Shown here in pieces: positions 1 through 64,000 of a stretch of 64,000 nucleotides of DNA (within the stretch, counting starts at the first letter, position 1; each line of letters begins with the position of its first letter). Made by a program: the position numbers and the translations under genes. Location: positions 8,219,913-8,283,912 of the forward strand of contig NZ_KK073874.1 in NCBI RefSeq assembly GCF_000585375.1, in the 5' to 3' direction. The notes beneath the pieces are model-generated. The model was not told the origin of the DNA, searched no databases, and worked only from the letters and a program-made list of their open reading frames with translations. Source of the stretch: Cryptosporangium arvum DSM 44712 (GTDB lineage: Bacteria; Actinomycetota; Actinomycetes; Mycobacteriales; Cryptosporangiaceae).

Positions 1-167
1 ACTGCCGCTCGTCGGCATAGACGCAGTGATCGGGCCAACAGATCGAGAACTGCGGGAACCCGCAGCGCTGTTCGGCCGGGCGCAGGACTGCCCGACGCGA
101 TACCGACTCCTGCAACTTCGCCACTCCAGCCTGGGATGCCGCACCCCCGATCAGGATCCGTCGCTCG

Positions 168-440
168 ATGTCCGAACTACCGATCGACCTCACCAAGCCG
201 CTCCCGGCCCACCCGCCGACCCGGCGGCAACCGCAGCTGCGGATCTTTCAGCCCAGCCCCCGCCAACTGCGCCTGGATTTCTCCGGTGACGTCGACCAAT
301 GGTCCGAGCCGCTGCTCAACGCCGCCGAAATTGCGGCGGCATCACTCCCCCGAGCCGACATCCCCATCGACCTCGGCGACGTCACCACGCTCGCGCACCT
401 TCGACCTCCACCGCTTCGCCTACTGGCACCACAGCCCACG
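168..440 (+). pseudogene. STAS-like remnant
   Basis: One frame reads like the beta-alpha start of a STAS (anti-sigma antagonist) domain: a segment around LRLDFSGDVDQW, then a helix ending in PIDLGDVTTLAHL at about 275-400. After that the frame loses any family character and turns into Arg/Pro-rich sequence. A frameshift or deletion near 400 is likely, because a neighbouring frame continues as FDLHRFAYWHH. No ribosome site decides a start. It could be the end of a decayed MEDS/STAS-type regulator. The assignment is weak and rests only on pattern. Confidence 0.3.
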
Positions 441-586
441 GGTAGTGTGCTTCAGCCGGTGGTCGCGGCGTGCCGATCCATTCGGCCGTCGCGGGTGTGC
501 TCAGGATCGGCCCACCGGTCCGTTCGTCGACGGCGCGGTCGAGCGCTCGCCCGGCACGAGAGGACGCTCGAACAGGCCCGTCGCGG

Positions 587-760
587 CCGATCGATCTCGG
601 GCTGCCCGACGGCGACGGGCTCGACCTGGTCCGCCCGGTCGCGCACCATCCGGACCTGCACCGGCCGCGGCGCACACTGGTGCTCACCGCGCGGGACGCG
701 GTCGCCGACCGGGTCGCCGGTCTCGACGACCCGCGTGACCAGCCGGCCGGTCCCTCAACG
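587..760 (+). pseudogene. Response-regulator receiver-domain remnant
   Basis: This frame preserves the middle of an OmpR-type receiver: DLGLPDGDGLDLVR (phospho-acceptor loop; the Asp of DLGLPDGDG is the expected phosphorylation site), then VLTARDAVADRVAGLD, the standard beta4-alpha4 segment. The N-terminal VVDDE motif, the GADDYLxKPF segment that should follow VAGLD, and the DNA-binding domain are all missing. The reading frame on both sides is low-complexity. This is a broken gene. The [12 protein letters not shown] segment resembles the intact regulator at 31420, but the two need not be related by duplication. Confidence 0.5.
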
Positions 761-864
761 TCTGCGACGACCTGGTCACCGGTCGGCCGACGGCGTCACC
801 GGGGCCCACCCGTCCGCCGTTCCGTCCCCTGCCGGGTGGCGCGTCCAGGTACACCGCGGGCCCG

Positions 865-2130
865 TCACCCTGGGGGAGTCCGCGACTCCGCGGCGCCGGT
901 GAACGCCGCCTCGGCTTGCCTGAGCCGTGGCTGCGGACCGCGTTCGGGGGGCAGGGTGAGGGCCGTGTGGGCCGGCCGCCCGGTGCTCGGCGGCAGGGTG
1001 GTGAGGCTCCGGAGCCGGTTGTTGCGTTTCTCCAGAGCTTCGACGGTAGTGGGGAAGAGCGCCGCACTGCCGTCACCGACCTGCGCCTGGTTCAGTTCGA
1101 CGAATCCGCGGACGTCGCGTTCGTAGGCGGCGAAGGCCGCGGTGTGCCCGCGATGGGTGGCCAGCGCGTCCGCGAGCATGTAGGCGCCGACGAGGGCGAG
1201 GCTGGAACCTTGTCCGGTCAGGAAAGAGGGGGCGTAGGCCGCGTCACCGAGGACCGCGACCCGGCCGCGGGACCAGCGCGGCATGTGGATCTGGCTGACC
1301 GAGTCGAAGAAGAAGTCGCTCGTGCGGCGCATGGCGTCGACCATCGTCGGGACTTCCCACCCGTCGTCGGCGAAGGTGGCGGCGACGAGGTCACGTTGCG
1401 CCGCGGGGTCACGAAGAACCTCGTACGGCGGTTGCGGGACGGCGAAGTTGAAGAACCCGTGCAACTCGTCGGCGTCCTGGACCGCGTAGAGCACCGCAGC
1501 CTTTCCGGGAGTGTTCCAGACCACCCCTTCGTGCGAGAGCCCGAAGGTGTTCCCCATGGAGAACACCGCGAAGCAGTAGCCCAGATAGCGGTGGAACTGC
1601 TGCTCGGAGCCGAACACGAGCTCCCGGGTGCTCGAGTGCATGCCGTCCGCGACCAGGACGATGTCGAAACTGCGCTGAGCTCCGCTGCGGAACGTGACGT
1701 CGACGCCGTGCGTGTGTTCGGTGAGCCCTTGGACGGAATCGTCGAAGACGAACTCGACGTCGTTCCGGACGGATTCGAACAACAGTCCCGTCAGGTCCCC
1801 GCGGCGCACCTCGAGATCGCGTCCCTCGACCCCACCGACCAGCTGCTGCGGGTGTATCTCCACGATCTCGCTGCCATCAGCGTTGAGGAACGTCAACCGG
1901 CGGGAGGCGATGTGTGCTTCCTGGAGTCGCGGAAGGATTCCCATCCGACGAGCTACCTCTATCGCGGTGCCGCGCACGTCGATCGGGTATCCACCGCCGC
2001 GGACACCGGTGGACTTCTCCACGACGGTCACGTCGTATCCGTACCGGTGCAGCCAAAATGCCACGGCGGGGCCCGCGATGCTCGCACCGGACACCAGCAC
2101 CGTTCCTCGAGGTGCGGTTCCTACTGTCAT
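865..2130 (-). CDS. FAD-dependent aromatic monooxygenase (TetX/PHBH-like)
   Basis: The product is 421 residues. An N-terminal Rossmann dinucleotide site (SGASIAG, residues 14-20) is followed by a ribose-binding Glu at the end of beta2 (VVEKS), the DG motif (ADGMHSSTR, 161-169) and the GD motif (GDAAYAPSFLTGQG, 295-308). This is the group A flavoprotein monooxygenase pattern that includes tetracycline and rifamycin inactivators. The ATG at 2130 was chosen because AAGGAG lies about 8 bases upstream; an open frame continues further but has no ribosome site. It lies 43 bp downstream of an MFS exporter gene in the same direction, with a divergent TetR gene beyond. The context suggests oxidation of an aromatic antibiotic or xenobiotic. 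The substrate cannot be read from sequence. Confidence 0.88.
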   Translation of the reverse strand: MTVGTAPRGTVLVSGASIAGPAVAFWLHRYGYDVTVVEKSTGVRGGGYPIDVRGTAIEVARRMGILPRLQEAHIASRRLTFLNADGSEIVEIHPQQLVGGVEGRDLEVRRGDLTGLLFESVRNDVEFVFDDSVQGLTEHTHGVDVTFRSGAQRSFDIVLVADGMHSSTRELVFGSEQQFHRYLGYCFAVFSMGNTFGLSHEGVVWNTPGKAAVLYAVQDADELHGFFNFAVPQPPYEVLRDPAAQRDLVAATFADDGWEVPTMVDAMRRTSDFFFDSVSQIHMPRWSRGRVAVLGDAAYAPSFLTGQGSSLALVGAYMLADALATHRGHTAAFAAYERDVRGFVELNQAQVGDGSAALFPTTVEALEKRNNRLRSLTTLPPSTGRPAHTALTLPPERGPQPRLRQAEAAFTGAAESRTPPG

Positions 2131-2173
2131 TCGTCCACTCCTTGCTTCGTGCTGGGGGTCGAAACCCGGGTGA

Positions 2174-3637
2174 TCACGCCGCGCGGCGCGCAAGGTCCAC
2201 CGAGGGCGAGTGGGGGTTACGGCCGACGGCTCGCCAGAGCAGGACGACCAGCACCGTGGCGAGCGTGAACGCACCGGAAGCGAAGACGACGTAGCTGTAC
2301 ACACCGGTGGCCGAGTTCGACGTTTCGCCGTCGACAACCACGTGGGTGTGCGTGAGCACGGCCGCGCCGACGAAGTCGAGGACCACTGATCCGATCGAGA
2401 CCGAGACCATGATCAGACCGGACACGACGCCCTGTCGTTCGGCGGACGCCAGGGTTCCCGCGGTGTTGAAGCCGGACGTCAGGAGTGCTCCGGCCGTGAC
2501 ACCCAGGGCGAGTGAGCAGAAGAGCGCGATCGCGAACTGCGAGGCCCCGAGGAACATCCCGATCGTCACTACCGTTCCGAGCACGACGACCCCGGCCAAC
2601 GCCGGAATCGGCCCGAGGCGCGCGGCGAGCCATCCCGCCAGCGGACCTCCGAACATGATTCCGAGGCCCGCGCTCCCGAGCAGCAGGGCTATGGATCCCT
2701 CGCCGGCCAGTCCGTACCCGAGTCGCTCGTCCGGCGAGACGTCGCTGATGAGCGAGATGAGCTGAAGCATGCTCTGGAACGCGCCGGCTCCGAGGGCGAC
2801 GACGAGGAGCGTGAGCGCCAGTGGCTTACCGAGGTTCCGGACGTCGATCAGGGGGTCGGGCTTTCGGGTCGAGGCGACGTACCACCAGGTCAATGCAGCG
2901 ATGCCGCCGATGAGGAGAGCCAGCGGACCGGCGGAGAGCCAGCCGACGCCCGAGCCCAGGCTGATGTAACTGAGCACCCCCGCGAGGCCGCCGCCGAGCA
3001 GTACGGCGCCGCTGAAGTCGATCGTGCCTGGCGTCTTGATCAGCGACTCAGGGATCAGGACGTGGACGAACAACGCCATCGCGGCGGCGACGCAGGCCGC
3101 CAAGACGAACAGGATCTGGAAGCCGTACTCGTTGGCCAGTTGCTCGATGAGGAACCGGGAGGCGATGTTGAGCACCGCGGAGCCCGAGGTCACGATGCCG
3201 ACCACGATCATTCCGATGCGCGGTGCGCACAGGCTCCGCACGATCGCAACGGAGAGGAACACGGCCGCCAGAGCCGCTCCCTGCAACATGCGCCCGGGCA
3301 CGAACACCCAGATGGTGGGGGCCACGGCACACAGGAGGGCGCCCGCGCAGCTGATGAACAACGTCAGCACCAGAATTCTGCGCCTGCCGTAGATGTCGGC
3401 GCTCTTTCCCAGCAATGGGGACCACGCCACTCCGGCCAGCGTCGCGCTGGCGTTGAGCCACCCCGCCTGGTCGGTGTCGAAGTGGTCGAGCATCTCCGGA
3501 AGGACCACCAGCGGTGCCGAGATGGCCGCGTCGGCCACGAAGCTCACCATCGCCAGGACAGCCACCAGGCCGAGGAGCCGCGCGTTCCATCTGGAGTGGA
3601 GTCGGGCCTCTGCGGTTTCGGTCGTGCTCTGCTGCAT
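2174..3637 (-). CDS. MFS drug/multidrug exporter
   Basis: A 487-residue polytopic membrane protein with about 12-14 hydrophobic helices. It has the major-facilitator loop 2-3 signature region (GKSADIYGRRRILVLTL, near residue 75) and the motif-C-like run after it (VPGRMLQGAALAAVFLS). The length and organisation match drug:H+ antiporters of the DHA families. The start ATG at 3637 follows AAGGAG with about 7 bases spacing. It is the promoter-proximal gene of a two-gene operon with the FAD monooxygenase, divergent from tetR, so export plus modification of one compound is the likely joint role. The two palindromes upstream probably control it. Confidence 0.9.
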   Translation of the reverse strand: MQQSTTETAEARLHSRWNARLLGLVAVLAMVSFVADAAISAPLVVLPEMLDHFDTDQAGWLNASATLAGVAWSPLLGKSADIYGRRRILVLTLFISCAGALLCAVAPTIWVFVPGRMLQGAALAAVFLSVAIVRSLCAPRIGMIVVGIVTSGSAVLNIASRFLIEQLANEYGFQILFVLAACVAAAMALFVHVLIPESLIKTPGTIDFSGAVLLGGGLAGVLSYISLGSGVGWLSAGPLALLIGGIAALTWWYVASTRKPDPLIDVRNLGKPLALTLLVVALGAGAFQSMLQLISLISDVSPDERLGYGLAGEGSIALLLGSAGLGIMFGGPLAGWLAARLGPIPALAGVVVLGTVVTIGMFLGASQFAIALFCSLALGVTAGALLTSGFNTAGTLASAERQGVVSGLIMVSVSIGSVVLDFVGAAVLTHTHVVVDGETSNSATGVYSYVVFASGAFTLATVLVVLLWRAVGRNPHSPSVDLARRAA

Positions 3638-3777
3638 GAACGACTCCTTGGTGCGGGCGCGCCGCGATTCCGACGCGGCTGCCTCTCATCGGCGGAACGG
3701 GGCGAGGCACGCGGTACCACCGTCGAGGGCCGCGGCCGCAGGCTGCACCGCGACCGGTGAGATGCTCGAACATCCAA

Positions 3778-3799
3778 TAAGAAACTGCATAGTTTCTTA
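3778..3799. promoter_or_regulatory. TetR operator 1 (TAAGAAAC-N6-GTTTCTTA)
   Basis: A perfect inverted repeat with 8-bp arms and a 6-bp spacer; the symmetry extends to an 11-bp arm (3776-3801). It lies in the AT-rich divergent promoter region between the MFS gene and the tetR gene. It shares sequence and spacing with a second site 43 bp away, as expected for binding sites of the adjacent TetR protein. Binding is inferred. Confidence 0.75.
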
Positions 3800-3820
3800 T
3801 TCCGACGGTAGAGTCTTCGA

Positions 3821-3842
3821 TAAGAAACGTCAAGGTTTCTAA
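3821..3842. promoter_or_regulatory. TetR operator 2 (TAAGAAAC-N6-GTTTCTAA)
   Basis: Same half-site and spacer as operator 1 with one mismatch in the right arm. It runs into the ribosome site (AAGGAG, 3841-3846) of the GTG-started tetR gene, so occupancy would block the regulator's own transcript start or leader. This supports autorepression. Confidence 0.65.
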
Positions 3843-3851
3843 GGAGAACTC

Positions 3852-4418
3852 GTGGAGCGACGGCGCGGGGAAGCGCTCGAAGCGGCGATCCTCGAAGCGG
3901 CCTGGGACGAGTTGAGTGAGCGGGGATACGCGAACCTGACCGTCGACTCCGTCGCGCGCCGAGCCGGCACCAGCAAACCGGTGGTCTACCGGCGCTGGGC
4001 GGACAAGCAGCAGCTGGTCGAGGCGGCCGTGGTCCACCGCAACGTCACTCACCTGATCGCTCCGGCTGACACCGGATCCCTGCGCGGCGACCTGGTCGCC
4101 ACCCTCACCGAGATGAGCGACAAAGGCGGTGCGTTCCTCGGCCAACTCAGCGTGCTGCTCGCCGGCTACTTCACCGAGACCCGGACCAGCTTCGTCGACC
4201 TACGCGAGGCGATCCTCGCCGGACGCAGCTCCGGGCGCGACGAGATCATGAAACGCGCCATCGATCGCGGCGAACTCGACCCGGCCAAGCTCACGCCGCG
4301 GATCGCCTCGCTCCCGTTCGACCTGGTCCGGGCCGAGGCGATGATGACACTACGGCCGGTCACCCGCGAGGTCGTCGAGGAGATCGTCGACACGATCTTC
4401 CTCCCGCTGGTCCGTTGA
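3852..4418 (+). CDS. TetR-family repressor of the adjacent exporter operon
   Basis: A 188-residue protein. The N-terminal helix-turn-helix (residues about 9-55, ..ANLTVDSVARRAGTSKPVVYRRWADKQQLVEAAV) has the TetR pattern ending in the YRRW/K-L-V recognition helix. The rest is the helical ligand-binding and dimerisation domain (TetR_C-like). The GTG start at 3852 is supported by AAGGAG at 3841-3846. It is divergent from the MFS-monooxygenase operon, with two near-identical palindromes in the shared promoter, so it very likely represses both transcripts until a drug-like ligand binds. Confidence 0.9.
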   Translation: MERRRGEALEAAILEAAWDELSERGYANLTVDSVARRAGTSKPVVYRRWADKQQLVEAAVVHRNVTHLIAPADTGSLRGDLVATLTEMSDKGGAFLGQLSVLLAGYFTETRTSFVDLREAILAGRSSGRDEIMKRAIDRGELDPAKLTPRIASLPFDLVRAEAMMTLRPVTREVVEEIVDTIFLPLVR

Positions 4419-4436
4419 CGCGCCCAAGCCCGCCGT

Positions 4437-6230
4437 TCACCGCCCCGCCGCGTAACCCTGTGCACCACGCGGGTTCGCCGCCGCCTGGAGAACGCCGCTG
4501 TCCGGATCCCGGGTGACCACGGACAGCCGGCCCTGGCTCCACGGTCCGGAGAGCGTCACGTCGTGGCCGCGGCCGCGCAGTTCGTCGACGACCGCCTCGT
4601 CCACTCGGTCCTCGATCACCAGTCCCCCCGGCGTCCACGTCCGCGGCCAGAACGATGTGACGAGGGCCGTGGTATGGAACGCGGGCGCGTCGATCGCCTC
4701 CTGCGGATCGAGGCCGAACGCCAGAGTGCGCACCAGGTAGAGCAGTTGCCACTGGTCTTGCTGGTCACCCCCGGGGGTGCCCAGCGCGGCCACCGGCCTG
4801 CCGTCGCTCAGCAGCAGCGTCGGGGTCAGCGTCGTGCGGGGCCGACGCCCCGGCGTCAAGCGGGAGGGAGCGGCCCGGTCCAGCCAGGTCATCTGGAGCC
4901 GGGTGCCCAGCGCGAAACCGAGCTCCGGTACGGCGGGAGACGACTGGAGCCATCCTCCCGACGGTGTGGCGGAGATGAGGTTCCCCCAGCGGTCGACGAC
5001 GTCGATGTGGCAGGTGTCGCCCCGGGTCTCCCCTGTCAGTTGCACGGTGGGTTCCCCCGTCCCGTCACCCCCGGTCTCGGGCCGATCGGTGCCGAGCGGC
5101 GGTATGTACGGCGGAACGCCGATATCGCCGGGCCTGAACGCGGTCGACGCGACCGGATCGATCAGGCCGGCCCGCTCTCTGCTGTACCGCGGGGACAGCA
5201 GACGACGCAGCACGGTCTCCGCATCCGCGGGCTCCAGATGCCCGTAGAACGCTTCCCGGTCGGCCATGGCCAGCTTCAAGGCCTCGGTGATCGTGTGGAT
5301 TCCGACGGCGGTCGACGGATCGATCCGTTCGTCGTCGAAATGGTCGAGCATGGTGAGGGCCTGCAGCAGGACCGGGCCCTGGGACCACAGGCCCGCCTTC
5401 GCCACCGTGGCTCCCCGGAACTTCGCGGTGACGGCCGGCTCGAGGGACGGAACGAAATCGCTGAAGTCGGCGGCGGTGATCACTCCGGCGTGGTCGCTGC
5501 CGGAGGAGTGCCGATGCGGAACGGCTGCGAACTCGGCCACGGCGGCGGCCACGAAGCCGGTTCGCCAGGTGGACCGCGCGGACTCGATCCGTGCCGTTCT
5601 CGACTGGCCGGCCCCCGCGGCGACCAGCCGGCGCAGCGTACGCGCATAGGCGGGGTTCGTCAGGGTCGTATACGGCTGCGGGACCGTCCCCGAAGGCATC
5701 CACAGCGCGTACGACGTCGGCCAATGGGTGCGGAAGAGATCCTCGATCCTGAGCAGGACCTGCGCCAACTGAGGCACGACCGGGACGCCGCCCTCCGCGT
5801 AGTCGATCGCGTAGGCGAGGACGTCGGCGAGCTCCCACGTGCCGAACTCGGCGAGCAGCCAGAGCCAGGAGTCGACAGCACCCGGGACGGCAGCGGCAAG
5901 GGCACCGGCACCCGGCACGTGGTCCAGTCCCTCGGCCACGAAGTGCTCGATCGTGGCTCCCCGCGGAGCGTGTCCCTGCCCCACCAGCACCTGCGGAGAC
6001 GGGTTCGACGCGGTGGCGAGCACGGCGACGAGATCACCGCCCGGCCCGTTGAGGTGCGGTTCGGCCACGTGCAGCACGAAGGCGCCCGCTGTGGCCGCGT
6101 CGAACGCGTTGCCGCCTCGCTCGAGCACGGACTGGGCCGTCGCGGAAGCCAGCCAATGCGTCGACGCGGTCATGCCGAAGGATCCGCGCAGTGTGGGACG
6201 AGTCGTACGGGGCGGCTGCAGACCGGCCAT
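4437..6230 (-). CDS. Gamma-glutamyltransferase-family N-terminal nucleophile hydrolase
   Basis: The product is 597 residues. The large-subunit part carries the GGNAFDAA and NGPGGD elements (residues 39-66). The processing site and nucleophile correspond to Thr406 in GDTCHIDVVDRWGN, where the classical enzyme has TTHYSVVD; the Cys after the Thr is a common variant in GGT-like acylases. TPGRRPRTTLTP and GTPGG form the rest of the small-subunit pocket. No signal peptide is visible, so the enzyme is probably cytoplasmic, unlike typical periplasmic GGT. It is the last gene of a leftward operon, 36 bp after DUF3500. Possible roles are gamma-glutamyl transfer or amide hydrolysis in the operon's catabolic route. 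The ribosome site is weak, and Met20 is an alternative start. Confidence 0.85.
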   Translation of the reverse strand: MAGLQPPRTTRPTLRGSFGMTASTHWLASATAQSVLERGGNAFDAATAGAFVLHVAEPHLNGPGGDLVAVLATASNPSPQVLVGQGHAPRGATIEHFVAEGLDHVPGAGALAAAVPGAVDSWLWLLAEFGTWELADVLAYAIDYAEGGVPVVPQLAQVLLRIEDLFRTHWPTSYALWMPSGTVPQPYTTLTNPAYARTLRRLVAAGAGQSRTARIESARSTWRTGFVAAAVAEFAAVPHRHSSGSDHAGVITAADFSDFVPSLEPAVTAKFRGATVAKAGLWSQGPVLLQALTMLDHFDDERIDPSTAVGIHTITEALKLAMADREAFYGHLEPADAETVLRRLLSPRYSRERAGLIDPVASTAFRPGDIGVPPYIPPLGTDRPETGGDGTGEPTVQLTGETRGDTCHIDVVDRWGNLISATPSGGWLQSSPAVPELGFALGTRLQMTWLDRAAPSRLTPGRRPRTTLTPTLLLSDGRPVAALGTPGGDQQDQWQLLYLVRTLAFGLDPQEAIDAPAFHTTALVTSFWPRTWTPGGLVIEDRVDEAVVDELRGRGHDVTLSGPWSQGRLSVVTRDPDSGVLQAAANPRGAQGYAAGR

Positions 6231-6266
6231 TTACGTCACTATCCGTTCTGTGCGCCGAGGGTGGAA

Positions 6267-7373
6267 TCAGCGCGCGTGGTGGGCGGCGTGGTGGGCGGCC
6301 AGGACGTCGCCGCCGAAGTCGGCCTCGGGGTCCCTCCAGACGGCGTGAGCGTGGTTGGCCCCGCGCTGGACGTTGGTCCACTCGATGAGCAAGCGTGGGC
6401 CCTGCAGGCGGTAGTAGTGCGGTTCACCCGCCCTGGTCGAGCCGGCCCAGGCGAGGTGCACGGCCTCCAGCGCAGCCGAATCGTCGTAGCGACGCAGCGG
6501 GGACACCCCGTCCGGGACACGACCGAGGTAGGTGCCCAGCAGAGCGCGCAGCAGCTCCCGCTGCGCGGCGTCGAGTTCGGCGCCCGGCACGCCCTTGGGC
6601 GGCGGGGTGAGCGCCAGCGCTCGCCGGTTCGCGCCGTCGAGGCCGGTGGCCGGTTCCTCGGCGCGGTCCGGGCGGTGCGGGCCTGGGCGCCAGAGTTCGC
6701 CGCGCTTCAGCACGCGGTCGTCGATCGTGCTGCTGTTGCCCGCGACGACGTCGTTCGGGGCGCGGGGCAGCAGCACCGCGCGAGTGGCCAACTCCGGGTG
6801 CAGGGAGCGGACCAGTTCGCGGGCCAGGTCCTCGGCCGTCCCCAGCGGGCGTAGCGTCGCGCCGCCCAACAGCGGTGACGCCGCCGGATCAGCACCCAGG
6901 AAACACGGGGTCGTGGCGACGACCCGCCCGTCCACCACGAGGTTGTTGATCGAGACGTGGTGCCCGCCGAACCTCCATCCCCACGGCTGCCGTCCGCCGG
7001 CTTCGCCGAAGATCCGCAGGTAGTACAGGCCGGGATCGCGCGTCCGCTCCCTCCCCCAGTTCACCGAGAAGTCCTCGACGCGGTCGAGCACGTTCTCCAG
7101 ACCGAGCACCGTGGCGACGGTCGTGTACCCGGCTTCGGACAGTCCGCTCGCGACCAGCTGCATCACCATCCGGTGTTGAGCGGGGCGCTGCTGATGGAAC
7201 GTCAGGCCGCCGTGATCGGTGGGCGTGTAGAACCAGCGGGTGCGTTCGGCGTCGGCGTCGGCGCCCGGTGGCGGCCCGACCGCCACCCCACGCTGGTCCG
7301 CGTCCAGGGAATCCAGCCATCGCTGGGCGGCCTCCGCCATCCGGGTCGCGACCTCGCGCCCGGCGTCACCCAT
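6267..7373 (-). CDS. DUF3500 family protein
   Basis: A 368-residue protein that matches the DUF3500 pattern: an early RTRWFYTPTDHGGLTF block (about residues 44-60), Q-HRMVMQLVASGLSEAGY, a GLYYLRIFGE..PWGWRFGGHHVSIN core (about 130-155), and a C-terminal HYYRLQGPRLLIEWTNVQ..NHAHAVWRDPEADFGGDVL block rich in His and Asp. The biochemical function of the family is not established. The conserved HH and H-x-H-x-W-R-D-P residues look like a metal site. The gene sits between a TetR gene and the GGT-like gene in the same direction; 216 bp upstream are non-coding and hold a possible operator. The ribosome site at the chosen ATG is weak. Confidence 0.8.
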   Translation of the reverse strand: MGDAGREVATRMAEAAQRWLDSLDADQRGVAVGPPPGADADAERTRWFYTPTDHGGLTFHQQRPAQHRMVMQLVASGLSEAGYTTVATVLGLENVLDRVEDFSVNWGRERTRDPGLYYLRIFGEAGGRQPWGWRFGGHHVSINNLVVDGRVVATTPCFLGADPAASPLLGGATLRPLGTAEDLARELVRSLHPELATRAVLLPRAPNDVVAGNSSTIDDRVLKRGELWRPGPHRPDRAEEPATGLDGANRRALALTPPPKGVPGAELDAAQRELLRALLGTYLGRVPDGVSPLRRYDDSAALEAVHLAWAGSTRAGEPHYYRLQGPRLLIEWTNVQRGANHAHAVWRDPEADFGGDVLAAHHAAHHAR

Positions 7374-7505
7374 CGGTGCCGAGCCGACACGCGCGCCACG
7401 GCCGTGGATCGCTGATGCGCCGGAGATAGCCGGCCGTTCCGACCCGGTCTGGTCGCGACATCATGACTGCCTCTCGCCGACGCGATCTGTGACTGCAGTA
7501 TGAAT

Positions 7506-7523
7506 TGAGATAAGTCTATCGCA
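7506..7523. promoter_or_regulatory. Possible TetR-type operator upstream of DUF3500
   Basis: An imperfect palindrome of the form TGxGATA-N4-TATCxCA in the 216-bp gap between the tetR gene (7590) and the DUF3500 gene. It is the only AT-rich spot there. It may mark an internal promoter for DUF3500-GGT controlled by the neighbouring TetR. The symmetry is modest. Confidence 0.35.
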
Positions 7524-7589
7524 TAGCGCCAGCGTCAGCTGTCTTTTCGGAGCGCCCGAGAACGATCAGAGGCCGGCGCGCACGGCGGG

Positions 7590-8207
7590 TCAGCCCGCCC
7601 GTACCCACCCGCGCAGCGCGCCGCAGTACGCCTCGGTCAGCCGCGTGACGACCTCCCGGCGGGACAGGTGCCCGTGCCGCAGGAGGTCCAGGACCTCGCG
7701 CGGATCGAAGATCATGTTGTTGAGGAACAAGGCGTACTCGAGCATGTCGTCCGGGAGCCCGATGTCGTCGAGCAGCCCCCGCACCGGGCCGGCCCAGGCG
7801 TCCCGCATGAGGGCGATGATCGGATTCCCGTCGTGGAGCCGCTCCAGGTAACCCCGTCGGGACCGGAGCTGGACCAGCGCGGGGCCGTGCTCGGAGAGCA
7901 GGTCCACCCACTTGTTCACGACGGCATCGAAGAGCGGCCGCCCCTGCGCGGTCGACGTCGCGGTGAATTCGTTGAGCTGCTCGACGACGCTGAGCACGTA
8001 CGCCGCGAGCACCTCCTCCAACGAGGAGAAGTAACGGTAGGCGGTGGCCGGACCGATTTCCGCGCGGGACGCGACCGCCTGCATGGTGAGTTCGTCGGGC
8101 GCTTCCCGGGCGAGCTCACCCACGGCCTCGAGGAGGCGTCGACGGTTGCGGCGGGTGTCACTGCGCAACTTGCGCCCCTCGCGGGGGACGGCCTGGCGAT
8201 CGGACAC
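7590..8207 (-). CDS. TetR-family regulator
   Basis: A 205-residue regulator with a TetR helix-turn-helix at about residues 18-62 (RRRLLEAVGELAREAPDELTMQAVASRAEIGPATAYRYF, split by helices). The C-terminal ligand domain is longer and resembles those of small-molecule catabolic repressors. The GTG start at 8207 has AGGAGG 5 bases upstream. It is embedded in a run of same-strand catabolic genes, 35 bp after the aminotransferase. The likely job is local control of this operon; candidate palindromes are at 7506-7523 and 10655-10677. Confidence 0.85.
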   Translation of the reverse strand: MSDRQAVPREGRKLRSDTRRNRRRLLEAVGELAREAPDELTMQAVASRAEIGPATAYRYFSSLEEVLAAYVLSVVEQLNEFTATSTAQGRPLFDAVVNKWVDLLSEHGPALVQLRSRRGYLERLHDGNPIIALMRDAWAGPVRGLLDDIGLPDDMLEYALFLNNMIFDPREVLDLLRHGHLSRREVVTRLTEAYCGALRGWVRAG

Positions 8208-8242
8208 GGGCCTCCTCCGCCTCGTCGAAACGCAGGTAGAGG

Positions 8243-9400
8243 TTAGCGTCTCCGATGCCGGTCGACACCGAGGTGACCGACGATGCGGGCGAGCCCGGTC
8301 CGCAGGTCGTCCACGGAGGTCGCGAACGAGATCCGGAGGTGTCCTTCGCCCGAGGGTCCGTACTCCGCTCCGGCCCGAACCAGCACCTTCCGTTCGGCGA
8401 GCTCACGGACGACCTCCTCGGAGGGACGAGGGGCGTCGTACCGAAGGAAGCCGTAGAACGCGCCTTCCGGGGGAATCAGGTGCAGGCCGGGGACGCCCGC
8501 CAGGTGCGTGATCACGAGCTCGCGACGCTGCCGATACGTCTCGACCATGGCCTCCACCGCGCGGTCCGGCAACTCGAGGGCAGCCACGGCCGCGCGCTGG
8601 ACCGCCGTGTTCACCGAGCCGTTGAAGGTCCGGTGCAGGTGAGCCGCCGCGTCCACCACCTCGCGCGGCCCGGTCAGGTACCCCACCCGCCAGCCGGTCA
8701 TCGCGTACGTCTTCGAGAACGTCCCCACGCACACCGCTCGCTCCCGCAGCGATTCGATCGTCAGCACCGAACGCGCCACGTGGCCCGGGTAGACCAGCCG
8801 GTGGTACGCCTCATCACTGACGAGCAGAACGCCGGAGCCGTCGAGGAGGGCTCCGAGGGCCTCGAGCTCCTCTTCGCGGTGCACGATGCCGGTGGGATTC
8901 GATGGATTCGAGAAGATCATCATGGTGGCGCCGGGAAGCGCAGCGGCCAGCGCGTCGAGGTCCCAGTGCAGGTCCCGGCCGAGTGGGACGAAGTCGACGG
9001 TGCCTCCGGCGAGTACCACGAGGTCGGCGTAGAGCGAGTAGGCCGGCTCCGGGATGACCACGCGGTCGCCGGGGCCGACCATCGCGAGCACGATCGCCGC
9101 CAGCGCACCAGTGGCTCCGTGAGTGACCACGACGTCGTCCGCACTCCACGCCCGTCCCGGATACGCGGGCAACCGACCCGCGAGTGCGGTGCGCAACTCG
9201 GGCAGGCCCTTCTGGTCCGCGTAGTGGGTGTCGCCCGCGCGCAAGGCGGCCACAGCAGCCTCGATCACCGGCGTCGGCGTCGGGAGGTCCGGCTCCCCCA
9301 TGGCGAGGGACACCGCACCCGGCGGGGCCGGCCCGAGAGCCGGCCGCCGCGAGAAGCGGCGCAATTCCTCGATCCGGGGAGCGGGCCGCGCCGCGGTCAT
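8243..9400 (-). CDS. PLP-dependent class I/II aminotransferase
   Basis: A 385-residue fold-type I aminotransferase. Visible landmarks are THGATGAL (cofactor phosphate loop, 93-100), NPSNPTG (165-171), DEAYHRLVY (Asp196 to the pyridine N, Tyr199), and the Schiff-base lysine Lys230 in GTFSKTYAMTGWRVGY. The C-terminal RISF/R region supplies the carboxylate-binding Arg. It is closest to the aspartate/valine-pyruvate-type subgroup, but substrate cannot be assigned. Its start overlaps the RraA-like stop by ATGA (9397-9400), so the two are translationally coupled. The pairing with an oxaloacetate/4-carboxy-4-hydroxy acid aldolase-like protein suggests keto-acid/amino-acid interconversion. Confidence 0.9.
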   Translation of the reverse strand: MTAARPAPRIEELRRFSRRPALGPAPPGAVSLAMGEPDLPTPTPVIEAAVAALRAGDTHYADQKGLPELRTALAGRLPAYPGRAWSADDVVVTHGATGALAAIVLAMVGPGDRVVIPEPAYSLYADLVVLAGGTVDFVPLGRDLHWDLDALAAALPGATMMIFSNPSNPTGIVHREEELEALGALLDGSGVLLVSDEAYHRLVYPGHVARSVLTIESLRERAVCVGTFSKTYAMTGWRVGYLTGPREVVDAAAHLHRTFNGSVNTAVQRAAVAALELPDRAVEAMVETYRQRRELVITHLAGVPGLHLIPPEGAFYGFLRYDAPRPSEEVVRELAERKVLVRAGAEYGPSGEGHLRISFATSVDDLRTGLARIVGHLGVDRHRRR

Positions 9401-10056
9401 CGAGCCACGACCGGGCCGTCGGGGCGGGCGGCGAGGATGCGCTGCCGGAGCGTCTCCTCGTACTCGCCGATGGCGCCGACCGCATCGACGACCTCCTGCA
9501 CCCGGCGCCGCGGAACGACGACGACCCCGTCGGAGTCCCCGACGAGCACGTCACCCGCCGCCACGACCACGCCGCCGACCGCCACCGGGCCACCGATGAC
9601 GCCGGGACCGTCTTTGAACGGTCCGGCCGGCGTGACCGCCCGAGCGTAGACGGCCAGGCCCATCTCGGTCAGCGCCCGGACGTCACGGATCGCACCGTCG
9701 ACCACGGCGCCGACGACCCCGCAGTTGACCATGATCTCGCCGATGAGATCCCCGATCAGCGCGCGGGTCAGGTCGCCGTGTCCGTTGACGACCAGGACGT
9801 CACCCGGTCGGGCGTCGTCGAGCGCTCGATGAATGGCCAGGTTGTCACCCGACCGCACGTCCACCGGCAGGGCGCTGCCCAGTAGCGCGGTGGGCCCGGT
9901 GAACAGTCGGATGCCGCCGTCCATCACGGTCATCCGCTGCAGTGCGTCACCGACGGTGGCCGCCGGGACTTCCCCCAGACGTCGGAACTCCGCCGTTGCT
10001 GCGCGAGACCAGCTCGGAGCGACGGTCACTCGATCGATCGAGGCGGTGATGTACAC
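9397..10056 (-). CDS. RraA-like / HMG-type aldolase family protein
   Basis: A 219-residue protein of the RraA fold. It has GDALQRMTVMDGGIRLFTGP near the N-terminus, a GDVLVVNGHGDLTRALIGDLIGEIM block, then VVGAVVDGAIRDV, giving the G-D-x20-R-D pattern that binds metal and pyruvate-like ligand in HMG/CHA aldolases. Members are either divalent-metal 4-hydroxy-4-methyl-2-oxoglutarate aldolases/oxaloacetate decarboxylases or RNase E inhibitors. Metabolic context here (aminotransferase overlap) favours an aldolase or decarboxylase. The GTG start at 10056 follows AGGAG about 10 bases upstream. It lies 30 bp downstream of the SnoaL-like gene. Confidence 0.85.
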   Translation of the reverse strand: MYITASIDRVTVAPSWSRAATAEFRRLGEVPAATVGDALQRMTVMDGGIRLFTGPTALLGSALPVDVRSGDNLAIHRALDDARPGDVLVVNGHGDLTRALIGDLIGEIMVNCGVVGAVVDGAIRDVRALTEMGLAVYARAVTPAGPFKDGPGVIGGPVAVGGVVVAAGDVLVGDSDGVVVVPRRRVQEVVDAVGAIGEYEETLRQRILAARPDGPVVAR

Positions 10057-10086
10057 GTGAGATCGCTCCTGGATAGGGTGGCGCGG

Positions 10087-10587
10087 TCAGACGCCGTGGG
10101 TCCAGAAGTCCTGCGCCGACCCGGTGAACGACGCCGGGTCTCCGGCGAGAAAGAATTCGTCCCATTTCGGTCCGTCGGAGAGCTCCCAGTGCTCGACCGC
10201 CAGACCCTCGTGAAAACGCCACGCCCCCATGCCGACGCGAGTCCACGTCCAGTCGCCGCGCGATGTGCGGAACGTTCCGTGGACGATGCCGTAGTGGTCG
10301 TCGGCGAGAATCTGATCGAAGCCGACCGGCTCGACGTTGGCGTCGGCGAGACTCGCCCGCCGCTTCACGTAGCGGCGCAGGAAGTCCTGTCCCCCCGTCG
10401 CGGCGAGCCGCACGCCGCCGGTGTGGATGACCAGGTCCGGAGACATCCGCTGCATGACTTCCTCGGTGTGCTGCCGTTGCCGACGGAGCCGCTCGTCGTC
10501 ATCGAGGCTCGAGTCGGTCGTGATCGCCGCGCCACCCCGGTACAGGTCAGCCAGCCACACGGCGTTCGGATGGGTTTCGGACAGCAC
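10087..10587 (-). CDS. SnoaL-like / NTF2-fold protein
   Basis: A 166-residue single-domain protein with the NTF2/SnoaL cone-like fold pattern: a helical N-terminus (ADLYRGG, DDDERLRRQRQHTEEVMQRMSPDLVIHTGG), a central FLRRYVKRRASL and Trp-rich strands ending in RFHEGLAVEHWELSDGP. The H-W and D residues resemble the pocket of SnoaL-type cyclases, isomerases and steroid-isomerase relatives. The GTG start at 10587 has AGGAGG 8 bases upstream. It is the first gene of the leftward operon, just downstream of a palindromic site at 10655-10677. The catalytic role is unknown. Confidence 0.75.
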   Translation of the reverse strand: MLSETHPNAVWLADLYRGGAAITTDSSLDDDERLRRQRQHTEEVMQRMSPDLVIHTGGVRLAATGGQDFLRRYVKRRASLADANVEPVGFDQILADDHYGIVHGTFRTSRGDWTWTRVGMGAWRFHEGLAVEHWELSDGPKWDEFFLAGDPASFTGSAQDFWTHGV

Positions 10588-10654
10588 GTTGTCTCCTCCT
10601 TCTGAGCGGTCCGAGCGCGTCGATCAGGTCGTGGCGCGTCGGGAAGCTTCGATC

Positions 10655-10677
10655 ATTAGACCAGAGGATGGTCTTAT
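10655..10677. promoter_or_regulatory. Operator-like palindrome before the SnoaL-RraA operon
   Basis: Inverted repeat ATTAGACCA-N5-TGGTCTTAT: 9-bp arms with one mismatch. It lies 68 bp upstream of the first gene of the six-gene operon, in the only AT-rich patch of the intergenic region. The AAGACCAT half-site loosely resembles the AAGTCTAT of the 7506 site, so the operon's TetR is a candidate binder. A GntR-type TGGT/ACCA reading is an alternative. Confidence 0.55.
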
Positions 10678-10746
10678 TTGAGAAGGATCTATCAGATGAT
10701 GGGGCGGGCTCCGCGACGGAGGCTCTGATCCGCGGAATCCGCTTCG

Positions 10747-10900
10747 ATGTCGCCTCGGGACAAGCCGTGGCCATCGGCCGCCCTCGACTACGCGACCGGG
10801 CTACATCCGGGCCTGACCACGATTCCGCTGCGCGACATCGCAACCGGTCAGGTCGTCCTCGCCACCCGCGCCAACGACCGGAGCCGCCTGGTCAGGGCGG
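10747..10900 (+). pseudogene. LysR-family regulator, C-terminal fragment
   Basis: One frame reads LHPGLTTIPLRDIATGQVVL followed by ATRANDRSRLVRA, the usual last beta-strand and helix of a LysR ligand domain (the ...IPL-D-..-VLA-R-.. tail). There is no helix-turn-helix or earlier effector domain upstream. The family resemblance stops at about 10900, exactly where the IS5 transposase remnant on the other strand ends. It is best explained as the stub of a regulator destroyed by insertion and deletion. The identification rests on about 45 residues. Confidence 0.4.
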
Positions 10901-11457
10901 GTGCGGGCTCGGCCGCCGCTGGGTCGTGCGACTCTGATCCGACGCTGGACGGGGATGAACTGCGGGCTGTCGCCGCGGTGTCCGGCGGTCACGATCGGCG
11001 CGAGGACCTCCTGGCCCTGCTCGCAGGCCAGATGCGTCTTGGTCGTCAAGACCCGCGGGAACGCCCGAGGCCATGATCTGCGGGTTCGTCGTGGACACCG
11101 CCGGGCGGTTGTTTCTGCAGGTCCCCGTTCCTGGGGGCGCCGGCGGCGTGCTGGTGGGCGCGGCTGGTGGTGGAGTCCACACTCACCGTCCACCCGATCC
11201 GGCCGGCCGCGTCGGCGGTCGGCTGCAGCGTCGCGAGGATTCGGTCCCCGGTGCCGTCGCGCTGCCAGCGGCGGAACAACCCGTAGATGGTCCGCCAAGG
11301 CGCATAGTCCGCCGGGACGCCACGGCGCGCCGATCCGGATCCGGTCGATGAGCTGTCGTTTCTCCCACTTCGGCGGACGACCCGAGGACGAACGTGCAGG
11401 CAGAAGGGGAGCCAGGACCGCCCACTGCGCATCGGTCGGGTCATGCCGCCTCGTCAC
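10885..11457 (-). pseudogene. IS5-family transposase remnant (frameshifted, truncated)
   Basis: The start reads MTRRHDPTDAQWAVLAPLLP, the standard opening of IS5-type (DUF4096) transposases, from a GTG at 11457. The frame then shifts: PADYAPWRTIYGLFRRWQRDGT and WTVSVDSTTSRAHQHAAG (the first catalytic Asp region) are in a second frame, and LTTKTHLACEQGQ...TAGHRGDSPQFIPV (second Asp region) returns to the first. The element stops after RPRT-R-P-D; the last part with the catalytic Glu (RRNxxERCFNRLKQWRG) is absent. It is therefore inactive. No terminal inverted repeats could be defined. Confidence 0.85.
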
Positions 11458-11462
11458 CGCTA

Positions 11463-11496
11463 CGAGGGCCGGGAAGCGTGTGCTCCCCGGCCCTCG
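11463..11496 (-). terminator. Strong hairpin, terminator of the 42-residue gene
   Basis: Arms CGAGGGCCGGG and CCCGGCCCTCG pair perfectly, and the stem continues through AGC/GCT after one mismatch to a 4-base loop (GTGT). It begins 17 bases beyond the stop codon of the leftward small gene at 11513. There is no U-tract, as is common in actinomycetes. Confidence 0.75.
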
Positions 11497-11512
11497 GTGG
11501 TGGTGGTGTACG

Positions 11513-11641
11513 TCAGCTGCAGGGGTTGTAGTCCCAGCAGTCGTTGTACCGCTTCTTGTGGTGGCGACGACGACGCGGCTTGCACTCGTTGTAGTCCCAG
11601 TCGTTGCACTGGTTGTAGTCGTAGTCGTAGCAGCCGCTCAT
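11513..11641 (-). CDS. 42-residue Cys/Tyr/Asp/Asn-rich small protein, unknown
   Basis: A short gene with a clear ribosome site (AGGAGG, 9 bases before ATG 11641) and a hairpin terminator just after the stop. The protein has five Cys (4, 12, 20, 35, 41) and three copies of a nine-residue motif C-x-D-[YW]-D-Y-N-x-C: residues 4-12, 12-20 (sharing Cys12) and a variant at 33-41 in which the first Cys has moved to position 35. Between repeats two and three lies a basic block (KPRRRRHHKKR, 21-31). There is no hydrophobic signal or membrane segment. I do not recognise the family. Asp/Asn/Cys spacing suggests metal binding; a modified-peptide precursor is another option. It follows the sigma/Asp23 operon on the same strand but is separated by a hairpin. 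Confidence 0.7.
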   Translation of the reverse strand: MSGCYDYDYNQCNDWDYNECKPRRRRHHKKRYNDCWDYNPCS

Positions 11642-11726
11642 GTCGTCCAGCCTCCTGAGTAAGTAAGTGTGTTCCCCCTGCTGTGCCACTACCTTCCCGC
11701 GAACCCGCGCCCCGCTCGATCGGCCT

Positions 11727-11752
11727 CGCAACCGACGAAACGTTCGGTTGCG
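11727..11752. terminator. Inverted repeat between Asp23-like and small-protein genes
   Basis: Arms CGCAACCGA and TCGGTTGCG pair perfectly over 9 bp with an 8-base loop. It lies 126 bp beyond the stop of the leftward Asp23-like gene and 86 bp before the 42-residue gene. It can act as a terminator for the sigma-Asp23 transcript or as an operator for the small gene. The rest of 11642-11877 shows nothing recognisable. Confidence 0.5.
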
Positions 11753-11877
11753 AACACTGGTGTCAGGTGACGAGGAGCCTCAGATCAGTTTCTCGACGAC
11801 CGAGAGATGCCGGATGGACTGTCCGCCCTTGCGGTCGTCCCTACGCCCGTATCTCCTTCGGTGAGGTCGCCCGGCGC

Positions 11878-12333
11878 TCAGCAGACGTCGCGGGGATCGT
11901 CGGTGACGTCGCTGACCTGGGTGTGGACGGCTACGTTCGACCGGGCGGGCCCACCGAGCACGTCGGTGAGGGTTCGGGCCGTCGCGGTGTGGATCTGGTC
12001 CGCGACGCCGAGCACGGGGCTGCCGTAGGCCACGACGACCTGGACGGTGAGCGATTCCAGCTCGTGGTGGGCGTTGGTGTCGCAGGTGATCCGGGCCGCG
12101 GCGGCGTGCGGTACGGCGTCGACCGCTTCGTGCACGCGGGCGACGACGACGTGGTCGGCCACGGAGAAGTCACCGGTCTCGTGCCGGCCGCGGACGGGCG
12201 CGGAGAGGCGGATGGCGTGCCCGGCACGGTGCAGGACGTCGGTGCTGATGGCGGTCCAACCCGCATCGGTGTGCAGCCGCAACAGGTGGGTGGCCCGGGT
12301 GAGCGTGTCACCGCCCTCGTGGTCGGAGGTCAA
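11878..12333 (-). CDS. Asp23/Gls24-like protein coupled to the ECF sigma gene
   Basis: A protein of about 151 residues. The C-terminal half has the Asp23/Gls24 beta-alpha pattern: LTVQVVVAYGSPVLGVADQIHTATARTL, then NVAVHTQVSDV. These proteins form envelope-stress-associated assemblies tethered by AmaP in Firmicutes. The TTG at 12333 was chosen because AAGGAG lies 5 bases upstream and the TTG overlaps the sigma-factor stop (TTGA), indicating translational coupling; a GTG at 12339 is too close to that ribosome site. The same family is encoded three more times on the divergent operon starting at 13139. It may be an accessory or regulator of the paired sigma factor. Confidence 0.7.
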   Translation of the reverse strand: MTSDHEGGDTLTRATHLLRLHTDAGWTAISTDVLHRAGHAIRLSAPVRGRHETGDFSVADHVVVARVHEAVDAVPHAAAARITCDTNAHHELESLTVQVVVAYGSPVLGVADQIHTATARTLTDVLGGPARSNVAVHTQVSDVTDDPRDVC

Positions 12334-12932
12334 CGCCACTCCTTCAAGGTGATCACCAGCGCGGCGCGGGCTCGTTCGAGCAGTCCGCGTACGGCATCGG
12401 GAGTGACAGCCATGACGGTCGCTATCTGGACGTAGGTGAATCCTTCGATCTCCCGCAGGAGCCAGACCGACCGTTGCCGCGGCGGCAGCATCCGCAGGGC
12501 CAGATCGAGGGCGACGAGAAGATCGTGTCGCTGGTGGGTTCCGGCCGGGTCGGCATCACGCGCGGGAAGCCGGTCGATGACGTCGTCGACGTCGACGTGA
12601 CCGCGATGCCCCACCTCGGGCGCGTGCCGGTAGTGCGCATACACCCGTCGACGAGCAAGCGTGAACAACCACGTCTGAAGCGCGGCGTCGCCGCGGAAGC
12701 CGCCCCGGCCCTTCCAGGCGTCGAGGAACGTCTCCTGCAGGATGTCCTCGGCATCGGACGGATTGTCGAGCAGCCGGAAGATGTAGCGGTAGAGCCCGGG
12801 TCCATACCGGGTCACGACGAGGGCGAAGGCTTTCCGGTCGCCCAGCCCGGCGCGCCGGGACAGTACCCGGTCGGGCGTCCGGACGCGGTCCGCGGCCGGC
12901 CGCGCGTGCTGATGTATCGACTGCGCCGACAA
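12330..12932 (-). CDS. ECF-type RNA polymerase sigma factor
   Basis: A 200-residue sigma-70 group 4 protein. Region 2 spans about residues 35-100: LYRYIFRLLDNPSDAEDILQ is the core-binding segment, followed by ETFLDAWKGRGGFRGDAALQ and TWLFTLARRRVYAHYR for -10 recognition. Region 4 spans about 145-195: LALRMLPPRQRSVWLLREIE, then GFTYVQIATVMAVTPDAVRG as the helix-turn-helix. Translation would begin at TTG 12932, a weak site; a start a few codons later is possible. No anti-sigma gene adjoins. Instead an Asp23-like gene overlaps its stop, and an Asp23/AmaP operon diverges from its promoter, so it probably controls that envelope-stress cluster. Confidence 0.88.
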   Translation of the reverse strand: MSAQSIHQHARPAADRVRTPDRVLSRRAGLGDRKAFALVVTRYGPGLYRYIFRLLDNPSDAEDILQETFLDAWKGRGGFRGDAALQTWLFTLARRRVYAHYRHAPEVGHRGHVDVDDVIDRLPARDADPAGTHQRHDLLVALDLALRMLPPRQRSVWLLREIEGFTYVQIATVMAVTPDAVRGLLERARAALVITLKEWR

Positions 12933-13138
12933 CGGCTGCGCCTCGTCTCCAGGCTCGGGGCGCGCTGGATGCCCGCGTCGCCCGGGCTCACCGGATTCCG
13001 TCTAGTGATCTAGCTCACCCGATTCTGACCGTGAGGTTGTTGCATTTCGGCTCTCTAACTAGGTGACACATCGTCGCGAGTCGACGGTGGGTTCCGCCGG
13101 TCGCTGTCGTGACCGGTGACGTACCCGAAGGAGATCCC

Positions 13139-13612
13139 ATGACGGAGTCGACGACCATCACCCCGACGAAGACGAACGACCGGCCCGGGAACCTGGCCAC
13201 CCGGGACCAGGGTCTGCAGACCACGCAGGGCACCACCTCGATCGCGGACACCGTGGTGTCCAAGATCGCCGGGATCGCCGCGAAGGACGTCTCCGGCGTG
13301 TACTCGCTGGGTGGTGGGGGATCGCGGGCCATGAGCGCCGTGCGCGAACGGATCCCGGGCGGCCGGGTCAACCACTCGCAGGGTGTGTCGGTCGAAGTCG
13401 GCGAGACGCAGGCCGCGGTCGACATCGACATGGTCGCCGAGTACGGCGTCGCGATCGCGGATCTCGCATCCGGCGTGCGGCGCAACGTGATCGCGTCGAT
13501 CGAGCGGATGACCGGCCTGGACGTCACCGAGGTCAACATCGCGGTCGCCGACATCCACCTGCCCGAGGACGACGAGGACGACGACACCGACCGCACCCCG
13601 CGGGTGCAGTGA
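13139..13612 (+). CDS. Asp23/Gls24 family envelope stress protein
   Basis: A 157-residue protein with a full Asp23 domain (about residues 30-145): TSIADTVVSKIAGIAAKDVS, GVYSLGGGGSRAMSAVRERI, VSVEVGETQAAVDIDMVAEY and a final VTEVNIAVADIHLPEDDEDD. The N-terminus is polar and the C-terminus acidic. The ATG at 13139 is set by GAAGGAG 6-7 bases upstream; the longer open frame lacks this. It is the first gene of a six-gene rightward operon encoding three Asp23-like proteins and two membrane anchors, so it is probably the major soluble component of a membrane-apposed layer, as known for Asp23-AmaP in Staphylococcus. Confidence 0.9.
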   Translation: MTESTTITPTKTNDRPGNLATRDQGLQTTQGTTSIADTVVSKIAGIAAKDVSGVYSLGGGGSRAMSAVRERIPGGRVNHSQGVSVEVGETQAAVDIDMVAEYGVAIADLASGVRRNVIASIERMTGLDVTEVNIAVADIHLPEDDEDDDTDRTPRVQ

Positions 13613-13932
13613 GCACGCCCGTCCCGGCCATCGAGGGGTGGTCCGGGACCGTCATCGATCAGGTACCGACGGCGGCTGACGACCTCGCCGTCCTCGTCCG
13701 GGCCGTTCCCGGTGTGGTGCGACTGCACCCGGGCCGCTTCGGTGAGGTGGCGACGTACCTGCCCGGCCGACGGGTGACCGGGATCAAACTGGGCGATCAC
13801 CGCGTCGAGGTCCATGTCGTGCTGGCGGTGGACGCGCCGATCAGACGCACCGCGCAACTGATCCACGACGCGGTCACCCCGCTGGTCGCCAGGCCGGTCC
13901 ACGTCTTCGTCGAGGACGTCGCGGCCGACTGA
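13609..13932 (+). CDS. Small Asp23-like domain protein
   Basis: A 107-residue protein that keeps only the core strands of the Asp23 fold: VPGVVRLHPGRFGEVATYLP, GIKLGDHRVEVHVVLAVDAP and PVHVFVEDVAAD, the last matching the VDVHVxDV ending of the family. The GTG start overlaps the previous stop (GTGA, 13609-13612), so it is translated from the same message. The relation to Asp23 is by pattern and position; it could serve as a capping or adaptor subunit. Confidence 0.65.
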   Translation: MSTPVPAIEGWSGTVIDQVPTAADDLAVLVRAVPGVVRLHPGRFGEVATYLPGRRVTGIKLGDHRVEVHVVLAVDAPIRRTAQLIHDAVTPLVARPVHVFVEDVAAD

Positions 13933-14022
13933 TTCGCCGCGGGTCGGCGGTTCCGGTCACCCGGTGCCGTCGACCGCCGCTCCACCAGCCGTTTCTTCGC
14001 GCCATCCGATCGGGAGTTGACC

Positions 14023-14202
14023 ATGTCCTATTCCGCCGTCGGCCTGTTCGCCGGGCTCCTACTCGCCTTGATCACCGCCACCGCCGGGTTCGCGTGGTTC
14101 CTGCTCGCCGTGTTGTTCGCGGCCGTCGGCTACGCCGTCGGCGCTCACCTGGAAGGCCGGGTCAACCTCACCGGTCTGGTCCCGGGACGTAGTCGTGGCT
14201 GA
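14023..14202 (+). CDS. Small membrane protein (DUF2273-like) of the Asp23 operon
   Basis: A 59-residue protein with two adjoining transmembrane helices (VGLFAGLLLALITATAGF and AWFLLAVLFAAVGYAVGAHL) and a short basic tail ending LVPGRSRG. Small two-helix DUF2273 proteins accompany Asp23/AmaP genes in many Gram-positives. The ATG at 14023 has GGGAG 7 bases upstream; a TTG six bases earlier is less likely. Its end overlaps the next GTG by 8 bp. It probably anchors the soluble Asp23-like proteins to the membrane. Confidence 0.75.
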   Translation: MSYSAVGLFAGLLLALITATAGFAWFLLAVLFAAVGYAVGAHLEGRVNLTGLVPGRSRG

Positions 14203-14593
14203 CCGCCCCGTCGCCGGCCCCGCTTCCGCCGACGACGAGCCCGGGGGGCGCGGCCGCCTGGTCATCGAGGACCGTGCCGTGCAGCGCATCGCCGAGGCCG
14301 CCGCCACGCGGGTGGTCGGCGTGGTTCCGGCCGCGCAGAGCGTCGGCGCGCTGAGTTCGGCGTTGGGGCGCGCCTACCCGCGGGTGGACTGCGACGTCGC
14401 CGCCGGTCGGGTCCGCGCCGACGTCGAGATCGTCGCCCTCTGGCCGACCCCCGCCGCCCACCTGGGTGAACAGGTCAGAGACGCCGTCACCGACCAGCTC
14501 CATCGGCTGGCCGGACTGCAGGTGGACGCCGTCGACGTCACCATCGCCGACCTCGTCCGGGTGGCGGCACCCGCGCGCAGGAGAGTCCGATGA
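14195..14593 (+). CDS. Asp23/Gls24 family protein
   Basis: A 132-residue protein with an Asp23 domain: VIEDRAVQRIAEAAATRVVG near residue 25, VDCDVAAGRVRADVEIVALW, and a final AGLQVDAVDVTIADLVRVAA. It resembles the product of 13139 but with a shorter N-terminus. The GTG start overlaps the DUF2273-like gene, and its own stop overlaps the next gene by ATGA (14590-14593). A paralogue in the same operon suggests hetero-oligomers. Confidence 0.85.
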   Translation: MADRPVAGPASADDEPGGRGRLVIEDRAVQRIAEAAATRVVGVVPAAQSVGALSSALGRAYPRVDCDVAAGRVRADVEIVALWPTPAAHLGEQVRDAVTDQLHRLAGLQVDAVDVTIADLVRVAAPARRRVR

Positions 14594-15150
14594 CCATCGC
14601 ACCCGAACCAGCCATGCGCGCCGCGCGGCAGCAGACCGGGGCCGGGCGCATCGGCGCCGTCGGCCCCGTGTTCGCGATCCTGCTCACCGCGACCGGCGTG
14701 GTTCTCCTCCACGACGCGCTCTCCGAGGTCGACAGCGCGCCCGGCCGGACCTGGCTGGCGGCGCTCGCCGACGGCCTCGACGGGTTCAGCGCGCAGTGGT
14801 GGCTGATTCCCGCCGGGGTCGCCGTCGCGCTGATCGGCATGTGGTTGATCGTCGCCGCGCTGCGGCCACGGTCACGCCGTAGCCTCGCGGTCGTGTCCGA
14901 GACCGGGGTGTTTCTCCGCACCCGCGACGTTGCCCGGCTGGCTTCCGCCGCGGCCGACGACGTCGACGGCGTGCTGGCCGCGCATTCCGTGGCCGGCCGG
15001 CGATCGGTCACCGTCACCGTCGACTCGGACGTTCCCGGCATCGCCGACCGTGTCCGGGAGACGGTCGACCGGCGACTGGACGCACTTGTCGAACCGATGG
15101 CCGTGAAGGTCCGGGTCCGTTCGCACTTCCAGCCTCGGAAAGGCGACTGA
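14590..15150 (+). CDS. DUF6286-type membrane protein of the Asp23 cluster
   Basis: A 186-residue protein with two transmembrane helices (VGPVFAILLTATGVVLLHDA near 25-45 and WWLIPAGVAVALIGMWLIVA near 70-90), followed by a cytoplasmic domain of the DUF6286 pattern: VSETGVFLRTRDVARLASAA ... VTVTVDSDVPGIADRVRETV. This domain is Asp23-like in its strand-helix order. It overlaps both neighbours by one to four bases. The likely role is a second membrane anchor for the Asp23 layer. Confidence 0.8.
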   Translation: MTIAPEPAMRAARQQTGAGRIGAVGPVFAILLTATGVVLLHDALSEVDSAPGRTWLAALADGLDGFSAQWWLIPAGVAVALIGMWLIVAALRPRSRRSLAVVSETGVFLRTRDVARLASAAADDVDGVLAAHSVAGRRSVTVTVDSDVPGIADRVRETVDRRLDALVEPMAVKVRVRSHFQPRKGD

Positions 15151-15731
15151 TGCGTCGCTCCGTGCTTGCTCTCGACCGCGTGATGGCCGCTCTGCTCGGG
15201 CTCATCCTCTTCGTCGCCGGAGTCGGCGCTGCCGCCTGGTACCAGGGCGGACTGCGTCGGTGGTGGCCGAGTTCCCCGGGGACCCTGTCGTCGGCCGGCG
15301 TCGACGACGTCCTCGATTCGGGGTGGTGGCCGTGGGTCGCCGCGGGCGCCGGCGCCCTCGCCGTTCTGCTCGGCCTGTGGTGGCTGCTGGCGCACCTGCC
15401 GCGGCGTGGCCCTGGCCTCCTCGTGCTTCCGGGCTCCGGCCGGCCCGGGCGCCTGCTCATCGATCCCAGCGGTCCGGCCGAAGCCGCCGCCGAGGTCCTC
15501 GCCGACGCTCCGGGGATTCGCGCGACGCACAGCAAGGTGCGCCGCGACCGCGGAGAGCTCGTCGTCACCCTCACCGGGACGATCGACCCGCGGGCCGACC
15601 TGACCGAGGTCGTCGCCGCCACCGATGCCGTCGCCACCCAGCTCCGGACGGTCCTCGGACGTGACGACGCCCGGGCCCGCATCCAGCTCTCCGTCGCCCG
15701 CCGCGCCCGCCGCCCGGCCCGCGTGCACTGA
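15150..15731 (+). CDS. amaP: AmaP-like alkaline shock membrane anchor
   Basis: A 193-residue protein with two transmembrane helices (about residues 10-32 and 58-82, the second ending in LWWLLAHLPRRGPG), then a soluble domain with the AmaP pattern (RLLIDPSGPAEAAAEVLADA, ELVVTLTGTIDPRADLTEVV) and an Arg-rich tail. It starts on the ATG overlapping the previous TGA. In Firmicutes, AmaP recruits Asp23 to the membrane; the same arrangement is inferred here. A 31-base tandem duplication begins inside its last codons. Confidence 0.8.
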   Translation: MRRSVLALDRVMAALLGLILFVAGVGAAAWYQGGLRRWWPSSPGTLSSAGVDDVLDSGWWPWVAAGAGALAVLLGLWWLLAHLPRRGPGLLVLPGSGRPGRLLIDPSGPAEAAAEVLADAPGIRATHSKVRRDRGELVVTLTGTIDPRADLTEVVAATDAVATQLRTVLGRDDARARIQLSVARRARRPARVH

Positions 15732-15775
15732 CCCGCCTCGACCCCCGGCCCGCGTGCACAGACGCGGCTCAACCG
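15714..15775. repeat. 31-bp imperfect tandem repeat across convergent gene ends
   Basis: Two adjacent 31-base units (15714-15744 and 15745-15775) match at 26 of 31 positions, both beginning CCGGCCCGCGTGCAC. The first unit holds the amaP stop codon; the second runs into the 3' end of the convergent hydrolase gene. It looks like a replication-slippage duplication. Nothing else is seen in the gap. Confidence 0.7.
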
Positions 15776-16674
15776 CCGGCCCGGATCGACAGCCGGCGCC
15801 AGTGTCGCTCGTCGTAGCGGTAGCGCTCGGTGGTGCGCAGGAACGTGTGGATCGCCGGGAGAAGCTGGCCGGGCGCGGTCTCGTGCGGATAGTGCCCGGC
15901 CGTCGCGATCTCCAGCGATCGCGCGTCGGGCAGCCGCTGGACGAGCGTCCGGTGGTGGTGCGTCGGGATCGTGCGGTCGCGGCCGCCCCAGGCGACCAGG
16001 ACCGGAAGCTCGGCGAGAAGACCGAGCTGACGGCTCGCGCTGACCGTCTGACCTCGCCAGTCGATGACCGAGCGCGCCGTGCGCAGGAACGCTTGACGGT
16101 GACCGGCCCGGGCCATCCCGCGGACGTCCTCGGCCACCGCGCGAGCGTCCTGGCGAGCGATCATGCCCGGCACGACGGAGATAACGGGCAGGACCCGGCG
16201 GGTCACGCCGGCCGGGATCCGGCCGAGGCCGGCCACCACGGCCGCGGCGCCGGGCAGCGTCGCGGCGCGCAGCATCGGTGTCACCTCGGCCCCCAGACCT
16301 CCGCTGCTGATCAGCACGAGCCGGTCGACGCGCTCGGGGAACTGGTAGGCGAACTGCAGCGCGACGCCGCCCCCGAGGCTGTGCCCGACGAGCGTGGCCC
16401 GGGAGTACCCCAGCGCGACGAGCAGGTCACGCAGCGCGGACGCGTGGGCGCCGAGGGAGTAGTCACCGGCGGGCGGATCGGACTGCCCGTGGCCGGGGAG
16501 ATCGACGGCGATCACGGTGTGAGTGGCCGCCAGCGAGTCGATCAGGTGGCGCCAGGTTCGCCGGGTTCCCCCCAGCCCGTGGACCAGCAGCACCGGTTCG
16601 CCTATTCCGGCTGTGGTGTACGCGAGGGTGCCGGCGGGCGTCGCGATGCGACCGTCCGCGCGGTCGCCGGGCAT
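15769..16674 (-). CDS. Alpha/beta-hydrolase
   Basis: A protein of about 301 residues with the canonical fold: VLLVHGLGGTRRTWRHLID (oxyanion loop HG-GG), VDLPGHGQSDPP, the nucleophile elbow GHSLGGG (Ser), a lid region rich in Arg/Val, then VAWGGRDRTIP (catalytic Asp) and AGHYPHETAPGQ (catalytic His). It is typical of esterase, lipase or C-C hydrolase relatives; substrate unknown. The ATG at 16674 is used, but GTG 16689 with GAGAG about 7 bases upstream is an equally good start. It is convergent with amaP and divergent from the small membrane protein at 16848. Confidence 0.88.
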   Translation of the reverse strand: MPGDRADGRIATPAGTLAYTTAGIGEPVLLVHGLGGTRRTWRHLIDSLAATHTVIAVDLPGHGQSDPPAGDYSLGAHASALRDLLVALGYSRATLVGHSLGGGVALQFAYQFPERVDRLVLISSGGLGAEVTPMLRAATLPGAAAVVAGLGRIPAGVTRRVLPVISVVPGMIARQDARAVAEDVRGMARAGHRQAFLRTARSVIDWRGQTVSASRQLGLLAELPVLVAWGGRDRTIPTHHHRTLVQRLPDARSLEIATAGHYPHETAPGQLLPAIHTFLRTTERYRYDERHWRRLSIRAGG

Positions 16675-16847
16675 CGTAGAAATGATCACTGAGGAACTCT
16701 CTAGGTGGTTTCGCAGTTCCGAATGATTTCGGGCCGGGCGAGAAGATGAAAATGATTTGATCCACAGAGGATTGGCGGGATTACCGCCGGGCATCTCGCG
16801 GTGGCACGAGAAAACAATTCGTTTTCGTATTTCTTACTTGGAGTGCA

Positions 16848-17147
16848 ATGACTACCGCTAACCCCACCGGTTCCTACGCGGCCGACACCGCTGTCGACCG
16901 GACCCCGCACACGCGGCGTCTGAGTACCGAGACGAAGGCCTCGTTCAAGACCAGCGAACTCGTCGCCTATGTGGTCGCCGTCCTCGGCGTGCTGATCGCT
17001 TCGCAGGTCGTCGGCAGCGACGACGGGCACAGCGACTCCTTCCGCGCCGACCGCGCCTGGCTGTTCATCGTCATCCTGACCGTCGGTTACATGGTCAGCC
17101 GCGGGCTGGCCAAGTCCGGCAGTCGCGACCCCTACGACGCCAAGTAA
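16848..17147 (+). CDS. Small two-helix membrane protein, conserved in actinomycetes
   Basis: A 99-residue protein. The N-terminal 35 residues are polar and Thr-rich, then come two transmembrane helices (TSELVAYVVAVLGVLIASQV and AWLFIVILTVGYMVSRGLAK) separated by an acidic, His-containing loop (GSDDGHSDSFRADR). The C-terminus is charged. Start ATG follows TTGGAG. A short perfect repeat GAAAAC-N5-GTTTTC lies at 16810-16826 just upstream. It is located next to a SigF/B-type sigma gene across a shared terminator. Function unknown; stress association is only contextual. Confidence 0.75.
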   Translation: MTTANPTGSYAADTAVDRTPHTRRLSTETKASFKTSELVAYVVAVLGVLIASQVVGSDDGHSDSFRADRAWLFIVILTVGYMVSRGLAKSGSRDPYDAK

Positions 17148-17165
17148 TTCCGGCGTCCTCCCGGA

Positions 17166-17199
17166 ACTCGGCCCGACGGTTTTCACCGTCGAGCCGAGT
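17166..17199. terminator. Bidirectional terminator hairpin
   Basis: Arms ACTCGGC..GACGGT and ACCGTC..GCCGAGT form a stem of about 14 pairs with one mismatch and a TTTC loop. It sits between the convergent small membrane protein gene (ends 17147) and the sigma gene (ends 17206). Confidence 0.8.
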
Positions 17200-17205
17200 G
17201 CATGG

Positions 17206-18027
17206 TCAGGTCCGTTCGAGCAGGCCGGTGCGCAGATCGGCGATCGTCCGGGTCAGCAGACGGGAAACGTGCATCTGCGATACGCCGATTTCCTCGGCTA
17301 TCTGCGTCTGGGTCATGTCGTCGACGAATCGCAAGCCAAGAATTCGTCGCTCGCGGTCCGGCAACTGCGCCATCAGCGGTATCAACGACTGATGATTGTC
17401 GACGACGGCGAACCCGTACTCCTCGACGCCGATCATTTCTCCGACGGACACGCTGTCGGGGTCGGTTCCGACGGGCCGGTCGAGCGACGCGGCCACATAG
17501 GAGTTGCCCGCCGCCATGCCGTCGACGACGTCCTGCCTGGAGACGCGCAGGTACCCGGCAAGATCGCCCGAGGTCGGGAAACGGCTGTTGCGCTGGGAGA
17601 GTTCGACGGTCGCGGCGTTGATCGCCATCGACATCTCCTGCAGGCGGCGCGGCACCCGGACCGACCACCCCTGGTCCCGGAAGTGGCGCCGGATCTCGCC
17701 CGTGACCGTCGGAACCGCGAACCAGAGAAATTCCGTTCCGCGGGCCGGGTCGAACCGATCGAGGGCCTTCACCAACCCCAGCGACGCCACCTGCAGGAGA
17801 TCGTCGGACTCCGCGCCACGCCGATCGAATCGGCGTGCGATGTGACGGGCCAACGGCAGATGGATCACGATCAGGCGTTCCCGAACGAGCAGCCGTTCCG
17901 CCGAGCCGTGCGGAAGCGCGGCACAGTGAAGGAACAGCGGCTCGACGCTGGAGTAGGTTCCGTAGTCGTAGCGGTCGATCGGCTCGATCGGCGCCCTCCG
18001 GCGCGCGATGTCAGCGTCCAGGCTCAT
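17206..18027 (-). CDS. SigB/SigF/SigG-subfamily sigma factor
   Basis: A 273-residue group 3 sigma-70 factor. Region 2 (about 45-115): LVRERLIVIHLPLARHIARR, RGAESDDLLQVASLGLVKAL and GTEFLWFAVPTVTGEIRRHF. Region 3 (about 120-185): VRVPRRLQEMSMAINAATVE. Region 4 (about 215-265): LPDRERRILGLRFVDDMTQT and EIGVSQMHVSRLLTRTIADL. ATG 18027 is set by GAGGAG 7 bases upstream. SigB/SigF members are usually controlled by an anti-sigma kinase (RsbW) and STAS antagonist; a STAS gene follows upstream at 18209, but no intact kinase gene is present in the window. Confidence 0.92.
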   Translation of the reverse strand: MSLDADIARRRAPIEPIDRYDYGTYSSVEPLFLHCAALPHGSAERLLVRERLIVIHLPLARHIARRFDRRGAESDDLLQVASLGLVKALDRFDPARGTEFLWFAVPTVTGEIRRHFRDQGWSVRVPRRLQEMSMAINAATVELSQRNSRFPTSGDLAGYLRVSRQDVVDGMAAGNSYVAASLDRPVGTDPDSVSVGEMIGVEEYGFAVVDNHQSLIPLMAQLPDRERRILGLRFVDDMTQTQIAEEIGVSQMHVSRLLTRTIADLRTGLLERT

Positions 18028-18208
18028 GGGTGACTCCTCGGCGCAGCCACACCTCACCCGGCAGACCGGCGGCGTGACACGAAGACAGGACACGGCCGCG
18101 GGGTCTGGACGACCACTACCGGTAACTCCCGGCGGAGACAACTACACCTGCCGTACCCGCACCACCGGTGCGACAACCATCCCGCCCGACGACGATCGTG
18201 ACCGCTGT

Positions 18209-18574
18209 TCAGGTGGAGAGAAGGACCGAGCGGGGCACCGACCGCCGCAGGGCGCCGGTTCGGAGGACGAGGTCGGCACTGGGCGAGGATCGCCAGACGA
18301 CCAGTTCGCCGTCGGCGGGCATCGCGTGGGAGAGGCGGCCGAAGAAGTTCAGCAGGGCCGAGCCGGCGAACGTCACCCCCGCGAGGTCGATCAGGACACC
18401 CGGCGGTGTATCGGCGGCCAACCAGTCGACGGCCTCGGACAGCAGGCCCGCTACGGCCGTGTCGACCTCACCGACCAGACTCACCCGTGCTCGACGGGTC
18501 CGGCCGGGAGGACGCCATGCGGAGACCGTGAGGCCCGCATCGGATCCCTGAAAATTGTTGCCGCGCGCGAGCAT
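18209..18574 (-). CDS. STAS-domain anti-sigma-factor antagonist-like protein
   Basis: A 121-residue single STAS domain: RARVSLVGEVDTAVAGLLSE, then GVLIDLAGVTFAGSALLNFF, where the usual phospho-site loop D-S-[ST]-G is replaced by A-G-S-A (Ser near residue 73 is retained), then DGELVVWRSSPSADLVLRTG. Partner-switching antagonists are phosphorylated on this Ser by RsbW-type kinases. It lies 180 bp upstream of the sigma gene on the same strand, so it may regulate that factor. The altered loop is found in many actinomycete STAS paralogues. Confidence 0.85.
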   Translation of the reverse strand: MLARGNNFQGSDAGLTVSAWRPPGRTRRARVSLVGEVDTAVAGLLSEAVDWLAADTPPGVLIDLAGVTFAGSALLNFFGRLSHAMPADGELVVWRSSPSADLVLRTGALRRSVPRSVLLST

Positions 18575-18787
18575 CGCTTCGCCTCCGACCAGAACGAAGA
18601 ATGCCGGGGGCTGGGGCAGCGGACATCAGAGGGCCCGCGCATCTCATGCTACGGCCGATGATGCCGGGCAACCAGTAGACGAGGGCGGCGAGTACTCTCG
18701 AATTAGGACCGGTGCCTTCGGCCCTCGCTGCCCCGGCCCTCGGTGGTCGACTCGAGACACCGAGAGGACGCATCGTGCCCGACCAGA

Positions 18788-19543
18788 ATGGTCCATTTCC
18801 GAGTTCCTGTCCTGCGCTTCCGTGTGAAAAGCGTGGTTGAGCGGGAAAGCGCAATCAGAAGACTCATCGATGCTCAACCCCCGGTCGCCGGGGCGAGAGG
18901 AACCCTGCTGCGCATCTGCCGGGCCGCCACGGGCGTGCTCGCGGCATCGGGAGCCGGGGTGAGCGTGTTCACCCCGGGGGACGTCCGCGGCGTGTGCGCT
19001 GCCTCCGACCCACGGAGCGAACGCCTCGAGGAGCTGCAGTTCGTGTTGGGGGAAGGCCCGTGCATCGACGCGTTCGAGAGCCGCCGCCCGGTCCTCGTCA
19101 CCGACCTCGTCGCGTACGCGGAGGCGCGCTGGCCGATGTACACGCCCGCCGTGTACGAGCGCGGTGTGCGGGCCGTCTTCGCGTTTCCCCTCCAGATCGG
19201 CGGGGCACGACTCGGCGTCCTGGACGTCTTCCGTGATCAGGAAGGCGCCCTCTCCGCCGAGCAGCTCACCGACGCGTTGACGTTCGCCGACGTGGCGGTC
19301 GCGATGCTCCTCGACGAGCACGACGACTCCAACGGTGGTGTCGGTCAGGGCGTCATCGATGCGGTCGATTCCCGGGCGGAGCTCTTCCAGGCCCAAGGGA
19401 TGGTGATGGTGCAGATCGGCGGCACGATCAACGAAGCCATGGTCCGCCTGCGGGCATACGCCTACGCCGAGAACCGCGCGCTGAGTGAGATCGCCCGTGA
19501 CGTCGTCGCCGGGCGGCTGAGTTTCGACCAGGACGAGTCATGA
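18788..19543 (+). CDS. GAF-ANTAR RNA-binding regulator
   Basis: A GAF domain (about residues 35-170: ELQFVLGEGPCIDAFESRRP, RAVFAFPLQIGGARLGVLDV) is followed by a C-terminal ANTAR domain (about 185-245: AQGMVMVQIGGTINEAMVRL, AYAENRALSEIARDVVAGRL). ANTAR proteins bind paired RNA hairpins and act as antiterminators, with GAF sensing a small ligand or redox state. The start is uncertain: ATG 18788 has no good ribosome site, and GTG codons at 18824 and 18833 are alternatives. A second GAF-ANTAR gene follows 37 bp downstream, so the two are probably co-transcribed. Confidence 0.82.
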   Translation: MVHFRVPVLRFRVKSVVERESAIRRLIDAQPPVAGARGTLLRICRAATGVLAASGAGVSVFTPGDVRGVCAASDPRSERLEELQFVLGEGPCIDAFESRRPVLVTDLVAYAEARWPMYTPAVYERGVRAVFAFPLQIGGARLGVLDVFRDQEGALSAEQLTDALTFADVAVAMLLDEHDDSNGGVGQGVIDAVDSRAELFQAQGMVMVQIGGTINEAMVRLRAYAYAENRALSEIARDVVAGRLSFDQDES

Positions 19544-19580
19544 CCCATGAAATTCCACCCCCAGAAGCCGGGAGGCAGAC

Positions 19581-20306
19581 ATGACGACCGTTTCCGCCGA
19601 GCGGTTGGCGTCGGTTTTCGTCGAGGTCGCCGACACCCTGGTCGAACAATTCGACCTGCTCGAATTCCTGCACATGCTCACCGACCGCACCGCCGACCTC
19701 GTCAGCGCGGCCGCGGTCGGAATCGTCCTGGCCGACAAAGACGGCCGGCTGGAATTCATGGCTGGCTCCGACGAGAACGTCAAACTCCTCGAACTCTTCC
19801 AGCTGCAGACCCAGGAAGGCCCCTGCCAGGAGGCCTACCGCCTGGGAAAACCAGTGGTCAACGTCGACCTGAGCCAGGCGACCCCCCGATGGCCGCGGTT
19901 CGCACCCCAGGCCGCCGCCCTCGGATTCCGGTCCGTCCACGCCTTCCCGCTACGGCTACGTAACCACACCATCGGAGCGCTGAACGTCTTCGGCGGCGCC
20001 CTCGGCGGCCACTTCGACGCCAACGATGTCCCGGTCGTACAAGCACTCGCCGACGTCGCCGCCATCTCACTGCTGCAAGAGCGAGCGATCCACCGCGGCG
20101 AAGTGCTCACCGAACAACTCCAGGGCGCACTCAACACACGCATCGTCATCGAACAAGCCAAAGGCGCGATCGCCCAGATCCACCAGATCAGCGTCGACGA
20201 AGCGTTCATCCGGCTCCGCGCCTACGCCCGCAACAACAGCAAACGCCTCACCGACGTCGCCCACGCGGTGATCGCCGACCCCAGCAGCGTGCCCGGCCTG
20301 ATCTGA
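19581..20306 (+). CDS. GAF-ANTAR RNA-binding regulator (second copy)
   Basis: A 241-residue protein: GAF domain (about 10-165: LTDRTADLVSAAAVGIVLAD, LQTQEGPCQEAYRLGKPVVN, HAFPLRLRNHTIGALNVFGG) and ANTAR domain (about 175-235: VIEQAKGAIAQIHQISVDEA, LRAYARNNSKRLTDVAHAVI). ATG 19581 has GGGAGG 6 bases upstream. It is a diverged paralogue of the preceding gene. The hairpin at 20359-20387, in the leader of the following transaldolase gene, is a natural place to look for an ANTAR target, although its loop does not fit the known A1/G4 hexaloop rule. Confidence 0.88.
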   Translation: MTTVSAERLASVFVEVADTLVEQFDLLEFLHMLTDRTADLVSAAAVGIVLADKDGRLEFMAGSDENVKLLELFQLQTQEGPCQEAYRLGKPVVNVDLSQATPRWPRFAPQAAALGFRSVHAFPLRLRNHTIGALNVFGGALGGHFDANDVPVVQALADVAAISLLQERAIHRGEVLTEQLQGALNTRIVIEQAKGAIAQIHQISVDEAFIRLRAYARNNSKRLTDVAHAVIADPSSVPGLI

Positions 20307-20358
20307 GCAGACGGCGGACCGGCCCGGGGTTTACGGAGCTCGGCGGGGGGCAGACGAG

Positions 20359-20387
20359 GGAGCCGCACCAGCTCGTGCTGCGGCTCC
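20359..20387 (+). terminator. Hairpin between GAF-ANTAR and transaldolase genes
   Basis: GGAGCCGCA and TGCGGCTCC pair over 9 bp around an 11-base loop; an inner GCAC/GTGC pairing is an alternative. It lies 53 bases after the ANTAR stop and 27 before the transaldolase ATG. It can terminate the upstream message or act as a leader attenuator for tal-tkt. Confidence 0.5.
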
Positions 20388-20413
20388 ATCACAATTGAAA
20401 ACACCGGAGAGTC

Positions 20414-21517
20414 ATGCCCACCTCGTTGCAATCCCTGGCTGACAGCGGGCAGAGTCCCTGGGTCGACTACCTGTCGCGTGTTTTCGTCCACGATGGTGAC
20501 CTCGCCGGCCTGGTCGCCGACGGCGTCGCGGGTGTGACGTCGAACCCCACCATCTTCCAGGCCGCGATCGCCGACGGCGACGCCTACGACCAGCAGATGC
20601 GTGAGGTCCTGAGGTCCGAGGTCGACCCGAAGCAGGTTTTCCTCGCCCTCGCGATTCAGGACATCCGCGCCGCCTGTGACCTTCTCCGGCCGGTCTACGA
20701 CCGGGGCGACTCCTCCCGGGACGGCTGGGTGTCGTTCGAAGTCGACCCGCACCTGGCCCACGAAGCCCAGGCCACCGTCGACGAGGCCGTCTCCCTGCAT
20801 CGGCGCATCGACCGACCGAACTTGTTCATCAAGGTCCCGGGCACCGAAGCCGGTCTCGTCGCGGTCGAGGAGACGATCGCCCGCGGCATCCCGGTCAACG
20901 TCACGCTGCTGTTCTCCCTGGAGCGTCACCGCGCGGCGGCCCAGGCCTACCTGCGCGGCCTGCGGCGCCTCCGCGACACCGGCGGTGACCTGCGGTCGGT
21001 GGCATCCGTCGCCTCGTTCTTCGTCTCGCGCGTCGACGCCGAAGCCGATCGTCGGCTCGAGGAGAAGGGTGGCCCGGCCGAGCTGAAGGGCACGCTGGGG
21101 ATCGCCAACGCCAAGCTGGCCTACGAGGCCTACGAGGAGATCTTCACCGGCGACGAATGGGCCGGGCTGGTCGCGATCGGCGCCTCACCGCAGCGTTGCC
21201 TGTGGGCCTCGACGTCGATGAAGAACCCGGACCGCCGCGACGTGACCTACGTCGAGCAGCTGATCGGGCCGAACACGGTCACGACGATGCCCCGCCCGAC
21301 GCTCGAGGCGTTCGTCGACCACGGGTTGGTCGCCGGCACGCTGACCACCGACGTCGAGGGCGCCCGCCGCACGTTCGCGCGGTTCGCCGCGGCCGGAGTC
21401 GACTACGACGACGTCGTCGCCGAGCTCGAACGCCAGGGCGTCGCCGCGTTCGTCGACTCCTTCCAGCAGCTCTTCGACGGCATCGCCGACAAGCGTTCCG
21501 CGCTCGTCGGAACCTGA
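20414..21517 (+). CDS. tal: Transaldolase
   Basis: A 367-residue class I aldolase of the non-oxidative pentose phosphate pathway (sedoheptulose-7-P + glyceraldehyde-3-P to erythrose-4-P + fructose-6-P). The VTSNPTIF signature is at 41-48. The Schiff-base lysine is Lys140 in NLFIKVPGT. NVTLLFSLERH and RCLWASTSMKNP form the sugar-phosphate pocket. Length matches actinobacterial Tal. ATG has GGAGAG just upstream. It is followed 29 bp later by tkt and then terC. Canonical actinobacterial pentose phosphate operons also carry zwf-opcA-pgl here; they are absent, so this is a separate tal-tkt pair. Confidence 0.95.
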   Translation: MPTSLQSLADSGQSPWVDYLSRVFVHDGDLAGLVADGVAGVTSNPTIFQAAIADGDAYDQQMREVLRSEVDPKQVFLALAIQDIRAACDLLRPVYDRGDSSRDGWVSFEVDPHLAHEAQATVDEAVSLHRRIDRPNLFIKVPGTEAGLVAVEETIARGIPVNVTLLFSLERHRAAAQAYLRGLRRLRDTGGDLRSVASVASFFVSRVDAEADRRLEEKGGPAELKGTLGIANAKLAYEAYEEIFTGDEWAGLVAIGASPQRCLWASTSMKNPDRRDVTYVEQLIGPNTVTTMPRPTLEAFVDHGLVAGTLTTDVEGARRTFARFAAAGVDYDDVVAELERQGVAAFVDSFQQLFDGIADKRSALVGT

Positions 21518-21546
21518 TCGACACCACCGACGGATCGGGACATCCC

Positions 21547-23742
21547 ATGACGCAGGACCTCTCCCTCGACCGGCGGGCGGCGGCACCGATCGCCGCTGTC
21601 GCGGGTTGGGACGCCGTCGACATCCGGGCCGTCGACACCGCCCGGATGCTGGCCGCGGACGCGGTGCAGAAGGTCGGCAACGGCCATCCCGGTACCGCGA
21701 TGAGCCTGGCTCCGCTGGCCTACCTGCTGTTCCAGAACGTGCTGCGGCACGATCCGAACGACGACGAGTGGCTCGGCCGGGACCGGTTCGTGCTGTCCTG
21801 CGGCCACTCCAGCCTGACCCTCTACGTCCAGCTCTACCTGGCCGGCTACGGCTTGGAACTCAGCGACCTCCAGGCCCTCCGGACGTGGAATTCCGCCACC
21901 CCTGGGCACCCGGAGTACCGGCACACCCGCGGGGTGGAGATCACCACCGGCCCGCTCGGCCAGGGTCTGGCCAGCGCGGTCGGCATGGCGCTCGCGGCCC
22001 GGCGCGAACGTGGTCTGCTCGATCCGGACACCGCACCGGGCGCGAGCCCGTTCGACCACCACGTGTACGTGGTGGCCTCCGACGGCGACCTCATGGAGGG
22101 GGTCACCGCCGAGGCGAGCTCGCTCGCCGGCCACCAGCAGCTCGGCAACCTGGTGCTGTTCTACGACTCCAACCACATCTCGATCGAAAACGACACCGAC
22201 ATCTCGTTCAGCGAGGACGTCGCCGCCCGCTACGCCGCGTACGGCTGGCACGTGCAGACCGTCGACTGGACCGGCACCGGCGAATACGTCGAGGACGTCG
22301 ACGCGCTGCTCGCCGCGGTGGAGAACGCCAAAGCCGACACCGGCCGCCCGTCGCTGATCCAGCTGCGGACGATCATCGGCTGGCCCGCGCCGACCAAGCA
22401 GAACACCGGCAAGGCCCACGGCTCCGCGTTGGGCGCCGACGAGATCGCCGCCACCAAGACCCTGCTCGGCATGGACCCCGACGCCACGTTCGCCATCGAC
22501 GACGACGTGCTGACCCGGACCCGCTCCGCCGTCGTCCGGGGCGCCCGTCTGCACGAGGAGTGGCTGCCGCGGTACGCGGACTGGCGCGACGCCAACCCCG
22601 GCCGCGCTGCTCTGCTCGACCGGCTGCAAAAGCGGCAGCTCCCCGACGGCTGGACCGCGGCGCTGCCCGCGTTCCCGCCGGACCCGAAGGGCATGGCCAC
22701 CCGCAAGGCGTCCGGCGAGATCCTCACGGCCCTCGCGCCGGTCCTCCCGGAACTCTGGGGCGGTTCCGCCGACCTCGCCGAGAGCAACAACACCACGATG
22801 AACGGCGAGCCCTCGTTCGTCCCGGCCGACCGGCAGACCCGGGACTGGAGCGGTGGCCCGTACGGGCGGACCCTGCACTTCGGTATCCGCGAACACGCCA
22901 TGGGCGCGATCCTCAACGGCATCGCGCTGCAGAGCCTGACCCGCCCCTACGGCGGCACGTTCCTGGTCTTCAGCGACTACATGCGCCCGGCGGTGCGCCT
23001 CGCGGCGCTCATGCAACTGCCCGCCACCTACATTTGGACGCACGACTCCATCGGTCTGGGCGAGGACGGCCCCACCCACCAGCCGGTCGAGCACCTGGCC
23101 GCACTGCGGGCCGTTCCCGGACTCGACGTCGTCCGGCCCGCCGACGCCAACGAGGCCGTGGCCTGCTGGCGCACCATCCTCGAACACACCGACCGGCCCG
23201 CCGGCCTGATCCTCACCCGGCAGAACCTGCCCGTCCTCGACCGTGGCCCCGGCGGCTACGCCCGGGCGTCCGGTGCGGCACGCGGCGGATACGCGCTGAC
23301 CGGGGACGCCGACCCGGCGGTCCTGCTGATCGCCACCGGTTCCGAGGTACAGATCGCTCTCGACGCCCGCGCACTGCTCGCCGCGGAGGGAATCCCCGCG
23401 CGGGTCGTCTCGATGCCGTGCCGGGAGTGGTTCGCCGAGCAGACCGAGGTCTACCGCGACGAAATCCTGCCGCCGAGCGTTCGCGCGCGGGTCAGCGTCG
23501 AGGCCGGAATCGGCCAGGGCTGGCGCGACGTCGTCGGCGACGCCGGCCGGATCGTCAGCCTCGAGCACTTCGGCGCCTCTGCCGACTACCAACGGCTCTA
23601 CCAGGAATTCGGAATCACACCCGAGGCCGTGGCCGATGCCGCCCGCGACAGCATCAGCGACGCGCTGGTCGGCCCGATCCGGCCGGGCGGCAACCAACAG
23701 ACCGCCGCACCCACCCACGGCGGTACCGGAGATCAGCGCTGA
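21547..23742 (+). CDS. tkt: Transketolase
   Basis: A 731-residue thiamine-diphosphate enzyme transferring two-carbon units in the pentose phosphate pathway. N-terminal domain: GNGHPGTAMSLAPLAYLLFQ, GPLGQGLASAVGMALAAR and the TPP-binding GDGDLMEGV...YDSNHISIEND. Middle domain: GGSADLAESN, FGIREHAMGAILNGIAL with the catalytic Glu, and HDSIGLGEDGPTHQPVEHL. The C-terminal domain ends near GITPEAVADAA. ATG 21547 is preceded by a modest GGGAC site. The stop overlaps the terC ATG (TGATG), so the two are coupled. Confidence 0.96.
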   Translation: MTQDLSLDRRAAAPIAAVAGWDAVDIRAVDTARMLAADAVQKVGNGHPGTAMSLAPLAYLLFQNVLRHDPNDDEWLGRDRFVLSCGHSSLTLYVQLYLAGYGLELSDLQALRTWNSATPGHPEYRHTRGVEITTGPLGQGLASAVGMALAARRERGLLDPDTAPGASPFDHHVYVVASDGDLMEGVTAEASSLAGHQQLGNLVLFYDSNHISIENDTDISFSEDVAARYAAYGWHVQTVDWTGTGEYVEDVDALLAAVENAKADTGRPSLIQLRTIIGWPAPTKQNTGKAHGSALGADEIAATKTLLGMDPDATFAIDDDVLTRTRSAVVRGARLHEEWLPRYADWRDANPGRAALLDRLQKRQLPDGWTAALPAFPPDPKGMATRKASGEILTALAPVLPELWGGSADLAESNNTTMNGEPSFVPADRQTRDWSGGPYGRTLHFGIREHAMGAILNGIALQSLTRPYGGTFLVFSDYMRPAVRLAALMQLPATYIWTHDSIGLGEDGPTHQPVEHLAALRAVPGLDVVRPADANEAVACWRTILEHTDRPAGLILTRQNLPVLDRGPGGYARASGAARGGYALTGDADPAVLLIATGSEVQIALDARALLAAEGIPARVVSMPCREWFAEQTEVYRDEILPPSVRARVSVEAGIGQGWRDVVGDAGRIVSLEHFGASADYQRLYQEFGITPEAVADAARDSISDALVGPIRPGGNQQTAAPTHGGTGDQR

Positions 23743-24974
23743 TGGAGGTCACTCCACTGGTGTGGGGCCTGACGATCACCGCGATCGTCGGGCTCCTCCT
23801 GTTCGACTTCGTCTTCCACGTTCGCAAAGCCCACGTTCCGACGCTCCGCGAGGCCACGCTGTGGTCGGCGCTGTACGTCGGCCTGGCGGTGCTGTTCGGT
23901 ATCGGCGTCTTCGCGGTCGGCGGCACCCAAGCGGGTTCGGAGTACTTCGCCGGCTACGTCACCGAGAAGGCGCTCTCCGTCGACAACCTGTTCGTGTTCC
24001 TGATCATCATGACGAGCTTCCGCGTGCCCCGCGAAGACCAGCAGAAGGTGCTGTTGTTCGGCATCGTGTTCTCACTCGTCGCTCGAACCGGGTTCATTTT
24101 CCTCGGCTCGGCGCTGATCAACTCGTTCGCCTGGGTCTTCTACGTGTTCGGACTGGTTCTTCTGCTCACGGCCGGGAAGATGCTCAAACCCGACGACGGA
24201 GAGTCCCGCACCGCGGACAACCTCGCGGTCCGGCTCGGCCGCCGGTTCTTCCACACCACCGACCACTTCGACGGGGACAAGCTGTTCACGGTCCAGGACG
24301 GCGTCCGGGTGATGACCCCGATGCTGCTGGTGATGGTGGCGATCGGCGGCACCGACGTCCTCTTCGCCCTGGACTCGATCCCGGCCATCTTCGGGCTCAC
24401 CCAGAGCACGTACATCGTCTTCACCGCCACCGCGTTCTCGCTGCTGGGGCTGCGGCAGCTGTTCTTCCTCATCGACGGTCTGCTGGACCGCCTCATCTAT
24501 CTCTCGTACGGCCTGGCGGCGATCCTGGGGTTCATCGGGGTGAAGCTGGTCCTGCACGCGCTGCACGAGAACAACGTGCCGATCATCAACGACGGCGAAC
24601 CCGTTCCCGTGGTGGAGATCGGCACCGGCTTGTCGCTGAGCGTCGTCGTCGGGGTCCTCCTGCTGACGATCGGGGCGTCGCTGCTCAGCCCGGCGGGTAA
24701 GGCACGCACCGCGATCGCCGGCGCACGCCGGCACGCGGCGGCGTACCTGGACGCGGAGTACACGACCGACGCGGCCGAGCGGGAGCGGATCTTCCGCCTG
24801 CTGCTCGCCGAGCGCGACCACATCGTGGCGCTCGGGCCCGAGTACCGCCGTCAGGTCCGCGACGAAGCCGCCCTGATGGCCCTGCTCCAACGCGCCCGCG
24901 ACAGTCACGAAGCCGCGGTCGACCGAGGGGAAGCACCACCGGCGGGCCCTTCGAAGCTCCTGCCGCGCCGCTGA
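23742..24974 (+). CDS. TerC/Alx-family integral membrane protein
   Basis: A 410-residue membrane protein with about nine helices. The TerC core is clear: EYFAGYVTEKALSVDNLFVF with the family's acidic intramembrane residues, VPREDQQKVLLFGIVFSLVAR, and GGTDVLFALDSIPAIFGLTQ. TerC/Alx/MeeY proteins export Mn2+ or metallate secreted proteins. The C-terminal 100 residues form a polar helical extension with AERERIFRLLLAERDHIVAL, beyond the usual 320-residue core. ATG overlaps the tkt stop. Co-expression with carbon metabolism genes is a contextual oddity. Confidence 0.92.
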   Translation: MEVTPLVWGLTITAIVGLLLFDFVFHVRKAHVPTLREATLWSALYVGLAVLFGIGVFAVGGTQAGSEYFAGYVTEKALSVDNLFVFLIIMTSFRVPREDQQKVLLFGIVFSLVARTGFIFLGSALINSFAWVFYVFGLVLLLTAGKMLKPDDGESRTADNLAVRLGRRFFHTTDHFDGDKLFTVQDGVRVMTPMLLVMVAIGGTDVLFALDSIPAIFGLTQSTYIVFTATAFSLLGLRQLFFLIDGLLDRLIYLSYGLAAILGFIGVKLVLHALHENNVPIINDGEPVPVVEIGTGLSLSVVVGVLLLTIGASLLSPAGKARTAIAGARRHAAAYLDAEYTTDAAERERIFRLLLAERDHIVALGPEYRRQVRDEAALMALLQRARDSHEAAVDRGEAPPAGPSKLLPRR

Positions 24975-25010
24975 CCCCATCGATCGCTCCTGATCAGTTA
25001 CGGAGTCCTC

Positions 25011-25187
25011 ATGACCAGTCCGATGCCTGCCCTCGTCCGCCGCGCGACGCCCTCCGACGCGAGGGACACCGCACCGCACGCGTGCGACGTCTGCGGCCAC
25101 GACGCCGCGGCCCACGACCCCATCTCGCGCCGCTACTGCGCGGCCACGCTGACAAACGCACTGTCCCGCGATTGCATCTGCACATAG
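25011..25187 (+). CDS. 58-residue zinc-ribbon-like small protein
   Basis: A small gene with CGGAG 5 bases before ATG 25011. The product has the ordered pattern C25-x2-C28-G-H30, H35-D, R40-R-Y-C43-A-A-T and a terminal C55-x-C57. Two Cys pairs plus His residues suggest a structural zinc site. Short proteins with a C-x2-CGH...H-D...RYCAAT...C-x-C pattern are familiar in actinomycetes, but their function is not known to me. It follows terC by 36 bp on the same strand, so it may share its message. It overlaps the start of the shortened YihY-like gene in another frame. Confidence 0.75.
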   Translation: MTSPMPALVRRATPSDARDTAPHACDVCGHDAAAHDPISRRYCAATLTNALSRDCICT

Positions 25188-25702
25188 CGGGGCGTCTCCG
25201 GCGGACGTCCGCGCTCTGGCGGCGGCTCCGCCGACGTGTCGGCTGGCTGGACCACTTCGCCCGCGCCGCGATCCGCTACGACGAGGCCGACGGTGGACGG
25301 CTCGCCGCCGCAGTGACCGGCCGGGTACTCACCGACCTCCTGGTGCTGATCGGCCTGGGGCTCCTGCTCGCGGCTTCGCTCGCGGTGGCGTACGGCACCA
25401 CGGCCACCGCACGCTGGTTGGTGACCGCCACGGACGTGCGGAGGTCGCTGCGCCGCATCCTGGGACCGGCGCTGCTGGTGGCGACCGGCCTGGAGCTGCT
25501 CAAGACCCTCGGTCGGCTCTACGTGGAGCGCACGGAAGCCAACCCCAGCTACCAGCTGGTCGCCGGGTCGGTCGGACTGCTGGTCTTCCTCAACGCCATC
25601 AACCAGTTGGTCCCGTTCGCCGCCGCGCTGACGGCGACAAACACCGCCGGCCGTCCCACCGACCTCGCCGCGGCGGCCGGCGACGAGTCGCCGACGGCCT
25701 GA
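25172..25702 (+). pseudogene. YihY/BrkB-family membrane protein lacking its middle
   Basis: The opening WLDHFARAAIRYDEADGGRL-AAAVT is the diagnostic N-terminus of YihY/BrkB (formerly RNase BN-like) proteins, which normally run about 280-330 residues with six helices. Here AAAVT is followed directly by a late-family helix (VLTDLLVLIGLGLLLAASLA) and the usual ending LLKTLGRLYVERTEANPSYQ...GLLVFLNAINQLVPFAAALT. Roughly 100 residues, including the first two or three helices, are missing without a frame change. The protein would have about 176 residues from TTG 25172 and three or four helices. It is either a deletion pseudogene or a minimal paralogue. Confidence 0.6.
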
Positions 25703-25715
25703 CGTTTCTCGTCAG
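25699..25715. terminator. Short hairpin between convergent genes
   Basis: CTGACG-TTTCT-CGTCAG, a 6-bp stem overlapping the stop region of the YihY-like gene and lying at the end of the leftward antiporter gene. Weak, but positioned as a bidirectional terminator. Confidence 0.4.
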
Positions 25716-27388
25716 CGGGTGGGACCGTCCGGTACGACGCGTTCCTCGTGGTCGAGCTCGCGTTCGAGGACGCGCAGGCTCTCGTCGGGAAGGCGCCCGG
25801 CATCGCGCCAGCGCAGCAACTCGTCGCGCTGAGCGTCGATCGCGGCGCGGCGTACCCGGAGCGCCGACTCGTGTCCCCCGGACGCCGGGACGTCGTCGGG
25901 GTGGGCGTCTCGGAGCACATCAAGCCGATCCTGGTACCGGATCGCGCGTGCACGCAGACGTGCACGGGTCGACGCGATCGAGGCGAGATCGCAGTCCGGT
26001 TCCTCGTTCTTGAGCTCGTCCAGTCTGACCAGCGCCGCGTGAACGGATGCCTCGCGGGCCTCGTTACGCACCCGGGCCTGGTCGGTTCCACCGGCGCGGA
26101 GCCCGAGGGCACGAACCACGAGGGCGAAGGTCAGTCCCTGCCCGAGCAAGGTGACGAGGACCGCCACCAACGTGCAGAACACCAGCAGATCGCGGATCGG
26201 GAACGGCGCCCCGGTGTCGGTGGACGTCGGCAGCGTGAAGATCGCGGCCAGGCTGATCACGCCGCGGGTGCCGGCCCAGCTCAGCGCCACGACCTCCCGG
26301 CCGGTGAGCCGGTCGGCGATCCATCGCGACCCTCGGGAGACCGTCGCGCCCTCGTCGACGACCCGACCTGCGCCGAACTGCAGGTGCAGCGAACGCGGCA
26401 GCGACTGGGTCACGACCAGCCACACCGGACGGAGCAGGAGAACGACGCCCACCGTGATCACCAACGCCGGCACGACCACGCTCACGGAGTAGTTCCGCAG
26501 CCCGTCCAGGATCACCGGCACCTGCTGCCCGATCAGCAGGAACACGAACCCCTCGAGCAGGAAGTCCACGAGCCGCCAGACCGCGCCGGTCTGCAGTCGG
26601 CTCTCCCCCGACGCGAACCTCGGGGCGTCGTGGCCGACGATCAGGCCGGTGACCACGACCGCCAGGACCCCGGACACGTGGACGTTCTCCGCGGCCAGGT
26701 AGGCCACGAACGGAGTGGCCAGCGAAAGAGCGTTCGCGGTCAGCGGATCCCGGGCGACCCGGCGCAGCAGACGTACCCCGTACGCGATCACCACACCGAC
26801 CAGAAGGCCGCCGGCCGCCGCCAACACGAACTGTCCCACCGCCGCGGGCGCTGAGAAACCGCCGCCGGCCGCGGCCGCCACCGCGACGCTGAGCAGGGTC
26901 AGCGCGGTCGCGTCGTTGAGCAGTCCCTCGCCCCGGATCAACGTGACCAACTTGACCGGCAGACCCACCGTGCGCGCCACGCCCAGCGCCGCAACCGGGT
27001 CCGGCGGTGCGACCGCGGCACCCACCGCGATGCCCACGGCCAGCGTCGCGCCCTCGACGAACCACTCGAATCCGATGCCGATCGTCAACGCGGTGGCGAG
27101 TACCAACGCCACCGACAAGCTGACCACGGTCGGCAGATTGCGCCTGATCGCGGTCAGCGAGGAATCCAACGCCGCGCTGTAGAGCAGCGGCGGAAGCACG
27201 AACGTCAGCACGACCTCGGGATCCAGGACGACGTTCGGCCCGGGCAGGAACGCGTAGCCGACGCCGGCCACCGTCAGCAGCGCGGCCGCCGGCAGACCGG
27301 TACGTTCGGCGACCCACCGGACGACCAGCACGACCGCGAGTCCGACCAGGACGAAGAGAAGCGCCACTTGGACGTTCACCGGCGGCAC
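25712..27388 (-). CDS. CPA1-family Na+/H+ (cation/proton) antiporter
   Basis: A 558-residue protein with about 12 transmembrane helices in the first 420 residues. Family landmarks: VLPPLLYSAALDSSLTAIRR, AVGAAVAPPDPVAALGVART (the DP ion-binding region), LIRGEGLLNDATALTLLSVA (the EGLLND motif with the ion-coordinating Asp) and SWAGTRGVISLAAIFTLP. The last 130 residues form a polar, partly coiled C-terminal domain typical of NhaP/SynNhaP-like proteins. GTG start 27388. It exchanges monovalent cations for protons in pH and salt homeostasis. It is convergent with the YihY-like gene. Confidence 0.93.
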   Translation of the reverse strand: MPPVNVQVALLFVLVGLAVVLVVRWVAERTGLPAAALLTVAGVGYAFLPGPNVVLDPEVVLTFVLPPLLYSAALDSSLTAIRRNLPTVVSLSVALVLATALTIGIGFEWFVEGATLAVGIAVGAAVAPPDPVAALGVARTVGLPVKLVTLIRGEGLLNDATALTLLSVAVAAAAGGGFSAPAAVGQFVLAAAGGLLVGVVIAYGVRLLRRVARDPLTANALSLATPFVAYLAAENVHVSGVLAVVVTGLIVGHDAPRFASGESRLQTGAVWRLVDFLLEGFVFLLIGQQVPVILDGLRNYSVSVVVPALVITVGVVLLLRPVWLVVTQSLPRSLHLQFGAGRVVDEGATVSRGSRWIADRLTGREVVALSWAGTRGVISLAAIFTLPTSTDTGAPFPIRDLLVFCTLVAVLVTLLGQGLTFALVVRALGLRAGGTDQARVRNEAREASVHAALVRLDELKNEEPDCDLASIASTRARLRARAIRYQDRLDVLRDAHPDDVPASGGHESALRVRRAAIDAQRDELLRWRDAGRLPDESLRVLERELDHEERVVPDGPTR

Positions 27389-27535
27389 CGCGGACTCTCA
27401 GGCATTCGTCCGTCCTCCTCGGTGAGCGCCCCCGGTCCCGGTCGGCCCACGGCGGCGATCTCGACGAGAAGGACGTTCTGAAGCAGCCACGACGGGACCG
27501 CCGGAAGAACCGCCCGGCAGGCCCGTCGGATGGTC

Positions 27536-28114
27536 CTATCGGCTCGCGAACCGGCGGCGTGCGGTCCGGCTCGACCGCTTCGCCATACCGATCAACAGCT
27601 GATCGGGCTTCTGCTGCTCACCCTGCTGTGCACCCAGAACGATGAGTGTCCCGGTCAGCGCCGGGATCACCCACTGCACGACACGCAACTGCCGTTGCGT
27701 GGCCGCGACGTCGTCGGGGGTCTGCTCCCCGGGAACGACACCGCCCTCGGCCGGCACCTTCCCCGCGGTGGCCACCCGGGCCCCGAGCACCCCGCTGTAG
27801 GCGGTGGCGGCCACGGCCGCCACCGTGACGACGGTCTTGACGACCGTGTTCGCCGTGACACCGGCCTGACCCGCCACCCGGCCGCGGTTGGCGACCACGA
27901 GCCCCAAACCACCGACCAGGTGCGTACCGATCGAGACGGCCGCCACCGGCGACCACCTGGCCCACCCAGCGGCGGCGACACGCACCCGGTCCTTCTCGTC
28001 CCCCACCTCGTTCGCGGCGCCGTTCACGCCGACCGCCCCCATCAGCGACCCACCGAACCAACTGGCCAGACCGGTGTCGTGCATTGATCGGACCACAGTG
28101 TTACGAGATTGCAT
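27536..28114 (-). CDS. Conserved actinobacterial membrane protein, unknown function
   Basis: A 192-residue protein with several weak hydrophobic helices. It opens with VVRSMHDTGLASWFGGSLMG and continues AVGVNGAANEVGDEKDRVRV, WARWSPVAAVSIGTHLVGGL and VVKTVVTVAAVAATAYSGVL; the C-terminus is basic. I recognise it as a recurrent actinomycete family without assigned function. The ribosome site GGAGG lies 6 bases before ATG 28114. It is transcribed after the desaturase gene (48-bp gap), so it may be co-expressed with membrane lipid modification. Confidence 0.75.
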   Translation of the reverse strand: MQSRNTVVRSMHDTGLASWFGGSLMGAVGVNGAANEVGDEKDRVRVAAAGWARWSPVAAVSIGTHLVGGLGLVVANRGRVAGQAGVTANTVVKTVVTVAAVAATAYSGVLGARVATAGKVPAEGGVVPGEQTPDDVAATQRQLRVVQWVIPALTGTLIVLGAQQGEQQKPDQLLIGMAKRSSRTARRRFASR

Positions 28115-28162
28115 GAAAATCCTCCAGGAAAAGCCGGTCGACGACCGGCATCCGAAAATCGA

Positions 28163-29131
28163 TCAGTGACCGACGCTGCGCTTGCCCGCCAGCCGGACCG
28201 GATCGGGCCACCGCACCTCCCACGCCCAGCCGAGCCGCTCGAAAAGCCAGATCAGACGCGCCGACGGGTCGACCTGTCCGCGCAGCACCCCGTGCCGTGC
28301 GCCGGTCGGATCAGCGTGATGCGAGTTGTGCCAGCTCTCCCCGAACGAGAGCACCGCCAGCGGCCAGAAGTTCGTCGCCCGGTCGGAGACCCTGCTCACG
28401 AACGGACGGCTCCCGACCACGTGACAGACCGAGTTCACCGACCACGTCACGTGGTGCAGCAGCGCCATACGCACCAGACCGCCCCAGAACAACCCGGTCA
28501 GCGCACCCGTCCACGACCACGTGACCAGGCCCCCGATCACCGCCGGGGTCAGAAGCGACACCACGATCAGCGGACCGAACATCCGATCCACCACCCGCAG
28601 GTCACGGTCGGCGAGCAGATCCGGCGCGAAACGGGCCCGGTTGGTTGTCGTCTCGTTGTCGAAAAACCAGCCGCAGTGCGCATAGAACATGCCCTTGGCC
28701 AACGCACCGGGGCTGGTCCCGTACCGCCACGGCGAATGCGGGTCGCCCTCCCGATCGGTGAACGCGTGGTGACGCCGATGATCGGCGACCCACTGAATGA
28801 CCGATCCCTCCACCGCGAGCGAACCGGCGACCGCCAACGCCACCCGCACCGACCGACGGGTCTTGAACGACCCGTGGGTGAAGTAGCGGTGGAAGCCCAC
28901 CGTGACGCCGAAGCCGGTGATCAGATACGCCACCACGGCCACCGTGGCGTCGAGCGGCGTGAGGCCCCAGCCCCAGGCGATCGGCACCGCCGCCAGCAGA
29001 GCGACGAACGGCACCGCCACGAACGTCCACAACGTAACCAGAGACCACAACGAGGCCTGCCCCTCGAGCACCACGGGCTTCGGTTGACGCAGACCGGGCG
29101 CAGGCCTGATCGGGGCGGTATCAGCGGTCAT
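28163..29131 (-). CDS. Membrane-bound acyl-CoA/acyl-lipid desaturase (delta-9 type)
   Basis: A 322-residue integral membrane di-iron enzyme. The three histidine boxes are intact: HRYFTH (81-86), HRRHH (118-122) and HNSHH (268-272). Two helical hairpins separate them, and NxxH-type residues (TNFWPLAVLSFGESWHNSHH) match the stearoyl-CoA desaturase family. The enzyme introduces a cis double bond into fatty acyl chains using O2 and an electron donor, adjusting membrane fluidity. The start ATG has GGAG 8 bases upstream. No ferredoxin or reductase gene adjoins. Confidence 0.93.
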   Translation of the reverse strand: MTADTAPIRPAPGLRQPKPVVLEGQASLWSLVTLWTFVAVPFVALLAAVPIAWGWGLTPLDATVAVVAYLITGFGVTVGFHRYFTHGSFKTRRSVRVALAVAGSLAVEGSVIQWVADHRRHHAFTDREGDPHSPWRYGTSPGALAKGMFYAHCGWFFDNETTTNRARFAPDLLADRDLRVVDRMFGPLIVVSLLTPAVIGGLVTWSWTGALTGLFWGGLVRMALLHHVTWSVNSVCHVVGSRPFVSRVSDRATNFWPLAVLSFGESWHNSHHADPTGARHGVLRGQVDPSARLIWLFERLGWAWEVRWPDPVRLAGKRSVGH

Positions 29132-29630
29132 CCCAACGCTCCTCGCCCCCAGCCCGGCTACTCACACACACCAGCAACCCGGGAGGGCATGAAAAATGAA
29201 AAGACTGGACAGGCCGCGGAGTCCGGACGGCCCACCGCCGCGGACGCATCCACACGACGGGGCAACCCCGGACTACCCCCGATCAGCCGACCGAATCCTC
29301 CGTGGAGCGTCGAGCTGCCCGGCACGACCGCCGCGCACCATCGGGCGGCGGCCTCTCAGCTATCCGGCGAGCGCCTCCCCCGGCGCCGCTGCCGCCACCG
29401 TGGAGTCCAAAGCGGCGGAGCGGGACGCGTACAGGTTGAGGCTTCCGATGGTCCGGTGTTGCATCGGATCCGGTGCAGGCGACGGTGCTGGCATGGCCTC
29501 GGTCGCCCTCGGTGATCGACGCCCGTCCCCCGGCCACTCGGACGCGACGCTTCGGCCGACGGGTGGCCGCACCGAGGAAATAGTCCGTGCGGAATCCGCA
29601 CAACCGGTCAAAGCGATCTACCATTCAGTC
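29132..29630. other. Non-coding stretch between desaturase and DUF5994 remnant
   Basis: About 500 bases with no convincing gene. Open frames exist but are Pro/Arg-rich and have no family pattern. The part next to 29131 must hold the desaturase promoter. The rest may be decayed coding sequence belonging to the remnant that follows. Confidence 0.5.
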
Positions 29631-29846
29631 ACCGAGGTCATATCGAGCGAGACCTCACCGATCCGACTCCAGCTCGACCCGGCTCTCGCCGGGCGCGGCA
29701 TGCTCGACGGCGGATGGTGGCCGTACTCCACCGACCCACTCGCGGAGCTACCTACCTTGATCATGGCCACCGCGACGCGCGGCGACCACGGCTCGCACGC
29801 GACCGCGATCCTCGACGAGGACCGCAGCCCCGCTCCGGCGACGTAG
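29631..29846 (+). pseudogene. DUF5994-family protein, truncated
   Basis: The frame contains SPIRLQLDPALAGRGMLDGG followed by WWPYSTDPLAELPTL, the hallmark N-terminal block of DUF5994 (R-L-x-L-x-P, then DGxWWPRSxDLxxELP). The family normally runs on for another 80-100 residues, but here only 26 unrelated residues follow before the stop. No ribosome site or start fits. It is a 3'-truncated remnant in another gene-poor pocket. Confidence 0.6.
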
Positions 29847-29880
29847 GCCTCCGGACATCGTCCGCCAAGACGGGATCACC

Positions 29881-30756
29881 ATGAATCAGCTGCCCCAGAT
29901 GGACGCCACGGTGGATGGCAGCCTGCGTCAGGCGATCGCGGCCGCCGGACGAGCCCCTTCGATCTTCCGTACCGAGCCGTGGAGCTGGGATCTCCACTCG
30001 CACCGGCTGGAACTGCGGGTCGACGATCCCCGGCAGCTGGCTGGTGTCGACCCGCAGGGACGCATGCTGACGCTCGGCTGCGGAATCGCGTTGGACCACG
30101 CACTGGTCGCGCTCGCCGCCGCCGGCTGCTGGGCCTCGGTGGACCGGCTCCCGATCGACGGCGAGCCGGGACTGATGGCCCGGATCACCCCGGCCGGGAC
30201 GTACGAACCGCTGTCGTCGGACGCCCGCCTCCTGCGGGCCATCACCGAACGCCGTACCGATCGACGCCCCTCCCCCGTGCCGATTCCGGACGGGACGATC
30301 GACCGCCTCAGCCGCATGGCCGAGAGCTGGGGCGTGTACCTGACCGACATCGCCCCGGAGTCACTCGTCGAGTTCGATGTCTCCGCGAACCGGGCAGGCG
30401 AATCGAGCCCCACCCGGGCCGGACCGACCGAAACGCCGGCTTCGACGCTACGACGGATACCGCTGCGCGCCTTGTGGCCGGAGGAGCGGGATCTCCTGCT
30501 ACCGGGCCCCGGACGGGACAGCGGGGCCCGCTACCTGGTGCTCTGGAGCCCCCACGACGACCCGGCCTCCTGGTTGGCCGCCGGTGAGGTCACGAGCACG
30601 ATCCTGCTGGACGCGACCGCGGCCGAGCTGAGTGTCAGCCCGATGAGCGACGTCGTCGAGACTCCGATCTCGCGCACGCTGGTGCACAGTCTGCTCGGCA
30701 ACCGGGGCTACGCCCATGCCGTCCTGCGGATCGCGATGCCCGTCGCAGCCGGCTGA
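29881..30756 (+). CDS. Acg-like nitroreductase-family protein
   Basis: A 291-residue protein that follows the actinobacterial Acg/Rv2032 family layout. N-terminal block: LRQAIAAAGRAPSIFRTEPW, SWDLHSHRLELRVDDPRQLA and LTLGCGIALDHALVALAAAG. Then AITERRTDRRPSPVPIPDGT, and a C-terminal block WLAAGEVTSTILLDATAAEL and VHSLLGNRGYAHAVLRIAMP. These are two degenerate nitroreductase lobes; in Mycobacterium the protein binds flavin poorly and is part of the dormancy response. It is shorter than the usual 320-330 residues, mostly in the middle. The ribosome site is weak. Function in redox or dormancy stress is inferred from the family. Confidence 0.8.
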   Translation: MNQLPQMDATVDGSLRQAIAAAGRAPSIFRTEPWSWDLHSHRLELRVDDPRQLAGVDPQGRMLTLGCGIALDHALVALAAAGCWASVDRLPIDGEPGLMARITPAGTYEPLSSDARLLRAITERRTDRRPSPVPIPDGTIDRLSRMAESWGVYLTDIAPESLVEFDVSANRAGESSPTRAGPTETPASTLRRIPLRALWPEERDLLLPGPGRDSGARYLVLWSPHDDPASWLAAGEVTSTILLDATAAELSVSPMSDVVETPISRTLVHSLLGNRGYAHAVLRIAMPVAAG

Positions 30757-30781
30757 TCACCGGGGCCGGGCGGCTCCGCGA

Positions 30782-31060
30782 TCAGGGAGACACGGCGAGC
30801 GTCGCCCACACCGTCTTGCCGCACTCCTCGTTCTCCCAACCCCACTGTTGCGAGATCGGTACTGCACGACGAGCCGGAAGGGGGTCTTGGCGTGATCGAT
30901 GACGTTCGCGATCAACTCTTCCACGACGAGCAGGGTGTCCTCGACGACCTGATCGCCTACCTTCCACACCGCGAGCAGCCCACGCAGGCGACGCCGGATA
31001 CCGACCGTCACCGCGACGACCGGCTCGAACACCTCGTCGAAACGTCTCACGCCATCAGCG
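30782..31060 (-). pseudogene. RsbW-like anti-sigma ATPase/kinase, broken
   Basis: One frame gives VGDQVVEDTLLVVEELIANV followed by IDHAKTPFRLVVQ, the N-box of histidine-kinase-like ATPases (V-x-E-L-[IV]-x-N-V/A). The chain then shifts frame, and the ending WGWENEECGKTVWATL (expected ending: WGVE..GKTVWAEL) is in the next frame, finishing at 30782. The D-G-x-G and G-box loops between them are missing. The protein cannot be functional. It would have been the kinase class that controls SigF/B-type factors through STAS proteins. Confidence 0.65.
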
Positions 31061-31346
31061 GCAACACCGTCCATCGAAGAATGCACCAACCCTTGCCGCG
31101 GTAGCGCGCGCGGTTCGCACACTCTTTGCAACGAGGGGTGGCCGAACCGAAGCGCGGCACCGGCGGCGACCACCCCGAGCAGAGCACCCCGGCCGAACGT
31201 TCCGATTCGCGTCACCACAGGTCTTCGAAGCTGCTCGCCGCCCGGATCGGTGCCCTCGTCAAAGCCAACCCCGATCATTCGGAGTTCAGGTCGGCGGAGC
31301 GTTCCCGGCCCGGATCGACGCGCGTTGATCGAGGCGGTGCGCGACC

Positions 31347-31374
31347 TTTAATACTGGCCTCAGGTTGGTCGGGG
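31347..31374 (+). promoter_or_regulatory. Shared motif copy C (TTTAAT..CTCAGGTT) before the two-component operon
   Basis: A TTAAT-N6-CTCAGGTTGG element 46 bases before the response-regulator GTG. It matches the reverse complement of the motifs at 35797-35824 and 37939-37966 in the TTAA and CTCAGRTT portions. It is the most divergent of the three copies. A site for the OmpR-type regulator (autoregulation) is the simplest reading. Confidence 0.45.
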
Positions 31375-31419
31375 AGAGTTGGGCGGCAAAAGCATCGACC
31401 GGAGGGAGGGCGGCCCCGC

Positions 31420-32115
31420 GTGCGGATTCTGATCGCGGATGACGAGGCGGCCATTCGTGAGTCGCTGGAGCGGGTGCTCCAGGTCGAGGGGTACGACACC
31501 AGTAGCGTCGCCAACGGTCTCGCCGTGCTCGACGGGTTCAGCGGGGCCGGCGGTGACACGCTGGATCTGCTGATCCTCGACGTGATGATGCCCCGCCTCG
31601 GCGGGTTGGAGACCTGCCGTCGGTTGCGGGCCGAGGGCCGGGACCTGCCGGTGCTGATGCTGACCGCCCGTGACCAGGTCTCCGACCGGGTCGCGGGGCT
31701 GGACGCGGGCGCCGACGACTACCTGCCCAAGCCGTTCGCCACCGAGGAGTTGCTGGCCCGGGTGCGCGCCCTGCTGCGCCGACGCACGCCGACCGACGGG
31801 GAGGAGTCGCCGATCCTGTCGTTCGCCGACGTCCGCCTCGATCCCGACCGGTTCGAGGCGTGGCGGGGCGAGCGGCCGCTGCGCCTGACCCGGACCGAGT
31901 TCTCCCTCCTGCAGGTACTCCTGCGCAACGCGACCCGGGTCCTGACCCGCGACGCGCTGTTCGAGGCGATCTGGGGCTTCGACATGAGTGCCACCGCCAA
32001 CAACCTGCAGGTCTACGTGAGCTACCTGCGCCGCAAGATGGAGGCCGCGGGTGAGCCGCGATTGATCTACACGCTGCGCGGCCTGGGCTACACGCTGCGC
32101 GAGACTCCTCCGTGA
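31420..32115 (+). CDS. OmpR/PhoB-family response regulator (MprA-like)
   Basis: A 231-residue regulator. Receiver domain (1-120) has the acidic pair in IADDEA, phospho-acceptor Asp54 in [11 protein letters not shown], Thr/Ser in MLTARD and Lys104 in YLPKPF. The C-terminal winged helix (about 135-230) contains [40 protein letters not shown] and [14 protein letters not shown] 31420 was chosen because GGAGGG lies about 14-19 bases upstream and the product then starts exactly at the receiver strand; the longer open frame has no such support. Its stop overlaps the sensor kinase start by GTGA. Confidence 0.93.
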
Positions 32116-33548
32116 GCAGGTCCGGCCGCCGGGAACCGGGCCGGCTGGCCCGATGGTGGCACCGGCGTTCCCTGCGGACCAGGATGACGCTGATCGCGGC
32201 CACGGCCATCGCGGTCAGCGTGTTCGTGGCCTTCCAGGTAGCCAGCGAGCTGATGGGCGGAAAGCTGGAGGATACGACCAAGAAGGCCTTGCGCGCCGAC
32301 GCACGCGTCCTGGTGACCAACGCGGAACGCGCCGATGCGGCCGAGCTCGCGCTACCGCCGTATCCCGGGTCCGGTCGGCTGGTGCGGGTCATCCGGCCCG
32401 ACGGCTCGACCCGGACGCCGGTCGGCCAACCCGCGCTGCCCCACGTCAGCGAGCAGGCCGAACGCGTGGCGCGGGGCGCGTCGGGCGAGCTGATGGAGTC
32501 GAGCGACGGCGACGAGGACGCCTATCTCATCTACACGCTGCGAGCGGGCGACGGCGCGATCCAGGTCGCCGACGTCGCCGACGACAGCCCGATCAACCAG
32601 TTCGGGTTCGGCATGCTGCTGATCGGGTTGCTCTGCGTGGCCGGCGGCGCCCTGGTCGGGCGGGCCGTGGCGCGGACCGGGCTGGCACCGATCGATCGGC
32701 TGACCGCCGCGGCGGTGCGGGTCGCGCGCACCCGGGATCTCGACGCCGACATCCCGGACGAGGGCGGTGGGGAGATCCGGCGGCTCAGCCAGTCGATAAA
32801 CGACATGCTCGCCGCGCTCCGGGATTCCCGGCAGGCCCAGCGGCTTCTCGCCGAGGACGCCGCCCACGAGCTCAAGACCCCGCTCACCAGCCTGCGCCTC
32901 AACGTCGAGCTGCTGATCCGGCTCGATCGGCGCGGCGCGCTGGAGAGCGCGCTGCCGGCCGGGAGCCGGACGCGGCTGCTCAACGATCTCGGCGTCCAAG
33001 TGGCCGAACTGAGCACCCTGGCCGCAGAGCTGACCGACCTGGCGCGCGGTGACGTCAGCGACGAGAGCACCGAATTGCTCGACCTCGCCGACGTGGTGGT
33101 GGCCGCAGTGATCCGGGCGCGTTCCCGCGTGCCCGACGTCGAGGTCACGCTCGAGGTGACGTCCGTGTGGGTGAGCGGCCGTCCGGCCGCGCTCCGACGG
33201 GCGGTGCTCAACCTCATCGACAACGCCGCCAAGTGGTCTCCCGCGGACCAGCCGGTCCACGTCCGGCTGCGGGCCGAAGGTACGTCGGGGGTGATCGAGG
33301 TCGACGACGCCGGGCCGGGCATCGCCGCCGTCGACGTACCGCGGGTGTTCGACCGGTTCTACCGGGCCGACAGCGCCCGGGCGTTGCCGGGATCGGGGCT
33401 GGGCCTGTCGATCGTGAAGCGGGTCGTCGACGCCCACGGCGGCCGGGCCACCGTCGCCCGCTCCGCCCGCGGTGGAGCGCTGCTCCGGGTCGACCTTCCC
33501 GCAGCAGCCCCGCCCGACCCGTTCGCGGAGCTCGTGGCCGCGCGCTGA
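32112..33548 (+). CDS. Membrane sensor histidine kinase (MprB-like)
   Basis: A 478-residue sensor. TM1 is at about 25-45, an extracytoplasmic domain spans 46-162, TM2 165-187, HAMP about 187-240. The phospho-acceptor His252 is in [17 protein letters not shown]. The ATP-binding domain has [11 protein letters not shown] (N-box), VDDAGPGI (G1), FDRFYRAD (F-box) and [10 protein letters not shown] (G2). It is cotranscribed with the regulator (overlap at 32112-32115). The following MMPL exporter is convergent and shares a promoter motif, so envelope-damage sensing with exporter control, as in MprAB-type systems, is a reasonable inference. Confidence 0.93.
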
Positions 33549-33561
33549 AACGCCCGACGGC

Positions 33562-33588
33562 GCGGACGAGAGCCGGTATCTCGTCCGC
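33562..33588. terminator. Bidirectional terminator (perfect 10-bp stem)
   Basis: GCGGACGAGA and TCTCGTCCGC pair perfectly around a 7-base loop. It sits in the 50-bp gap between the convergent kinase (ends 33548) and MMPL gene (ends 33599). Confidence 0.85.
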
Positions 33589-33598
33589 ACCGCCGCGC

Positions 33599-35746
33599 TC
33601 ACCGTTGCAGTGCGGGCTGCTTCTCGTCGGCGAGCGACGTCCCGCCGTCCCGCCGTCCCGCCGGTCGCGACAGCCGGCTCGGCCACCACATCCGCCGGCC
33701 GATCAGCAGGGTCAGGGCGGGCACCAGGACCGACCGCACCAGCAGGGCGTCGAGCAGCACACCGAAGGCAACCAGGAACCCGACCTCGACCAGCATCACC
33801 AGCGGAAGCGTGACGAGGACCGCGAACGTGGCCGCCAGGACGAGGCCGGCCGAGGTGATGACACCACCGGTGGCGGAGAGAGCTTTGAGCATTCCTTCCC
33901 TGGTGCCCAGACGCACGGTCTCCTCCCGGGCCCGGCCGGCCAGGAAGATGTTGTAGTCGACGCCGAGCGCCACCAGGAACAGGAAGGCCAGCAGCGGCAC
34001 CGCGTAGTCGATGCCCTTGAACCCGAGGATCGTCTCGAAGACGAACACGCTCCCGCCGAAGGCCGCCGCGAACGAGACGATCACGGTCGCCATCAGCACC
34101 AGTGGGGCCACGACCGCACGGAGCAGCAACCCGAGGACGATCAGGACGACGGCGAGTACCAGCGGGATCACCAGCTTCTCGTCGCGGCTGGTCGTCACCG
34201 CCGTGTCGAGGTGCTCCGCGCTCGGCCCGCCGACGATCGCCTCCGCGCCGTTCACCGCGTGCACGGCGGTACGCACCCGCTCGATCGTGTCGTACTCGGC
34301 CGCGGTGTCCGGCGCGTCCTTCGGGAACACGGAGACGTCGGCCCAGCCGTCGCTGGTCTGACCCGGGATGACCATGGCCACACCGGGGGTGCCCGTGACG
34401 ACGTCGAGTACCCGCTGCTGCTGGGCCGGCCGCGTGAAGATCGTCATCGGCTGGCCGCCGAGCTCCGGGAAGTGCTGGCGGAGAACGGTGAAACCGGTGA
34501 CCGACTCCGGCGCGGACAGGAACTGGTCCTGCTGGCGCAGGGCGCTGGTGTTGCCGGTCAGACCGACGGCGAGCACGGCGAGGATTCCGAGCGAGCCGAG
34601 CGTCGCCACCCATCGGCGGCGGCTGATCGCGGCGCCGAACCGTCCCCACAGCCCCGGCTTCTCCGTCACGGCCGCGCTGAAGCGCGGGACGGCCGGCCAG
34701 AAGATCCGCCGGCCGAGCACCACGAGCAGGGCCGGGAACAGCGTCAGCATGGCGACGAGCGCGCACAGGATCCCGGCCGCACCGATCGGGCCCAGCCCGC
34801 TGGTGCTGTTCAGGTCCGCGGCGAGCAGGCAGAGCAGGCCGGCGACCACGGTGGCCGCGGACGCGACGATGGCCGGCGCCGTGCCGCGCAGCGCGTGGAC
34901 CATCGCGACCCGGACGTTCTCGTGGTGGTGCAGGGTCTCCCGGTAGCGGGCGATGAGCAACAGCGCGTAGTCGGTGCCGACGCCGAACACCAGGATCGTC
35001 AGCAGCGCCGAGTTCTGGTCGTTGATCACGATGCCGAAAACCTTGACGAGCAGGTAGACGCTCGCCATCGCGGTCAGTGCGGCCGCGCCCACGGCCACGA
35101 GCGGGACGAACCACAACACCGGGCTGCGGTAGGTGAGGATGAGCAGGAGCGTGACGACGATGACGGTGGTGAGGAGGACCTGCACGTCGATGCCGTCGAA
35201 GACGGACTCCAGGTCGCCGTCGATCGCCGCCGGGCCGGTCACGTCGAGTTCCAGGCCGGCGGGGCGGTCCTTCGCGGCGTCACGCAGCGGGCCGACGAGG
35301 GTCTCCGGCGCGCCGTAGGACTTGCTCAGCTCGAGGGTGAACATCATTGCCCTACCGTCGGAGGAGAGCCTCGTCGGTGGGCCGTCCTCCCCGTCGGCCG
35401 GTGCCGCCGCCGCCTTCGGCGGGAACCGCTCGGCCAGAGTGTCGTACTGACGCCGGACGGCCGCTCGGTCGGTGTCGGTCAGGCCGCCGGCGCGGTGGTA
35501 GACGAACACGAAAGTGTTCTCCTCGCCACCGGGGCGACCGTCCTCCAGTACCGCGACCTTCGTGGACTCCGCGCCGGCCGGCAGGGTGTCGACGGCGCGG
35601 TCGGTGGTGACCGAGCTCAACTTCGCGCTGAGCGGCACCATGACCACCGCCAGCACCACCCACAAGCCGATCACCAACCACGGCACCCATCGACCGGCCA
35701 GCCGACCGGTCGGCGCTTCTCCGGGCGGCGCTGCGTTGACTGCCAT
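33599..35746 (-). CDS. MMPL-family RND exporter
   Basis: A 715-residue RND-type protein with two MMPL repeats of about six helices each: TM1 near residue 22-40, a large loop (about 45-185), TMs 2-6 with GVGTDYALLLIARYRETLHH (the Asp/Tyr relay), a second loop, and TMs 7-12 with FLVALGVDYNIFLAGRAREE. Members export lipids, peptides or siderophores using proton motive force. ATG 35746 has GGGAGG 5 bases upstream. It is monocistronic, converges on the two-component operon and carries the shared motif about 50 bases upstream, so it is a likely target of that system. Confidence 0.93.
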   Translation of the reverse strand: MAVNAAPPGEAPTGRLAGRWVPWLVIGLWVVLAVVMVPLSAKLSSVTTDRAVDTLPAGAESTKVAVLEDGRPGGEENTFVFVYHRAGGLTDTDRAAVRRQYDTLAERFPPKAAAAPADGEDGPPTRLSSDGRAMMFTLELSKSYGAPETLVGPLRDAAKDRPAGLELDVTGPAAIDGDLESVFDGIDVQVLLTTVIVVTLLLILTYRSPVLWFVPLVAVGAAALTAMASVYLLVKVFGIVINDQNSALLTILVFGVGTDYALLLIARYRETLHHHENVRVAMVHALRGTAPAIVASAATVVAGLLCLLAADLNSTSGLGPIGAAGILCALVAMLTLFPALLVVLGRRIFWPAVPRFSAAVTEKPGLWGRFGAAISRRRWVATLGSLGILAVLAVGLTGNTSALRQQDQFLSAPESVTGFTVLRQHFPELGGQPMTIFTRPAQQQRVLDVVTGTPGVAMVIPGQTSDGWADVSVFPKDAPDTAAEYDTIERVRTAVHAVNGAEAIVGGPSAEHLDTAVTTSRDEKLVIPLVLAVVLIVLGLLLRAVVAPLVLMATVIVSFAAAFGGSVFVFETILGFKGIDYAVPLLAFLFLVALGVDYNIFLAGRAREETVRLGTREGMLKALSATGGVITSAGLVLAATFAVLVTLPLVMLVEVGFLVAFGVLLDALLVRSVLVPALTLLIGRRMWWPSRLSRPAGRRDGGTSLADEKQPALQR

Positions 35747-35796
35747 TCACTTGCCTCCCACAGACGAACTGCATCGCTTGCGTGACGCCGACTTGG

Positions 35797-35824
35797 TACC
35801 GAGCGAATCTGAGACGACCGTTAA
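35797..35824 (-). promoter_or_regulatory. Shared promoter motif copy B (MMPL gene)
   Basis: A 28-base element starting TACCGAGCGAATCTGAGACG on the plus strand. It matches the 37939 copy at 25 of 28 positions. Read on the coding strand of the exporter gene it is TTAA-N6-GTCTCAGATTCGCTCGG, with a CTCAG/CTCGG direct repeat about 10 bp apart, the spacing expected for an OmpR-type dimer. Confidence 0.6.
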
Positions 35825-35941
35825 TGCGGTGCTCAGGCGAGTCGGCCGAGCTGCGAGCAGCACCGCGGTACCACCTGACCGCTGGGAATGACGACCGCGG
35901 TAGGACGAAATCGGGCGGAAGCGCCCCTAGCGTTTCCGGCC

Positions 35942-37156
35942 ATGAGGAAACCTGACAGTCCGCTGTGGAAGTTCGGAGCGGCGAGCATGGCGCTGGCGGC
36001 GGTGTGCACCGTCGCCTCCGCCTGCGGGTCGGACACCGGCAAGCGCACCGCACCCGCCGCGTCCGGCACGCACAGCGCACACGGTGCGCACGCGGCCGTG
36101 TCGCCGGCTCCGTCGAAGCCGCTGCGCCCCGGCGAGCGGTTCGTCGACCTGACGATGGCCGAGGCCTACACGCCCGCGCCGCCGGCGGGAGGCACCGACG
36201 AGTACCGGTGCCAGGTCATCGATCCGGGCCTGACCAAGGCGGCGTTCCTGACCGGGACGCAGTTCACACCGGAGAACGTCGCGATCGCGCACCACGCGAT
36301 CGTGTACTCGGTGCCGCCGGACGGTGCGGCCGCGGTGCGTGAGCATGACGCCCAGAGCCCCGGCCTCGGCTGGCAGTGTTTCGGCGGCACCGGCGTGAAG
36401 GGTGCCGAAGTCGAAGAGGGCGACGCCGCGTGGGTGGACACCTGGGCGCCGGGCTCCACGGAGACGCTGCTCGACGAGGACGCCGGCTACAAGCTGGAGC
36501 CGGGTGGCCTGCTCGTACTGCAGATCCACTACAACCTGCTCGCGACCGAGGGCAAGCCGGCCGGGTCGGATCGCTCGGCGGTACGGCTGCGGCTGACCGA
36601 CGGCACGCCGAAGACCCGGGAACTCGTCACGTTGTCGCTCGACGCGCCGACCGACCTGCCCTGCGCTCCGGGCGAGTCGGGTCCGCTCTGTGACCGGGCG
36701 GCCTCGATCGCCGACGTGACGAAGAGGTTCGGGGCCGACGTCGGCGAAATGGCGGACCGTCAGGTGGAGGAGTGCGGCCAGAGCGCACCGAAGCCCGGCA
36801 ACACCCAGACCTGCGACCACGAGGTGGAGGAGCCGATGACGCTGTTCGCCGGTTTCGGCCACATGCACATGCTCGGGCGGTCGCTGAAGGTCGAACTCAA
36901 CCCGGGCACGCCGAAAGCCGAAGTCCTGCTGGACGTGCCGCAGTTCGACTTCGACAACCAGCGGCTGGTGGCGCTGCCGTCGCCGGTGGAGATCGGTCCG
37001 GGAGACACGCTGCGGACGACCTGCACGCACGACGCGGGGCTGCGCGAAAAGCTGCCGCAGCTGAGCAAATTGCCACCGCGTTACGTGGTCTGGGGCGACG
37101 GCACCAGCGACGAGATGTGCATCGGCATCATGACGGTCTCCACCCGCAAGTCCTGA
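35942..37156 (+). CDS. Copper type II monooxygenase-like (PHM/DBH fold) lipoprotein
   Basis: A 404-residue exported protein: basic N-terminus, hydrophobic core, and lipobox ASAC with Cys28. The rest follows the peptidylglycine/dopamine monooxygenase double-jelly-roll. Candidate CuH ligands are His117-His118 (IAHHAIVYS) and His196 (LQIHYNL, or its neighbour in the first domain). The CuM site would be H307-x-H309 (GHMHMLG) with Met392 (SDEMCIGIM). Cys pairs could form the family's disulfides. Function as an O2/copper-dependent hydroxylase or a copper sink is inferred. ATG 35942 has no ribosome site, but TAGCGT about 8 bases upstream could be a -10 box of a leaderless message; ATG 35888 is the alternative start. 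Confidence 0.75.
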   Translation: MRKPDSPLWKFGAASMALAAVCTVASACGSDTGKRTAPAASGTHSAHGAHAAVSPAPSKPLRPGERFVDLTMAEAYTPAPPAGGTDEYRCQVIDPGLTKAAFLTGTQFTPENVAIAHHAIVYSVPPDGAAAVREHDAQSPGLGWQCFGGTGVKGAEVEEGDAAWVDTWAPGSTETLLDEDAGYKLEPGGLLVLQIHYNLLATEGKPAGSDRSAVRLRLTDGTPKTRELVTLSLDAPTDLPCAPGESGPLCDRAASIADVTKRFGADVGEMADRQVEECGQSAPKPGNTQTCDHEVEEPMTLFAGFGHMHMLGRSLKVELNPGTPKAEVLLDVPQFDFDNQRLVALPSPVEIGPGDTLRTTCTHDAGLREKLPQLSKLPPRYVVWGDGTSDEMCIGIMTVSTRKS

Positions 37157-37168
37157 CGAAGCGTTGAA

Positions 37169-37206
37169 CGTGGGTGAGCTCACCGAAGATGTCGAGCTCA
37201 CCCACG
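37169..37206. terminator. Bidirectional terminator (perfect 13-bp stem)
   Basis: CGTGGGTGAGCTC and GAGCTCACCCACG pair perfectly around a 12-base loop, between the convergent copper-protein gene (ends 37156) and the NarL-type gene. The right arm includes the stop region of the latter (37198). Confidence 0.85.
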
Positions 37207-37878
37207 GACGCGCTGGACCGGCCGGGTGAGCCGCAGATCGTAGGCGAGGATGACGGCCTGGATCCGGTCGCGCGCGCCGATCTTCGCGAAGACCCGTCCG
37301 ACGTGGGTCTTGACCGTCGACTCCGACAGCGTGAACCGTTGCGCGATCTCGCCGTTGGTGAGGCCGTGGCCGATGGCGACGAGGATCTCGCGTTCGCGGC
37401 CGGTCAGGGAGCACAGCCGGGGATCCTCACGCCCGGACCCGCTGAGGTCGTCGTCGAGTCGGTCACCGACCGCGTCGAGCAGCCGCCGGGTCAGCGCCGG
37501 TGCGATCACGGCGTCCCCGGCGGCGACGGCCCGGATGCCGGCGAGCAACTCCTCCGGGCGGATGTCCTTGAGCAGGAACCCGCTCGCACCGGCACGCAGC
37601 GCGGCGAACGCGTACCGGTCCGCGTCGAACGTCGTCAGCACGAGGATCCGCGAACGCCCACCGGCGGCGACGGCACGCCTGGTGGCCTCGATCCCGTCGA
37701 CGCCCGGCATGCGGATGTCCATCAGCACCACGTCGGGGCGCAGCTCGGCGATCCGCCGGACGGCCTCGGCGCCGTTCTCGGCCTCACCGACGACCTCGGT
37801 GTCGGGGGCGCTTTCCAGCAACATCCGAAACCCGAAGCGCTGCAGCGGTTGGGCGTCCACCACGAGCACGGAGATCAT
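37198..37878 (-). CDS. NarL/LuxR-family response regulator (orphan)
   Basis: A 226-residue regulator with a receiver domain (1-120; phospho-acceptor Asp54 in VLMDIRMPGVDG, LVLTTFD, Lys in FLLKD) and a LuxR helix-turn-helix (about 155-215: LTGREREILVAIGHGLTNGE, FTLSESTVKTHVGRVFAKIG). The acidic pair that binds Mg2+ is reduced: VVDAQ in place of VVDDQ. No histidine kinase adjoins. Its upstream region holds a near-identical copy of the motif in front of the MMPL exporter, suggesting that the OmpR-type system at 31420 controls it. Confidence 0.92.
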   Translation of the reverse strand: MISVLVVDAQPLQRFGFRMLLESAPDTEVVGEAENGAEAVRRIAELRPDVVLMDIRMPGVDGIEATRRAVAAGGRSRILVLTTFDADRYAFAALRAGASGFLLKDIRPEELLAGIRAVAAGDAVIAPALTRRLLDAVGDRLDDDLSGSGREDPRLCSLTGREREILVAIGHGLTNGEIAQRFTLSESTVKTHVGRVFAKIGARDRIQAVILAYDLRLTRPVQRVRG

Positions 37879-37938
37879 CGACGGCTGCCTTTCCGGGTCG
37901 CATGGACGGACCAGCCGCCGCCCGGTGCGGTGCTTTCC

Positions 37939-37966
37939 TACCGAGCGAACCTGAGACGACGATTAA
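37939..37966 (-). promoter_or_regulatory. Shared promoter motif copy A (NarL-type gene)
   Basis: A 28-base element starting TACCGAGCGAACCTGAGACG on the plus strand, about 60 bases before the regulator start. It differs from the exporter-gene copy at only three positions, although the surrounding sequences are unrelated. This marks a common regulator. Confidence 0.6.
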
Positions 37967-38095
37967 GACGCCTCTTCCGTTTCCATCGTCCGCTCCCGCC
38001 GTCCGAGGCCGGAGCCCTGGTCCGCCGCCAGTCCGAAACGCTGGGTCAGCGGCACCAGAGCTGGCCGGGCTCGGCGCCCCCGGGAACACGGGGAA

Positions 38096-40075
38096 CTACC
38101 AGACGCGCAACCGGGTGGTGCCGGAGCGCAGCGCGGTCAGCGGGCCGGCGGGGTACTCCCGCCCGCTCTCCTTGCGGACGCCGGTCACGTCGACGTCGAT
38201 CACCGCCGGGCTGCCGTCGCGCTCCTCGAAGTCGGCGTCGACGAAGCGCACCCGCTCCAGATCCCGCCCGGTGACCACCCCGACCCGAACGCCGTCGAAA
38301 CCCTCGGGCAGCTGGACCTGCAGGTAGACCTCGTCGCCCTCGTCCGAGAGCGCGACCGCGGCCGCCCCGTCGAGCACGGTGGCGTCCGGTTCGCGGTCGG
38401 ACGGGCGCGCCCCACCGGCGTAGACGTTGTCACGCGTGTAGACGGGCTGCTTGACGCCGGGGAAGCGCTCGTGTTCGCCGTGGTCGTTCGACTGCGCCTC
38501 GATCAGCTCGAGGTACTCGGCGAACGTCGTCGGGTGACCCTGGTAGATCTCCAGGCCGTGGCCGGGCGCGCCCCGGAACCTCGCTCCGGGGGCGTAGGCG
38601 CGGTCGACGTCGCCGCCGAGGAAGACGTTGCCGACGTAGCGGTCGTCCGCGCCGTAGATCTGCGCGTAGCCGGCGACCTCGGTGCTGTGCGGGACGTGGT
38701 AGGGGGTGGGGCGGTCCATCACCGGCCGCCACTGCAGGGTGCCGCAGAACAGGTTGTTGACGAGCGCGCCGCCCTGGCTGAACGACTCGAACGACACCGC
38801 GGAGGCGAGAACGTTGTGGTCGACCAGGTACGGCCCGTGGCTGACCTCGACGAACAGGTCCCGGTTGTTGTCGTAGAAGACGTTGCGCGAGACGCGGACG
38901 CCCTGGGCCTGCCAGTCCAGCCAGGTGCCGAGCGTGCAGTCGTGGATCCGGTTGTGCCGGATCACCACGTCGATCGGCGCGTGCAGTTTGATGCCGCCGA
39001 TCTCGTAGCCGTAGAACTCCCGCTTCACGGCGATGTTGTAGATGTGGTTGTCCTCGATCGTGGAGAACGCGCAGCCCAGGTGACCCACGATGCCGTTCTG
39101 GCCGCAGTCGTGGATCGTGTTGCGGCGGATCACGTGCGAGCCGATGTGCTCGGCGTCCCAGCCGATCTGCCGGGCGGAGAACACCGACTCCAGCTGGTAC
39201 TGGTAGCCGGGCTTGTCGTTGCGGGTCGTCGCGTAGTTGTGCCCGGTCGAGGCTTCCTTGCCGATCGAGATCGCCGAGCACTTGGCGTCGTGGATGTCGT
39301 TGTCCTCGATGATCCAGCCCTTGGCCCAGTTCGGGCCGATCAGCCCCGGCTGGTCGGCGGTGGGTGGGGTCCAGGGACACGCGGCCTGCGCGAGCTCGAA
39401 GCCACGCACCGTGATGTAGTTCAGGTGGTGCTCGGTCGGGTAGAAGACCGACCGCCGCACGTTGATCTCGACCAGCTCGACGCGCGGATCCACGCCCTGG
39501 AAGTTGGCCCAGATCGTCGTCGAGTCCGCGCCCACCTCGGCGTACCAGACGTGGCGCGTCTGCTCCGGGTCGCGCACCCGGTCGGGTAGCTCGGTCCACT
39601 GATCGAGCACCTCGGTGCGGCGCGGCGGGTCGGACACCTCGGCCAGTGTCAGCACCTCGTAGAAGCTCTTGCCGTTGAGGTAGACGTCGCCGAGGTGCTT
39701 GCGGGGGGCGTCCTTGGCGGCGTGGACGACCCAGTCGCCGTCGACCGGCTCGGCGAACGGGTTGAACGACCCGAAGAGCGTGTTGGGCACGTGCGCCCTC
39801 CAGACCGTGCCCTCGACCGGCTCCCACTCGGTCACCGGCTCCGAACCCTTGACGACCACGTGCTCACCCGGCGCGGCCTGGTAGGTGATCCGCCGCCGAT
39901 CACTCAGGCCACCTCGTCGCGGACGGACCCACTCCCGGTACACCCCCTCGTGAACGGTCACGGTGTCTCCGGCTCGCGCCAGCTCAGCCGCACGGTCGAT
40001 CGTCCGTAACGGCCGGTCGGGCGTCCCCTCCCAGGAGTCCGAACCCGTGGTCGCGACGTGGAGGGTAGATGACAT
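38096..40075 (-). CDS. GH120-type beta-xylosidase (right-handed beta-helix)
   Basis: A 659-residue protein whose whole length follows the GH120 family, for which the Thermoanaerobacterium XylC is the reference: VHEGVYREWVRPRRGGLSDR, GDVYLNGKSFYEV, YITVRGFELAQAACPWTPPT, GLIGPNWAKGWIIEDNDIHD and repeated beta-helix rungs. The likely nucleophile is Asp387 (TWLDWQAQG) and the acid/base Glu410 (LFVEVSHGPY), each offset by five from the positions I recall for XylC. No signal peptide, so it acts on imported xylo-oligosaccharides. GGGGAAAGG precedes ATG 40075. No transporter or regulator gene is adjacent. Confidence 0.85.
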   Translation of the reverse strand: MSSTLHVATTGSDSWEGTPDRPLRTIDRAAELARAGDTVTVHEGVYREWVRPRRGGLSDRRRITYQAAPGEHVVVKGSEPVTEWEPVEGTVWRAHVPNTLFGSFNPFAEPVDGDWVVHAAKDAPRKHLGDVYLNGKSFYEVLTLAEVSDPPRRTEVLDQWTELPDRVRDPEQTRHVWYAEVGADSTTIWANFQGVDPRVELVEINVRRSVFYPTEHHLNYITVRGFELAQAACPWTPPTADQPGLIGPNWAKGWIIEDNDIHDAKCSAISIGKEASTGHNYATTRNDKPGYQYQLESVFSARQIGWDAEHIGSHVIRRNTIHDCGQNGIVGHLGCAFSTIEDNHIYNIAVKREFYGYEIGGIKLHAPIDVVIRHNRIHDCTLGTWLDWQAQGVRVSRNVFYDNNRDLFVEVSHGPYLVDHNVLASAVSFESFSQGGALVNNLFCGTLQWRPVMDRPTPYHVPHSTEVAGYAQIYGADDRYVGNVFLGGDVDRAYAPGARFRGAPGHGLEIYQGHPTTFAEYLELIEAQSNDHGEHERFPGVKQPVYTRDNVYAGGARPSDREPDATVLDGAAAVALSDEGDEVYLQVQLPEGFDGVRVGVVTGRDLERVRFVDADFEERDGSPAVIDVDVTGVRKESGREYPAGPLTALRSGTTRLRVW

Positions 40076-40242
40076 ACCGGACCTTTCCCCAGCTTTCGAC
40101 GAGCGTGCGACTTACTTCGTTCAGGTTGCTATACATCCGTCACGGTCGCGTCCGGAGTCCGGTTCCGAGCCGTACGTGGACGAAAACTCTCACCTGGGTA
40201 CGGTTCAGGTGTTAGCCCAGACCGGTCGGAGGAGTACGGACG

Positions 40243-40575
40243 TTGAGTGAAGCCCGGATCGAGCTACGTGGGGGTCCGGCGAGTTACACCAGCCTCACCG
40301 TGTACCGCGACAACAACCACCAGCTGCCGCCCACGGTCGAGATGCTCGTCGCCGACGGGATCCTCGACTACAAGCTGACGAGCGCGGTCACCAGTCCGGA
40401 CGGCTACCCGATCTACCGGTGCCCCACGAACTGGCGGCTCGCCGTGCGCCCGGCCGGCCCCGTCGCGCCCACGCGTGCCCCGGCCGAGGAACCGGCGACA
40501 CCGGTCGACGAGGTCGACCCCCTGGACGCGCTGCTCGCCGCGCTCGACCAGGAAGACGCCGACCGCCGTCACTGA
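40243..40575 (+). CDS. Small hypothetical protein (possibly DUF5988-like)
   Basis: A 110-residue protein from TTG 40243, with GGAGG about 9 bases upstream. The N-terminal 70 residues form a compact beta-rich unit (IELRGGPASYTSLTVYRDNN, GYPIYRCPTNWRLAVRPAGP). An acidic tail follows (DEVDPLDALLAALDQEDADR), likely helical. The GGP opening and the Y-R/W-R strand pattern resemble DUF5988 proteins of actinomycete secondary metabolism, but this is not firm. Divergent from the GH120 gene. Confidence 0.55.
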   Translation: MSEARIELRGGPASYTSLTVYRDNNHQLPPTVEMLVADGILDYKLTSAVTSPDGYPIYRCPTNWRLAVRPAGPVAPTRAPAEEPATPVDEVDPLDALLAALDQEDADRRH

Positions 40576-40740
40576 AACGCGGCGGCCAGGACCGCCGAGC
40601 GATCGCCGGCTCCACGTCGAAGGCCGACGGCGCGGTTTCGAGCCGCCCACCGTGAGGCCATTCTCCAAAGACAGGCGGGCCGGAGTTGTTCCCGTGTCTA
40701 ATGTGGCTAGCTGTCTCGCTGATACGAACGGGGCAAGGCT

Positions 40741-41919
40741 TTGCGCGAGGGACTGGAACTCGAGACCGCCGACGTCATCCGGGAAAACTGGGCCCTGGCC
40801 TACAACCTCGTCGGCCGGGCAGTGGAGTCCACGCCGGCGATTCTCACCGTTCTGCATCGCACGGTGGCGGAGACGCTCGCCGGGCCACCGAGCGACTTCG
40901 GCCACCTCCGCGCGCGGCTGCTGATGACCGCGGTCCAGGTACTGCGCACAGCGGACCGGACCGCGCTCGCGCCTCGAACCGAACCGGTCGACAGCCTTCC
41001 GGGCTTCGCCGCGCGCACGATGCTCCAGGTGTGGCCCTCCGGTCAACGCCGGGAGGCCGTCGAAGCCACCCGCTGGATCGTCGACGACGAGCGGGCGCTG
41101 CTGTCGCTGTGGTGGCTGGAGGTCGCGGGCCAACTCAGCCGGTCCGAGCTCGACGCGGTCCTCGGGCTGCCCACGACCGAGACGGCCGTCGTCGTCCGCG
41201 AGATCGAGGCCCGGTTCGAGGACGCCAGGGCGGTGGTGCGTGCGCTCGGGTCGAACCCCCGCTGTCCCGGGCTGGCCGACGTGGTGGCCCACTGGGACGG
41301 CGAGCCGTCGGTCCGTTGCCGTCAGCGGATCGCCCGGCACGTGCACGACTGCGCGGCCTGCCGGGACACCACGTCCGACCTCATCCCGGCCGACCGGCTG
41401 TTGCGAGGCTTCCCGCTGGTGCCGCCGCCGCGATGGCTCACCGAACGCCTGGCACCGCCGTCGCTGCCGGCCGCACCGGCGACTCGCCCCTCGGCGTCAC
41501 CGCTGGTCCGTCTCCGCGTCACGGGCGCGCTCCGGGTGGCCGCGGCCGCCGTTGTCGCCGCGGTCGTCACGATCGGCCTGCTCTCCTACGCCCGGGGCGA
41601 CGCGGAGCCCACCACGCCCGCCGACGCCGCCCTCGACCGCGCCGCCCTCCCCTCGACGGGCCTGGCGGCGACCACGGCTCCGAAGATCACCACCCTCGCC
41701 GGGGTCGCCGCCACCCGGCAGCCCGCACCCACGAAGGCCGCCGCGCCGACGAAGGCCCGTGGGCCCGCGGCCCCGAACCCCGTGGCCGCCCGCCCGAAAC
41801 CGCGGAAGAGCACCCCGACGAAACGACACCACCACGCGACCCGCGGCAACCACGAGCGCTCACGCCGCTGGCACCACCCGCGCGGAAACCGGCACGGGCA
41901 CCCGCGTCGGCACCGCTAG
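40741..41919 (+). CDS. Sigma-like / zinc-finger / membrane fusion with His-rich tail
   Basis: A 392-residue protein from TTG 40741. Residues 1-170 are helical and resemble a degenerate sigma factor; 117-165 (ERALLSLWWLEVAGQLSRSE, LDAVLGLPTTETAVVVREIE) looks like a region-4 helix-turn-helix. A zinc-finger-like motif of anti-sigma type follows at 200-207 (H-x3-C-x2-C in RHVHDCAACRDT). One transmembrane helix lies at about 263-283. The outside part is Pro/Thr/Ala/Lys-rich and ends in a 32-residue tail with nine His and many Arg. It combines sigma-like and anti-sigma-like parts in one chain. Function unknown; transmembrane control of transcription or extracytoplasmic metal binding are possibilities. 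Confidence 0.65.
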   Translation: MREGLELETADVIRENWALAYNLVGRAVESTPAILTVLHRTVAETLAGPPSDFGHLRARLLMTAVQVLRTADRTALAPRTEPVDSLPGFAARTMLQVWPSGQRREAVEATRWIVDDERALLSLWWLEVAGQLSRSELDAVLGLPTTETAVVVREIEARFEDARAVVRALGSNPRCPGLADVVAHWDGEPSVRCRQRIARHVHDCAACRDTTSDLIPADRLLRGFPLVPPPRWLTERLAPPSLPAAPATRPSASPLVRLRVTGALRVAAAAVVAAVVTIGLLSYARGDAEPTTPADAALDRAALPSTGLAATTAPKITTLAGVAATRQPAPTKAAAPTKARGPAAPNPVAARPKPRKSTPTKRHHHATRGNHERSRRWHHPRGNRHGHPRRHR

Positions 41920-42188
41920 GCGGTGACCGGCCGCAGCAGCTGATTGCGTAACCCGATCGCCTCGCTCGCTCTGGCCCGCGGTCGCGGTGCACGGCGGTTC
42001 CACACCACCGTCTACGCGCTCGGCGGCTGGGTCGGCCCGACGCCGGACTCCTACGCGATCTTCGGCGCCACGCTGTTCGCGGCCGCGGTCGCCGAATGGG
42101 AGTGCGGCTGGGCCGATCAGACGCCGCCCCGGAATCCGCGTCCGTCCGAGGTGGCTGCGCCTGATCCGCGCCGCCCGATCCGGGCGGG

Positions 42189-42497
42189 TCACTCCTCGCC
42201 GTTGGCGGCCCGGTTGAGGCGCAGCGCTTCCTCGAGCTGGTCTTCCAGGCTGATGATGCGGCACGCCGCGTCGAGGGCCATGCCCTGATCGACGAGCTCG
42301 CGGGCTCGGGCAGCGAGCCGGAGCTGGTGCCGGGAGAAGCGGCGGTGCCCGCCGGCCGAACGTGTGGGGGTGATCAACTTCGCCTCGCCGAGGCTGCGCA
42401 GGAATCCCGGTGAGGTGCCGAGAATCTCGGCCGCGCGGCCCATGGTGTAGGCCGGAAAATCGTCGTCGCCGAACATGTCGTCGTGCTCTCGGGCCAT
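42189..42497 (-). CDS. MerR-type small DNA-binding protein
   Basis: A 102-residue protein. A winged helix of the MerR type occupies residues 15-70: YTMGRAAEILGTSPGFLRSL, then LITPTRSAGGHRRFSRHQLR with the wing HRRF. A short coiled helix follows (ISLEDQLEEALRLNRAANGE). There is no ligand-binding domain, as in the many small MerR-like proteins of actinomycetes. GGAGG precedes ATG 42497 by 5 bases. A very stable hairpin lies 4 bases upstream of that ribosome site. The 269-bp stretch beyond the gene (41920-42188) shows nothing firm. Confidence 0.85.
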   Translation of the reverse strand: MAREHDDMFGDDDFPAYTMGRAAEILGTSPGFLRSLGEAKLITPTRSAGGHRRFSRHQLRLAARARELVDQGMALDAACRIISLEDQLEEALRLNRAANGEE

Positions 42498-42510
42498 GCA
42501 ACCTCCACGT

Positions 42511-42543
42511 CTGGGCCCCGGCGCGGTAAGCGCCGGGGCCCAG
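42511..42543 (-). promoter_or_regulatory. 14-bp perfect stem-loop in the merR leader
   Basis: CTGGGCCCCGGCGC and GCGCCGGGGCCCAG pair without mismatch around a five-base loop. It ends 14 bases before the merR-like ATG and about 4 before its GGAGG. No gene on that strand ends here, so a terminator for an upstream gene is unlikely. It may be an attenuator, an mRNA-stability element or a translational control hairpin. Confidence 0.7.
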
Positions 42544-42876
42544 GATCACGGGTCAAAAACACCATCTACCGATCGACTACATCGGCTCTCTTATTCGCGC
42601 CGGCCCAATCGTGCGGCACAGGACGCGAGGATCGCATCAGCGTGACCGGAGACCACCTCTCAATCGATGGAACCTACGGTGCCCGGCCTCGAAATCCGGC
42701 CCGGGCCGATCCGAACGGTGTGGGACCCCTTCCCTCTCGACTGTTTCTTGCTACGGCCGAATTTAGTCCGTCGTCCGGAGCATGTCTAGTTCCGTCAGCA
42801 CAGATTTTCTGATCAACCGGATCGAGCTTCGCTACTCCGCCCGTCGTGGCCGCACATCCGTACCTATGCTCGCCCG
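42544..42876. other. Divergent intergenic region, merR / phosphatase
   Basis: About 330 bases without a supported gene. The open frame that crosses it has no family pattern and no ribosome site. At its right end TACCTATGCT lies 7 bases before the GTG of the phosphatase gene and looks like an extended -10 box of a leaderless transcript. The left end must hold the merR promoter. Confidence 0.5.
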
Positions 42877-44106
42877 GTGAGCATCAAAGGCGTTTCGGAC
42901 GCGGACCTGTGGGAGATGCTCTTCGCCGTCGAGAAGGCGGCGCCCGTCGACGCCGTGCAGGTGGTCGCCCGCCGGCTTGCCGTCGGCATCGAAGCCACCG
43001 CGGCCTCGTTCCTGGTGGCCGATCTGGGCGGCCGGGCACTGGTACGCATGGTCCACCTGCCCGACCTCGCGGCCGCCGACCCCGGCCGTCGGAACGGGGA
43101 GGCGGCGACCGTGCTGCCGTTCGACGGCGGCCCGCAGGAACGAGCGCTGCGTTCCCAGCGCGTGCAGGTCGAACCCGGCGCGGACGGCACGTACGTCGTC
43201 ACCGCGCCGGTCACCGAGCGGGGCGAGACCATCGGCGTCCTGGAGCTCACGTTCCCGGCCGAACCCGACGAGGCGGCCCTGGACGCGGTCGGCCGGGGCG
43301 CCCACGTCCTCGCGTACGTGGTGATCGCCGCCCGGCGCCACACCGACCTGTTCGAGTGGAGCCAGCGCACCACACCGTTCAACCTGGCGGCCGAGATCCA
43401 GCGCCGGCTGCTCCCCAGCGCGTTCACCTGCGAAGCCGCCGCGTTCACGCTGTCCGCGTGGCTGGAGCCTGCGGCGACCGTCGGTGGGGACACCTTCGAC
43501 TACAGCCTGGCCCGCGACGTCCTGCACATGAGCATCACCGATGCGATGGGGCACGGGGTCGACAGCGCCCTGCTCGCCTCGCTGAGTGTCGGGAGCCTCC
43601 GCAACAGCCGCCGGCTGGGCCGGACCCTGACCGAACAGGCCGCCTTCGCGAACCAGACGCTCAAGGACCATCCGCCCGCCGGATTCGGGTTCGCGACCGG
43701 CCTGATCGCCCGGTTGGACCTGCACACCGGCCGCCTGCACCTGGTGAACGCCGGGCACATCCCGCCGCTTCTCGTCCGCGGCGGGGTCGTCGAGGAGCTC
43801 CGGCTGCCGATCGATCTGCCGTTCGGGATCCGCAGCGGGCAGCAGTACCGCACGACCGAGATGACGCTGCGGCCGGGCGACCGCCTCGTGCTGCTCACCG
43901 ACGGCATGCTCGAACGCCGAGGATCCGTCGTCGACCTCAACCAGCCCCTGCTGGCCTTCGCCGATGCCCATCCGCGTGAAGTCGTGCGCGCGCTCACCGA
44001 CGCGGTGCTCGCCACCGGTGGCCCCGCACTCGCCGACGACGCCTCCCTGCTCGTCCTCGACTGGTATGGCGACCACGCCGGCGCGGGAGATCACCCTGGG
44101 CAGTGA
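42877..44106 (+). CDS. SpoIIE-type PP2C phosphatase (RsbU-like)
   Basis: A 409-residue protein with a GAF-like N-terminal sensor (about 10-150) and a C-terminal PP2C/SpoIIE domain (about 165-400). Metal-binding Asp residues are visible in TVGGDTFDYSL, SITDAMGHGVDSALLAS, LLTDGMLERRG and DDASLLVLDW. RLLPSAF is the usual linker motif (QRxLLP). Such enzymes dephosphorylate STAS antagonists to release sigma factors. No STAS or kinase gene adjoins; the STAS protein at 18209 is a distant candidate partner. GTG start, probably leaderless given TATGCT about 7 bases upstream. Confidence 0.88.
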   Translation: MSIKGVSDADLWEMLFAVEKAAPVDAVQVVARRLAVGIEATAASFLVADLGGRALVRMVHLPDLAAADPGRRNGEAATVLPFDGGPQERALRSQRVQVEPGADGTYVVTAPVTERGETIGVLELTFPAEPDEAALDAVGRGAHVLAYVVIAARRHTDLFEWSQRTTPFNLAAEIQRRLLPSAFTCEAAAFTLSAWLEPAATVGGDTFDYSLARDVLHMSITDAMGHGVDSALLASLSVGSLRNSRRLGRTLTEQAAFANQTLKDHPPAGFGFATGLIARLDLHTGRLHLVNAGHIPPLLVRGGVVEELRLPIDLPFGIRSGQQYRTTEMTLRPGDRLVLLTDGMLERRGSVVDLNQPLLAFADAHPREVVRALTDAVLATGGPALADDASLLVLDWYGDHAGAGDHPGQ

Positions 44107-44130
44107 CCCCGTCGTCCACGGCCGGCCGCA

Positions 44131-44712
44131 TCACGCCGGGGCGAAGCGGCCCCGGGCGTAGAGGGTGATGACGATCAGCATGGCGAGCCCCGACGCGACC
44201 GCCAGGGCCTCGGCGGCGTGCTCGACGCCCACGGCGCCGATCAGCAGGCCGATCACGCCCAGTCCACCGACGAGGCCGCCGAGCCAGAAGAACATCCGTT
44301 CCCGGAACGCCCAGGCGAACGGGATGAAGTGCAGCCCCACGACGGTGGCGATCAGGGCCGGGCGCAGCTCCCCGCGGTCGGCCGCGGTCAGGACCCGCGA
44401 GCCGACGTTGATGAGCGCGAGCTCGCCCACGACGCAGGCGACGTAGATCACCAACGCGCGCCGGCTCGGACGCGCCATCGGCCCCAACGCCACCGGCCAC
44501 ACGTAGAGCGCCAGCAGCGCGGCCAGCACCAGCGCCGCCCCGGCCACCCAGGCGGCGACGTGGGCGACCGTTCCGAACACGCCGGAGTAGCCGGCGACGA
44601 ACACCAGACCGCCGATCAGGCCGATCAGGCTCCCCCAGCGCCGCGGGTCGACCGCGGGCGGAGGCTCCCCGACCTCGGGTCCGTACCGTCGAGCCCCCGC
44701 AGGTTGTGTCAT
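44131..44712 (-). CDS. Membrane protein of unknown function at the end of the mannan operon
   Basis: A 193-residue protein with about six transmembrane helices (WGSLIGLIGGLVFVAGYSGV, VAAWVAGAALVLAALLALYV, VIYVACVVGELALINVG, ALIATVVGLHFIPFAW, FFWLGGLVGGLGVIGLLIGA, ALAVASGLAMLIVITLYARG). It starts on an ATGA overlap with the GH2 stop, so it is the last cistron of the mannan ABC/mannosidase operon. I do not recognise the function. Confidence 0.75.
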   Translation of the reverse strand: MTQPAGARRYGPEVGEPPPAVDPRRWGSLIGLIGGLVFVAGYSGVFGTVAHVAAWVAGAALVLAALLALYVWPVALGPMARPSRRALVIYVACVVGELALINVGSRVLTAADRGELRPALIATVVGLHFIPFAWAFRERMFFWLGGLVGGLGVIGLLIGAVGVEHAAEALAVASGLAMLIVITLYARGRFAPA

Positions 44713-47102
44713 GCGTGTGATTTCAGCACCGACGCCACATCCGTGAGCACCCAGGGCGCCGACACCGATCCGGGGTCCAGATCGACCGGTGCGCGGACGT
44801 GGAAGACGACCGACTCGCCGGCCAGCAACGTCACGAACCCCCGGTCGACCACCGCCGCCTGGTGGATGCGGTCGGCCTGGAGCAGCACGTCACGCGCCAG
44901 CGCGGCCGACTCGACCCGGACGTCCAGCCCGCCCGGAACCGGCTCGACGGTGACCGCCAGTTCGGCGTCCGGGTAGGCGAAGTCCTTGTCCGGGACGCCG
45001 AACCACAACGCACGCTCGTCGTCCAACCGGGCCACCAGGAACTCCGCGTCGGCGAACGAGCCCGGCACCGGCACCAGCTCCACCGACCGGGGCGCCACCT
45101 CCACGTCCGCGGAGTGCCGGTCGCCGGTGCCCTGCCGTTCGACGCTCACCCGGCCGGTCCACGGATGCGGGCTGTCGTTGAGCACGCCGACGACGAGACC
45201 GCCGTCCCGGGGCTGGATGGTCAGGGCGCGCTCGGCGTACAGCTCGCGCAGTGCGAAGTAGAGCGGCTTGTAACGCCCGGCGCCGTCGATCGCGGCCCAC
45301 GACGTGACCGGCCACAGGTCGTTGAGCTGCCAGAGGATGCTGCCGCCGGTGTGCGGCCACCAGGAGCGCCAGTGCTCGACGCCGGTGCGGACGGCGCGGA
45401 CCTGGTTGAGCTGGCCGAGGTAGTGCCAGGCGTCGGTGCCGTCGGGCACACCGAAGTGCGGGGCGAGCCCGCGGGCCAGCTTGCCGTTGCCGTCCTCGGC
45501 CTTCTGGTGGTGCAGCACGCCGGGCGAGTCGGGGCGCAACGGCTCGTCGGACACCGCGTCGCGCAGCGTCCGCCACGCGGGTGGCGCCTGCCAGCCGTAC
45601 TCGGCGACGAACCGCGGCGCCGAGTTCCGGTAGTTCTCGTAGTCCTCCCGGTTCCACACCTCCCACGAGTGGAACGTGCCGTGGTCGGGGTCGTTCGGCG
45701 GGAGGTCGGTCCGGCCCGGCCACGGGCTTCCGGCCTGGTACGGCCGGGACGGGTCGAGCTCGGCGACGATTGCCGGCAGCGTCTGCAGGTAGTACTTCTC
45801 GCCCCAGCTCTGCCCGGTGGCCCGGCCCATCGCCTCGTACAGCCAGAGGTTCTCGTTGTTGCCGCTCCAGGTGACCAGGCTCGGGTGCGCGGCCAACCGG
45901 ACGACGTTCTCGCGGGCCTCGGCGACGACCTCGGAGTAGAGCGGCTCCTCCTCGGGGTAGCAGGCGCAGGCGAACAGGAAGTCCTGCCACACCAGCAGGC
46001 CCAGTTCGTCGCAGGTCTCGTAGAACGCGCGGTCCTCGTAGATGCCACCGCCCCACACCCGCACCAGGTTGACGCCGGCGTCGGCCGCCTCACGCAACCG
46101 TCGCCGATAGCGCTCGCGGGTCATCCGGGACGGGAAGACGTCGTCGGGGATCCAGTTGACGCCCTTGACGAGAACCGGCTCGCCGTTGACGTGGAACACG
46201 AACCCGCCGCCGGTCCGGTCGATCTCGACCGTGCGGAACCCGGTGCGGCGGTGCCACCGGTCCAGCACGACGTCGCCGTCGAGCAGTTCGACGGTCAGGT
46301 CGTGGAGCGTGGGTTCGCCGTGACCACGAGGGCTCCAGGGCGTCACGCCGCCGACGTCGAGAGTGGACCGCGCACCGGTCGTGGTGCCGGGGAGCTCCAG
46401 CGCGGCGATCTCCGCGCCGTCGACGAGCACCCGGGCGCGGAGGTCGCGCGCACGGGTGCGCTCCACGTCGAGGGTCAGGGCCAGCCGGCCGACGCCGTCG
46501 CGATGGGTCGCGAGCGGAACCACGGTGGCCAGCCGGGCCGTGCTCCAGCCCTCCAGCCGCACCGGCCGCCAGATGCCCGCGGTGACGAGCGTGGGGCCCC
46601 AGTCCCAGCCGAAGCTGCACGCCATCTTGCGGATGAAGTTGAACGGCTCCGGGTAGGCGTTTGGTCGCGCCCCGAGCTTCTCACGCAGGGCCTCGGCCTC
46701 CCGGTATGCCGACGTGAACCGCACGCGGAGAGGGCGTGGCGCCGCATCGACGAGCGGCGTCACGTCGAACCGGTAGGAGCGGTGCATGTTGCGTGTCGTC
46801 CCGAGGGCCACGCCGTCCAACTCGATCGCGGCGACCGTGTCGAGCCCTTCGAAGACCAGGTCGATCCGCTCCGGCTTCGGGCCCGGCCACGCGACGTCGC
46901 GCTCGTAGCTCCAGTCGGTCCGGCCGACCCAGGCGACCGCGTTCTCGTTGTCGTCGAGGAACGGATCGGGGATGAGCCCGGCGTCGAGCAGATCGGTGTG
47001 AACGCAACCGGGCACGGCAGCGGACGCGGCCGCGCCGCCGTCCGACGACAGCGTCCACGCGCCGCCGAGATCCTGCTCGGAAATCATCGGGTCCTCGCTC
47101 AT
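44709..47102 (-). CDS. GH2 beta-mannosidase
   Basis: A 797-residue glycosidase with the GH2 layout: sugar-binding jelly roll (about 10-190, with PGCVHTDLLDAGLIPDPFLD typical of beta-mannosidases), Ig-like domain, and a TIM barrel (about 300-600). Acid/base Glu417 is in WSGNNENLW and the nucleophile Glu501 in FVAEYGWQAPP. HCPGWDWGP-like SFGWDWGPT near 165 is also characteristic. No signal peptide: it cleaves imported manno-oligosaccharides in the cytoplasm. The ATG overlaps the upstream permease stop. It follows the ABC importer and precedes a small membrane protein in one operon. Confidence 0.93.
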   Translation of the reverse strand: MSEDPMISEQDLGGAWTLSSDGGAAASAAVPGCVHTDLLDAGLIPDPFLDDNENAVAWVGRTDWSYERDVAWPGPKPERIDLVFEGLDTVAAIELDGVALGTTRNMHRSYRFDVTPLVDAAPRPLRVRFTSAYREAEALREKLGARPNAYPEPFNFIRKMACSFGWDWGPTLVTAGIWRPVRLEGWSTARLATVVPLATHRDGVGRLALTLDVERTRARDLRARVLVDGAEIAALELPGTTTGARSTLDVGGVTPWSPRGHGEPTLHDLTVELLDGDVVLDRWHRRTGFRTVEIDRTGGGFVFHVNGEPVLVKGVNWIPDDVFPSRMTRERYRRRLREAADAGVNLVRVWGGGIYEDRAFYETCDELGLLVWQDFLFACACYPEEEPLYSEVVAEARENVVRLAAHPSLVTWSGNNENLWLYEAMGRATGQSWGEKYYLQTLPAIVAELDPSRPYQAGSPWPGRTDLPPNDPDHGTFHSWEVWNREDYENYRNSAPRFVAEYGWQAPPAWRTLRDAVSDEPLRPDSPGVLHHQKAEDGNGKLARGLAPHFGVPDGTDAWHYLGQLNQVRAVRTGVEHWRSWWPHTGGSILWQLNDLWPVTSWAAIDGAGRYKPLYFALRELYAERALTIQPRDGGLVVGVLNDSPHPWTGRVSVERQGTGDRHSADVEVAPRSVELVPVPGSFADAEFLVARLDDERALWFGVPDKDFAYPDAELAVTVEPVPGGLDVRVESAALARDVLLQADRIHQAAVVDRGFVTLLAGESVVFHVRAPVDLDPGSVSAPWVLTDVASVLKSHA

Positions 47103-47911
47103 TTGGTTGCTCCGGCGGTGACGCCGTTGTAGATGAATCGCTGCAGCAGCAGGAAGATCACGACGGTGGGCAGGATGACGATCATCGTGCAGGCCGCGAT
47201 CGTCTCCCACTGCGCGCCGTACGGGCCCTTGAAGCGGAACAGCGCCGTCGAGATGACGTTCAGCTCGGGCGATCGCAGGTACAGAAACGGTATGTAGAAC
47301 TCGTTGTAGACGGCGATGCCTTTGATGATGACCACGGTGGCGATGGCCGGCTTCATCAGCGGGAGGATCACCCGCCGGTAGACGGTGAACCGGGACGCCC
47401 CGTCGAGCACGGCGGCTTCGTCGAGGCTGATCGGGATGGCCGAGATGAACTGGATGAAGATGTAGATCGACACGATGTCGGTGCCGGTGAACAGCACGAC
47501 GGCCGACCAGAGCGTGTCCACGAGCCCCATCGACTTGACGATCTGGTACGTCGCGACCTGCGTGGTGACGCCGGGCACGAGCGCGGCGACCAGGAACAGC
47601 CCGAGCACCAGCCGTTTGAACGCGAACGCGAACCGGCTGATCGCGTAGGCGGCGAGCGTGCCGACCGCGACCGTGCCGACCAGCGAGACCACCAGGATGA
47701 TCGTCGTGTTGAGGAAGCCGCGGAGCATGTCGCCCTCAGTCCAGGCGGTGGCGAAGTTGGCGAAGTTCAACCAGTTCCGCGGCGGGGTGAGCGGGCCGGT
47801 GCGGTTGTACTCCGCGTGCGTCTTGAGCGAGGCGAACAGCACGACGACGAGCGGCAGGAGGACGACGAACGACGCCAGCACGAGCGAGCCGTACTTGCCG
47901 ATGCGGCTCAT
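47099..47911 (-). CDS. Carbohydrate ABC transporter permease (MalG type)
   Basis: A 270-residue inner-membrane permease with six helices. The EAA loop (SLDEAAVLDGASRFTVYRRV, then ILPLMKPA) contacts the ATPase. It opens with GKYGSLVLASFVVLLPLVVV. ATG 47911 overlaps the stop of the partner permease, with GAGGAGG upstream. The ATPase is not encoded here; such sugar importers commonly use a shared MsiK-type ATPase in actinomycetes. The substrate is probably manno-oligosaccharide, from the neighbours. Confidence 0.93.
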   Translation of the reverse strand: MSRIGKYGSLVLASFVVLLPLVVVLFASLKTHAEYNRTGPLTPPRNWLNFANFATAWTEGDMLRGFLNTTIILVVSLVGTVAVGTLAAYAISRFAFAFKRLVLGLFLVAALVPGVTTQVATYQIVKSMGLVDTLWSAVVLFTGTDIVSIYIFIQFISAIPISLDEAAVLDGASRFTVYRRVILPLMKPAIATVVIIKGIAVYNEFYIPFLYLRSPELNVISTALFRFKGPYGAQWETIAACTMIVILPTVVIFLLLQRFIYNGVTAGATK

Positions 47912-48768
47912 GACAGCGTCACCTCCTCGTCCGGCAGCAGCCGTCGTTGGATCCACGTCGCGAGCAGGACGATCACCAGCAGTGCGACGGCCATCGCCGA
48001 CGCGAGGCCGATCTTCCGGAACCCGAACGCGGTCTGGTACGCCTGGATGACGAACGTCGTGGTGCCGTTCGCGCCGCCGGTCATGATGAACGGGATCTCG
48101 AAGACCGACAGGCTGCCGGAGATCGCCAGGATGAACGAGAGGCTGATGATCCGGTGGATCCCCGGCGCGATGATGTGCCGGAACTGGTGCCAGCGGCCGG
48201 CGCCGTCGATCTCCGCGGCCTCGTAGATCTCCCCCGGAATGGACTGGATGGCGCCGAGGAACAGCACGAAGCTGAGCCCGGTGAACCGCCAGACCGAGGT
48301 ACCGGCGAGCGAGACGTTGGCGAGGTCGGGGTCACCCAGCCACAGCTGGGTGTGCTCGCCCAGGCCGACCAGGCGCAGCAGCGAATCGAGCGTGCCGCCG
48401 GGTTGGAACAGGAAGAGGAACACGAACCCGACCGCGACGCTGTTGAGCAGGTACGGAAAGAACAGAATGCCTTTGAACAGCGAGCGGAAGCGGACGTTGA
48501 ACGACAGCAGAACCGCGAAGTAGAGCGCGATGGCGATCTGGACGAACGACGCCCCGAAGTAGTAGAGGCTGATCAGGAAGACCCGCCAGTACTGCTCGTC
48601 GGTGAAGACCCGGACGTAGTTGTCGACGCCGACCGGCTCCATCGTCGTGCTCAGGCCGTTCCAGCTGTGGAAGCTGTACCAGATCATGTTGCCGACCGGC
48701 ACGTACGTGAACGTGATCAGCAGGGCCAGGGCGGGCCCGAGGTAGCACCACGGGCGAAGCCACCTCAC
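47908..48768 (-). CDS. Carbohydrate ABC transporter permease (MalF type)
   Basis: A 286-residue permease with six helices: WCYLGPALALLITFTYVPVG at the N-terminus, FFPYLLNSVAVGFVFLFLFQ, and the EAA loop IPGEIYEAAEIDGAGRWHQF. The GTG start at 48768 overlaps the stop of the substrate-binding protein gene (GTGA), and its own stop overlaps the next permease. It forms the heterodimeric channel with the 47099 product. Confidence 0.93.
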   Translation of the reverse strand: MRWLRPWCYLGPALALLITFTYVPVGNMIWYSFHSWNGLSTTMEPVGVDNYVRVFTDEQYWRVFLISLYYFGASFVQIAIALYFAVLLSFNVRFRSLFKGILFFPYLLNSVAVGFVFLFLFQPGGTLDSLLRLVGLGEHTQLWLGDPDLANVSLAGTSVWRFTGLSFVLFLGAIQSIPGEIYEAAEIDGAGRWHQFRHIIAPGIHRIISLSFILAISGSLSVFEIPFIMTGGANGTTTFVIQAYQTAFGFRKIGLASAMAVALLVIVLLATWIQRRLLPDEEVTLS

Positions 48769-50078
48769 TTCATGACCTTGGCCTGCGCGGCGCCCCACCG
48801 CCGGTTGAGGTCGTCGAAAGAGGACTGCCGGCTGCCGTCGGCCGCGCCGCGGGCGATGTCGACGAGCTTCTGCCGGTAGATGTTCCCGGTCAGGTCGATC
48901 TCGGCTTCCTTGATGATCTCGTCTTCCTTGCCCGCGTTCTTCGTCGCCGCGGGCAGGTCGAGCAGGACGACGCCGGTGTTCTGGAAGTCCTCGATCACCG
49001 CGGGCATCTGCTGGGCCAGCGCGGGCGGGATCGCCTGCTGGTCCGCCGCGAAGCCGGACTCGTCGACCATCCAGTCGAGCAACGCCTTCGCGGTTGCCTT
49101 GTTCTTCGAGTTCCGGCTGACCGCGGCGGAGTAGTCGGCGGTGATCTCGGCGTGGAACTTGCCGCCGGTGCGGAACGGGAACGGCCAGAGCGCGATGTCG
49201 GCCGGGTCGGTACCGGCCGTCTTCGCGGCCGCCTGCATCTGCGGCACCGCCCACGAGCCGAGCAGCATCGTCGCCACCTGGCCGGCGGCGAGCATCGTCT
49301 TGGAGCTCTCCCAGTTCGTCGTCACCGGGTCCTTCTCGCTGAGCCCGCCGTGCACGATGTCGAAGAGCAGGCCGTCGGTGACGTACTGGACCTTCCCCTG
49401 CTGCCAGGGTGCCCGGTCGGTGGGGAACTCCTCGAAGATCGCCGGGTCGTTCAGGATCGCCCGGTGGTTGTTGAACTCGCTCAGCGGCCACCCGTCCTTG
49501 TAGTTCGTGTAGTACGGGATCGCTGCGGTCTTCTGCTTGATCGCGCGCAGCCCGGCGAGGAACGCCTCCGGGGTCGGGGGTGGCGCGGTGACGCCCGCCT
49601 GCGCCCAGATCCGCTTGTTGACCACGACGCCCTTGGCGATGCCGCCCAGCGACAGGCCGTAGACCTGGCCGTCGAACGCCCGCTCGTCGGTGAAGCGGTA
49701 CTTCTCGCGCAGGTCGTCGAGGGCACCCAGCGGCTCGAAGAACTGACCCAGTTCGCCGACCGGAACCCCGTTGGGGATCAGCAGCACGTCGCCGTAGTCG
49801 CCGCCGGACAGCTGCGTGGTCACGTCGCCGTCGTAGTTGGTGACGCCCTGGAACTTCACGGTCGTGCCCGGGTACTTGGCCTCGAACTTCTTCGCGTAGC
49901 CGGGCAGCACCGTGCTCACCAGGTCGGTGCGGTTGGTGAGCATCGTGACCGTGCCGCTGACGTCGCCGGAGAAGTCGCCGCCACCGGCGTCCCCGTCCTC
50001 GGCGCCGCCGGTGCAGCCGGACACCAGCGCGACCGTGGCGGCGGCGCTCAGCCCTAAGAAGTTCCTTCTGGTGATCAT
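48765..50078 (-). CDS. Sugar ABC transporter substrate-binding lipoprotein
   Basis: A 437-residue extracellular solute-binding protein (family 1). The signal is twin-arginine-like (ITRRNFLGL) and ends in a lipobox VSGC with Cys22, so it is anchored outside the membrane. Mature protein: GTVTMLTNRTDLVSTVLPGY, FEAKYPGTTVKFQGVTNYDG, and hinge elements such as GLSLGGIAKGVVVNKRIW. It is the first gene of the importer-GH2 operon, divergent from the ROK repressor. An AT-rich palindrome lies 70 bases upstream. Expected ligands are beta-manno-oligosaccharides released by the GH26 enzyme at 51578. Confidence 0.92.
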   Translation of the reverse strand: MITRRNFLGLSAAATVALVSGCTGGAEDGDAGGGDFSGDVSGTVTMLTNRTDLVSTVLPGYAKKFEAKYPGTTVKFQGVTNYDGDVTTQLSGGDYGDVLLIPNGVPVGELGQFFEPLGALDDLREKYRFTDERAFDGQVYGLSLGGIAKGVVVNKRIWAQAGVTAPPPTPEAFLAGLRAIKQKTAAIPYYTNYKDGWPLSEFNNHRAILNDPAIFEEFPTDRAPWQQGKVQYVTDGLLFDIVHGGLSEKDPVTTNWESSKTMLAAGQVATMLLGSWAVPQMQAAAKTAGTDPADIALWPFPFRTGGKFHAEITADYSAAVSRNSKNKATAKALLDWMVDESGFAADQQAIPPALAQQMPAVIEDFQNTGVVLLDLPAATKNAGKEDEIIKEAEIDLTGNIYRQKLVDIARGAADGSRQSSFDDLNRRWGAAQAKVMK

Positions 50079-50147
50079 GCCCAGGGGTCCCGTTCTGCCA
50101 GGTGAAGAGGGGGCCAGCATGGGACGTTCGTCGCTGCCGTGTCAAGA

Positions 50148-50168
50148 TTAGATTACTAATTTATCTAA
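50148..50168. promoter_or_regulatory. ROK operator A (TTAGAT-N9-ATCTAA)
   Basis: An AT-rich palindrome in very GC-rich surroundings, between the divergent importer operon and the ROK gene. Its inner ATTACTAATTT (50152-50162) is the reverse complement, with one difference, of the core at 51493-51503 before the mannanase gene. It should be the ROK binding site controlling both directions. Confidence 0.7.
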
Positions 50169-50258
50169 AGCCCAGGCGGGATCGCGGGGGCGGGCCCGGT
50201 ACGGTACGCGTGAGCGGAAGCCCCGTTCTCGGTGCGAGGAATGTGGAGAAAACCCCTG

Positions 50259-51461
50259 ATGGCACGCCGAGAAGCGCCCGCGGCCGGCCCCGGAAGCCGG
50301 GCTCTCGTCGTCGACACTGTCCGGTCGGCGGTGACGATCAGCCGGGGCGAGCTCGCCGAGCTGACCGGGCTCACCCAGCCGTCGATCTCCAACATCGTCC
50401 GCGACCTGATCGCCGACGGGATCATCCACGAGATCGGCTCGGCCGACTCGACGCACGGCCGGCGACGCAAGCTCATCGCGATAAGCGCGGCGAACCGGCT
50501 CGGCATCGGCTTCCACCTCGGAGCCGACACGGTCACGTGCGTCGCCGTCGACCTCACCGGAGGTGTGGTCGGCCGGGAGGTCGTGCCCCGCCCCGCCGAC
50601 GACGGGCGGCTCGTGGAGCACCTGGCCCGCCGGTTCGGCGACTTCACCGACGGCCTCGACATCCCGCGCGGCCGGATCGAGGGCCTGGCCGTGGTCGCGC
50701 CCGCGCCGACGCCCGGCACGACGGCCGCCGGGACTGTCCCCGCGGCCTCACCCGAGCTCACCAGCGTGCGCACCGAGCTCAGCGAGCGCGCCGGCGTGCC
50801 GGTCCTGGTGGAGAACGACTCCGCCGCCGCGGCGCTCGGCGAGTTCTGGAGCCGCCGGGTGTCGCGCGACCAGGCGTTCGGGTGCATCTACCTCTCGTCC
50901 GGGATCGGCGCCGGGCTTGTCTTCGGCGGCGCGCTGTTCCGGGGTGAACGGTTCGGCGCCGGGGAACTCGGCCACACGTCGATCGACTACGACGGACGGC
51001 CCTGCCCGTGCGGTAACCAGGGGTGCGTCGAGCAGTACGCCTCGACCCGGGCGACGGTGACCGCGGCGCGGCAGGACCCCGCGCTGAGGGCCCGGCTACC
51101 GCTGGACGGCAGCGACGCGAGCGCCTACGACGCCGTCGCCAGGGCCGCGGTCAACGGCGACGCCGACGCGCGCCGCCTCCTGGACCAGGCGGCCGACTGG
51201 CTGGGCGTGGCGACCACCTCGATGGTCAACCTGCTCGACCTGGGTCGTCTGGTGCTGACCGGCCCCGGCGTCGCGGTGGCCGGCTCGATCTACGCCCGGC
51301 GGCTGCGTGATCACTTGAGCGCGCGGGTCCACTCCCGACAGCGGCACGTCGTCTCGGTCGAGCTCTCGGCTCAGCCGCGTGACGCGGCCGCGATCGGTGC
51401 CGCCGCGCTCGTCGTTCAAGCGTCGATCGCCCCTGGTCACACCCCGGGCCAGCCGGCCTGA
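50259..51461 (+). CDS. ROK-family transcriptional repressor
   Basis: A 400-residue regulator. The winged helix-turn-helix is near residues 25-70 (ISRGELAELTGLTQPSISNI, VRDLIADGIIHEIG). The ROK sugar-binding domain carries VENDSAAAALGEFW, GAGLVFGGALFRGERFGAGE, LGHTSIDYDG and the Zn-binding CPCGNQGCVEQYAS. The catalytic D-x-G-G-T kinase loop is not present, which fits a repressor. ATG 50259 has GGAGA 9 bases upstream. It is divergent from the mannan importer and upstream of the mannanase. Two AT-rich operators mark the regulon. Confidence 0.92.
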   Translation: MARREAPAAGPGSRALVVDTVRSAVTISRGELAELTGLTQPSISNIVRDLIADGIIHEIGSADSTHGRRRKLIAISAANRLGIGFHLGADTVTCVAVDLTGGVVGREVVPRPADDGRLVEHLARRFGDFTDGLDIPRGRIEGLAVVAPAPTPGTTAAGTVPAASPELTSVRTELSERAGVPVLVENDSAAAALGEFWSRRVSRDQAFGCIYLSSGIGAGLVFGGALFRGERFGAGELGHTSIDYDGRPCPCGNQGCVEQYASTRATVTAARQDPALRARLPLDGSDASAYDAVARAAVNGDADARRLLDQAADWLGVATTSMVNLLDLGRLVLTGPGVAVAGSIYARRLRDHLSARVHSRQRHVVSVELSAQPRDAAAIGAAALVVQASIAPGHTPGQPA

Positions 51462-51486
51462 GCCCGACCATCCGCAGCTGGAGACG

Positions 51487-51514
51487 TAAATTAAATTAAT
51501 AATTCTTAGATTGA
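51487..51514 (+). promoter_or_regulatory. ROK operator B before the mannanase gene
   Basis: A run of AT-rich sequence 64-91 bases upstream of the mannanase ATG. The core AAATTAATAAT (51493-51503) matches operator A (AAATTAGTAAT on the opposite strand). AT tracts of this length are rare in the window. Confidence 0.6.
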
Positions 51515-51577
51515 CGAACGGCAAGCGGGGCGGGAATCCTGACCCCACCGCGCCCCGTTCGAAGGGATCCGTTCCTC

Positions 51578-52561
51578 ATGAGACTGCTCACCGCACTGAC
51601 CGCGGCGCTCGTCACCGTCGCCGCGGTCGCGATCACCACCCCCGCCCACGCGTTTCCCGCCGCGTCGCCGGCCACGGTCGTCGGCTACCTCAAGTCGATC
51701 ACCGGGAAGAACATCGTCAGCGGCCAGCACAACAAGGAACCGGCGAGTGCACCCCAGCAGTACTCCCAGCAGGCCCGCGACGTGACCGGCCAGTGGCCCG
51801 GCCTGTGGGGCGGCGAGATGCAGTTCAACCCGTCCGACGTCGCCAACCGCCAGGCCGTGGTCAACCAGGCCAAGACCGAGTGGAAGAACGGCTCGCTGGT
51901 CGCGCTGACCTGGCACGCTTGCTCGCCGACGGTCGGCGCCACCTGCGCGTTCGAGGGCGGCGTCAAGACCACGATCAGCGACGCGCAGTTCCAGCAGATC
52001 GTCACGCCGGGAACCGCGCTCTCCACCGCGTGGCGCAACCAGATGGCGGCCGTGGTGCCCTATCTCCGACAGCTCCGGGACGCCGGTGTCCCGGTGCTGT
52101 GGCGCCCGTTCCACGAGATGAACGAAGCCTGGAACTGGTGGGGCCACCGCCCGGGAGCGAACGGCAGCGCGAAGCTCTTCCAGCAGATGCGTGACTACTT
52201 CACCAGCCAGGGCCTGACCAACCTGATCTGGGTGTGGAACGTGCAGGACAACCCGGCCGGTGGCTGGGCGAGCTACTACCCGGGCAGCAGCTACGTCGAC
52301 GTGGTGACGCTCGACGCCTGGTACAAGAACCACCCGTCGGCCGGCGACTACCAGCAGATCCTGTCGATCGCCGGGAGCAAGCCGATCGCCATCGCCGAGA
52401 TGGGCAAGGTGCCGACCGCGGCCCTGCTCTCCGCCCAGCCGAAGTGGTCGTACTTCATGGTCTGGTCGGAGCAGCTGAAGGGCAGCAACACCAACGCGGA
52501 GATCCAGGCCGCGTACTTCCTCCCCCAGGTCTTCAACCAGGGCGAGGTCCGGATCGGGTAG
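51578..52561 (+). CDS. Secreted GH26 endo-beta-1,4-mannanase
   Basis: A 327-residue protein with a Sec signal peptide (cleavage after AHA, residue 25) and a single GH26 TIM barrel. Acid/base Glu180 is in WRPFHEMNEAWNWWG; nucleophile Glu274 is in PIAIAEMGKVPT; GGEMQFN and TWHACSP are also family landmarks. There is no carbohydrate-binding module. It cuts mannan, glucomannan or galactomannan outside the cell, and the products would enter through the ABC importer and be degraded by the GH2 enzyme. A 28-bp palindrome 12 bases after the stop terminates it. Confidence 0.94.
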   Translation: MRLLTALTAALVTVAAVAITTPAHAFPAASPATVVGYLKSITGKNIVSGQHNKEPASAPQQYSQQARDVTGQWPGLWGGEMQFNPSDVANRQAVVNQAKTEWKNGSLVALTWHACSPTVGATCAFEGGVKTTISDAQFQQIVTPGTALSTAWRNQMAAVVPYLRQLRDAGVPVLWRPFHEMNEAWNWWGHRPGANGSAKLFQQMRDYFTSQGLTNLIWVWNVQDNPAGGWASYYPGSSYVDVVTLDAWYKNHPSAGDYQQILSIAGSKPIAIAEMGKVPTAALLSAQPKWSYFMVWSEQLKGSNTNAEIQAAYFLPQVFNQGEVRIG

Positions 52562-52572
52562 TCGACCGGCAC

Positions 52573-52600
52573 GGCGGTGCGGGCCCGGGCCCGCACCGCC
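52573..52600 (+). terminator. Perfect 28-base palindrome after the mannanase gene
   Basis: Two 14-base halves (GGCGGTGCGGGCCC and its complement GGGCCCGCACCGCC) are perfectly self-complementary. The stem would close with a minimal loop in RNA. It is placed directly after the GH26 stop and before the next gene. Confidence 0.8.
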
Positions 52601-52639
52601 ATGATTACCGGTGGCGTCGGGAACGGGAGGACATTCGTG

Positions 52640-53476
52640 ATGCAGGTGCCACGACGGGTGGGGCTCGTGCTGGCCCGGGCCTCCCGGACGCTCGGCGAGG
52701 AGCCCTACTACCACGAGTTCATCGAGGGGCTCGAGCGCGTGCTGGCCCCGGCGGGCATCTCGGTGCTGGTCAAGATCGTCACCGACCGGGCGGCCGAGAA
52801 CGCCACGTACGAGCAGTGGTCGGCCCAGCAGCGCGTCGACGGCGTCGTCCTGGTCGACCTCCGGCCCGACGACGACCGCGTGGACCTCGTCCGCCGGCTC
52901 GACCTGCCCGGGGTGGTGATCGGCGACCCGTCCACCGCGGCCGGCCTGCCCACGGTGTGGACCGACGACGCCGGGTTCGCGCGGGAGGCGGTCCGGTTCC
53001 TGGCCGAGCGCGGCCACACCGTCCTGGGGCAGGTCAGCGGGCCGCTCTCGTTCGCGCACTCCCAGCTGCGCCGCGGTGGCTTCGAGTCGGAGGCCGCGGC
53101 GCGTGGCCTGACGTTGACGAGCGCCGAGGGTGACTACTCGCTGGAGTCCGGCCGGACCGCCACCACCGAGCTGCTCACCGCGGGCGCTCCCCGGCCGACC
53201 GCGATCGTCTACGACAACGACCTCATGACGATCGGCGGCCTGGAAGCGATCGCCGAGCAGAAGCTGACGGTCCCCGCCGACCTCTCGCTGATCGCCTGGG
53301 ACGACTCGGCCCAGTGCCAGCTCGCCGTCCCGGCGTTGTCCGCGATGAGCCACGACGTCGGCCGGATCGGCGAGATCGCGGCCGGGGCGGTGCTCGACGC
53401 GATGCGCGGCGGATCCGACGGCGACGTGTACGAGGCTCCCAAGGCGCACATCGTCGAGCGGGAGAGCACCCGATAG
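52640..53476 (+). CDS. LacI-type ligand-binding protein lacking the HTH domain
   Basis: A 278-residue protein that starts directly at the first strand of the LacI/periplasmic-binding fold (RRVGLVLARASRTLGEEPYY), then GVVLVDLRPDDDRVDLVRRL, GHTVLGQVSGPLSFAHSQLR, PTAIVYDNDLMTIGGLEAIA and LSLIAWDDSAQCQLAVPALS. LacI regulators have about 60 residues of helix-turn-helix and hinge before this; none is present, and upstream is a terminator palindrome. The start is fixed by GGGAGG, giving GTG 52637 or ATG 52640. It may act through another protein, be a cytoplasmic sugar sensor, or be a headless relic. Confidence 0.75.
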   Translation: MQVPRRVGLVLARASRTLGEEPYYHEFIEGLERVLAPAGISVLVKIVTDRAAENATYEQWSAQQRVDGVVLVDLRPDDDRVDLVRRLDLPGVVIGDPSTAAGLPTVWTDDAGFAREAVRFLAERGHTVLGQVSGPLSFAHSQLRRGGFESEAAARGLTLTSAEGDYSLESGRTATTELLTAGAPRPTAIVYDNDLMTIGGLEAIAEQKLTVPADLSLIAWDDSAQCQLAVPALSAMSHDVGRIGEIAAGAVLDAMRGGSDGDVYEAPKAHIVERESTR

Positions 53477-53499
53477 ACGCCGGCGAATAGGGTCTGGGT

Positions 53500-54117
53500 A
53501 TGACCGGCCTGACGATGGTGGCTTTCATTCGTGTCCCGGCGGATCAGGCTCCGGCCCTGACGCGCTACGAGGACGCCGTGCTGGGCCTGCTCCCCAGTCA
53601 CGGCGCGCTCGTCGAGCGGCGGGAGAAGTCGGCCGACGGCAGCGCGGAGGCGCACCTGCTCAGCTTCCCGTCCCGGGAGGCGATCGACGCGTTCGACGCC
53701 GACCCGGCCCGCGCCGAGGCCCGGGCGGGCATCGACGCCTCGACCGTGGAGGCGCTGCGCTTCCTGCTGGACCCGGAGGACGGGCCCGACGACATCGTGC
53801 TGTGGCGCTTCCTGACCGATGAGTGGTTCAGCATCCTGCTGGAGAAGGGGCAGGACCTCGCCGACGTCGACCTGTTCCTGCTGGCCGACGTCCTGTTCGA
53901 CGTCGACCACTACGTCGCGGCGGCGCGCGGGCTGGCGGCCGAGACGCTCCCGGAGGCGGCCGAGCTGACCTCGCCGGAGATCACGTTCTACGCCGGAGAG
54001 CAGTGGGTGGTGCGGTTCGCCGAGGGCGCTCCGGACCCGGAGGGCGTGCTCGTGGTGTTCGACGGACGTGACCCGTTGCGTCTGGAGGAGCTCGACGCCG
54101 ACGAGGCCGCGGAGTAG
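53500..54117 (+). CDS. Hypothetical protein with a DUF1330/EthD-like N-terminus
   Basis: A 205-residue, acidic protein. Residues 5-85 follow a dimeric alpha/beta-barrel pattern (VAFIRVPADQAPALTRYEDA, LVERREKSADGSAEAHLLSF, PSREAIDAFDADPARAEARA). The second half is helical and acidic (DVDLFLLADVLFDVDHYVAA), with no family I recognise. It lies 23 bp after the LacI-like gene on the same strand, so co-expression is possible. Confidence 0.65.
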   Translation: MTGLTMVAFIRVPADQAPALTRYEDAVLGLLPSHGALVERREKSADGSAEAHLLSFPSREAIDAFDADPARAEARAGIDASTVEALRFLLDPEDGPDDIVLWRFLTDEWFSILLEKGQDLADVDLFLLADVLFDVDHYVAAARGLAAETLPEAAELTSPEITFYAGEQWVVRFAEGAPDPEGVLVVFDGRDPLRLEELDADEAAE

Positions 54118-54127
54118 CCGGCGGACT

Positions 54128-54349
54128 TCACCGGGCCCAGCGCTGGGGGTTGTCCTCCAGGGCGGCGCGGTCCCAGCGGCCGAGGTCGGCGGCCGCGTCG
54201 TAGGTGGTGCGGAGGAACTCCGCGATGGCGCGGTCGGGGTCGGGTGCGGCCCGCGCGACCTCGCCGAGCACGCGGTTGGCCTGCAACAGCTGCCGCCAGA
54301 ACAGCGTGGCCGCCGCGGCGTCGTAGGAGGCGTGGGGCTCAGTCGTACA
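54128..54349 (-). pseudogene. DUF5996 remnant lacking its middle
   Basis: A start-less open frame (74 codons with stop) reads HASYDAAAATLFWRQLLQAN-RVL and then directly APDPDRAIAEFLRTTYDAAA-DLGRWDRAALE. In DUF5996 proteins these two blocks, YD..x..RFWRxLVQADRV in the middle and FLxSTYxAAAxLxxWDRxxLE at the end, are separated by about 120 residues carrying the family's conserved core. The first third is missing too. The frame closes at a stop just inside the 3' end of the SDR gene. It is a non-functional leftover. Confidence 0.6.
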
Positions 54350-55085
54350 TTAGGCCGCCGTCGATCAGCAGGCCGATGCCGGTGATGAACGCGGCCTGGT
54401 CGGAGAGCAGGTAGGCCACGGCCTGGGCGATCTCCTGGGTGGTGGCGATCCGGCCCATCGGGATCAGCTCGGCCCACTCCCGCTGGTTCTCCTCCGGGAA
54501 GGCGGCCAGCCCCGCGGTCAGCACGGTGCCCGGGCAGATCGCGTTGATCCGGATGTTGCGGCGCGCGTACTGCAGCGCGGCGTTCTTCGTCAGGCCGATC
54601 ACGCCGTGCTTGGCCGCGGTGTACGCCGCCATCCCGGGCGCGTTCTTGAGCCCGGCGTTCGACGCCATGTTGACGACGCTGCCGTGCCCGGCGTCGACCA
54701 TGACCTTGAGTTCGGCCCGCAGGCACAGGAACGTGCCACGCAGGTCGACGCCGAGCACCTGGTCCCAGGTCTCGATCGGGAGTTCGTGCAGGTCGCTGGG
54801 TGCGTGCCCGATCCCCGCGTTGTTCACGGCCAGGTCCAGGCCGCCGAGGTGACGCACCGAGCGATCGATCAACGCGTCGACGCTGTCCGGGTCGGCGACG
54901 TCCGCGTGGACGAACGTGGCCTGGCCGCCGTCGGCGCGGATCGTCTCGACGGTCCGCTCACCGCCGTCGACGTCGATGTCGGCGACGACGACCCTGGCGC
55001 CGAGCGAAGCGAGGTGCGCCGCGGTCGCCCGGCCGATCCCGGAGCCGGCCCCGGTCACCAGAACGCCCGCGTTGCTGAAAGTCAC
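54339..55085 (-). CDS. Short-chain dehydrogenase/reductase
   Basis: A 248-residue classical SDR: TGAGSGIGRA (NAD(P) loop, near 11-20), ADIDVDGG after beta2 (Asp favours NAD), NNAGIG (89-94), the catalytic Ser in VVNMASNAG, and YTAAK (Tyr and Lys near 155-159). The ending VAYLLSDQAAFITGIGLLID is standard. It is divergent from a DUF4331 gene, and the TAGGA-N-TCCTA palindrome lies 23 bases upstream of its ATG. It is therefore a predicted member of the MarR regulon. Substrate unknown. Confidence 0.92.
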   Translation of the reverse strand: MTFSNAGVLVTGAGSGIGRATAAHLASLGARVVVADIDVDGGERTVETIRADGGQATFVHADVADPDSVDALIDRSVRHLGGLDLAVNNAGIGHAPSDLHELPIETWDQVLGVDLRGTFLCLRAELKVMVDAGHGSVVNMASNAGLKNAPGMAAYTAAKHGVIGLTKNAALQYARRNIRINAICPGTVLTAGLAAFPEENQREWAELIPMGRIATTQEIAQAVAYLLSDQAAFITGIGLLIDGGLMYD

Positions 55086-55107
55086 GGCGATATGCTCCTC
55101 AAGTTGG

Positions 55108-55118
55108 TAGGACTCCTA
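55108..55118. promoter_or_regulatory. MarR-regulon palindrome, site 1
   Basis: Perfect TAGGA-C-TCCTA between the divergent SDR (55085) and DUF4331 (55143) genes. The flanking TCGA on one side is shared with the catalase site (site 4). Central placement suits control of both genes. Confidence 0.75.
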
Positions 55119-55142
55119 TCGAGATCGTGGCATGCTGGGCCC

Positions 55143-56174
55143 ATGTCCCACCACTTGGATTCACCGCTGGCCCGTCAAGACCCCCGACTCAACATCACCG
55201 ACCAGTACGTCTTCGACGTCGACGACGCGACCGTGCTGGTCATGAACGTCCGCACCTCGCTGGCCGGCGCCGACAGCCCGGCCGGTTTCCACCCCGAGGG
55301 CAGGTACGAGTTCAAGATCCACCAGGGCGACGCCGACCGGGAGTCGCTGACGTTCCGCGTCACGTTCGACCCGGAAGCCGCCGACGGAGAGCAGACGTAC
55401 CGCCTGGACCGCCTCGACGGTGACGACGCCGGGCGCGATGACGCCACCGGGACGACCCTCGTCGAGGGCCGGACCGGCCAGGCGATCGACGGCCCCGACG
55501 GCCTCCGGGTCTGGGCCGGCCGCGCCGCCGAGCCGTTCTACCTCGACCTCCGGCTGCTCGGGGCGGTCGACCAGGCGGTCCAGCACGGCCAGGACGTCCC
55601 GATCACCGGCTACTCGGCGGCGGAGAACACGTTCGCCGGGGCCGCGGTCGACAGCATCGTGCTCCAGCTCCCGCACACCGATTCCGTGGTCGCGCTCGGC
55701 CGCGACCTCCGGGTGTGGAGCGTCGCGAAGCTGGCCACGGACGCCGGCGGCTGGCGTCAGATCAACCGGGCCGGCCTGCCGATGATGTGGCCGATCTTCC
55801 GGGACGCCGAGAGCGACGTCGCCAGCGAGGCCGACCAGACCCACCCGGCCGACGACCGGGTCAACTACGCCAAGACGATCACCGACCTGATCGCCGGCGT
55901 CGTGGCCCGGCGCGGCACGTCGTCCCGGCCGGACGCGTACGCGGCGGCGGTGACCGATCGGCTGACCCCGGACACCCTGCCGTACCGGGTCGGTACGCCC
56001 GCGGTGTTCGGCTTCGCCGGGTTCAACGGCAGGCACCTGGCCGACAACGCCCCCGAGGTGATGTTCTCGCTCGTCACCAACAGTGCGGTGACGACCGGGC
56101 TCACCGCGGACCAGACCGCGGCGACCCGGTCGGAGACGTTCCCCTACGTGGTTCCCAGCGCTACGCCCCGATGA
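55143..56174 (+). CDS. DUF4331 family protein
   Basis: A 343-residue protein that begins with the diagnostic MSHHLDSPLARQDPRLNITD of DUF4331. It continues with a beta-rich repeat-like fold (RYEFKIHQGDADRESLTFRV, RAAEPFYLDLRLLGAVDQAV, DSIVLQLPHTDSVVALGRDL, LPMMWPIFRDAESD). The biochemical role is not established. ATG 55143 is chosen because the conserved MSHH start matches the family. It overlaps the convergent FAD oxidoreductase gene by 14 bp at its 3' end. The shared palindrome suggests induction with the catalase and SDR. Confidence 0.85.
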   Translation: MSHHLDSPLARQDPRLNITDQYVFDVDDATVLVMNVRTSLAGADSPAGFHPEGRYEFKIHQGDADRESLTFRVTFDPEAADGEQTYRLDRLDGDDAGRDDATGTTLVEGRTGQAIDGPDGLRVWAGRAAEPFYLDLRLLGAVDQAVQHGQDVPITGYSAAENTFAGAAVDSIVLQLPHTDSVVALGRDLRVWSVAKLATDAGGWRQINRAGLPMMWPIFRDAESDVASEADQTHPADDRVNYAKTITDLIAGVVARRGTSSRPDAYAAAVTDRLTPDTLPYRVGTPAVFGFAGFNGRHLADNAPEVMFSLVTNSAVTTGLTADQTAATRSETFPYVVPSATPR

Positions 56175-57501
56175 TCTGGCGCGCGGCGCGCTCCCCCGAG
56201 CTCAACGACGTGTTGGTGGTGGCGGCCGAGAAGTAGTCGCCGGCATAGAGGACCCGGTCCGCCGGCGACCGACTTCCGAGGAAGCGCCCCAGCGCCGCGG
56301 TGCTGCCCGGGGAGCGCGTCGGCGCGCAGGGGTTCCACCGCTTCACGAACGACATCTCCACCCGCCCGGCCAGACCGCGCAGGCTCTCGAGCTTCGCGAT
56401 CTCACCGAGGGCGGCGTCGGCGACGGAGACGTCGTCGGCCTCCCAGTGCCGGCGGCACCACTGGTCCCGCCAGGAGAACGTCATCAGCCCCTTCCCGTCC
56501 GGGGCTCTCCCGGGCGCCCGGCGGTGATCGTTGATCCACACGAACAGGTCCCGATGCTCGGACTTCGGGACGTTCACCCAGATCGCCTCCTCGGGCAGGC
56601 GCTCGGTGAGTCCGAACATCACCTGGATGCTGCGGACGAGCCGGAGCGTCGTGAAGTAGTCGCGCGCCTCGGGCGTCATCTGGGGGAAGATCTGCGGGAG
56701 GTCGAGCGCGGGAACGGCGAAGACGCAGTAGTCGGCCGATTCGGTGCGTTCGGCCCCGTCCGCGGCCCGCCACGTGACCTGCACCTCGTCGCCCGTCACC
56801 TCGACGTGCTCGACCCGGCAGCCCAGCCGCACGTCCAGGTCCTTCGCCAGCCCGAGCGGAAGGAACGACATCCCCTCGGGCGAGTTGAAGTACGAGCCTC
56901 CGAGCAGGTAGTGCTGGATCGTGAAGAGCACCAGGCCGATCGTGAACTGATCGGCGTCGACCAGGTTCATGGCGCGGCCGAGCGGGCCGACGACGTACTC
57001 CAGCAGCTCCTCGTTGAGGCGCCGCTTGCTGTAGTCCTCGGCCGACTCGTCCCAGTCGGTCGCGCCGGAGAAGTCGTCCCAGCGGAGCGTCGACCGGGCC
57101 CGCCGGACGTCGCGGAGCAGCCGGATCGCCTTCAGCTTCGATCCCGGGCCGAGCAGCCGGGACCGCACCAGCTCCCCCACCGGCCACTGGGCCGCCGGGT
57201 CGACCCGATGGACGTCGGTGCCCCTGAGCGTGCCGATCAGCCCGCTGGTCGGCACGACCTTGCTGGTCAGGCCGGCGTCGGCGATGAGGCGTTTCATCTG
57301 GACGTACGACGACGTGAGTACCGACGCGCCGGTGTCCAGGAGGTAGTCGCCCACCCGTTCGGACTGCATCCGGCCACCGACGCGATCGCTCGCTTCGAGC
57401 GTGATCACGTCGGCTCCGGCCTGGGTCAGCCGGAACGCCGCGGTCAGACCGGCGATGCCCGCGCCGACGACGACGACCTTCCGGCCCGCGAGATCGGTCA
57501 T
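56161..57501 (-). CDS. FAD-dependent amine oxidase / PPOX-like oxidoreductase
   Basis: A 446-residue flavoprotein: GAGIAGLTAAFRLTQAG (FAD loop, 13-29), LEASDRVGGRM with the ribose-binding Glu, GDYLLDTGASVL, a helical substrate domain, and the C-terminal FAD-contact LYAGDYFSAATTNTSLSSGE. It fits the flavin amine oxidase/protoporphyrinogen oxidase/phytoene desaturase superfamily. Its ATG overlaps the terpene synthase stop (57498-57501). The pairing suggests oxidation or desaturation of the terpene product. It is the last gene of the protease-terpene synthase-oxidase operon. Confidence 0.88.
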   Translation of the reverse strand: MTDLAGRKVVVVGAGIAGLTAAFRLTQAGADVITLEASDRVGGRMQSERVGDYLLDTGASVLTSSYVQMKRLIADAGLTSKVVPTSGLIGTLRGTDVHRVDPAAQWPVGELVRSRLLGPGSKLKAIRLLRDVRRARSTLRWDDFSGATDWDESAEDYSKRRLNEELLEYVVGPLGRAMNLVDADQFTIGLVLFTIQHYLLGGSYFNSPEGMSFLPLGLAKDLDVRLGCRVEHVEVTGDEVQVTWRAADGAERTESADYCVFAVPALDLPQIFPQMTPEARDYFTTLRLVRSIQVMFGLTERLPEEAIWVNVPKSEHRDLFVWINDHRRAPGRAPDGKGLMTFSWRDQWCRRHWEADDVSVADAALGEIAKLESLRGLAGRVEMSFVKRWNPCAPTRSPGSTAALGRFLGSRSPADRVLYAGDYFSAATTNTSLSSGERAARQIIGA

Positions 57502-58499
57502 CGGTCCATCCCTTCGAAGATCAGGTCGTCGGTTCCGCCGAGGCTCTCGAGCGCTCCGGCACGGCCGTACCGGTCCGTGCGGGCGTACCAGGCGAGGTGG
57601 CCGCTGAGCAGGTGTTCCAGACCGACCACGTAGGAGGCGGCGGCCCGCCGCGCACGATCGTCGAGAGCCAGCCGGTCGAACGCCACCAGCACCGCGTCGC
57701 GCCGGCTCAGGAACTCACCCAGCCGTTCGACGAAGATCCGGTGGGCCAGCTCGACCGCCTCCGGCAGGCTGCACCGTCGCTCCTCACGCAGGCTGAGCAC
57801 GACGTTGTGGGACTCGCCGTTCGCGAGCTCCCGGTCGAGCGAGCGCAGATCCTGGATGACGATCATGAGGTGCCCGGACGTGGACAGCAGCGCCGCGAAT
57901 TCCGGGCTGTCGCGCACGGCCGCCGGGAGGACGATCCCGTCGGCGAACTCCGCCAGGTCCGCGAGCACCGGCCAGGCGAACGTGTTCATGCGCAGGTCGA
58001 AGTAGGCCCCCGGCGCGGGAATCCGGTTCGCTGCCCGGAACTCGAGCTCGCGGACCAGGCTCCGGCAGTAGTCGTCGAGATGACCGAGCAGGCGTTGGCG
58101 CAGTGGAGCGGGCACGGCGGAGAGCCGGTTCCTGCGCAGATCACTCAACGCGGTCAACAACGGTCCGGACGCGGGGGCACCGGCCAGGACCGCCGACACC
58201 TGGTCCGCGGCCCTGGCCGCGTTGGCGGGCGACCCACCCAGGCGGTGCACGTCGAAATGGTCGTCGTACACGAACATCCAGGCCACGAGTTCGGCCAGCG
58301 TGCGAAGCTCCTCCGCGCCCGCAGCGGGATAGAGGGACGCGACGAGCAGGTCGAAGCGCGCCCGCTCGAACTGCCGGTTCAACTCGGGCGTGGCCAGACC
58401 GGACCGCTGCAGCCAGTGGCGCAGTCGCGCACCGAGCGTCGTGGAGTGCGGGTTGATCCGGGCCGGGAACGGAACGCGCAGGACGGGAACGTCGATCAT
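57498..58499 (-). CDS. Class I terpene synthase-like protein (atypical NSE motif)
   Basis: A 333-residue all-helical protein of the bacterial class I terpene cyclase family. The aspartate-rich motif is present: DDHFD at 79-83 in MFVYDDHFDVH. YFDLRMNTFAW near 166-176 matches the conserved effector region (pyrophosphate-sensor Arg). The second metal motif, normally N-D-x2-S-x3-E, reads QDLRSLDRE (216-224): Asn is replaced by Gln while Asp, Ser and Glu remain. HLAWYARTDRY near the end matches the W...RY motif. It should ionise a prenyl diphosphate, but the altered Mg2+ site makes activity uncertain. No prenyl synthase gene adjoins. Confidence 0.82.
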   Translation of the reverse strand: MIDVPVLRVPFPARINPHSTTLGARLRHWLQRSGLATPELNRQFERARFDLLVASLYPAAGAEELRTLAELVAWMFVYDDHFDVHRLGGSPANAARAADQVSAVLAGAPASGPLLTALSDLRRNRLSAVPAPLRQRLLGHLDDYCRSLVRELEFRAANRIPAPGAYFDLRMNTFAWPVLADLAEFADGIVLPAAVRDSPEFAALLSTSGHLMIVIQDLRSLDRELANGESHNVVLSLREERRCSLPEAVELAHRIFVERLGEFLSRRDAVLVAFDRLALDDRARRAAASYVVGLEHLLSGHLAWYARTDRYGRAGALESLGGTDDLIFEGMDR

Positions 58500-58504
58500 C
58501 GCGG

Positions 58505-59260
58505 TCAGAATTCGCCGATCGTCTCGGTGATCCAGTCGGCGGCGACGTCGACGCGGGCCGTGGTCTCCTCGCCGCTGTGCGGGCAGCCCGGGCCGCTGCT
58601 CTCGGTCGACACGACCTCCGGCCCCGCCTCGGTCATCCGGAAGTACGGTGCGCCGGAGTCGAGCAGGCAGGCGCTCGTGTCCGGCGCCGGCTCCTCGCCG
58701 GTCACGCCGATCGTCGAATCGTCCACACTGGCGACCGTGAACAGGCCGGTCTGCAGATGCTCGGCGGCGGTCGTCAAGCCACCTTTCAGAGCGCCCCAGC
58801 CGGTCAGCCGGAGTTGCTCGCCGGCCTCGGGCTCGATCGCGGCGACCATGATCGGCTCGATGTCGGTCACCGGGGTCTCCAGCCGGGCCAGCGCGATGTC
58901 GTTGACCGGGGACTGCCTCACCTCGGTCACGGCCACGTCCACTCCGCCGTCACCGTCGGCCTCGACCCGGCCGAGCACCACCGTCGTGTCATAGGGCACC
59001 GGGCCACCGACCCGCTTCCCCGCGACGTCGTGGAAGCAGTGCCCGGCGGTCAGCACCCACTCCGGCGCGACGAGCGCGCCCGAACATCCGCTGTCGCGGG
59101 TAGTGCCGTCGGAGTTCGGGATGCCGGTCATCGTCAGCCGGGCCGCGAACTGGAAGTTGCCCTCGTCCACCGGGACGCCGTTGGCCAGCGCGTGAGCCGG
59201 TGACGCGGTCAGCACCAGAGCGGCACCGACAGCTAGGACGAATATCGAAAGCGAACGCAA
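58505..59260 (-). CDS. Secreted trypsin-like serine protease (S1)
   Basis: A 251-residue protein from TTG 59260, chosen because AAGGAG is 5-6 bases upstream and it gives a clean signal peptide (RSLSIFVLAVGAALVLTASP-AHA). The catalytic triad is present: His74 (LTAGHC), Asp121 (VNDIALARL) and Ser202 (CLLDSGAP, a variant of GDSGGP). Cys pairs fit two or three disulfides. The zymogen segment is minimal. The open frame extends far upstream without support. It is the first gene of an operon with the terpene synthase (5-bp gap), and TAGGACTCCTT lies 18 bases upstream of the start. Confidence 0.85.
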   Translation of the reverse strand: MRSLSIFVLAVGAALVLTASPAHALANGVPVDEGNFQFAARLTMTGIPNSDGTTRDSGCSGALVAPEWVLTAGHCFHDVAGKRVGGPVPYDTTVVLGRVEADGDGGVDVAVTEVRQSPVNDIALARLETPVTDIEPIMVAAIEPEAGEQLRLTGWGALKGGLTTAAEHLQTGLFTVASVDDSTIGVTGEEPAPDTSACLLDSGAPYFRMTEAGPEVVSTESSGPGCPHSGEETTARVDVAADWITETIGEF

Positions 59261-59277
59261 GTCAACTCCTTGATAGG

Positions 59278-59288
59278 TAGGACTCCTT
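59278..59288. promoter_or_regulatory. MarR-regulon palindrome, site 2
   Basis: TAGGA-C-TCCTT, one mismatch from the perfect palindrome, just upstream of the protease ribosome site. It would control the protease-terpene synthase-FAD oxidoreductase operon. Confidence 0.65.
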
Positions 59289-59612
59289 TCTAACTTCCGG
59301 ATCGGCGGACGAGCGGCAAGGGACGGATTCCGGTCACTGACGCCGGACGGCGCTCCGTCCTCCACGCGTCGATCGATCGCCGATTCGACGGTGTGACCAG
59401 CGCAGACACCGGGCCGTCCCGCCGAGTTCATCCGGTGCGACGTCGACCACATGAGACCGTGGTCACGCCGGTCCTCCCGCCTCCGTCTGGGCAGGCTCGA
59501 CCCGAAACGGACCCATCCGACGAGGAGCCCCGCTCCGGCACATCCGGCTCGAAGTCGGCCATCCTCGCAGCTGAGCGGGGTCGGTGGCACTCGGAAGCAA
59601 CCGCTAACGAGC
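59289..59612. other. Divergent intergenic region, protease operon / marR
   Basis: About 320 bases with no supported gene. Open frames crossing it are extensions of the protease frame or unrelated low-complexity sequence. It should hold the two divergent promoters; no further palindrome of the TAGGA type was seen inside it. Confidence 0.5.
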
Positions 59613-59629
59613 TAGGATGACGTGTCCTA
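59613..59629. promoter_or_regulatory. MarR-regulon half-sites before marR, site 3
   Basis: TAGGA and TCCTA arms are both present but 7 bases apart instead of 1 (TAGGA-N7-TCCTA), 14 bases before the marR ATG and overlapping its leader. The different spacing could give weaker autoregulation. Confidence 0.5.
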
Positions 59630-59643
59630 CCGAAGGCGGTCAG

Positions 59644-60240
59644 ATGATCGACGGCACGGCCGACCTGGATCGGCGGCTGGCGGATACCGTCGAGCGGCTC
59701 GCGAACGGCTTGCGCGCGCTTGCTCAGCGCAGCGCCCGCCGGCACAACCTGTCGCCGCTGCAGCAACAGGTCGTGCTCGCACTCAGCCGGCAGCCCCCGG
59801 CCCGGCGCGAGGTCAACGCGCTCGCCGGCGAGTTCGACGTCACCACACCCACCGTCTCCGATGCCGTGGCCGCGCTCGAACGCAAGCAGTTGCTGACCCG
59901 CTCACCGGGCTCGGACGGGCGTCGACGTGTGCTCACGCTCACCGAGCTCGGCACCACCGTCGCCGAGGAGCTCAGCGGGTGGGACGGCTCGCTACTCGAA
60001 GCGCTCTCCGTCCTGCCGGTGGAGGACCGGGCGACGACGCTGCACACGCTGCTGCGCGTCATCGCCGACCTGCAGCGCCGGGGCGCGATCAGCGTCGCGC
60101 GCACGTGCACGACGTGCCGGTTCTTCCGGCCCGACGTGTACCCCGATCCGGCCGCTCCGCACCGGTGCGAGCTGCTGCAGATGCCGCTGCCCCTCACCGA
60201 GCTCCGGACCGACTGCCCGGAGCACGAACTGGTCGGATAG
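59644..60240 (+). CDS. MarR-family regulator with four C-terminal cysteines
   Basis: A 198-residue protein. MarR winged helix at about 35-110: LSPLQQQVVLALSRQPPARR, EFDVTTPTVSDAVAALERKQ (recognition helix) and the wing RSPGSDGRRRVLTLT. After the dimerisation helix comes an unusual C-terminal segment with Cys155-x2-Cys158 (TCTTCRFF), Cys175 (PHRCELL) and Cys191 (TDCPEH), which could hold zinc or an iron-sulfur cluster. ATG 59644 has GAAGG 7 bases upstream. It is surrounded by TAGGA-N-TCCTA palindromes in front of catalase, SDR/DUF4331 and the protease-terpene operon, so a redox-responsive repressor is the natural reading. Confidence 0.88.
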   Translation: MIDGTADLDRRLADTVERLANGLRALAQRSARRHNLSPLQQQVVLALSRQPPARREVNALAGEFDVTTPTVSDAVAALERKQLLTRSPGSDGRRRVLTLTELGTTVAEELSGWDGSLLEALSVLPVEDRATTLHTLLRVIADLQRRGAISVARTCTTCRFFRPDVYPDPAAPHRCELLQMPLPLTELRTDCPEHELVG

Positions 60241-60254
60241 CGGCCGGTCGGGCG

Positions 60255-61721
60255 TCACAGCGCGCCGATCGCCTCGCACGCCTTGCGTACGCCCTCGCCG
60301 TAGGCGGGATCGGCCTTGGCGCAGTTCGCGACGTGGCGTTCGACGGTCTCCCGGCGGGCGCCCTTGATCGCTCGCGCGGTGTTGTCGAACAGCACCTGCT
60401 GCTGCGCGCCGGTCATCGACCGGAACAGGTCACCCGGCTGCTCGTAATAGTTGTCGTCGTCGGCCCGGAAATCGAACCGATCGGCGGTGCCACCGACGGC
60501 CCGGGCCGGCTCGGCGAACGCCGGCTGCTCGGGCCAGCGTCCGAAGCTGTTCGGCTGGACGCCCGGCACGCCACCCTGGTTGCCGTCGACACGCATGGCC
60601 CCGTCCCGGTGGTACGAGTTCACCAGCCGCGCGCCCCGCGGGTAGTTCACCGGGATCTGGTGGTGGTTGACGCCCAGCCGGTAGCGGGCCGCGTCCCCGT
60701 AGGAGAACAGACGTCCCTGGAGCATCTTGTCCGGGCTGAGCGAGATGCCCGGCACGACGTTCGCCGGCGTGAACGCGACCTGCTCGACGTCGGCGAAGTA
60801 GTTCTCCGGGTTGCGGTCGAGTTCGAGCACGCCCACCTCGATCAGCGGGTAGTCCTTCTTGCTCCACACCTTCGTCAGGTCGAACGGGTGGAAGCGGTAG
60901 TCCTCGGCGTCGCGCTCCGGCATGACCTGGACGTAGAGCTTCCAGCTCGGGAAGTCGCCGCGCTCGATGGCGTCGAACAGGTCGCGCTGGTGGGACTCGC
61001 GGTCCTGACCGATGAGCGCGCCGGCCTCCTCGTCGGTGAGGTTCTGAATCCCCTGCTGGGTGCGGAAGTGGAACTTCACCCAGTGACGCACCCCGGCGGC
61101 GTTGACGAAGCTGAACGTGTGGGATCCGAAGCCGTGCATGTGGCGGTAGGAGCGGGGAATGCCGCGCTCGCTCATCACGATCGTCACCTGGTGCAGTGCT
61201 TCCGGCAGGTTCGTCCAGAACCCCCAGTTGTTCTCCGCGCTGCGCATGTTGGTGCGCGGGTCACGCTTCACGGCGTGGTTCAGGTCGGGGAACTTCAGCG
61301 GGTCGCGGAAGAAGAAGACCGGAGTGTTGTTGCCGACGACGTCCCAGTTGCCCTGCGGGGTGTAGAAGCGCACGGCGAAGCCACGGATGTCGCGCTCGGC
61401 GTCGGCCGCACCGCGCTCGCCGGCGACCGTGGAGAAGCGCACGAACGTCTCGCACGTGTTGCCGACGGCGTTGAAGAGCTCGGCCATCGTGTAGCTGCTG
61501 ACGTCGTTGGTGACCGTGAAGGTGCCGAACGCGCCGGAGCCCTTGGCGTGCATCCGCCGCTCGGGGATGACCTCGCGGTCGAAGTGTGCGAGCTTCTCCA
61601 GCAGCCAGAGGTCCTGCAGCAGCACCGGCCCACGTGGACCCGCGGTGAGACTGTTCTGGTTGTCCGCGACCGGCGCCCCGGCGGCCGTGGTCAGCGGATC
61701 GAGGTTGTCTTCGGCGGCCAT
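60255..61721 (-). CDS. katA: Monofunctional heme catalase
   Basis: A 488-residue small-subunit catalase that dismutates H2O2. The distal His58 is in [16 protein letters not shown], the distal Asn131 in [14 protein letters not shown], and the proximal heme-ligand Tyr in [24 protein letters not shown] and NHHQIPVN are also typical. It is convergent with marR (14-bp gap) and divergent from a beta-lactamase gene. The perfect TAGGA-C-TCCTA palindrome is 19 bases upstream of its ATG. Peroxide-inducible control by the MarR protein is inferred. Confidence 0.96.
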
Positions 61722-61739
61722 TGCTCACTCTCAGTTCAG

Positions 61740-61750
61740 TAGGACTCCTA
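61740..61750. promoter_or_regulatory. MarR-regulon palindrome, site 4
   Basis: Perfect TAGGA-C-TCCTA followed by TCGA as in site 1, between the catalase (61721) and beta-lactamase (61824) genes. It is much closer to the catalase start. Confidence 0.75.
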
Positions 61751-61823
61751 TCGACACTGTGTCAGAATGGACCGCGGCAGGACAAGTCAAACCTGACTCA
61801 CTCAAGAAAAGAGGGCATCTGAC

Positions 61824-62684
61824 ATGGTGCGGCTGTTCGCGGTGGCAACCTCGCTGGCCTTGGTGTTCACCGGGTCGGCGGCCACCGCCGCCCCGTCCGA
61901 TACCCGCGATGCCCTGCGTCGGTTGGAGTCGACCTACGACGCCAGGCTCGGCGTCTACGCGGTCGACACCGGCACCGGACGCACGGTCGCGTACCGGGCC
62001 GACGAGCGGTTCGCCTACGCGTCGACGTACAAGGCGCTCGCCGCGGCCGCGGTGCTCGACCGCACCGACCCCGCCGACCTGAACCGGGTCGTGCGCTACA
62101 CCGCCGCCGACGTGGTGGACGGCTCGCCGGTCACCGCGGAACACGCCGGGCGGGGCCTGCCGCTCGGCCGGATCGCCGAAGCGGCGATCACCAAGAGCGA
62201 CAACACGGCCGGGAACCTGCTGTTCCGCGAACTCGGCGGCCCGGCCGGCTTCGAGCGGGAACTACGCTGCCTCGGCGACCGGGTGACCTCGGCGGACCGC
62301 CTGGAGCCTGCCCTCAACGGTGCGGTGCCCGGCGACGTCCGCGACACCAGCACGCCGCGCGCGCTCGCCGCCGACCTGCGTGCCTACGCGCTCGGCGACG
62401 CGCTCGACGTCGCGGACCGGGGCCGCCTGGTCGGCTGGCTGCGCGGCAACACCACCGGCGCCGAGCTGATCCGCGCCGGCGTCCCGGCCGGCTGGATCGT
62501 CGGTGACAAGACCGGCGCCGCTGAGTACGGAACCCGCAACGACATCGCGGTGCTCTGGCCTCCGTCCGGTGCGCCGATCGTCCTCACGGTGCTCTCCCGC
62601 AAGACCGACGCGGACGCGAAGTACGACAACGCCCTGATCGCCGATGCCGCCCGCGTGGTCTCGGCCGAGCTGCGGTCGGCATGA
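61824..62684 (+). CDS. bla: Class A serine beta-lactamase
   Basis: A 286-residue exported enzyme with a Sec signal peptide (about 1-22). Active-site elements: Ser-x-x-Lys in [11 protein letters not shown] in TKSDNTAGN, the omega-loop Glu in RLEPALNG (E-x2-L-N), and K-T-G in [11 protein letters not shown]. All catalytic residues are present, so penicillin or cephalosporin hydrolysis is expected. ATG 61824 lies in a modest GAGGGCATCTGAC context. The stop overlaps the next gene by ATGA. No BlaI/BlaR regulator is nearby. Housekeeping class A enzymes are common in soil actinomycetes. Confidence 0.94.
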
Positions 62685-63133
62685 CGCACACGACGCGGAT
62701 CACCGTCCGCAGCGACGACATCGACGCCAACGGGCACGTGCGTGACTCGAAGTACCTCGACTACGCGGTGCACGCGCGCTGGGTGACGCTGGCGCACGCC
62801 GGGCTCGACGCCGGGAAACTGGTCGCGGCCGGGCTGGGACCGGTCAACCTCGAGGTGTCGATCACCTACGCGCGCGAGGTGGTGCTCGGCGACGAGATCG
62901 CGGTCGAGACCCGGTTCGAGTACCCGTCGCCGAAGCTCGTGAAGGTCGTGCAGACGCTGACCCGGCGCGACGGGATCGTCGCCGCGCAGGTCGTCAGCGT
63001 CACCGGGCTGATGGACCTGCGCCGGCGCAAGCTCGTCGACGACGCGGCCGGACGCTACGGCGAGTTCCTGAGCGACCTGACCGTGGTCGATCTCGTCCCG
63101 TTCACAGGCTCTGCCCCCCGGACAGATCGATGA
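62681..63133 (+). CDS. Hotdog-fold acyl-CoA thioesterase (4HBT/FatA-like)
   Basis: A 150-residue single hotdog domain: [20 protein letters not shown], with the catalytic-type Asp/Asn-H of the 4-hydroxybenzoyl-CoA thioesterase family (D-x-x-G-H-V-N position reads D-A-N-G-H-V-R), [20 protein letters not shown] and [20 protein letters not shown]. It starts on an ATGA overlap with the beta-lactamase gene and ends 32 bp inside the convergent SDR remnant. Substrate unknown. Confidence 0.85.
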
Positions 63134-63563
63134 CGCTCCCGGTGGACCACTGGAACGCGTCGGAGAGAACGGTGGGCACGGCCGCGGTGATGTCGTCGAC
63201 CGTCGCGATGCGACCCTGAGCGATCGTGTGCGCGGCTAGTTCCTGCACCTGCGGCGCGTGCATGATCCCGCCGCCGAAGTCGGTGTCGACCGCGCCACCC
63301 ATCAGCGTGTTGACCCGGATTCCCCGGTCGGCGAGCTCGACGGCCTGGTACCGGGTGAGTGCCTCCACCGCGCTCTTGGTCGCGGCGTAGGCCGCCATGC
63401 CCGGCACCACGCCGCGGGTCAGCGCGGTGGTGACGTTGAGGATCCGGGCGCCGTCGGCGAGCAGGGGCAGCACGCTCTGCGTCAGGAAGAACGGCCCCCG
63501 CAGGTTGACGGCCACGAGCTCGTCGAACTGCGCCGGGGTGGTCTCGGCGAAGGGCGCGTACAC
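63102..63563 (-). pseudogene. SDR lacking the N-terminal Rossmann half
   Basis: The frame begins around the NNAG position (upstream codons read ..LEDAGIGVYAPFAETTPAQF) and contains the catalytic part: INVTTALTRG-region Ser/Thr, AYAATKSAVEALTRYQAVEL (Tyr and Lys) and [15 protein letters not shown]. About 85 residues with the TGxxxGIG cofactor loop are missing. The preceding codons run straight into the region just after the IclR stop. It cannot bind NAD(P) in the normal way, so it is probably a deletion pseudogene. GTG 63563 is the first possible start. Confidence 0.65.
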
Positions 63564-63628
63564 CCCGATGCCGGCGTCTTCGAGCGGTCGCGCCCCGATC
63601 GACAGCGAATGTCCGGTGAGCGGACGAA

Positions 63629-64000
63629 TCAGTGGCCGGCCGCGGCGACCCGGCGCTCGAGCGCGATCGCGGCGCGGTGGACCGGCGCCGCGAAGCGCTC
63701 GGCCGGTCGCACCGAGGTGGCGACCTGCAGCGCCGCGCGGGCTCCGCCGGGCAGTACGATCGGCACCGCGTAGCAGGTCACCCCGCCGAGCTCCGGGCCG
63801 TGCACGACGGCCTTCCCGACGTGCCGGCGGCCGGTGGGACGCAGGACCTGCCCGGCCGCGGTGGAGGCCGGCATGTCCGCGCCCGCCCGGGCGTCGATCG
63901 GCAGCGCCTCCCGGCCCGGCACCATCTCCAGCGCCACGAAATCCTCCGCCCGCGGCACGACGAGCGACACCGCGCCACCGGTCAGCTCACGCAGTTCCCG
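63629..64000 (-). CDS. IclR-family regulator, partial (runs off the right edge)
   Basis: About 123 C-terminal residues are inside the window, all from the IclR effector domain: LRELTGGAVSLVVPRAEDFV at the edge, EALPIDARAGADMPASTAAG, VLRPTGRRHVGKAVVHGPEL, TCYAVPIVLPGGARAALQVA and the ending AIALERRVAAAGH. The helix-turn-helix part lies beyond 64000. It is followed by the headless SDR fragment with no spacer of its own. Confidence 0.75.
   Translation of the reverse strand, partial: RELRELTGGAVSLVVPRAEDFVALEMVPGREALPIDARAGADMPASTAAGQVLRPTGRRHVGKAVVHGPELGGVTCYAVPIVLPGGARAALQVATSVRPAERFAAPVHRAAIALERRVAAAGH

Follow-up and report, generated by a model that had tools for sequence, protein, structure and literature searches.

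The open reading frame (ORF) at positions 11513–11641 on the minus strand of the window, by which we mean the whole 64,000-nt stretch analysed (positions 8219913–8283912 of a single-contig genome of 9,195,993 bases), is near certain to be a genuine gene and the member of a gene family. It is not a chance ORF, because it has 17 genome copies and homologues in three congeneric species, and because the ORF length differences are exclusively in frame. Judged by the extent of homology, the duplicated unit is a self-contained transcription unit of about 300 bp (promoter-like block, leader, ORF and terminator-like hairpin), since the homology ends at the promoter-like block on one side and at the terminator-like hairpin on the other. 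Bacteria rarely keep that many near-identical copies of one protein gene, and 17 scattered, separately promoted copies suggest a large cellular need for the product.

The gene, its copies and signs of translation

The ORF runs from the ATG at 11641–11639 to the stop codon at 11515–11513 and encodes the 42-residue protein MSGCYDYDYNQCNDWDYNECKPRRRRHHKKRYNDCWDYNPCS, which has three parts: a Tyr/Asp/Asn/Cys-rich head, an Arg/His/Lys block and a Trp/Tyr tail. As the first-pass annotation had pointed out, a Shine–Dalgarno sequence, AGGAGG, stands at the right distance (11651–11656 on the minus strand, 9 nt before the ATG), and GGAGGctGgaCGACATGAGC is conserved across the copies at this site. The five Cys and three motif copies that it had described are likewise present: C-x-D-[YW]-D-Y-N-x-C is matched by residues 4–12 (CYDYDYNQC) and 12–20 (CNDWDYNEC), and residues 35–41 (CWDYNPC) form a shortened variant. 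The transcription signals that it had assigned to the gene stood in part. There is a strong hairpin past the stop, and also a promoter-like block, but not the proposed upstream hairpin: the 5′ leader does not fold more strongly than shuffled sequences do (z = −0.08), and a structured leader was rejected. The GC-rich, terminator-like hairpin at 11463–11496 (minus strand; 15 bp, loop ACAC) begins 16 nt past the stop and lacks the U-tract demanded by the terminator scan; the 62 nt past the stop have a folding energy of −41 kcal/mol. All own-genome copies end in a GC-rich hairpin of this kind without a U-tract (−28 to −45 kcal/mol for the 62 nt past the stop). An Rfam search returned only sub-threshold matches, of microRNA models on the terminator hairpin, which were rejected as such.

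The claim that the gene was unrecognised also held. Searches of Pfam and NCBIfam gave no match above the curated cut-offs, the sub-threshold ones (CHCH, E = 0.05 in one of 18 sequences; PRK15213, E = 0.35) being taken as chance, and a search of the PDB returned no relative.

A 161-nt DNA query found the 17 genome copies at E ≤ 1e-39, and a protein query found the same loci at E ≤ 1e-16. Eight of the copies encode the identical 42 residues, and the remainder vary mainly in the head. Seven, including six of the eight with identical protein, lie within 14 kb at 8.9647–8.9786 Mb, with a His-rich sister gene just ahead of them at 8.9606 Mb; the other copies are scattered through the genome. Each of the three congeneric genomes contains 10–21 diverged matches (E ≤ 1), including partial ones and ones at contig ends. 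At one locus (L009:9725–11740), four cassettes stand in tandem within about 2 kb, spaced 530–680 bp apart with no evident genes between them. Among 399 genomes of the order and 397 of the phylum, a sample rather than an exhaustive set, there was no convincing match outside the genus, and weak matches in other genera (E = 4e-4 to 0.07 per genome, 399 genomes) were taken as chance. Samples of viral contig, plasmid and phage collections contained no relative. In a collection of genome contigs from which the genus itself is seemingly absent, an alignment scan gave 18 unconfirmed pattern matches, about the number estimated for chance, and a DNA pattern of the start codon and its context gave none.

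The copies have several signs of translation. When the ORFs are aligned, all length differences are multiples of three, and the length of the leader varies freely. Conservation follows the ORF boundaries, because the eight identical-protein copies are 98.8% identical in the ORF, as against 73% in the promoter and 57% in the terminator region after the stop; in the outer flank the figure is 23%. Across the 17 copies, Tyr, Asn, Asp, Cys, His, Lys, Glu and Gln always use the preferred codon, and CGT makes up 40% of Arg codons compared with 11% in background genes, a comparison in which the copies are not independent. The codon adaptation index of 0.91 exceeds that of all 103 background genes; calculated on EF-Tu weights only and from non-independent copies, it is suggestive rather than firm. 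By these signs the ORF is very probably translated, and the codon choice, copy number and shared dedicated promoter make high expression of the protein likely. Purifying selection on the head appears weak, much of this region changing freely, because pN/pS is moderate within the genome (0.44) and near 1 between the most distant species (up to 0.98).

The cassette and its evolution

Upstream of the ORF, a promoter-like block of 78 nt (11681–11758, minus strand) can be aligned across 25 copies from four species with no gap; TGT, GAAC..T, GT and GA.CGA are invariant, and the core is GTGTT-N6-CGAACGTT-N17-GATCGAGC. The element CGAACGTT (11739–11746, minus strand), present in nearly all copies at fixed spacing, is putatively −35-like, and GATCGA (11716–11721, minus strand), 17 nt after it, is putatively −10-like. 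Their spacing resembles that of an ECF-type promoter (a −35 with AAC and a −10 with CG/GA, 16–19 nt apart), and we infer such a promoter only as a candidate. To our knowledge, no actinobacterial promoter motif fits the 78-nt block convincingly. A profile of the block (model R1) matched the window copy at genome positions 8231594–8231670 (E = 7e-19) and recovers ORF copies, sister genes and relics; among 30 relatives it had no convincing match in other genera, and matches in G015 and G024 were taken as chance.

Homology between copies extends over median limits of −117 to +181 around the ATG, ending at the terminator-like hairpin. Beyond these ends the flanks are unrelated, at the 23% identity given above, and the adjoining genes vary between copies. 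Inspection by eye showed no terminal repeats, such as MITEs and insertion sequences have, at about −117 or +181. In a synteny test with the flank genes of seven copies, four copies had their flank gene in at least one other species with no cassette in the stretch read, a fifth had a diverged flank-gene match and two had matches in their own genome only; no clean empty site was recovered. Many of the insertions look lineage-specific, because at least four G000 copies have a flank gene that lacks the cassette in other species. How a promoter-to-terminator cassette is dispersed without visible transposon ends is a question that this family raises.

The terminator of the window copy abuts the remnant of an IS5-type transposase (10801–11457, minus strand), spread over more than one reading frame (DUF4096, E = 2e-7, below the curated cut-off), which is not part of the gene. 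IS5-type genes lie a few kilobases from some copies and are not in the called flanks of most, and we discarded an IS5 link as a shared feature. On the other side lies an envelope-stress-like block (11878–15731) that includes a weakly Asp23-like gene, an ECF-type sigma factor with Sigma70_r2 and r4 (12330–12932) and an Asp23 protein (13109–13612) followed by small membrane-protein-like genes. The annotation had offered this ECF-sigma/Asp23 neighbourhood as context for the gene, but it belongs to this copy only, the others standing beside unrelated genes. An attenuation leader peptide, whose terminator would be followed by a co-oriented biosynthetic gene, does not fit either: the genes downstream of the copies vary and often point in the opposite direction.

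Proteins are 73–89% identical within genomes and 50–70% between genomes, so that paralogues of one genome are more alike than relatives from different species, whereas the promoters are about equally divergent within and between genomes. The difference reaches synonymous positions. Four-fold sites are 81% alike among the eight identical-protein copies, compared with 40% in the promoter spacer, and 69% alike among all 17, compared with 51% as the highest value in simulations where codons were chosen independently and with 38% in the promoter spacer. On these alignments the ORF copies evolve in concert, since the likeness among ORFs greatly exceeds that among their promoters, synonymous sites included. 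Gene conversion that homogenises the ORF would be the simplest reading, and constraint on the ORF nucleotides is a possible alternative; what maintains the uniformity of the ORF while the promoter drifts is a second question raised here. Concertedly evolving protein genes have been described as rare in prokaryotes, with 26 genes reported (PMC6053082). Those genes share with the present family a greater likeness of paralogues within genomes than between species; they are long-lasting and mostly members of key pathways, whereas this is an orphan microprotein with 17 copies in one genus.

There are also signs of decay and turnover. Across the four genomes, five ORF-less cassettes keep the promoter and the hairpin. 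In a syntenic block of about 15–19 kb shared by G003 and G002, the cassette ORF is present in G003 and lost in G002, with matching terminators, and a sister gene (MSGHEHHGDCGYDYNNSWDYECYKPRKHRRRHSRKRHASCWDYTGW and its relative) occupies the same place in both. The orthologous cassette (L211:15798–15870 and L209:6597–6878), flanked by an EF-hand gene on one side and a transporter on the other, keeps its promoter and terminator in both genomes; there is an ORF in G003, with a partial tandem duplication over an N, and none in G002.

Protein layout and possible roles

The composition of the protein is extreme. Ala, Val, Leu, Ile, Phe, Thr and internal Met are all missing from the 41 residues after the start Met (p about 3e-12 under the amino-acid composition of the window), Tyr, Trp, Cys, Asp and Asn make up 57% of it, compared with 13% in the background, and 15 of the 42 residues are Tyr, Trp, Cys or His. 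The main alignment has M1, S2, Y9, Y17, P22, R23, R24, R26, H27, H28, K29, R31, C35, W36, D37 and Y38 invariant (MS...Y...Y...PRR.RHHK.R...CWDY), and C20 is nearly so. The first-pass annotation had made three Cys motif units the core of the protein, which the wider family contradicts: some copies have lost or gained repeat units or carry changed ones, and the number of Cys varies from five to three in the main family and is zero in a very His-rich sister, with indels changing the spacing. The profiles of the promoter and of the family also led to sister genes whose products have the same three-part layout but other chemistry, such as MSDYNHCGYEQSWDYNDCHKPRRHRRRRHQKRYNDCWSYNSY in G003 and, free of Cys, MSHHRDDHGHWDHHDDHGKHRRRRRHHRKHRDENWGWGHS in G000. 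In these comparisons the lasting feature is an aromatic/acidic/polar head, a basic block and an aromatic tail, and the Cys motif is not defining, because sister genes keep the layout with few or no Cys. The annotation had named a loss of the Cys/Asp/Tyr spacing in all homologues as a ground for refutation, and this applies only in part: the architecture is preserved among homologues, but their Cys are not spaced exactly alike. AlphaFold gave a pLDDT of 44 from the sequence alone and 50 with the family alignment, and no secondary structure; the protein is predicted to be disordered, for which this is weak evidence, the alignment comprising 18 similar sequences.

Our best guess, a tentative one, is that this microprotein is made at high dosage and is abundant, and that it is disordered and binds polyanions or self-assembles. 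Many copies, optimal codons and a shared promoter would yield large amounts of protein under one regulator. The protein would stay unfolded and act as a sticky polyampholyte. Its central Arg/His/Lys block could bind a polyanion, be it RNA, DNA, polyphosphate or an anionic polymer of the cell, and its Tyr/Trp-Asp/Asn flanks would link molecules into a condensate or matrix, with disulfides assisting in the Cys-rich forms. Because the protein has no signal peptide or hydrophobic stretch, it most likely acts in the cytoplasm; the lack of a hydrophobic stretch also argues against Sec, Tat and membrane routes. Disordered, arginine-rich human microproteins (NBDY, NISM and others) offer an analogy only: they too are tiny and disordered, some are arginine-rich and NBDY forms droplets with RNA, but they are human, do not come as multi-copy cassettes and have functions that have been shown (PMC13276856), whereas the function given here to the 42-residue protein is our inference. 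Should the protein indeed form a condensate or matrix, it would represent a natural sticker protein in minimal form.

Several other readings would account for parts of the evidence. That C35 is invariant in the main family, and C20 nearly so, may be a sign of metal or redox chemistry and counts against the role preferred above; a small protein that binds Zn, Cu or Mn through its Cys, His, Tyr and Asp, or in which these residues are sacrificially oxidised in thiol-redox or radical-scavenging chemistry, would also explain the five Cys and the HH of the window copy, the share of Tyr, Trp, Cys and His and the very His-rich sister. We consider this unlikely: the number and spacing of Cys drift between copies, the His-rich sister has no Cys at all and Pfam, NCBIfam and the PDB offer no metal-binding family or structure. 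A metallothionein-like or zinc-finger protein is likewise unlikely, the Cys/His ligands being conserved in neither number nor spacing. That the family consists of RiPP precursors, many core-bearing peptides served by one maturase acting in trans as in prochlorosins, is improbable. The many small precursor-like genes per genome and their repeated Cys/Tyr/Asp units would suit it, but no maturase or peptide-modifying gene was recognised beside the copies when the gene calls were read by eye, and the constant part is the C-terminal half (KPRRRRHHKKRYNDCWDY), the opposite of a conserved leader with a hypervariable core. Equally improbable is a mobile or regulatory DNA cassette (promoter and terminator, or a small RNA) in which the ORF is a passenger. 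The dispersed copies, the five ORF-less promoter–hairpin relics and the orthologous G002 cassette that lost its ORF and kept both signals speak for it; against it, the ORF is the best conserved part, with in-frame indels and optimal codons, and the cassettes have neither visible terminal repeats nor an Rfam family.

Material of the envelope, spore or sporangium that leaves the cell by a route not recognised here, and is cross-linked by disulfide bonds or by oxidised Tyr, follows a chaplin-like logic and is unlikely, even though a multi-copy, high-dosage small protein with Tyr, Trp and Cys would fit it. Streptomyces, a filamentous actinomycete, has several chaplins (Chp) in each genome, small paralogues that are redundant in part, and the present family resembles them in being several small paralogues per genome in an actinomycete. 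Chaplins have Sec signal peptides and hydrophobic, amyloid-forming domains, however; both are missing from the 42-residue protein, which contains no aliphatic residues and matches no Pfam family, so we rejected membership. No copy has, in its sequence, a signal peptide, hydrophobic segment or sorting signal, and the copies share no link to any envelope gene. A disordered surface protein does have a precedent in a sporangium-forming actinomycete: SspA of Actinoplanes missouriensis, putatively intrinsically disordered, is needed for rigid sporangia (PMC13293333). It is likened here by description, not by sequence, and is sortase-anchored on the spore wall, unlike the present protein, which lacks a sorting signal.

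Lineage-restricted orphan microproteins are already known as a class; the copy number, organisation and sequence of this family are unusual. Somewhat more doubtful than the role preferred above, polyanion binding or self-assembly, is the broader idea of a new class, in which high-dosage, aliphatic-free, disordered Tyr/Asp-Arg polyampholytes would be encoded by 10–21 spreading autonomous cassettes per genome, homogenised around the ORF, and would form a condensate or matrix in one actinomycete genus.

Further occurrences of the promoter type

What looks like a relic cassette promoter stands about 115 nt upstream of a sigma-factor-like gene (L119; L204:4720–4870). It could have been co-opted to drive that gene; we do not claim sigma-factor autoregulation, since the promoter match looks like a relic cassette. 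A weaker match to the promoter model (L133, G002:C1:329211; E = 6e-6) lies upstream of a tiny Tyr-rich ORF, MSYGTETYEESGSAGTDYFCYENGYYYRATARPRDDR. The same promoter type also recurs at an orthologous place in all four species (L200:6051–6300, L201:5813, L202:6089 and L203:6007), upstream of a small, variable ORF that begins MTISLELLTDRRCPFDRP in G000, reads RRCPCDR...GCVGRP in G002 and G003 and is truncated in G001, and upstream of a conserved block that includes a cyclase-like gene and one for a Ser/Thr kinase. This locus is possibly a second member of the regulon.

Follow-up and report, generated by a model that had tools for sequence, protein, structure and literature searches.

Several promoters in one stretch of the Cryptosporangium arvum DSM 44712 genome carry the same short palindrome, TAGGA-N-TCCTA, close to a gene for a MarR-family regulator. 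This raises the question of whether the palindrome is the operator of that regulator and, if so, which genes and which signal it connects. The stretch, called the window here, covers 64,000 nucleotides (8,219,913-8,283,912) of a 9.2-Mb single-contig genome. Positions are those of the window unless stated otherwise.

A palindrome repeated at promoters

The operators found in the window, and the genes that they adjoin, are as follows.

55102-55124 (core 55108-55118), no strand: operator O1, in the SDR/DUF4331 divide; 30.0 bits
59272-59294 (core 59278-59288), no strand: operator O2, ahead of a trypsin-terpene synthase-FAD oxidase operon; 27.4 bits
61734-61756 (core 61740-61750), no strand: operator O3, in the catalase/class A beta-lactamase divide; 22.7 bits
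54339-55085, minus strand: SDR oxidoreductase (Pfam adh_short_C2)
55143-56174, plus strand: DUF4331 protein (Pfam PF14224, E 1.3e-20)
56161-57501, minus strand: FAD-dependent amine-oxidase-type oxidoreductase (Pfam PF01593)
57498-58499, minus strand: sesquiterpene-synthase-like protein (Pfam PF19086; NCBIfam isoafricanol synthase 165.7 bits, under the cut-off of 500)
58505-59260, minus strand: secreted trypsin-like protease, first gene of the operon (Pfam Trypsin)
60255-61721, minus strand: catalase (83-87% identical to the catalases adjoining marR orthologs)
61824-62684, plus strand: class A beta-lactamase (NCBIfam NF033103, 306 bits; cut-off 200)

The initial annotation had reported perfect palindromes at the cores of O1 and O3 and a one-mismatch copy at O2, and all three were recovered, each in a promoter. 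Shuffled windows held a mean of 0.14 matches, and none of 100 reached three. Site centres lie 23-30 bp from the start codons of the SDR, DUF4331, protease and catalase genes, while the centre of O3 is 79 bp from the beta-lactamase start.

Across the genome, the perfect core TAGGASTCCTA occurs six times and its reversed control not at all. This is far above chance, as rough arithmetic gives an expectation of about 0.13. Three congeneric genomes, none of which has an ortholog of the MarR protein described below, contain no perfect copy, and the 345 other genomes of the class (346 surveyed) hold 25 altogether, with no genome exceeding two. The perfect cores of G004, G008, G063 and G072, whose extended scores are low, were read as chance.

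One-mismatch 11-mers are not enriched genome-wide (40 places vs 65 for the reversed control), and the count was therefore restricted to perfect or extended sites; as further targets, the one-mismatch copies were dropped, and those checked also had low PWM scores. A second operator type with a wider spacer (TAGGA-N5-9-TCCTA, the spacer-7 palindromes) was likewise rejected, with two occurrences vs seven for the control. The extended 19-mer is found in 11 places vs one in the control, and the best eight are the eight promoters assigned to the regulon (L046 6825, L046 12962, L047 13573, L048 4298, L054 4168, and window 55113, 59283 and 61745). Genome-wide counts come from pattern search, the PWM having been applied to chosen regions.

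All eight of the strongest sites are intergenic, which answers for them the concern, raised with the original proposal, that the motif might be equally frequent inside genes. Site 55113 had been flagged as intragenic by the automatic gene caller, which miscalled this divide; it lies between the SDR start at 55085 and the DUF4331 start at 55143. A look-alike palindrome is present between genes for a Gig2-like protein and a ROK regulator in C. arvum (24.5 bits; L109 5022, about 9.001 Mb) and in G007 (L112 5077). The C. arvum copy was set aside as a regulon member because similar sites occur in genomes without the tailed MarR, and it is probably the ROK protein's own site.

A MarR protein with a four-cysteine tail

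The regulator gene lies between O2 and O3.

59644-60240, plus strand: marR, encoding a 198-aa MarR-family regulator from the start ATG 59644 (Pfam, orthologs, translation)
60106-60225, plus strand: cysteine tail C155-x2-C158-x16-C175-x15-C191-x2-H194 (conservation in 44 tailed homologs, model)

By sequence and predicted fold, the product is a member of the MarR family. It scores 30.8 bits with Pfam MarR_2 (cut-off 27) and 28.2 bits with MarR (cut-off 24.6). The only NCBIfam match in a scan at E 0.001 was HpaR (TIGR02337), at 29.4 bits against a cut-off of 121.2. The AlphaFold model has a pLDDT of 89, and the tail (about 82-90) is predicted to form a short hairpin module. The best Foldseek/PDB neighbours, MepR, ST1710 and RovA, match the winged-helix part over about 130-150 residues, and the tail itself matched no Pfam or PDB entry.

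Translation from ATG 59644 bears out the C-terminal cysteines 155, 158, 175 and 191 noticed in the initial annotation, and these are the only cysteines of the protein. Thirty-one relatives were recovered by scanning bacterial genomes. In an alignment of relatives and a class sample, the four tail cysteines are invariant in 44/44 tailed homologs, with C2-C3 spacings of 11-22 residues. The His preceding C3 is missing in two mycobacterial-family homologs (YRC) and the last His of the tail is Tyr in an Ensifer homolog; since both His positions vary, the four cysteines are the constant part of the tail.

The operator follows the tailed MarR across phyla

Aligned sites beside marR orthologs yield a symmetric 23-bp consensus, ACTAGGTAGGASTCCTACCTAGT, built around the TAGGASTCCTA core. 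Among tailed orthologs in Actinomycetota, Alphaproteobacteria, Bacteroidota, Balneolota and Thermus, the operator is found beside marR or its partner genes in nearly all cases. Sites in the scanned ortholog loci and own-genome regions are intergenic and near start codons, with very few exceptions. In an independent class-wide sample, a site accompanies the main-type tailed MarR in eight of nine loci, and the ninth is on a short contig; these loci and the test loci from other phyla were left out of matrix building. No site was seen at five tail-less MarR loci of the class sample, nor in 33 ordinary-MarR loci (110.9 kb) and 20 Markov windows.

For example, plasmid records of Sphingomonas, Ensifer, Tistrella and Defluviimonas carry the site 16-29 bp ahead of marR, and in Hymenobacter it is found in a catalase-HTHP-protoglobin-DUF2024-small protein-marR-MOSC cluster. 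Thermus has a weaker site ahead of a cytochrome P460-marR pair. This pair was observed on the T. thermophilus megaplasmid pTT27 (L153 3527-4543), with a TAGGAATCCCA site upstream. Loci from Paraburkholderia (L159), Streptomyces (L077) and Nocardia (L080) showed no site at the thresholds applied.

Together, these comparisons make a strong case, on sequence grounds, for linking the operator to the tailed MarR. The MarR-centred regulon proposed at the outset, with the catalase, protease-terpene synthase-oxidase and DUF4331 genes, is upheld in that the operator accompanies the MarR from phylum to phylum, and congeners without the protein have no perfect copy. The best catalase in these congeners is only 51% identical. 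Another palindrome, TCGCTAGGGCTCCCTACGA, is dispersed in several copies in the congeners G001, G002 and G003 (e.g. G002:C1:188237) and is not among the own-genome matches.

Target genes

The tailed MarR probably controls about eight promoters in C. arvum, including those of catalase, protoglobin and terpene genes. The eight sites precede a P450-terpene synthase pair; protoglobin; P450/histidine kinase; M4 protease/glycine-transporter-like; a class V aminotransferase; SDR/DUF4331; trypsin-terpene synthase-FAD oxidase; and catalase/beta-lactamase. The members named in the initial annotation stand, but its list was too narrow: the regulon comprises at least eight promoters and also takes in the protoglobin, the beta-lactamase and a pair of P450 promoters, one of them ahead of a second terpene synthase. 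The protoglobin gene is 4 Mb away from marR, and its site nonetheless scores 32 bits. The beta-lactamase is a likely further target. Its gene overlaps the start of a thioesterase gene (61824-63133 for the two together), and both may therefore form one operon under O3.

In other bacteria, the core regulon consists of protoglobin, CMD/AhpD-like, redoxin, MOSC, GATase, FUR and catalase genes. Pseudonocardiaceae have the order CMD-redoxin-protoglobin / marR / MOSC-GATase / FUR-catalase, the operators being located at the divides; Ensifer has marR-CMD-redoxin-GATase divergent from a cupredoxin gene. In Bacteroidota and Balneolota (L079-L086), the operator precedes DUF2024 or protoglobin genes or a gene for a 76-78-aa thioredoxin-like protein (FYHAGCPVC), which matched no Pfam family. 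Mycobacterial-family and related genomes have the site in the gap that separates toluene-monooxygenase-like operons from marR or from a beta-carbonic-anhydrase-marR pair. A beta-carbonic-anhydrase-family gene and such operons were observed beside the tailed MarR at L140-L143, in mycobacterial-family and other actinobacterial genomes. Target functions are mostly related to peroxide, NO, haem and oxygenases.

Promoter layout

Many target promoters have an extended -10 element (TGTGGCATGCT-like) 12 nt from the core, so that the operator is centred at about -30; this class shows no convincing -35 hexamer. Where marR has a proximal operator, the core follows a TATCCT/TATGAT box by 0-10 nt, and the operator thereby covers the start site. 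The same placement just past the -10 element would apply to divergent partners, for example catalase and FUR. The Bacteroidota operators directly adjoin a TAnnTTTG-like element. Overall, these positions favour repression, and activation of the -30 class is possible. The promoter elements assigned in the window are listed below.

55131-55136, plus strand: CATGCT, likely extended -10 of DUF4331, 12 nt past the O1 core (spacing conserved in target promoters)
61763-61768, plus strand: CAGAAT, likely -10 of the beta-lactamase, 12 nt past the O3 core (spacing conserved in target promoters)
59613-59618, plus strand: TAGGAT, probable marR -10 hexamer (spacing as for TATGAT in the Amycolatopsis jejuensis marR promoter, L060)
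59625-59629, plus strand: TCCTA, the right operator half that is left in the marR promoter (comparison with the L058/L060 marR promoters)

The last two elements make up the widened half-sites (59613-59629) that the initial annotation had read as an operator of marR itself. The letters are present, but their reading as a normal operator is not supported. Alignment of the own marR promoter with that of A. jejuensis (TAGGAT-GACGTG-TCCTA vs TATGAT-AAGGAG-TCCTA) pairs TAGGAT with TATGAT at equal spacing, so the widened site most likely combines a -10 box with a single operator half. With only TCCTA left of the operator, autoregulation may be weak here.

A sister clade with a different half-site

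C. arvum also encodes a MarR paralog with the same cysteine tail, which belongs to a sister clade (100/100).

G000:C1:5730034-5731244 (L049 6084-7254; 5.73 Mb in the genome): MarR paralog, after a CMD/AhpD-like gene in an apparent operon

The promoter of this CMD/AhpD-like gene contains tandem TTGGCASTGCCAA palindromes, and the same gene arrangement occurs in G325, G373 and G218. Tandem TTGGCASTGCCAA repeats are present in the marR/CMD region of four of five sister-clade members; in the fifth (L056), none was seen in the approximately 100 bp inspected. The two perfect copies in the C. arvum genome are found only in the paralog's marR/CMD region. The sister-clade operator has the main-type geometry and another half-site (TTGGCA-S-TGCCAA). 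This combination of common geometry and different half-site suggests that protein and operator coevolved.

Comparison with known regulators

The tailed MarR resembles MepR, ST1710 and RovA in its winged helix, its palindromic operators near gene starts and, for the marR genes of relatives, an autoregulatory position. However, these proteins are without the four-cysteine tail, and their operators and targets differ. The thiol-switch regulators OhrR, MgrA, SarZ and AsrR share the MarR fold and oxidative-stress targets. Their switch cysteine is in the N-terminal part of the fold, whereas the tailed MarR has no cysteine before residue 155, and so lacks the reactive N-terminal cysteine that marks OhrR and MgrA.

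SufR combines a winged helix with a C-terminal cysteine cluster, and is the regulator of Fe-S biogenesis targets in a separate winged-helix family. The likeness to the tailed MarR lies in the winged helix and the C-terminal cysteines; family and targets differ, and the NCBIfam SufR model gave no match to the MarR product (scan at E 0.001). SufR has been named alongside ArnR of Corynebacterium, which has a winged helix reminiscent of MarR/ArsR proteins and C-terminal cysteines at 179, 193 and 223 (PMC12343034). ArnR is a [4Fe-4S], NO-responsive repressor of the globin gene hmp, with narKGHJI and hmp as targets, and was reported to have no sequence homologs beyond its own group (PMC12343034). 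By analogy, it offers a precedent for a winged-helix protein whose C-terminal cysteines can carry an NO-reactive [4Fe-4S] cluster (PMC12343034). Both proteins have C-terminal cysteines on a winged helix, but ArnR has three, spaced by 14 and 30 residues, and the tailed MarR four, at 155, 158, 175 and 191, which sets it apart from ArnR, as do its targets.

Mechanism and alternative explanations

Computation establishes the operator, its tie to the tailed MarR, the targets, the conservation of the cysteines and the promoter layout, while dimer binding, repression, the metal or cluster and the signal are inferred. The explanation favoured here, which is considered fairly likely, is that a MarR dimer binds the 23-bp palindrome and bars RNA polymerase from the regulon promoters, with the operator at about -30 upstream of an extended -10 in one gene set and just past the -10 for the marR genes of relatives. 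The four C-terminal cysteines would form a metal or Fe-S site, and its reaction with oxidants or nitrogen oxides would release the DNA. Release would switch on defence genes, among them catalase and protoglobin, and in C. arvum the terpene, P450, protease and beta-lactamase genes as well. Several points count against this explanation: the own-genome marR is without a full operator, some targets (terpene synthases, proteases, SDR) are not stress genes, the Paraburkholderia, Streptomyces and Nocardia loci mentioned above have no site, and the -30 position could also suit an activator.

This last point leads to an alternative in which the regulator activates the -30 class, standing in for the missing -35 contact. 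The fixed 12-nt spacing from core to -10 in many target promoters, with no good -35 hexamer, agrees with it. However, the core just downstream of the -10 box in marR promoters occupies a repressor position, and extended -10 promoters do not require a -35, and activation of this class is considered unlikely. Two further readings keep the regulator and operator unchanged and alter the signal. The tail could be a structural zinc site, with the usual MarR cleft taking up a small-molecule signal such as a hydrocarbon, phenolic or terpenoid; the variable C2-C3 spacing suits a zinc knuckle, many MarR proteins bind phenolic-type ligands, and terpene synthases, P450s and toluene-monooxygenase-like operons are among the targets. 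This retains a modest chance, although the targets at the core of the regulon in different phyla (catalase, redoxin, protoglobin, CMD and MOSC) do not make up a single degradation pathway.

Sensing of haem or iron status would account for the many haem proteins among the targets (catalase, protoglobin, P450, cytochrome P460 and the hexameric tyrosine-coordinated haem protein) and for the FUR gene, and PefR, a MarR haem sensor, is among the structural neighbours. It is nevertheless very unlikely, given that CMD, redoxin, GATase, MOSC, DUF2024 and SDR are non-haem proteins, that no haem biosynthesis or transport gene was seen adjoining a site, and that the Cys-Pro dipeptide of the tail is not invariant among tailed homologs. 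Hardly credible is the idea that the palindrome belongs to another regulator near the tailed MarR, such as FUR, an ECF sigma factor or a ROK protein. A similar Gig2-like/ROK site does exist in genomes with no detected tailed MarR (L112 of G007; the G001 match AAGTAAGGAGTCTTACCTA), but the site accompanies MarR over phyla, and the tailed MarR is the sole gene common to the motif-bearing ortholog loci, with FUR and sigma genes in few. That a metal or Fe-S site in the tail would sense oxidants or NO is a reasonable candidate reading of the signal; the cysteines are invariant, and the target list agrees with oxidative or nitrosative stress.

Implications

Searches of open-licence papers found nothing on point for the motifs, the tail, or the regulator with protoglobin, DUF2024, cytochrome P460 or iron-sulfur. 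Within the literature searchable, there appears to be no earlier description of the tail module, the trans-phylum operator or the regulon. The regulator is not a new kind, since it is MarR-family by sequence and predicted fold. Nevertheless, the Cys4 tail, with no Pfam entry or solved structure, is a candidate sensor module of a new type, based on a metal or an Fe-S cluster.

Retention of an operator sequence with a single regulator across phyla is uncommon, and it allows the regulon of any genome to be read off the sequence. The operator also offers a way into the regulation of bacterial protoglobins, DUF2024, MOSC and CMD proteins, and of silent terpene/P450 clusters, which treatment with oxidants or NO might switch on. 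A tentative scenario, put at somewhat below even chances, is that the sister clade switched its half-site and that some actinobacteria brought terpene, P450, protease and beta-lactamase genes under this control, which would make oxidative or nitrosative stress a trigger of secondary metabolism.
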